Shown piece by piece: positions 1 through 11,068 of a DNA stretch of 11,068 bases. A model generated the notes under the pieces. It was not told the origin of the DNA and did not search any database. It saw nothing but the letters and a program-made list of their open reading frames with translations. The DNA comes from Alphaproteobacteria bacterium UBA3439 (GTDB lineage Bacteria > Pseudomonadota > Alphaproteobacteria > Puniceispirillales > Puniceispirillaceae), in assembly GCA_002378605.1 (NCBI GenBank), contig DFSK01000007.1:7915-18982 (forward strand), in the 5' to 3' direction. Both the position numbers and the translations under genes were made by a program. Position 1 is the stretch's first letter, and each line of letters opens with the position of its first letter.

Positions 1-956
1 CATTTAATATCAGCACGATATTGGTCATCAGGCTTTACCGGCGTGTCACAGGCAATCGTGGCCGATCCGCCCATGATGAGCTTGACCAGTTCACCACGGT
101 CAGCTGCCATGCGAACCGCTTGGCGAACACGAATGTCGGTAAAAGGAGCAACATCAGTACGGAACACCAGACCGCGCCAATTGCCGGTTGGCACTTCCAT
201 CATTTTGAATTTATTATTGCTGGCAAACATTGGCTTTTGCTGATTTGTCACCTTGTCCTCAAAGTGAATCTGTCCGCCAAGCAAGGCTTGTAAGCGTGCC
301 TGTCCATCACCAATTCCGATGATTTCCATCTTTGCAACGCCTGGCGCACCTTCCCAGTAATCCATATTGGCTTCGAGTTTGGAGGTGCCAGCAGCGTCAA
401 ATTTTACCAGCTTGAATGGGCCAGTGCCAATGCCTGATGCCGCGATGCTGTCACCCGACCCTTCTGGGATAATCCGCAAACGGTAATCCATCAGCTGAAG
501 CGGCAAATCGGCAAATGGTGTCGACAGTTTAAAGGTCACTGTTGACTTGTCCGGTGCTTCCATCTTTTCGATCATCTTGATGGCGGATCGCGCTGGCGAT
601 TTGTTTTCCGGATTCAGCACACGGTTGAATGTGTAAATGACGTCGCCGGAATCAAAAGCGCTGCCGTCGTGAAATTTAACGCCATCGCGCAATTTCAAGG
701 TCCATTCGGTAGCTTGTGAATTTGCTGACCATGAAACAGCGAGGTCTGGGCTTGGTGACCCCTTCATATCTGGTCGGATAAGGCGGCTCATCAGCTTTTC
801 CGTAATCTGCATGACACGGCCGCGTGATGCCGGATCAAGGCTGGATTTGTCGCCAAATCCATATTCATGGGCCTGTTTGAACGTGCCGCTTGGCGCGGCG
901 ATTGCGCCGCCACTAGCGAACATTATCAATGTTGCTGCAATAAGGTATTTTTTCAT
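1..956 (-). CDS. ABC transporter substrate-binding protein, family 5 (partial, 3' end outside window)
   Basis: This is a periplasmic solute-binding protein of the DppA/OppA (SBP_bac_5) family, which delivers peptides or other small solutes to an ABC importer. I translated 318 codons without a stop from ATG 956-954; the frame runs off the window, so the C-terminal part is missing (the family is usually about 500-540 residues). An AGGAGGA ribosome site lies just upstream. Residues 1-20 form a signal peptide (MKKYLIAATL... ending AIA, cleavage probably before Ala21). Family landmarks are LRDGVKFHDGSAF at about 89-101, GTGPFKL at 177-183, and DIRVRQAVRMAAD at 274-286, which is the usual FxDxRVRxAxxxAxDR region. 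Ligand specificity cannot be read from this. It is divergent from the S51 peptidase gene, so uptake of a peptide-like substrate is a reasonable inference. The permease and ATPase genes would lie to the left if the usual operon order holds. Confidence 0.9.
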   Translation of the reverse strand, partial: MKKYLIAATLIMFASGGAIAAPSGTFKQAHEYGFGDKSSLDPASRGRVMQITEKLMSRLIRPDMKGSPSPDLAVSWSANSQATEWTLKLRDGVKFHDGSAFDSGDVIYTFNRVLNPENKSPARSAIKMIEKMEAPDKSTVTFKLSTPFADLPLQLMDYRLRIIPEGSGDSIAASGIGTGPFKLVKFDAAGTSKLEANMDYWEGAPGVAKMEIIGIGDGQARLQALLGGQIHFEDKVTNQQKPMFASNNKFKMMEVPTGNWRGLVFRTDVAPFTDIRVRQAVRMAADRGELVKLIMGGSATIACDTPVKPDDQYRADIK

Positions 957-1291
957 TGCCAGTTCCTCCTCGTGATGCAGCGCCGTCATGACCGCAATGG
1001 ATCAGGGCCTGCTTTATGACTATGCAGACGGGCAGTCGACCGACAGCCTCTTGCTTTACCCAGTTATTTGCAGGCAAGTATGGATTTACCATGAATTGAT
1101 AACAAATATAATTTGCAAATAAATACATTCGGATAACGTATAGGTTTTATTTTTTAATTCGGATTGCCTATTCAGAAAAAACTGCTCAAACTAGTTTTGT
1201 TCGCGTGACTCAGTGACAGCCAAAGCGGTAGGCGCAACGCGCTGCCAAAGCTGCTGGATGACGGGAACCAAAGCCAGATTTGGGGAGTGAC
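957..1291. promoter_or_regulatory. Divergent regulatory spacer with 30-bp-period direct repeat and palindrome
   Basis: This 335-bp spacer separates the leftward binding-protein gene from the rightward peptidase gene and must hold promoters for both. Its middle (about 1090-1190) is clearly AT-rich. ATTCGGAT occurs at 1127-1134 and again at 1157-1164, exactly 30 bp apart, and each copy is followed by four bases and TA. A perfect palindrome, ATTTGCAAAT, is at 1111-1120, and GATAAC occurs at 1098-1103 and 1132-1137. I could not assign clean -35/-10 pairs. The small reading frames here have no ribosome site or family resemblance and I do not call them. Confidence 0.5.
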
Positions 1292-2038
1292 ATGAGTGGG
1301 CTGGTTCAGATATTTGCCGTTGGTGGCGGTGGGTTTACCCATGCGCAAGATGGTGCTGGCAATGATGCGCTGCTTGAAGACCGTCTGCTGGCGTTGGTTG
1401 GGCCTGTTGCCAAGCTGAAGATCGGCTATATCGGCCACGCCAATAATGATAGGGCGGATCGTCTCACGGCTTTTTATTCGCGTTTTGCGGGCTGTGCGCG
1501 GACAACGCATTTGCCGATAACGGCAGAGGCGGGGATGGCGCAGGATTTTTTGCAAGATTTGGATATTCTTTATGTCGGCGGGGGCACGACAACGGCAATG
1601 TTATCACATTGGCGCAACGCCGGCATTGCCGATTTATTGGTGGCGGCGGTGCGTCGGGGGCTTGTCGCATCCGGGGTTAGTGCCGGAGGGATTTGCTGGT
1701 TTTCCGACTTGCTGTTGAAAACCGAAGATGATTGTTTTGAACAGCATGAGGGGTTGGGACTTGTTGCGGGAAGTGCCTGTCCGCATTTCAGCAGCGAGCC
1801 AGACCGGAAACAGGCGTTTGAAACAGCGGTTGCCAGTCGACAATTGCAATCGGGAATCGCCATTGATGATGGTGTTGGCGTTCATATTATTGATGGCGTT
1901 GTTGCCGAGATCGTGTGCGCTCGCGGCGGCGGCGAATCTGCTTATTTAATAATGCCGGATGGTGAAATGAATGCCCATCAGCCGCTAGCGCGTGGACACA
2001 GGCTTGGGATGGGATTAGCAAACGGGGATAGCATATGA
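1292..2038 (+). CDS. Peptidase family S51 protein (peptidase E / cyanophycinase-like)
   Basis: This is a 248-residue cytoplasmic serine hydrolase of the S51 family. Its members include alpha-aspartyl dipeptidase PepE, which cleaves dipeptides with N-terminal Asp, and cyanophycinase. The nucleophile elbow is GVSAGGICW with Ser130. The oxyanion/strand segment ILYVGGGTT is at 92-100, and CPHFSSEPDR at 163-172 supplies the expected catalytic His165. The length fits PepE-like proteins (about 230-250). I chose ATG 1292 because GGGGAG at 1282-1287 is placed as its ribosome site; a TTG at 1280 in the same frame would put the start inside or upstream of that site. The stop overlaps the next gene's start (ATGA, 2035-2038), so the two are probably translated together. 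Divergence from a peptide-type binding protein suggests it hydrolyses an imported conjugate; the actual substrate is unknown. Confidence 0.86.
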   Translation: MSGLVQIFAVGGGGFTHAQDGAGNDALLEDRLLALVGPVAKLKIGYIGHANNDRADRLTAFYSRFAGCARTTHLPITAEAGMAQDFLQDLDILYVGGGTTTAMLSHWRNAGIADLLVAAVRRGLVASGVSAGGICWFSDLLLKTEDDCFEQHEGLGLVAGSACPHFSSEPDRKQAFETAVASRQLQSGIAIDDGVGVHIIDGVVAEIVCARGGGESAYLIMPDGEMNAHQPLARGHRLGMGLANGDSI

Positions 2039-3588
2039 GGCAAAGTGAAGGGTCGGGTCGGTCAAGAACGGGACGCATTAGACGCGACAAGAGCGCTGCT
2101 GATAGCCCTGCCGAAAGCCTTGGCGGCAAACGCATTATTGGCTTGGGGCGAGGCCATGGCCCGCTGCATGATACTGATATGGTCGCGATTCATGAGGCGG
2201 CTCTGGCAGTGCTTGCGAAAACCGGCCTTGGTGATGCCTCGCCAATTGTTGTTGATCTTGTTGTGGCCGCTGGCGGCACGTTTGATGCGCGTGGCCGGTT
2301 ATTGTTTCCACCGGATTTGGTGATGGCTGCGCTTGCCGGTTTGCGGCGGGATATCACGCTATATGGGCGCGCCGGTGTTAATGACATGGTTCTATCGTCG
2401 GGGGCGGTTCATGTTGGCACCGGTGGAGCTTCACCATTAATCTTTGATGGGGTGATGGGCAGATACCGCGAATCCAACCTTTTGGATCTTTATGATGCCG
2501 CGCGGCTTGTTGATAGGCTTGAGCATATTCATTTCCTCAGCCGACCGGTTGTCGCCCGCGATATGCCAGATGTGCGTCATCTTGATGTGAATACTGCCTT
2601 TGCCTGTCTTTCTGGTACGGTAAAGCATGTTTTCACCAGCGCCTCGTCACCCGATTCGGTAGAGGATATTGCAACCATCTGTTATCAGATTGCCGGATCC
2701 CAAACGGCGTTTCGCGACAAACCGTTTCTGTCGTTGAATGTCAATCATGTTGTGCCACCATTGCGGTTTGATCCAATTGCGCTTGACGTGATGGTCGAAG
2801 CGGTGCGCTGCGGCATTCCGGTGATGGTCAATTGTTTTGGCCAGCTTGGCGCCTCAAGTCCGGTAACGATTGCCGGCTGTGTGACGCAAACAATTGCCGA
2901 AACTCTTGCGGGAATGGTGATCGCCTGGCTGGTTGATCCGGATGCGCTTGCGGTTTTTGGCCCACGCCCGATGATTACCGATCTGCGAACCGGCGGAATG
3001 GCTGGTGGCAGTGGTGAACAGGCATTGCTGACCGCAGCCGCCATTCAGATGGCACGCTTTTACCAGCTTTCCTCATCAACAATCGCGGGCGCTACCGATA
3101 GCAAAAGTCCGGACGCGCAAAGTGGTTTTGAAAAATGTCTGAATGTCTCGCAGACGGTTCAGGCAGGGGCCAATATAATCACCCAGGCCTGCGGTGCACA
3201 GGCTGGCCTGATGGGGCTATCGCTTGCAGCACTGGTTATTGATAATGACATGTTGGGAAGCATTCTGCGCGCCAGTGGCACTGTTGCAGTATCGCCTGAA
3301 ACGATTGCTCTGGAATCGATCGATCGGGTGGCGCTTGGCGTTGGCCATTTTCTTGGTGAGCCGGAAACCTATGCACGGATGCATTCAGATTTTCTTTATC
3401 CGAAAACTGCTGATCGCCTCGGCATAGAGGCATGGGAGGAAGCGGGTAGCCCTGATATTCGCGATCGCGCGCATGAACGGGTCAAGACGATTCTTGACGA
3501 TCATCACCCGACTTACATTGACGCAGAAAGCGAAATGATATTGCGCAAGACGCTTCCCATCTTGCTGCCGCCAAGAGATCAGGCCTAA
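2035..3588 (+). CDS. MttB-superfamily (trimethylamine methyltransferase-like) protein, non-pyrrolysine
   Basis: The 517-residue product belongs to the MttB/trimethylamine:corrinoid methyltransferase family (TIM barrel). Characterised members move a methyl group from a quaternary amine such as trimethylamine, glycine betaine, proline betaine or carnitine to a corrinoid protein. Support comes from the N-terminal IHEAALAVLAKTGL (52-65), HVGTGGASP (126-134), VNCFGQLGASSPVT (265-278), GGMAGGSGEQALL (330-342) and TDSKSPDAQSGFEK (354-367), the conserved region near the Pyl site of archaeal MttB. No in-frame TAG occurs, so pyrrolysine is not used, as in the MtgB-type branch. The first 30 residues are basic and Ser/Gly-rich. 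Translation probably couples to the S51 gene through ATGA, with GGGGAT upstream. No corrinoid-binding protein or reactivase lies in the window, so the methyl acceptor and the substrate are open. Its stop overlaps the convergent LysR gene by 4 bp. Confidence 0.9.
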   Translation: MRQSEGSGRSRTGRIRRDKSAADSPAESLGGKRIIGLGRGHGPLHDTDMVAIHEAALAVLAKTGLGDASPIVVDLVVAAGGTFDARGRLLFPPDLVMAALAGLRRDITLYGRAGVNDMVLSSGAVHVGTGGASPLIFDGVMGRYRESNLLDLYDAARLVDRLEHIHFLSRPVVARDMPDVRHLDVNTAFACLSGTVKHVFTSASSPDSVEDIATICYQIAGSQTAFRDKPFLSLNVNHVVPPLRFDPIALDVMVEAVRCGIPVMVNCFGQLGASSPVTIAGCVTQTIAETLAGMVIAWLVDPDALAVFGPRPMITDLRTGGMAGGSGEQALLTAAAIQMARFYQLSSSTIAGATDSKSPDAQSGFEKCLNVSQTVQAGANIITQACGAQAGLMGLSLAALVIDNDMLGSILRASGTVAVSPETIALESIDRVALGVGHFLGEPETYARMHSDFLYPKTADRLGIEAWEEAGSPDIRDRAHERVKTILDDHHPTYIDAESEMILRKTLPILLPPRDQA

Positions 3589-4499
3589 GGCGCGGATTTG
3601 ATGATTGGGTCATTTTTGAAAGCTGTGATTATGGCATCTGCCAATTGTCTTGTTTCCTGTGTCATCATGTCAACGCCACGGGTAATGATGGCAATGTTAT
3701 ATTTCATATTCTGCACAATTGGCCGGATCACAACGCCACCTGACGCAACTGACATGCGTGCCGAAAACGGATCAACAATGGCCGGAACACCAGCCTCGCG
3801 GACCAGCGCAGCACCAGCTAGAACATTGGCAACACTATAGCGCGCATTGCTCTGGAATTTTTCGGCGAGATTGGCGTCCATGCCCTGCATTTCAAGCGGG
3901 TAGACGCTGCCAAATGTCACAAATTCTATCTGTCCGGCAACATCCTTTAAATCGATGGGGTCTTTTGACTTTGCCAGAAAATGGTCTTCAGGGATCAAGG
4001 CGACATAATTCACCATGGTCTGGTAAAGGATATCTACACCTACATAAGGCGGCGATCGCGAGACAATGCCAAGATCGAATTGCTGCAGCCGGATGGCGTC
4101 GACGATGGCAGGTGTGTTGTGCGTATAGATAATCGAATGAGTCGTGTCATCCTGCATGCGCATCTGGCCAAGAACACGCGGCAAAAGCGATGTCGAAAAT
4201 GTTGGAATGACACCGATTGAAATCTTGCCAACCGCCTTTTTGCGAATTGACGCTGCCAGATCATCGAGCCGTTCAATATTGAGAAAAGTACTTTCAACTG
4301 CCAAATGAAAGCGTCGCGCCTCGACCGTCGCGATAATGCCGCGCCCCTGACGGACAAACAGGGCAAAACCAAGATTTAATTCAAGGTCGCGAATAAGGCG
4401 CGTGACACTTGGTTGTGAGACCAGCATCTGTTTTGCAGCAGCGGTGATCGAACCGGTTTGCATAACCGCGTTAAAGGCCTTGAGTTGTCGAAAATTCAT
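3585..4499 (-). CDS. LysR-type transcriptional regulator
   Basis: This 304-residue DNA-binding regulator most likely controls the divergent 4617-9049 operon and its own gene. The N-terminal winged helix-turn-helix is textbook: MNFRQLKAFNAVMQTGSITA, then SQPSVTRLIRDLE at about 28-40, followed by LGFALFVRQGRG. The linker helix and the effector-binding domain (from about residue 85, KAVGKISIGVIPTFSTS) complete a normal-length LTTR. I chose ATG 4499-4497 because TAGGGGG lies just upstream; a TTG at 4520 in the same frame would start seven codons earlier and lacks a better site. The N-terminus resembles regulators of the NocR/OccR type, but the inducer cannot be read. The gene ends tail-to-tail with the methyltransferase gene, sharing CTAA (3585-3588), so no intrinsic terminator separates them. 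Confidence 0.95.
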   Translation of the reverse strand: MNFRQLKAFNAVMQTGSITAAAKQMLVSQPSVTRLIRDLELNLGFALFVRQGRGIIATVEARRFHLAVESTFLNIERLDDLAASIRKKAVGKISIGVIPTFSTSLLPRVLGQMRMQDDTTHSIIYTHNTPAIVDAIRLQQFDLGIVSRSPPYVGVDILYQTMVNYVALIPEDHFLAKSKDPIDLKDVAGQIEFVTFGSVYPLEMQGMDANLAEKFQSNARYSVANVLAGAALVREAGVPAIVDPFSARMSVASGGVVIRPIVQNMKYNIAIITRGVDMMTQETRQLADAIITAFKNDPIIKSAP

Positions 4500-4616
4500 C
4501 TTGCCCCCTATTTGGGTCAATCATACCTTTTTTCTATCAATTCATCCAATAATTATATTTGCCTAATGATTAAGCTGGCTGATAGCGTTTGTTGATAGTT
4601 TTGACTGGGGTAGGCA
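4500..4616. promoter_or_regulatory. Divergent LysR operator/promoter region with three TGATAG-type half-sites
   Basis: This 117-bp spacer lies between the LysR gene and the operon it faces, the standard location for an LTTR operator. CTATCAA at 4534-4540 is the exact reverse complement of TTGATAG at 4592-4598, and a third near-copy, CTGATAG, is at 4579-4585; the two rightward copies are 13 bp apart. An odd palindrome TAATgATTA is at 4564-4572. On the minus strand TATAAT (complement of 4552-4557) is a perfect -10 hexamer for the LysR gene, which would put CTATCAA just downstream of it and allow autorepression. I found no convincing -35 on either strand. GGGGTAGG before 4617 is the ribosome site of the oxidase gene. 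Confidence 0.5.
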
Positions 4617-5795
4617 TTGGGCAAACAATTATTTTCTGTCGCTGAGGCAAGGCAAGCCGCAAAACGGCGCCTGCCACGCATGATGTTTGATTTCATTGAT
4701 GGTGCGTCGGGAGATGAATCATTGCGTGATCTCAATTCAGCAATGATTGATCATATCAGATTAATGCCCCGCGTTCTGATTGATGTTTCCGAGCGCGCTA
4801 TGTCGACGTCTATTCTAGGACAGGAAACAGGCCTTCCCTTCGGCATCGCGCCAATGGGTATGTGCGCTTTGTCATGGCCAAGGGCTGATTTCAGCCTGGC
4901 GCGTGAAGCGGCGAAGCGGCGCATCCCTTTATGTGTGTCAACGGCTTCGTCGATGGCGCTTGAACAGGTGATCCAGCTGGCCGAGGGTCACGCTTGGTTT
5001 CAGCTTTATGCTGATCAGTCAAATGGGTTTGTTGATGAATTGATCGACCGCGCCATTGCTGCCGATTATAAAGTGCTGATTCTGACCGTTGATGTGCCAA
5101 TCCCGTCAGTGCGGACACGCGACAAGCGCAACGGGTTTTCCTTTCCGATGGGCTGGGGCGCGTCACAGATATGGGATTTTGTCAGCCATCCCCGATGGTC
5201 ACTTGAAACTGTGCTTCACGGTATCCGGCATCAGATGCCACAGCCGATGAACTATGCCACATCAAGCCAGGAGACAACCTTTGTGCGGAATGCCAGCAGG
5301 GCAGGCGCTGACTGGCAATTTCTCGCAGCTTTGCGTGACCGCTGGCCGGGCAAGCTGGTGGTCAAAGGGGTGCAATCGGTCGAGGACGCGTTGCGCATAA
5401 AGACAATCGGTGCGGATGCAATTTATGTGTCAAACCATGGCGGCCGCCAGCTTAATGCCGCACCGGTGGCCATTGACTCGCTTGTCGAAATCCGCAACGC
5501 GGTTGGTGGCGCTTTTCCGTTGATTTTTGATGGCGGTATCCGCAATGGCGAACATGTTGTTAAAGCGCTGGCTGTTGGGGCAGATTTTGTCATGCTGGGT
5601 CGCAGTGTGATGTATGGCCTTGGGGCCGGCGGCGCAGTCGGTCTTGGGCAAATTCTAGATTTGATTGAGGCCGAAGCCAGTTCGGTGATGGGTTTGCTTG
5701 GCTGCCGAAATATTGCCGAATTGGGCGCTACGAATTTGGCTGGCAATTATGAAGGATTGATGTTGCGAACGATGCTGGAAAGGGCTGCCGAATGA
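4617..5795 (+). CDS. FMN-dependent alpha-hydroxy-acid oxidase/dehydrogenase (LldD / glycolate oxidase / MdlB family)
   Basis: The 392-residue enzyme oxidises an L-2-hydroxyacid to a 2-oxoacid using FMN, passing electrons to O2 or the respiratory chain. Family residues seen are IAPMGM (78-82), FQLYADQ (128-134, Tyr131), LTVDVPIPSVRTRDKRNG (156-173), FMN-contacting Lys250 (VVKGVQS), catalytic His274 and substrate-binding Arg277 (SNHGGRQL), DGGIRNG (305-311) and phosphate-binding GR at 328-329. The start is TTG: an in-frame TAG at 4611 rules out anything earlier, GGGGTAGG lies just upstream, and the next ATG (codon 22) would remove conserved N-terminal sequence. The Tyr that binds substrate carboxylate in glycolate oxidase (Tyr24) aligns with Phe26 in MMFDFIDGASGDE, so the substrate preference may be shifted. 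It is first in the operon and overlaps the next gene by ATGA. Confidence 0.94.
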   Translation: MGKQLFSVAEARQAAKRRLPRMMFDFIDGASGDESLRDLNSAMIDHIRLMPRVLIDVSERAMSTSILGQETGLPFGIAPMGMCALSWPRADFSLAREAAKRRIPLCVSTASSMALEQVIQLAEGHAWFQLYADQSNGFVDELIDRAIAADYKVLILTVDVPIPSVRTRDKRNGFSFPMGWGASQIWDFVSHPRWSLETVLHGIRHQMPQPMNYATSSQETTFVRNASRAGADWQFLAALRDRWPGKLVVKGVQSVEDALRIKTIGADAIYVSNHGGRQLNAAPVAIDSLVEIRNAVGGAFPLIFDGGIRNGEHVVKALAVGADFVMLGRSVMYGLGAGGAVGLGQILDLIEAEASSVMGLLGCRNIAELGATNLAGNYEGLMLRTMLERAAE

Positions 5796-7534
5796 CGCCA
5801 ACCAAAAAGATACGGGGCGGCGCATTGCTTGCGCGTGCCTTGCAGGAAAAGGGCGTTGAACATGTGTTCACCTTGTCAGGCGGGTTTTGCAATCCTGCGC
5901 TTGAAGGGTTTATGGAATGCCAGATGAAGGTGATCAATTGTCCGCATGAACAGGTGGCAGGACATTTTGCCGATGGCCATGCGCGGATCACGCGCAAACC
6001 TGCGGTCTGTCTTGTCGGGCCGGAGGGATTTGCAAATGCTGTGCCAGCGATGATGGAAGCGTGGGGCGAACGTTCACCGGTGATTTTTGTGACCGGATCC
6101 AGCACATTGAAACGTCAAGGTGCAGGCGGCTTTAAAGAAATTGACGATGTCGCGATCGCTGCGCCGCTGACGAAATATAGCGCCACCATAACCGATGGCG
6201 AGCGCATCAATGAATTTGTTGACCGCGCTGTCAAAATTGCGACCAACGGCTATCCCGGTGCGGTGCATCTTAGCCTGCCGGTTGATATTATGTTTTCCCA
6301 TTTTGCCGAAGATGCCGGCCGCGCTGAGCGGCCGTTTGATCTGACCATGCAACTACCTGCGCGGGCATGGCCAGAACCTGCACGTCTTCAGCAGGTGCTG
6401 AAAAAGCTCAACGCTGCCAAACGGCCAGTTTTGATTGGTGGGCATGGTGTCTGGTGGGCCAAGGCCGAGACAATGCTTGAAGAGGCCGGCCGTCTGCTTG
6501 GCATTCCGGTATTTAACATCCCCTATCATCAAAAACTGCTTGGTGAAGAATGCGAAGCCTATATGGGGCTTGCCGATATTCATCAATATCACCCTTCTGC
6601 CGATGCGTTTCGTGACGCTGATCTGGTGCTGATGGTTGGTGGCCGACTTGATAATCAGATGAATTTTGGCAATCCGCCATTATTTCCGTCCAGCGCCGAA
6701 CTGGTATGTGTGAATGGATCGCATGAAGAAATAGAGTTTAACCGCGCGGCTGATTTTGCCTTGCTATGTGATCCGGCTGCGTTTCTGGAAGCATTGGTTG
6801 CGCATCAGCAGAATCCCGATTTCCGCCTGCCGCGCGATTGGTATGATTTAAACCGGCAATGGCGCGCTGACTGGGTTGAGCGGATGCTTGCTGACCTCGA
6901 TCATGAAACTGCCCAACCGGCATTTGATGGCCGGATTCATCCCTTGCAACTGGCGCTTGATGTGCAGGCCGCGATGCGCGATGGTGATTGGCTGGTGATT
7001 GATGGTGGCAATACGCATTTCTGGTCAGAAATCGCAGTGAATATTGCCGGGTTTCAGGGCAGAAAGCTTGGCGGGATTCTTCATCCGGGCACCTTCAGCC
7101 TTTTGGGTGTAGGCGTGTCGTTTGCGGTGTCGGCAAAGAATGTTGACCCTAGCCGTAATGTTGTGCTGATCAGCGGTGATGGTGCCTTTCTGTCAGGGGG
7201 ACTGTCGATTGAGGCGGCCTTTCAAGAAGACCGCCCAATCGTTGTTGTGATTGATAATAATGGCGGGCTTGACTGTATTTCCCAGCAGCAGGAAAGGCTA
7301 TTTGCCAGCGGCACCCATTATGCCACCGATTTCCGCGATATTCCGTTTCACGCGATGTTTGAGGGGCTTGGGGGGCATGGTGAATTGGTCACGCAGCGCG
7401 AGGATATTATTCCCGCGGTGCAGCGCGCCATGGCCAGCGGCAAGACGGCTTGCGTGAATGTTAAAGTGAAGGGTGTGATTAGCCCAATTGTTTTGGCGAC
7501 CACATCAAAACGCGACAAGGCGTCAATTGAGTAA
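5792..7534 (+). CDS. Thiamine diphosphate-dependent decarboxylase/lyase (acetolactate synthase / benzoylformate decarboxylase fold)
   Basis: The 580-residue cytoplasmic enzyme has the three-domain ThDP fold: an N-terminal pyrimidine-binding domain, a middle domain (about 190-350) and a C-terminal pyrophosphate-binding domain. The ThDP-activating glutamate is Glu53 in CPHEQVAGHFADGHAR. The Mg/ThDP motif is GDG at 462-464 followed by NN at 489-490, the correct GDG-X24-NN spacing. The presence of Glu53 argues against glyoxylate carboligase, which lacks it. The protein could be a 2-oxoacid decarboxylase, a carboligase or a 2-hydroxyacyl-CoA lyase/oxalyl-CoA decarboxylase relative; sequence alone does not decide. 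It starts at ATG 5792 inside the oxidase stop (ATGA), so it probably consumes the 2-oxoacid made by the oxidase, as MdlB and MdlC do in the mandelate pathway. That pairing is inference. Confidence 0.92.
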   Translation: MTPTKKIRGGALLARALQEKGVEHVFTLSGGFCNPALEGFMECQMKVINCPHEQVAGHFADGHARITRKPAVCLVGPEGFANAVPAMMEAWGERSPVIFVTGSSTLKRQGAGGFKEIDDVAIAAPLTKYSATITDGERINEFVDRAVKIATNGYPGAVHLSLPVDIMFSHFAEDAGRAERPFDLTMQLPARAWPEPARLQQVLKKLNAAKRPVLIGGHGVWWAKAETMLEEAGRLLGIPVFNIPYHQKLLGEECEAYMGLADIHQYHPSADAFRDADLVLMVGGRLDNQMNFGNPPLFPSSAELVCVNGSHEEIEFNRAADFALLCDPAAFLEALVAHQQNPDFRLPRDWYDLNRQWRADWVERMLADLDHETAQPAFDGRIHPLQLALDVQAAMRDGDWLVIDGGNTHFWSEIAVNIAGFQGRKLGGILHPGTFSLLGVGVSFAVSAKNVDPSRNVVLISGDGAFLSGGLSIEAAFQEDRPIVVVIDNNGGLDCISQQQERLFASGTHYATDFRDIPFHAMFEGLGGHGELVTQREDIIPAVQRAMASGKTACVNVKVKGVISPIVLATTSKRDKASIE

Positions 7535-7555
7535 TCTTTATCAAGGGGGAAGGTA

Positions 7556-7903
7556 GTGGCAGTTTTATCCTCTCATTTTTTGAATGCGGTTGATGGAAGC
7601 CATGCAGGTGCGGTGGCGGTTACGCTTGTGGCAATTCGCGGTAATGGCCAGCGTGAAACGCTATTTTCCGCCGAAAGTGACGAAGGTGGCCGCTTTTCCC
7701 AAAGGTTTGAGGCCACAACCGGCAAGACATATGAAATGGTGATCGCCAGCGGCGCCTATTTCAAGCAGGCGGATTTACCGCGGTCAGGGGCTCAAATTCT
7801 CGAAGAAATCGTGGTGCGCTTTACCACGCCTGATCCGGATTGCAGCTATCATATTCCCGTCATTATGGCGCCTAACAGCTATTCATGCTGGTGGTCGGCT
7901 TGA
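7556..7903 (+). CDS. 5-hydroxyisourate hydrolase / transthyretin-like protein with altered C-terminus
   Basis: The 115-residue product is a member of the HIUase (PucM/HiuH)/transthyretin-related family. HIUase hydrolyses 5-hydroxyisourate to OHCU in urate degradation and forms a tetramer with active sites at the dimer interface. The N-terminal LSSHFLNAVDG places the catalytic His at 7, GGRF gives Arg46, TYEMVIASGAYF (58-69) is the family core, and DPDCSYHIPVIMAPNSYS (93-110) supplies His99. The diagnostic C-terminal YRGS of true HIUases is replaced by CWWSA, so this may act on another ring or not be an HIUase. No uricase or OHCU decarboxylase is present here. The start is GTG 7556, preceded by AAGGGGGAAGG; there is no upstream in-frame alternative with a site. 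It sits 21 bp after the ThDP gene, so it is in the same operon. Confidence 0.85.
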   Translation: MAVLSSHFLNAVDGSHAGAVAVTLVAIRGNGQRETLFSAESDEGGRFSQRFEATTGKTYEMVIASGAYFKQADLPRSGAQILEEIVVRFTTPDPDCSYHIPVIMAPNSYSCWWSA

Positions 7904-7933
7904 TCGACATAATAATTTAGTGAGGCGTAACTG

Positions 7934-9049
7934 ATGAGTGAATCGGGGCTAAACATGTCGCGCCGTATCCGGCGGACTCCTTATACTGACAAGGTTGAAC
8001 AGCATGGCGTTCGCGGTTTCAGCGTGGTCAATCATATGCTGTTGCCAAAGGCATATGCGGCATCGGTTGAAGAGGCTTACTGGCATCTTCGTGACCATGT
8101 TCAAATATGGGATGTGGCCTGTCAGCGGCAAGTTGAAATTTCCGGGCGTGACGCGGCGCATCTGGTTCAGCTAATGACGCCGCGTGATCTTCGCCGGGCG
8201 TGTGTTGGGCAGGGGCTTTATGTACCGCTAATCGACGAGCATGCTGGCATGTTGAATGATCCGGTCTTGTTGAAACTGGCCGACGACCATTTCTGGCTGT
8301 CGATTGCGGATTCGGATGTTCTGCTATGGGCAAAGGGGCTGGCGGTTGGCATGGGCCTTGACGTGGTTATCGACGAAGCCGATGTCGCGCCACTTGCCGT
8401 TCAGGGGCCAAAGGCAGGCGCGCTAATGGCAAGCCTCTTTGGTAATCAGATTGAAAATTTGCCCTATTTCGGCTTTGCAATTTTTGATGTTCTTGGCACG
8501 CGTCAATTGATTGCACGTTCGGGTTACAGCAAGCAGGGTGGCTTTGAAATATATCTTCAAGGCAGCCATTTGGGAACCGATCTCTGGGATCTGATTTGGG
8601 ATGCTGGCCAGCCCTATAATATAGCGCCAGGTTGCCCAAATTTAATCGAGCGTATTGAAGGCGGGCTGATGTCATATGGCAATGAATTTACCCGCGCCAA
8701 CAACCCGCTGGAATGTGGTTTTGACCGTTTGTGCCATCTTGGTGACGAAATCGATTATATTGGCGCTTCGGCGCTTCGGCAGATTGCTGCTGACGGGCCG
8801 GTTCAATCGATCCGTGGGATCCGCTTTGGCGGTGATAAGGCGCCACCCTGCGGCAAGCCATTTCCGGTGACCGATCTGAATGATGAGGTGGTTGGGCAGA
8901 TCACTTCGGCAATCTATTCGCCGCGTTTGAACTGCAATATCGGCATGTCGATGATCCGTAAAACCCATTGGGATTATGGCAGCAGCCTGCTGGTTCATAC
9001 GCCTGATGGCATGGTGCGTGATGCAATGGTTTCCGAATTGCCTTTTTAG
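7934..9049 (+). CDS. dmdA: DmdA-type tetrahydrofolate-dependent demethylase (GcvT superfamily)
   Basis: The 371-residue protein belongs to the DMSP demethylase (DmdA) branch of the GcvT aminomethyltransferase superfamily. DmdA transfers a methyl group from dimethylsulfoniopropionate to tetrahydrofolate, giving methylmercaptopropionate and 5-methyl-THF. The resemblance is strong from the start: RRTPYTDKVEQHGVRGFS (13-30), NHMLLP (33-38), HLRDHVQIWDVACQRQVEIS (51-70), TPRDL (82-86), GMLNDP (105-110), LAVQGPKA (144-151), APGCPNLIERIEGGL (231-245). The length matches DmdA (about 365-370). In RSGYSKQGGFE (195-205) the fourth residue is Tyr198, where I recall Trp in characterised DmdA; if correct, the onium pocket differs and the substrate may not be DMSP. 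GAGG at 7922-7925 supports ATG 7934; ATG 7955 (seven codons in) is a possible alternative. It is last in the operon, 30 bp after the transthyretin-like gene. Alternative: a DmdA-like paralogue for another sulfonium or betaine. Confidence 0.75.
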   Translation: MSESGLNMSRRIRRTPYTDKVEQHGVRGFSVVNHMLLPKAYAASVEEAYWHLRDHVQIWDVACQRQVEISGRDAAHLVQLMTPRDLRRACVGQGLYVPLIDEHAGMLNDPVLLKLADDHFWLSIADSDVLLWAKGLAVGMGLDVVIDEADVAPLAVQGPKAGALMASLFGNQIENLPYFGFAIFDVLGTRQLIARSGYSKQGGFEIYLQGSHLGTDLWDLIWDAGQPYNIAPGCPNLIERIEGGLMSYGNEFTRANNPLECGFDRLCHLGDEIDYIGASALRQIAADGPVQSIRGIRFGGDKAPPCGKPFPVTDLNDEVVGQITSAIYSPRLNCNIGMSMIRKTHWDYGSSLLVHTPDGMVRDAMVSELPF

Positions 9050-9756
9050 GGATCGGCATGATCAACCGCGGCGTCTTGCGCGAACAGCGGTTCTTGGGTG
9101 CGCAATTGAAAATGGGCGTTTAGTAATCTTCGTGATTTGATAATTAATGGGTCGCTGACGCCGTCATGCTTGGCAAAGATGGCGGTAATAACGCTGGTGC
9201 CTTATTCGGTTGCGTCATGGACGGTGACGAAAGCCAAGATTGACGCGCTTGCATCGATCTAGCTGGCAAAGCCCTTTTGTGTTGCGATAAAAGCCAAGCT
9301 GCAATTTATCATGTCCGTCTAGATTGCCAGCTGACCTTGATCATTTAAGCTGGTTTAGACGTAAATGGTAATCATGAGGCTTTGCGTAAATCCTGCCCCA
9401 CATCCAATTCATATGTGACCATAGCTAACGAACCGTCTCAAATTTGCCACGGCTTTTTGCGTTTGGTGGCTTTTGATTGCGCCGCCCATCGCGCCATTTT
9501 TGGAAGTATCGGCGACAGTTTTGGCGATTGTTGCAGGCTGTCGCATTTGCAATCCTGTTACAAAAGGCTCACAATCTTTCGATCAGGGCATCGTCTTGAT
9601 AGGCTTTTCTGTATCAATAATATAATACTGTCGGCCTGCATGGCTCATGGTATGTCTTGAAATGGCCTTTGATCATTAGATGGGCATATTTCGTCAGGGT
9701 TGAGTTTATGTTTTTCACACATCCTATCGTTTCAAGACAATAAAGGTCTGATCACA
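9050..9756. other. Gene-poor stretch of about 700 bp, possibly a decayed gene
   Basis: No intact gene can be supported here, in contrast to the tight packing on both sides. An AGGGA site overlapping the dmdA stop is followed by ATG 9058 and only 21 codons to a TAG at 9121. On the plus strand a frame with protein-like stretches (around 9165-9255 and 9455-9615) is broken by many stops. On the minus strand 9412-9582 is open for 57 codons, with a stop at each end. Both pictures fit a remnant of a lost gene, but I recognise no family. Other structure: AAAGCCAAG at 9230-9238 and 9290-9298; inverted repeat AGCTGGCAA 9261-9269 / TTGCCAGCT 9324-9332. No convincing rho-independent terminator was seen after dmdA. 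Confidence 0.4.
9653..9739. repeat. 10-bp perfect inverted repeat in the MFS gene leader
   Basis: TGTCTTGAAA at 9653-9662 is the exact reverse complement of TTTCAAGACA at 9730-9739, with 67 bases between the arms. The right arm ends 17 bp before the transporter start codon, next to its ribosome site. It could be a pair of operator half-sites or a chance repeat; arms this far apart are unlikely to act as a simple hairpin. Confidence 0.45.
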
Positions 9757-10950
9757 ATGAAATGGCTTTTTCTGGCACTTGGCTCAATGTTTGTTCAGCA
9801 AACCTTTGTCACCTTGGGTAAGGTTTTGCCTTCGGTGCTTGCCCCTGCGATCATTTCCGAGCTTCACATCGAGGCGTCTTGGCTTGGTGTTTATGTTGGC
9901 ATGATCGCCGCGGTTTCCCTTTTGGTGCAGGCGGGTTGTGGAAGCATTATTGTGCGGTATGGCGCGCTTCGTGTGAGTCAAATTTCACTTTTACTAACCG
10001 GCGTTGGATTGATTTTAGCGGCGCCAGGAATCATTGCCTTGATGGTTTTATCGGCAATCGCCATTGGCGCGTCGGCGTCTTCGACCCCGGCAAGCTCGCA
10101 TCTTCTAAGCCGGTATGCACCTGGTAAATATGCGCCGCTGGTTTTTTCGGCAAAGCAAACAGCGGTGCCGGTTGCTTTGTTGATTGCCGGATTGCTTGGG
10201 CCGCTATTGACTGAGATTTACGGCTGGCGTCACGCGCTTGTGGTGATTGGAATCGGTTGTTTGCTTTTTCCTTTGATGCTGGAATTCATGCGGCGTGAAT
10301 TTGATAGCGATAAAGATGTAACGCGACAATTCCACTTGTCAGATTTTCGCGAAACGATCGGCTTTGTGATTGGCAAACCCGAACTTAGAGGCCTCGCATT
10401 TGGCTCTTTTGCCTTTGTAGGGTTGCAAACGACCTTCATTGCTTATTTTGTTATTTACCTGACCGAAATTGGTTTCAGCCTGATTGTGGCTGGGACGATA
10501 TTTTCGATTGCGACCGCCGTTGCAATACCGGGCCGGATTTTTTGGGGGTGGTTGAGCAGCCGTTATATTTCGCCTCGGGCGATGCTTGGCTTTTTGGCGA
10601 TTTTGATGTTTTTTGCTGTTTCCTGCGTCGCTTTGTTCAGCCCGATCTGGACTGATTGGCAAGTTACGCTTGTGGCAATTGCCGTCAGCGCTTCGGTTTT
10701 CTCATGGCATGGGGTAACGCTTGCCGAAGCCGCAAGGCTTGCCCCAACCTCGATGCGGGGCGCGGTTACTGGCGGGGTTTTATCCTTTGGGCAATGTGGT
10801 GGCCTTGTCTTGCCATTGATCTATTCATTGGTGTTGGGTGTAACCGAAAGCTATAAGCTTGGCTTCTTTATTTGTGCTTTACCGGCGCTTTTGATTGGTT
10901 TGATGTTGCTTTATTCGGCACGACATCAGATGACAGTAATCCGCAATTAG
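9757..10950 (+). CDS. Major facilitator superfamily transporter
   Basis: The 397-residue protein is an inner-membrane secondary carrier with about 12 hydrophobic segments in two six-helix halves, joined by a charged cytoplasmic loop at about 178-200 (RREFDSDKDVTRQF). Motif A-type loops are visible at 61-72 (CGSIIVRYGALRV region) and 258-274 (PGRIFWGWLSSRYISPR). FSAKQTAVPVA at 130-140 is a segment common in small-organic-anion and cyanate-type MFS carriers. I chose ATG 9757 because AAAGGT at 9742-9747 is well placed and the protein then begins at the first helix; a TTG at 9700 would add 19 polar, poorly conserved-looking residues. The substrate is unknown. It is separated from dmdA by about 700 bp, so it probably has its own promoter, but uptake or export of a compound used by the operon to its left is a fair guess. 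Confidence 0.92.
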   Translation: MKWLFLALGSMFVQQTFVTLGKVLPSVLAPAIISELHIEASWLGVYVGMIAAVSLLVQAGCGSIIVRYGALRVSQISLLLTGVGLILAAPGIIALMVLSAIAIGASASSTPASSHLLSRYAPGKYAPLVFSAKQTAVPVALLIAGLLGPLLTEIYGWRHALVVIGIGCLLFPLMLEFMRREFDSDKDVTRQFHLSDFRETIGFVIGKPELRGLAFGSFAFVGLQTTFIAYFVIYLTEIGFSLIVAGTIFSIATAVAIPGRIFWGWLSSRYISPRAMLGFLAILMFFAVSCVALFSPIWTDWQVTLVAIAVSASVFSWHGVTLAEAARLAPTSMRGAVTGGVLSFGQCGGLVLPLIYSLVLGVTESYKLGFFICALPALLIGLMLLYSARHQMTVIRN

Positions 10951-11068
10951 GCACGAAAATAATGCGGATGATATCTGGTATCGGCTGTTTTGATTTGCTC
11001 GGCGTTTGGCATTATCGCGCTTTTCATTGCTATGCTAGTCTCTAAACTCACTTTCACCCGATGGTGAA
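10951..11068 (+). promoter_or_regulatory. Gene-free tail with a possible extended -10 promoter
   Basis: No gene or strong terminator is visible after the transporter stop. TGcTATGCT at 11028-11036 fits an extended -10 element, with TTGGCA at 11006-11011 as a possible -35; the 19-bp spacing is longer than usual. If real, it would drive a rightward gene beyond the window. Confidence 0.25.

What the first reader, a model, noticed from the sequence alone, without database searches (positions are those of the whole stretch)
4500..9049. LysR-controlled operon joining a 2-hydroxyacid oxidase, a ThDP lyase, a transthyretin-like protein and a DmdA-type demethylase
Seen: four co-directional genes with 4-bp overlap, 21-bp and 30-bp gaps, headed by a divergent LysR gene. 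Family knowledge: FMN oxidase gives a 2-oxoacid; ThDP enzymes of this fold decarboxylate or ligate 2-oxoacids; DmdA moves a methyl group from an onium compound to THF; HIUases open a ring. I know of no described pathway with this set. One coherent guess is catabolism of a methylated 2-hydroxyacid. For example, 4-dimethylsulfonio-2-hydroxybutyrate (an intermediate of DMSP synthesis) could be oxidised and decarboxylated toward DMSP, then demethylated. The missing aldehyde dehydrogenase and the role of the transthyretin-like protein are weak points.
Basis: partly seen in the sequence, partly recalled or inferred. Interest (0 to 1): 0.72.

Follow-up and report, generated by a model that had tools for sequence, protein, structure and literature searches.

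The report
Conserved marine operon with DmdA look-alike
Several groups of ocean bacteria share a four-gene operon that probably breaks down an unknown methylated hydroxy acid, and two of its genes look like well-known enzymes but carry changed active sites, so databases may be naming them wrongly.

Summary
A LysR-flanked quartet (FMN 2-hydroxyacid oxidase, ThDP enzyme, transthyretin-like protein, DmdA-like methyltransferase) lies at 4617-9049 with the stated spacings. It is a conserved unit: 69 of 70 named-genome loci with room on both sides hold all four in this order, across SAR116, SAR11-titled, other alphaproteobacterial and one gammaproteobacterial record.

Two members are diverged paralogues. 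The DmdA-like protein passes NCBI's DMSP-demethylase model, yet forms its own clade and has Tyr at the reported DMSP-binding Trp (92 of 92; Trp in 13 of 13 canonical). Of 12 quartet genomes of SAR11 type or of a small-genome order, 11 also carry canonical DmdA. The transthyretin-like protein keeps two catalytic His but has Trp for the essential Tyr (92 of 92); 14 ordinary YRGS copies were read elsewhere in 13 quartet genomes.

The ThDP and transthyretin-like genes are the invariant pair. They also occur without the other two, beside a GlcD-like dehydrogenase (L206) or an SDR (L212). Best reading: demethylation to THF and 2-hydroxyacid oxidation feed a fixed ThDP/TTR step. The substrate is unknown. 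DMSHB-to-DMSP-then-DmdA is not supported as ordered.

The parts
3..989 (-). family-5 ABC solute-binding protein (SBP_bac_5), cut off by the window; three further ORFs of conserved clusters follow outside the window in L026, taken as permeases and ATPase by position and not scanned
   Evidence: nearest solved chain of its homologue in L033 is AgaA 6hlx
1292..2038 (+). peptidase S51 family protein (GxSAG motif), probable start ATG 1292
   Evidence: near 19 of the 20 quartet loci L026-L045 and in 38 of 80 named loci
2035..3588 (+). MttB-superfamily methyltransferase, no in-frame amber codon; optional partner, 4-base overlap with the S51 gene
   Evidence: PF06253 351 bits, TIGR02369 315 of 525 bits; between S51 and the oxidase in 11 of 20 loci
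3585..4499 (-). LysR-type regulator, divergent from the operon
4500..4616 (.). LysR-oxidase intergenic region with a block conserved in five close relatives, candidate operator and promoter
4617..5795 (+). FMN-dependent 2-hydroxyacid oxidase/dehydrogenase; Lys250, His274, Arg277 kept, Phe26 where plant glycolate oxidase has Tyr24 (that numbering recalled)
5792..7534 (+). ThDP-dependent enzyme (decarboxylase/lyase type), catalytic Glu53 and GDG motif; most conserved member
7556..7903 (+). transthyretin/HIUase-fold protein ending YSCWWSA where HIUases end YSTYRGS
7934..9049 (+). DmdA-like THF methyltransferase paralogue with Tyr at the reported DMSP Trp position

Best explanation
The quartet is a catabolic operon for an imported, methylated 2-hydroxy acid that is not DMSP, most likely a sulfonium compound. 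Proposed flow: an ABC (family 5) or TRAP transporter imports it; the DmdA paralogue moves one methyl group to tetrahydrofolate; the FMN oxidase turns the demethylated L-2-hydroxy acid into a 2-oxo acid; the ThDP enzyme cleaves or decarboxylates that 2-oxo acid; the transthyretin-like protein works with the ThDP enzyme as a hydrolase on the substrate or product of that step. The methyl group goes through the THF C1 pathway. In some lineages a second methyl group may be handled by MttB (corrinoid-dependent), a GcvT-like protein or a homocysteine S-methyltransferase relative. Shown: conservation, the separate clades, the active-site changes, and ThDP/TTR pairs without the other two genes. Inferred: the reactions, their order and the substrate class.
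For: 69 of 70 loci hold all four genes in order. Cluster DmdA is one clade (17 rows, 99/97) apart from canonical DmdA (13 rows, 100/100), with Tyr at P. ubique position 197 in 92 of 92 and Trp in 13 of 13 canonical, P. ubique included; the paper calls that Trp (its W171) key for DMSP (PMC7487153, passages). Presumed folate Glu204 is kept in 92 of 92 and Tyr206 in 87 of 92. L084 has PurU and a weakly MTHFR-like protein (30 bits against a 294 cut-off, no Pfam match) after DmdA, in the same clusters as L085, L088 and L096; L105 and L084 have homocysteine S-methyltransferase relatives below the NCBIfam cut-offs. A GlcD-like dehydrogenase follows the second Pelagibius ThDP/TTR pair, an SDR follows L212's, and GlcD/E/F-like genes lie convergent near L220's, beyond a Fic gene: different dehydrogenase families, one ThDP enzyme (L206's 73% identical to the window's; L212's 71% to L042's), so the ThDP step is probably the shared one, after oxidation. 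Sulfur hints: distant MtoX relatives (156-158 bits against a 650 cut-off) near two ThDP/TTR units; enoyl-CoA hydratases downstream in the G220-order type.
Against: No substrate evidence. Family-5 transporters, peptidase S51 and the transthyretin-like protein are not explained by a simple sulfonium hydroxy acid. MttB, GcvT-like and homocysteine S-methyltransferase-like neighbours fit a quaternary ammonium substrate as well. PMC7487153 also finds the Trp in clades it calls non-DmdA, so that residue alone does not fix the substrate; one of 16 non-cluster copies has Tyr too. No dedicated aldehyde dehydrogenase lies in the operon; one (BetB-like, below cut-off) lies downstream on the other strand in L105, beside a choline-dehydrogenase-like gene, and may belong to choline use. 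The MtoX relatives are far below the cut-off. In L218 the ThDP/TTR pair has no recognised catabolic gene among the five neighbouring ORFs scanned.
Confidence: 0.5

Rival explanations
1. One reading: DMSHB is oxidised and decarboxylated towards DMSP, which the operon's own DmdA then demethylates.
For: The families fit nominally; NCBIfam scores 581 bits against a 410 cut-off for DMSP demethylase.
Against: Canonical DmdA is separately present in 11 of 12 quartet genomes of SAR11 type or of the G220 order. Trp to Tyr at the reported DMSP residue in 92 of 92. ThDP/TTR pairs without DmdA beside them. No role for the transthyretin-like protein. No aldehyde dehydrogenase in the operon.
Confidence: 0.08
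2. The substrate is a quaternary ammonium 2-hydroxy acid (betaine type), demethylated stepwise by MttB, GcvT-like or homocysteine S-methyltransferase-like enzymes and the DmdA paralogue.
For: MttB in 11 of 20 loci and beside the Pelagibius and L080 quartets; a B12-binding domain in short open frames (234-267 residues) elsewhere in 7 of 9 SAR116-order genomes tested; GcvT-like copies with Phe at the key position upstream in SAR11-titled and G220-order loci. Aerobic marine MttB-type demethylation of glycine betaine is published (PMC12478193, passages).
Against: MttB is optional, and neither MttB nor the B12-binding domain was found in the 7 SAR11-type and G220-order genomes tested, three of them without stated completeness. 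Methyl transfer from a quaternary amine to THF by a DmdA fold is not known to me.
Confidence: 0.2
3. Methylated ureide or purine breakdown: the transthyretin-like protein opens a ureide ring as HIUase does.
For: HIUase fold (TMq 0.88 to 4q14); both catalytic His and Arg46 kept in 92 of 92.
Against: 15 of 18 quartet genomes have a second copy above 100 bits; of 15 other copies read, 14 end in YRGS and the fifteenth is in the second Pelagibius ThDP/TTR pair. OHCU decarboxylase passes its cut-off in 16 of 18, often within 2 kb of the second copy by the coordinates. The cluster copy has Trp at the Tyr whose Phe mutant lost rapid HIU hydrolysis (PMC4324301, passages).
Confidence: 0.1
4. The ThDP/TTR pair has its own general housekeeping or detoxifying function, and the oxidase and DmdA paralogue merely travel with it.
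For: Pairs with asparaginase and SDR, or among other neighbours.
Against: Near-invariant four-gene order over distant lineages.
Confidence: 0.12

Closest known systems
DmdA, DMSP demethylase (P. ubique 3tfh)
   Same: family and length, 48% identity, passes the NCBIfam equivalog cut-off, folate-site Glu/Tyr kept
   Different: separate clade, DMSP Trp replaced by Tyr, 16 near-fixed differences from canonical copies, different operon, co-occurs with canonical DmdA
5-hydroxyisourate hydrolase (PucM/HpxH type)
   Same: fold, H7, R46, H99
   Different: no YRGS; invariant Trp at the catalytic Tyr; below the TIGR02962 cut-off; linked to a ThDP enzyme rather than purine genes
(S)-mandelate pathway MdlB-MdlC (recalled)
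   Same: FMN 2-hydroxyacid dehydrogenase next to a ThDP 2-oxoacid decarboxylase
   Different: transthyretin-like and THF-methyltransferase partners; sequences far from characterised members
Sulfolactate pathway with TTT transporter, FAD dehydrogenase and ThDP decarboxylase (recalled)
   Same: works like the L206 operon in outline
   Different: other ThDP family; sulfonate substrate not shown here
THF-dependent LigM/DesA demethylase operons with MetF (recalled)
   Same: GcvT-fold demethylase plus an MTHFR-type protein, compare the weakly MTHFR-like protein of L084
   Different: aryl methoxy substrates

Membership tests
DmdA (DMSP demethylase) | NCBIfam NF009133 equivalog cut-off 410 bits | tested here: met
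   581.1 bits; 6 of 6 further cluster copies scanned 519-580
DmdA (DMSP demethylase) | key DMSP-interacting Trp (W171 of PMC7487153, taken by spacing as P. ubique W197) | tested here: not met
   Tyr in 92 of 92 cluster copies, Trp in 13 of 13 canonical
DmdA (DMSP demethylase) | falls inside the clade of the characterised enzyme | tested here: not met
   own clade 99/97; canonical 100/100
DmdA (DMSP demethylase) | DMSP:THF methyl transfer activity | not testable with these tools
   needs an assay
5-hydroxyisourate hydrolase | two catalytic His (H6, H95 of a bacterial enzyme, PMC4324301) | tested here: met
   H7 and H99 in 92 of 92; position match from the 2gpz coordinates
5-hydroxyisourate hydrolase | essential Tyr (Y108) within YRGS | tested here: not met
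   Trp112 in 92 of 92; YRGS in 0 of 86
5-hydroxyisourate hydrolase | TIGR02962 cut-off 87.45 bits | tested here: not met
   58.2 bits
FMN 2-hydroxyacid oxidases | PF01070 and catalytic Lys, His, Arg | tested here: met
   403 bits; K250, H274, R277 in 88 of 88; the further Arg168 is Lys in 19 of 88
FMN 2-hydroxyacid oxidases | Tyr24 of glycolate oxidase (recalled) | tested here: not met
   Phe in 85 of 88, Tyr in 1, gap in 2
L-lactate dehydrogenase LldD | NCBIfam cut-offs (PRK11197 376, LldD 550) | tested here: not met
   287.6 and 248.9 bits
ThDP decarboxylase/lyase superfamily | three TPP domains, catalytic Glu, GDG...N motif | tested here: met
   Glu in 95 of 95 and GDG, N in 110 of 110 rows with letters
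acetolactate synthase or another named ThDP equivalog | any NCBIfam cut-off among the 25 of 51 matching families shown | tested here: not met
   best 270.9 of 587
MttB, pyrrolysine-type | TIGR02369 cut-off and in-frame amber | tested here: not met
   315 of 525 bits; open frame without amber

The most novel reading that the evidence does not exclude
A second, undescribed sulfonium-catabolic route of abundant ocean bacteria: a DmdA paralogue demethylates DMSHB-type sulfonium hydroxy acids (DMSHB to MTHB), the oxidase makes 4-methylthio-2-oxobutyrate, and a new ThDP plus transthyretin-like pair cleaves it. DMSP precursors would then be bacterial food, and dmdA surveys could have counted this gene as DMSP demethylase.
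Probability: 0.15. Interest if true: 0.85.

Novelty: new variant of a known kind. Interest (0 to 1): 0.62.

Why it matters
dmdA is used as the marker of DMSP demethylation in SAR11 and SAR116. A paralogue that recurs in these groups, passes NCBI's DmdA equivalog model at the same scores as canonical DmdA (519-581 bits for seven cluster copies, 523 and 584 for two canonical ones) and lacks the reported DMSP Trp could inflate such counts. Two SAR116 surveys report different dmdA distributions (PMC12262181 and PMC8547437, passages); whether this gene is the cause was not tested. The quartet also points to an unknown methylated substrate available to common plankton, and to a ThDP/transthyretin-like enzyme pair for which my searches listed no description.

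Tried and rejected
Purine or ureide role: rejected as the main reading, because ordinary YRGS copies lie elsewhere in the same genomes. MttB as a core part: rejected, it is optional and was not found in the SAR11-type and G220-order genomes tested. MFS gene 9700-10950 as a part: rejected, single to this genome among the loci clustered. Plasmid search with the ThDP protein: no match at E 1e-100. ThDP structure model: mean pLDDT 64.8, not used. MtoX link: weak, 156-158 bits against a 650 cut-off. Homarine literature and DMSHB catabolism: nothing matching in the listings. Operon literature: searches listed no paper that I could see describing this gene set; judged from titles and abstract starts, and of the papers only the passages cited here were read. 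PMC3528726 was searched for HIUase residues without result.

Rows dropped: one search kept DmdA hits spanning 900 bases or more without stops and merged identical rows (163 kept plus the 3tfh sequence); one search dropped hits with low coverage or stops; the tree used 52 of those 164 rows, 17 of 92 cluster copies; one search fetched the best 80 of 505 loci; searches list 120 of 3,474 and 3,485 proteins.
Full report
What is there. The window lies in a genome of 1.84 Mb in 183 contigs, 81% complete (G000:C73). The closest named loci are titled Puniceispirillum or SAR116. Pfam and NCBIfam confirm the families. Upstream, on the + strand, lie an S51 peptidase and an MttB-type methyltransferase, and a family-5 solute-binding protein lies on the - strand. 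The MFS gene downstream has no relative in the loci clustered.

Conservation. A search of 61 genomes (own and related) found DmdA-family genes in 60. The twenty loci returned for the closest type, the window's own included, all carry oxidase, ThDP and transthyretin-like genes beside DmdA. Sixteen loci that I picked of more distant DmdA-family copies (L046-L061) carry none of the three. A scan of named genomes with the ThDP alignment found 505 relatives (at a loose tblastn limit) and kept 80: 24 titled Pelagibacteraceae or Pelagibacterales, 13 SAR116 or Puniceispirillum, and the rest mostly uncultured Alphaproteobacteria, with Hyphomicrobiales, a Pelagibius and a gammaproteobacterial bin (my count of the titles). 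In these the quartet is complete in 69 of 70 loci with room on both sides; the exception, L082, lacks a recognised oxidase. The unit is nevertheless thin across species: 3 of 289 and 5 of 385 genomes in two overlapping draws from the class, 2 of 398 in one draw from the phylum (the window's own genome counted in the first and third), but 66 of 162 in the order of G220, a group of small genomes that I recall as HIMB59-like without having tested it. These counts rest on the ThDP gene alone.

The DmdA paralogue. It is about 48% identical to the P. ubique enzyme and passes NCBI's equivalog model, as do the six further cluster copies scanned; so does one of the two non-cluster, non-canonical copies scanned. 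A 52-row tree puts cluster copies and canonical copies in two separate, well supported clades; six further copies at 42-50% identity to P. ubique sit beside the canonical ones. The Trp that PMC7487153 calls key for DMSP (passages) corresponds by the spacing of its W171, E178 and Y180 to P. ubique W197, E204 and Y206; this mapping is mine. It is Tyr in 92 of 92 cluster copies, Trp in 13 of 13 canonical copies, Phe in 43 of 43 GcvT-like copies near the SAR11-titled and G220-order quartets, and Trp in 15 of 16 other copies, the sixteenth having Tyr. Fifteen further positions differ in a near-fixed way (at least 99% of canonical and 95% of cluster rows). The same paper finds the Trp in some clades it calls non-DmdA, so the residue is a pointer, not proof. 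Eleven of twelve quartet genomes of SAR11 type or of the G220 order also carry a canonical copy of at least 65% identity; the twelfth is 55% complete. In the six SAR116-order genomes tested, Pelagibius and L084's genome no match above 50% identity was found. PMC3160333 (passages) lists four such proteins in P. ubique HTCC1062, including an unassigned one beside metF; I did not test whether any is of this type.

The transthyretin-like protein. Sequence and a confident model (pLDDT 92.6) place it in the HIUase fold. PMC4324301 (passages) reports that H6A, H95A and Y108F of a bacterial HIUase lost rapid hydrolysis. By the alignment coordinates of 2gpz these match H7, H99 and W112 of the window protein: both His and Arg46 are kept in 92 of 92, and the Tyr is Trp in 92 of 92. 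All 18 quartet genomes tested have a cluster-type copy, and 15 have a second copy above 100 bits. Of 15 other copies read from 13 genomes, 14 end in YRGS; the fifteenth belongs to the second Pelagibius ThDP/TTR pair. OHCU decarboxylase passes its cut-off in 16 of 18. So this is a paralogue with a remodelled site, not the purine enzyme.

The core pair. A second Pelagibius operon reads TctC-like, a 166-residue protein, a 505-residue permease-like protein, then ThDP, TTR, GlcD-like and TauD-like (both below NCBIfam cut-offs), with no FMN oxidase or DmdA (the Tct reading of the first three rests on partial matches and recall). L212 and L217 have asparaginase next to ThDP-TTR, with an aconitase further up; L212 also has an SDR after it. 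In L220, cut at the contig start, ThDP-TTR is followed by a Fic gene and then, on the other strand, by genes with the domains of GlcF, GlcE and a GlcD relative at 26% identity (the Glc naming of the first two is mine from their domains); in L218 no catabolic gene was recognised in the five ORFs scanned. L211 and L219 have the full quartet again. The ThDP protein stays 73-76% identical to the window's in the seven other contexts aligned, whereas TTR falls to about 40% and the oxidase to about 50% in distant members. I infer that the ThDP step is the fixed one and that the oxidase, GlcD-like or SDR proteins feed it.

Methyl handling. L084 adds a weakly MTHFR-like protein (30 bits against 294, no Pfam match) and PurU (above its cut-off) after DmdA, and a homocysteine S-methyltransferase relative (124 of 215 bits) nearby; the first two recur as clusters in L085, L088 and L096. 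The G220-order type has such a relative and a GcvT-like gene upstream. MttB lies in 11 of the 20 closest loci, and 7 of 9 SAR116-order genomes tested have a B12-binding domain in a short open frame, while the SAR11-type and G220-order genomes tested (7) show neither. An aerobic MttB-type demethylase for glycine betaine is published (PMC12478193, passages). This supports methyl groups as the common theme without fixing sulfur or nitrogen.

Substrate. Sulfur is favoured by the DmdA family, whose known substrate is a sulfonium, by distant MtoX relatives near two ThDP-TTR units and by enoyl-CoA hydratases downstream in the G220-order type. It is not shown. The peptide- or opine-type transporter, with AgaA as nearest solved chain, the S51 protein and the transthyretin-like hydrolase are unexplained by DMSHB. 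DMSHB occurs in several algae (PMC5395565, passages), so it is a reasonable first compound to test.

Regulation. A block in the LysR-oxidase gap is nearly unchanged in five close relatives while its flanks vary, consistent with a LysR site; these relatives are close, so this is suggestive only.

Verdict. Novelty lies in the combination and in the two apparently repurposed paralogues.

Noticed in passing
G000:C5:32296-33150 and L046-L061: SAR116-order genomes hold further DmdA-family paralogues (35-50% to P. ubique DmdA); of the 15 of these loci read, 14 have Trp at position 197 and one has Tyr; they lie in other contexts.
   Followed up: partly
L086:6140-7363, L105:7549-8778: A GcvT-like protein with Phe at position 197 (43 of 43 such copies) sits upstream of the quartet in SAR11-titled and G220-order loci; the L086 copy's best NCBIfam matches are the DMSP and TMAO demethylase models, below cut-off.
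   Followed up: partly
L206:7388-19694: Pelagibius ThDP-TTR operon with GlcD-like and TauD-like genes, facing an acyl-CoA dehydrogenase, enoyl-CoA hydratase and a distant MtoX relative; phosphonate ABC transporter and PsrA genes lie just beyond.
   Followed up: partly
L212:8434-14351, L217: ThDP-TTR next to asparaginase, with an aconitase-family gene upstream, conserved in two genomes of one genus.
   Followed up: partly
L220:864-6244: TTR end of a ThDP-TTR pair, a Fic gene, then convergent genes with GlcF-, GlcE- and GlcD-type domains (glycolate-oxidase-like).
   Followed up: no
L128:16523-19146: MttB overlaps a PanE/ApbA-type reductase gene in Pelagibius near the quartet.
   Followed up: no
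window 9700-10950: MFS transporter downstream of the quartet, not shared by the relatives clustered.
   Followed up: no
genomes G020, G037, G508: Seven, nine and fourteen MttB-family matches in single genomes; the window copy has no in-frame amber.
   Followed up: no
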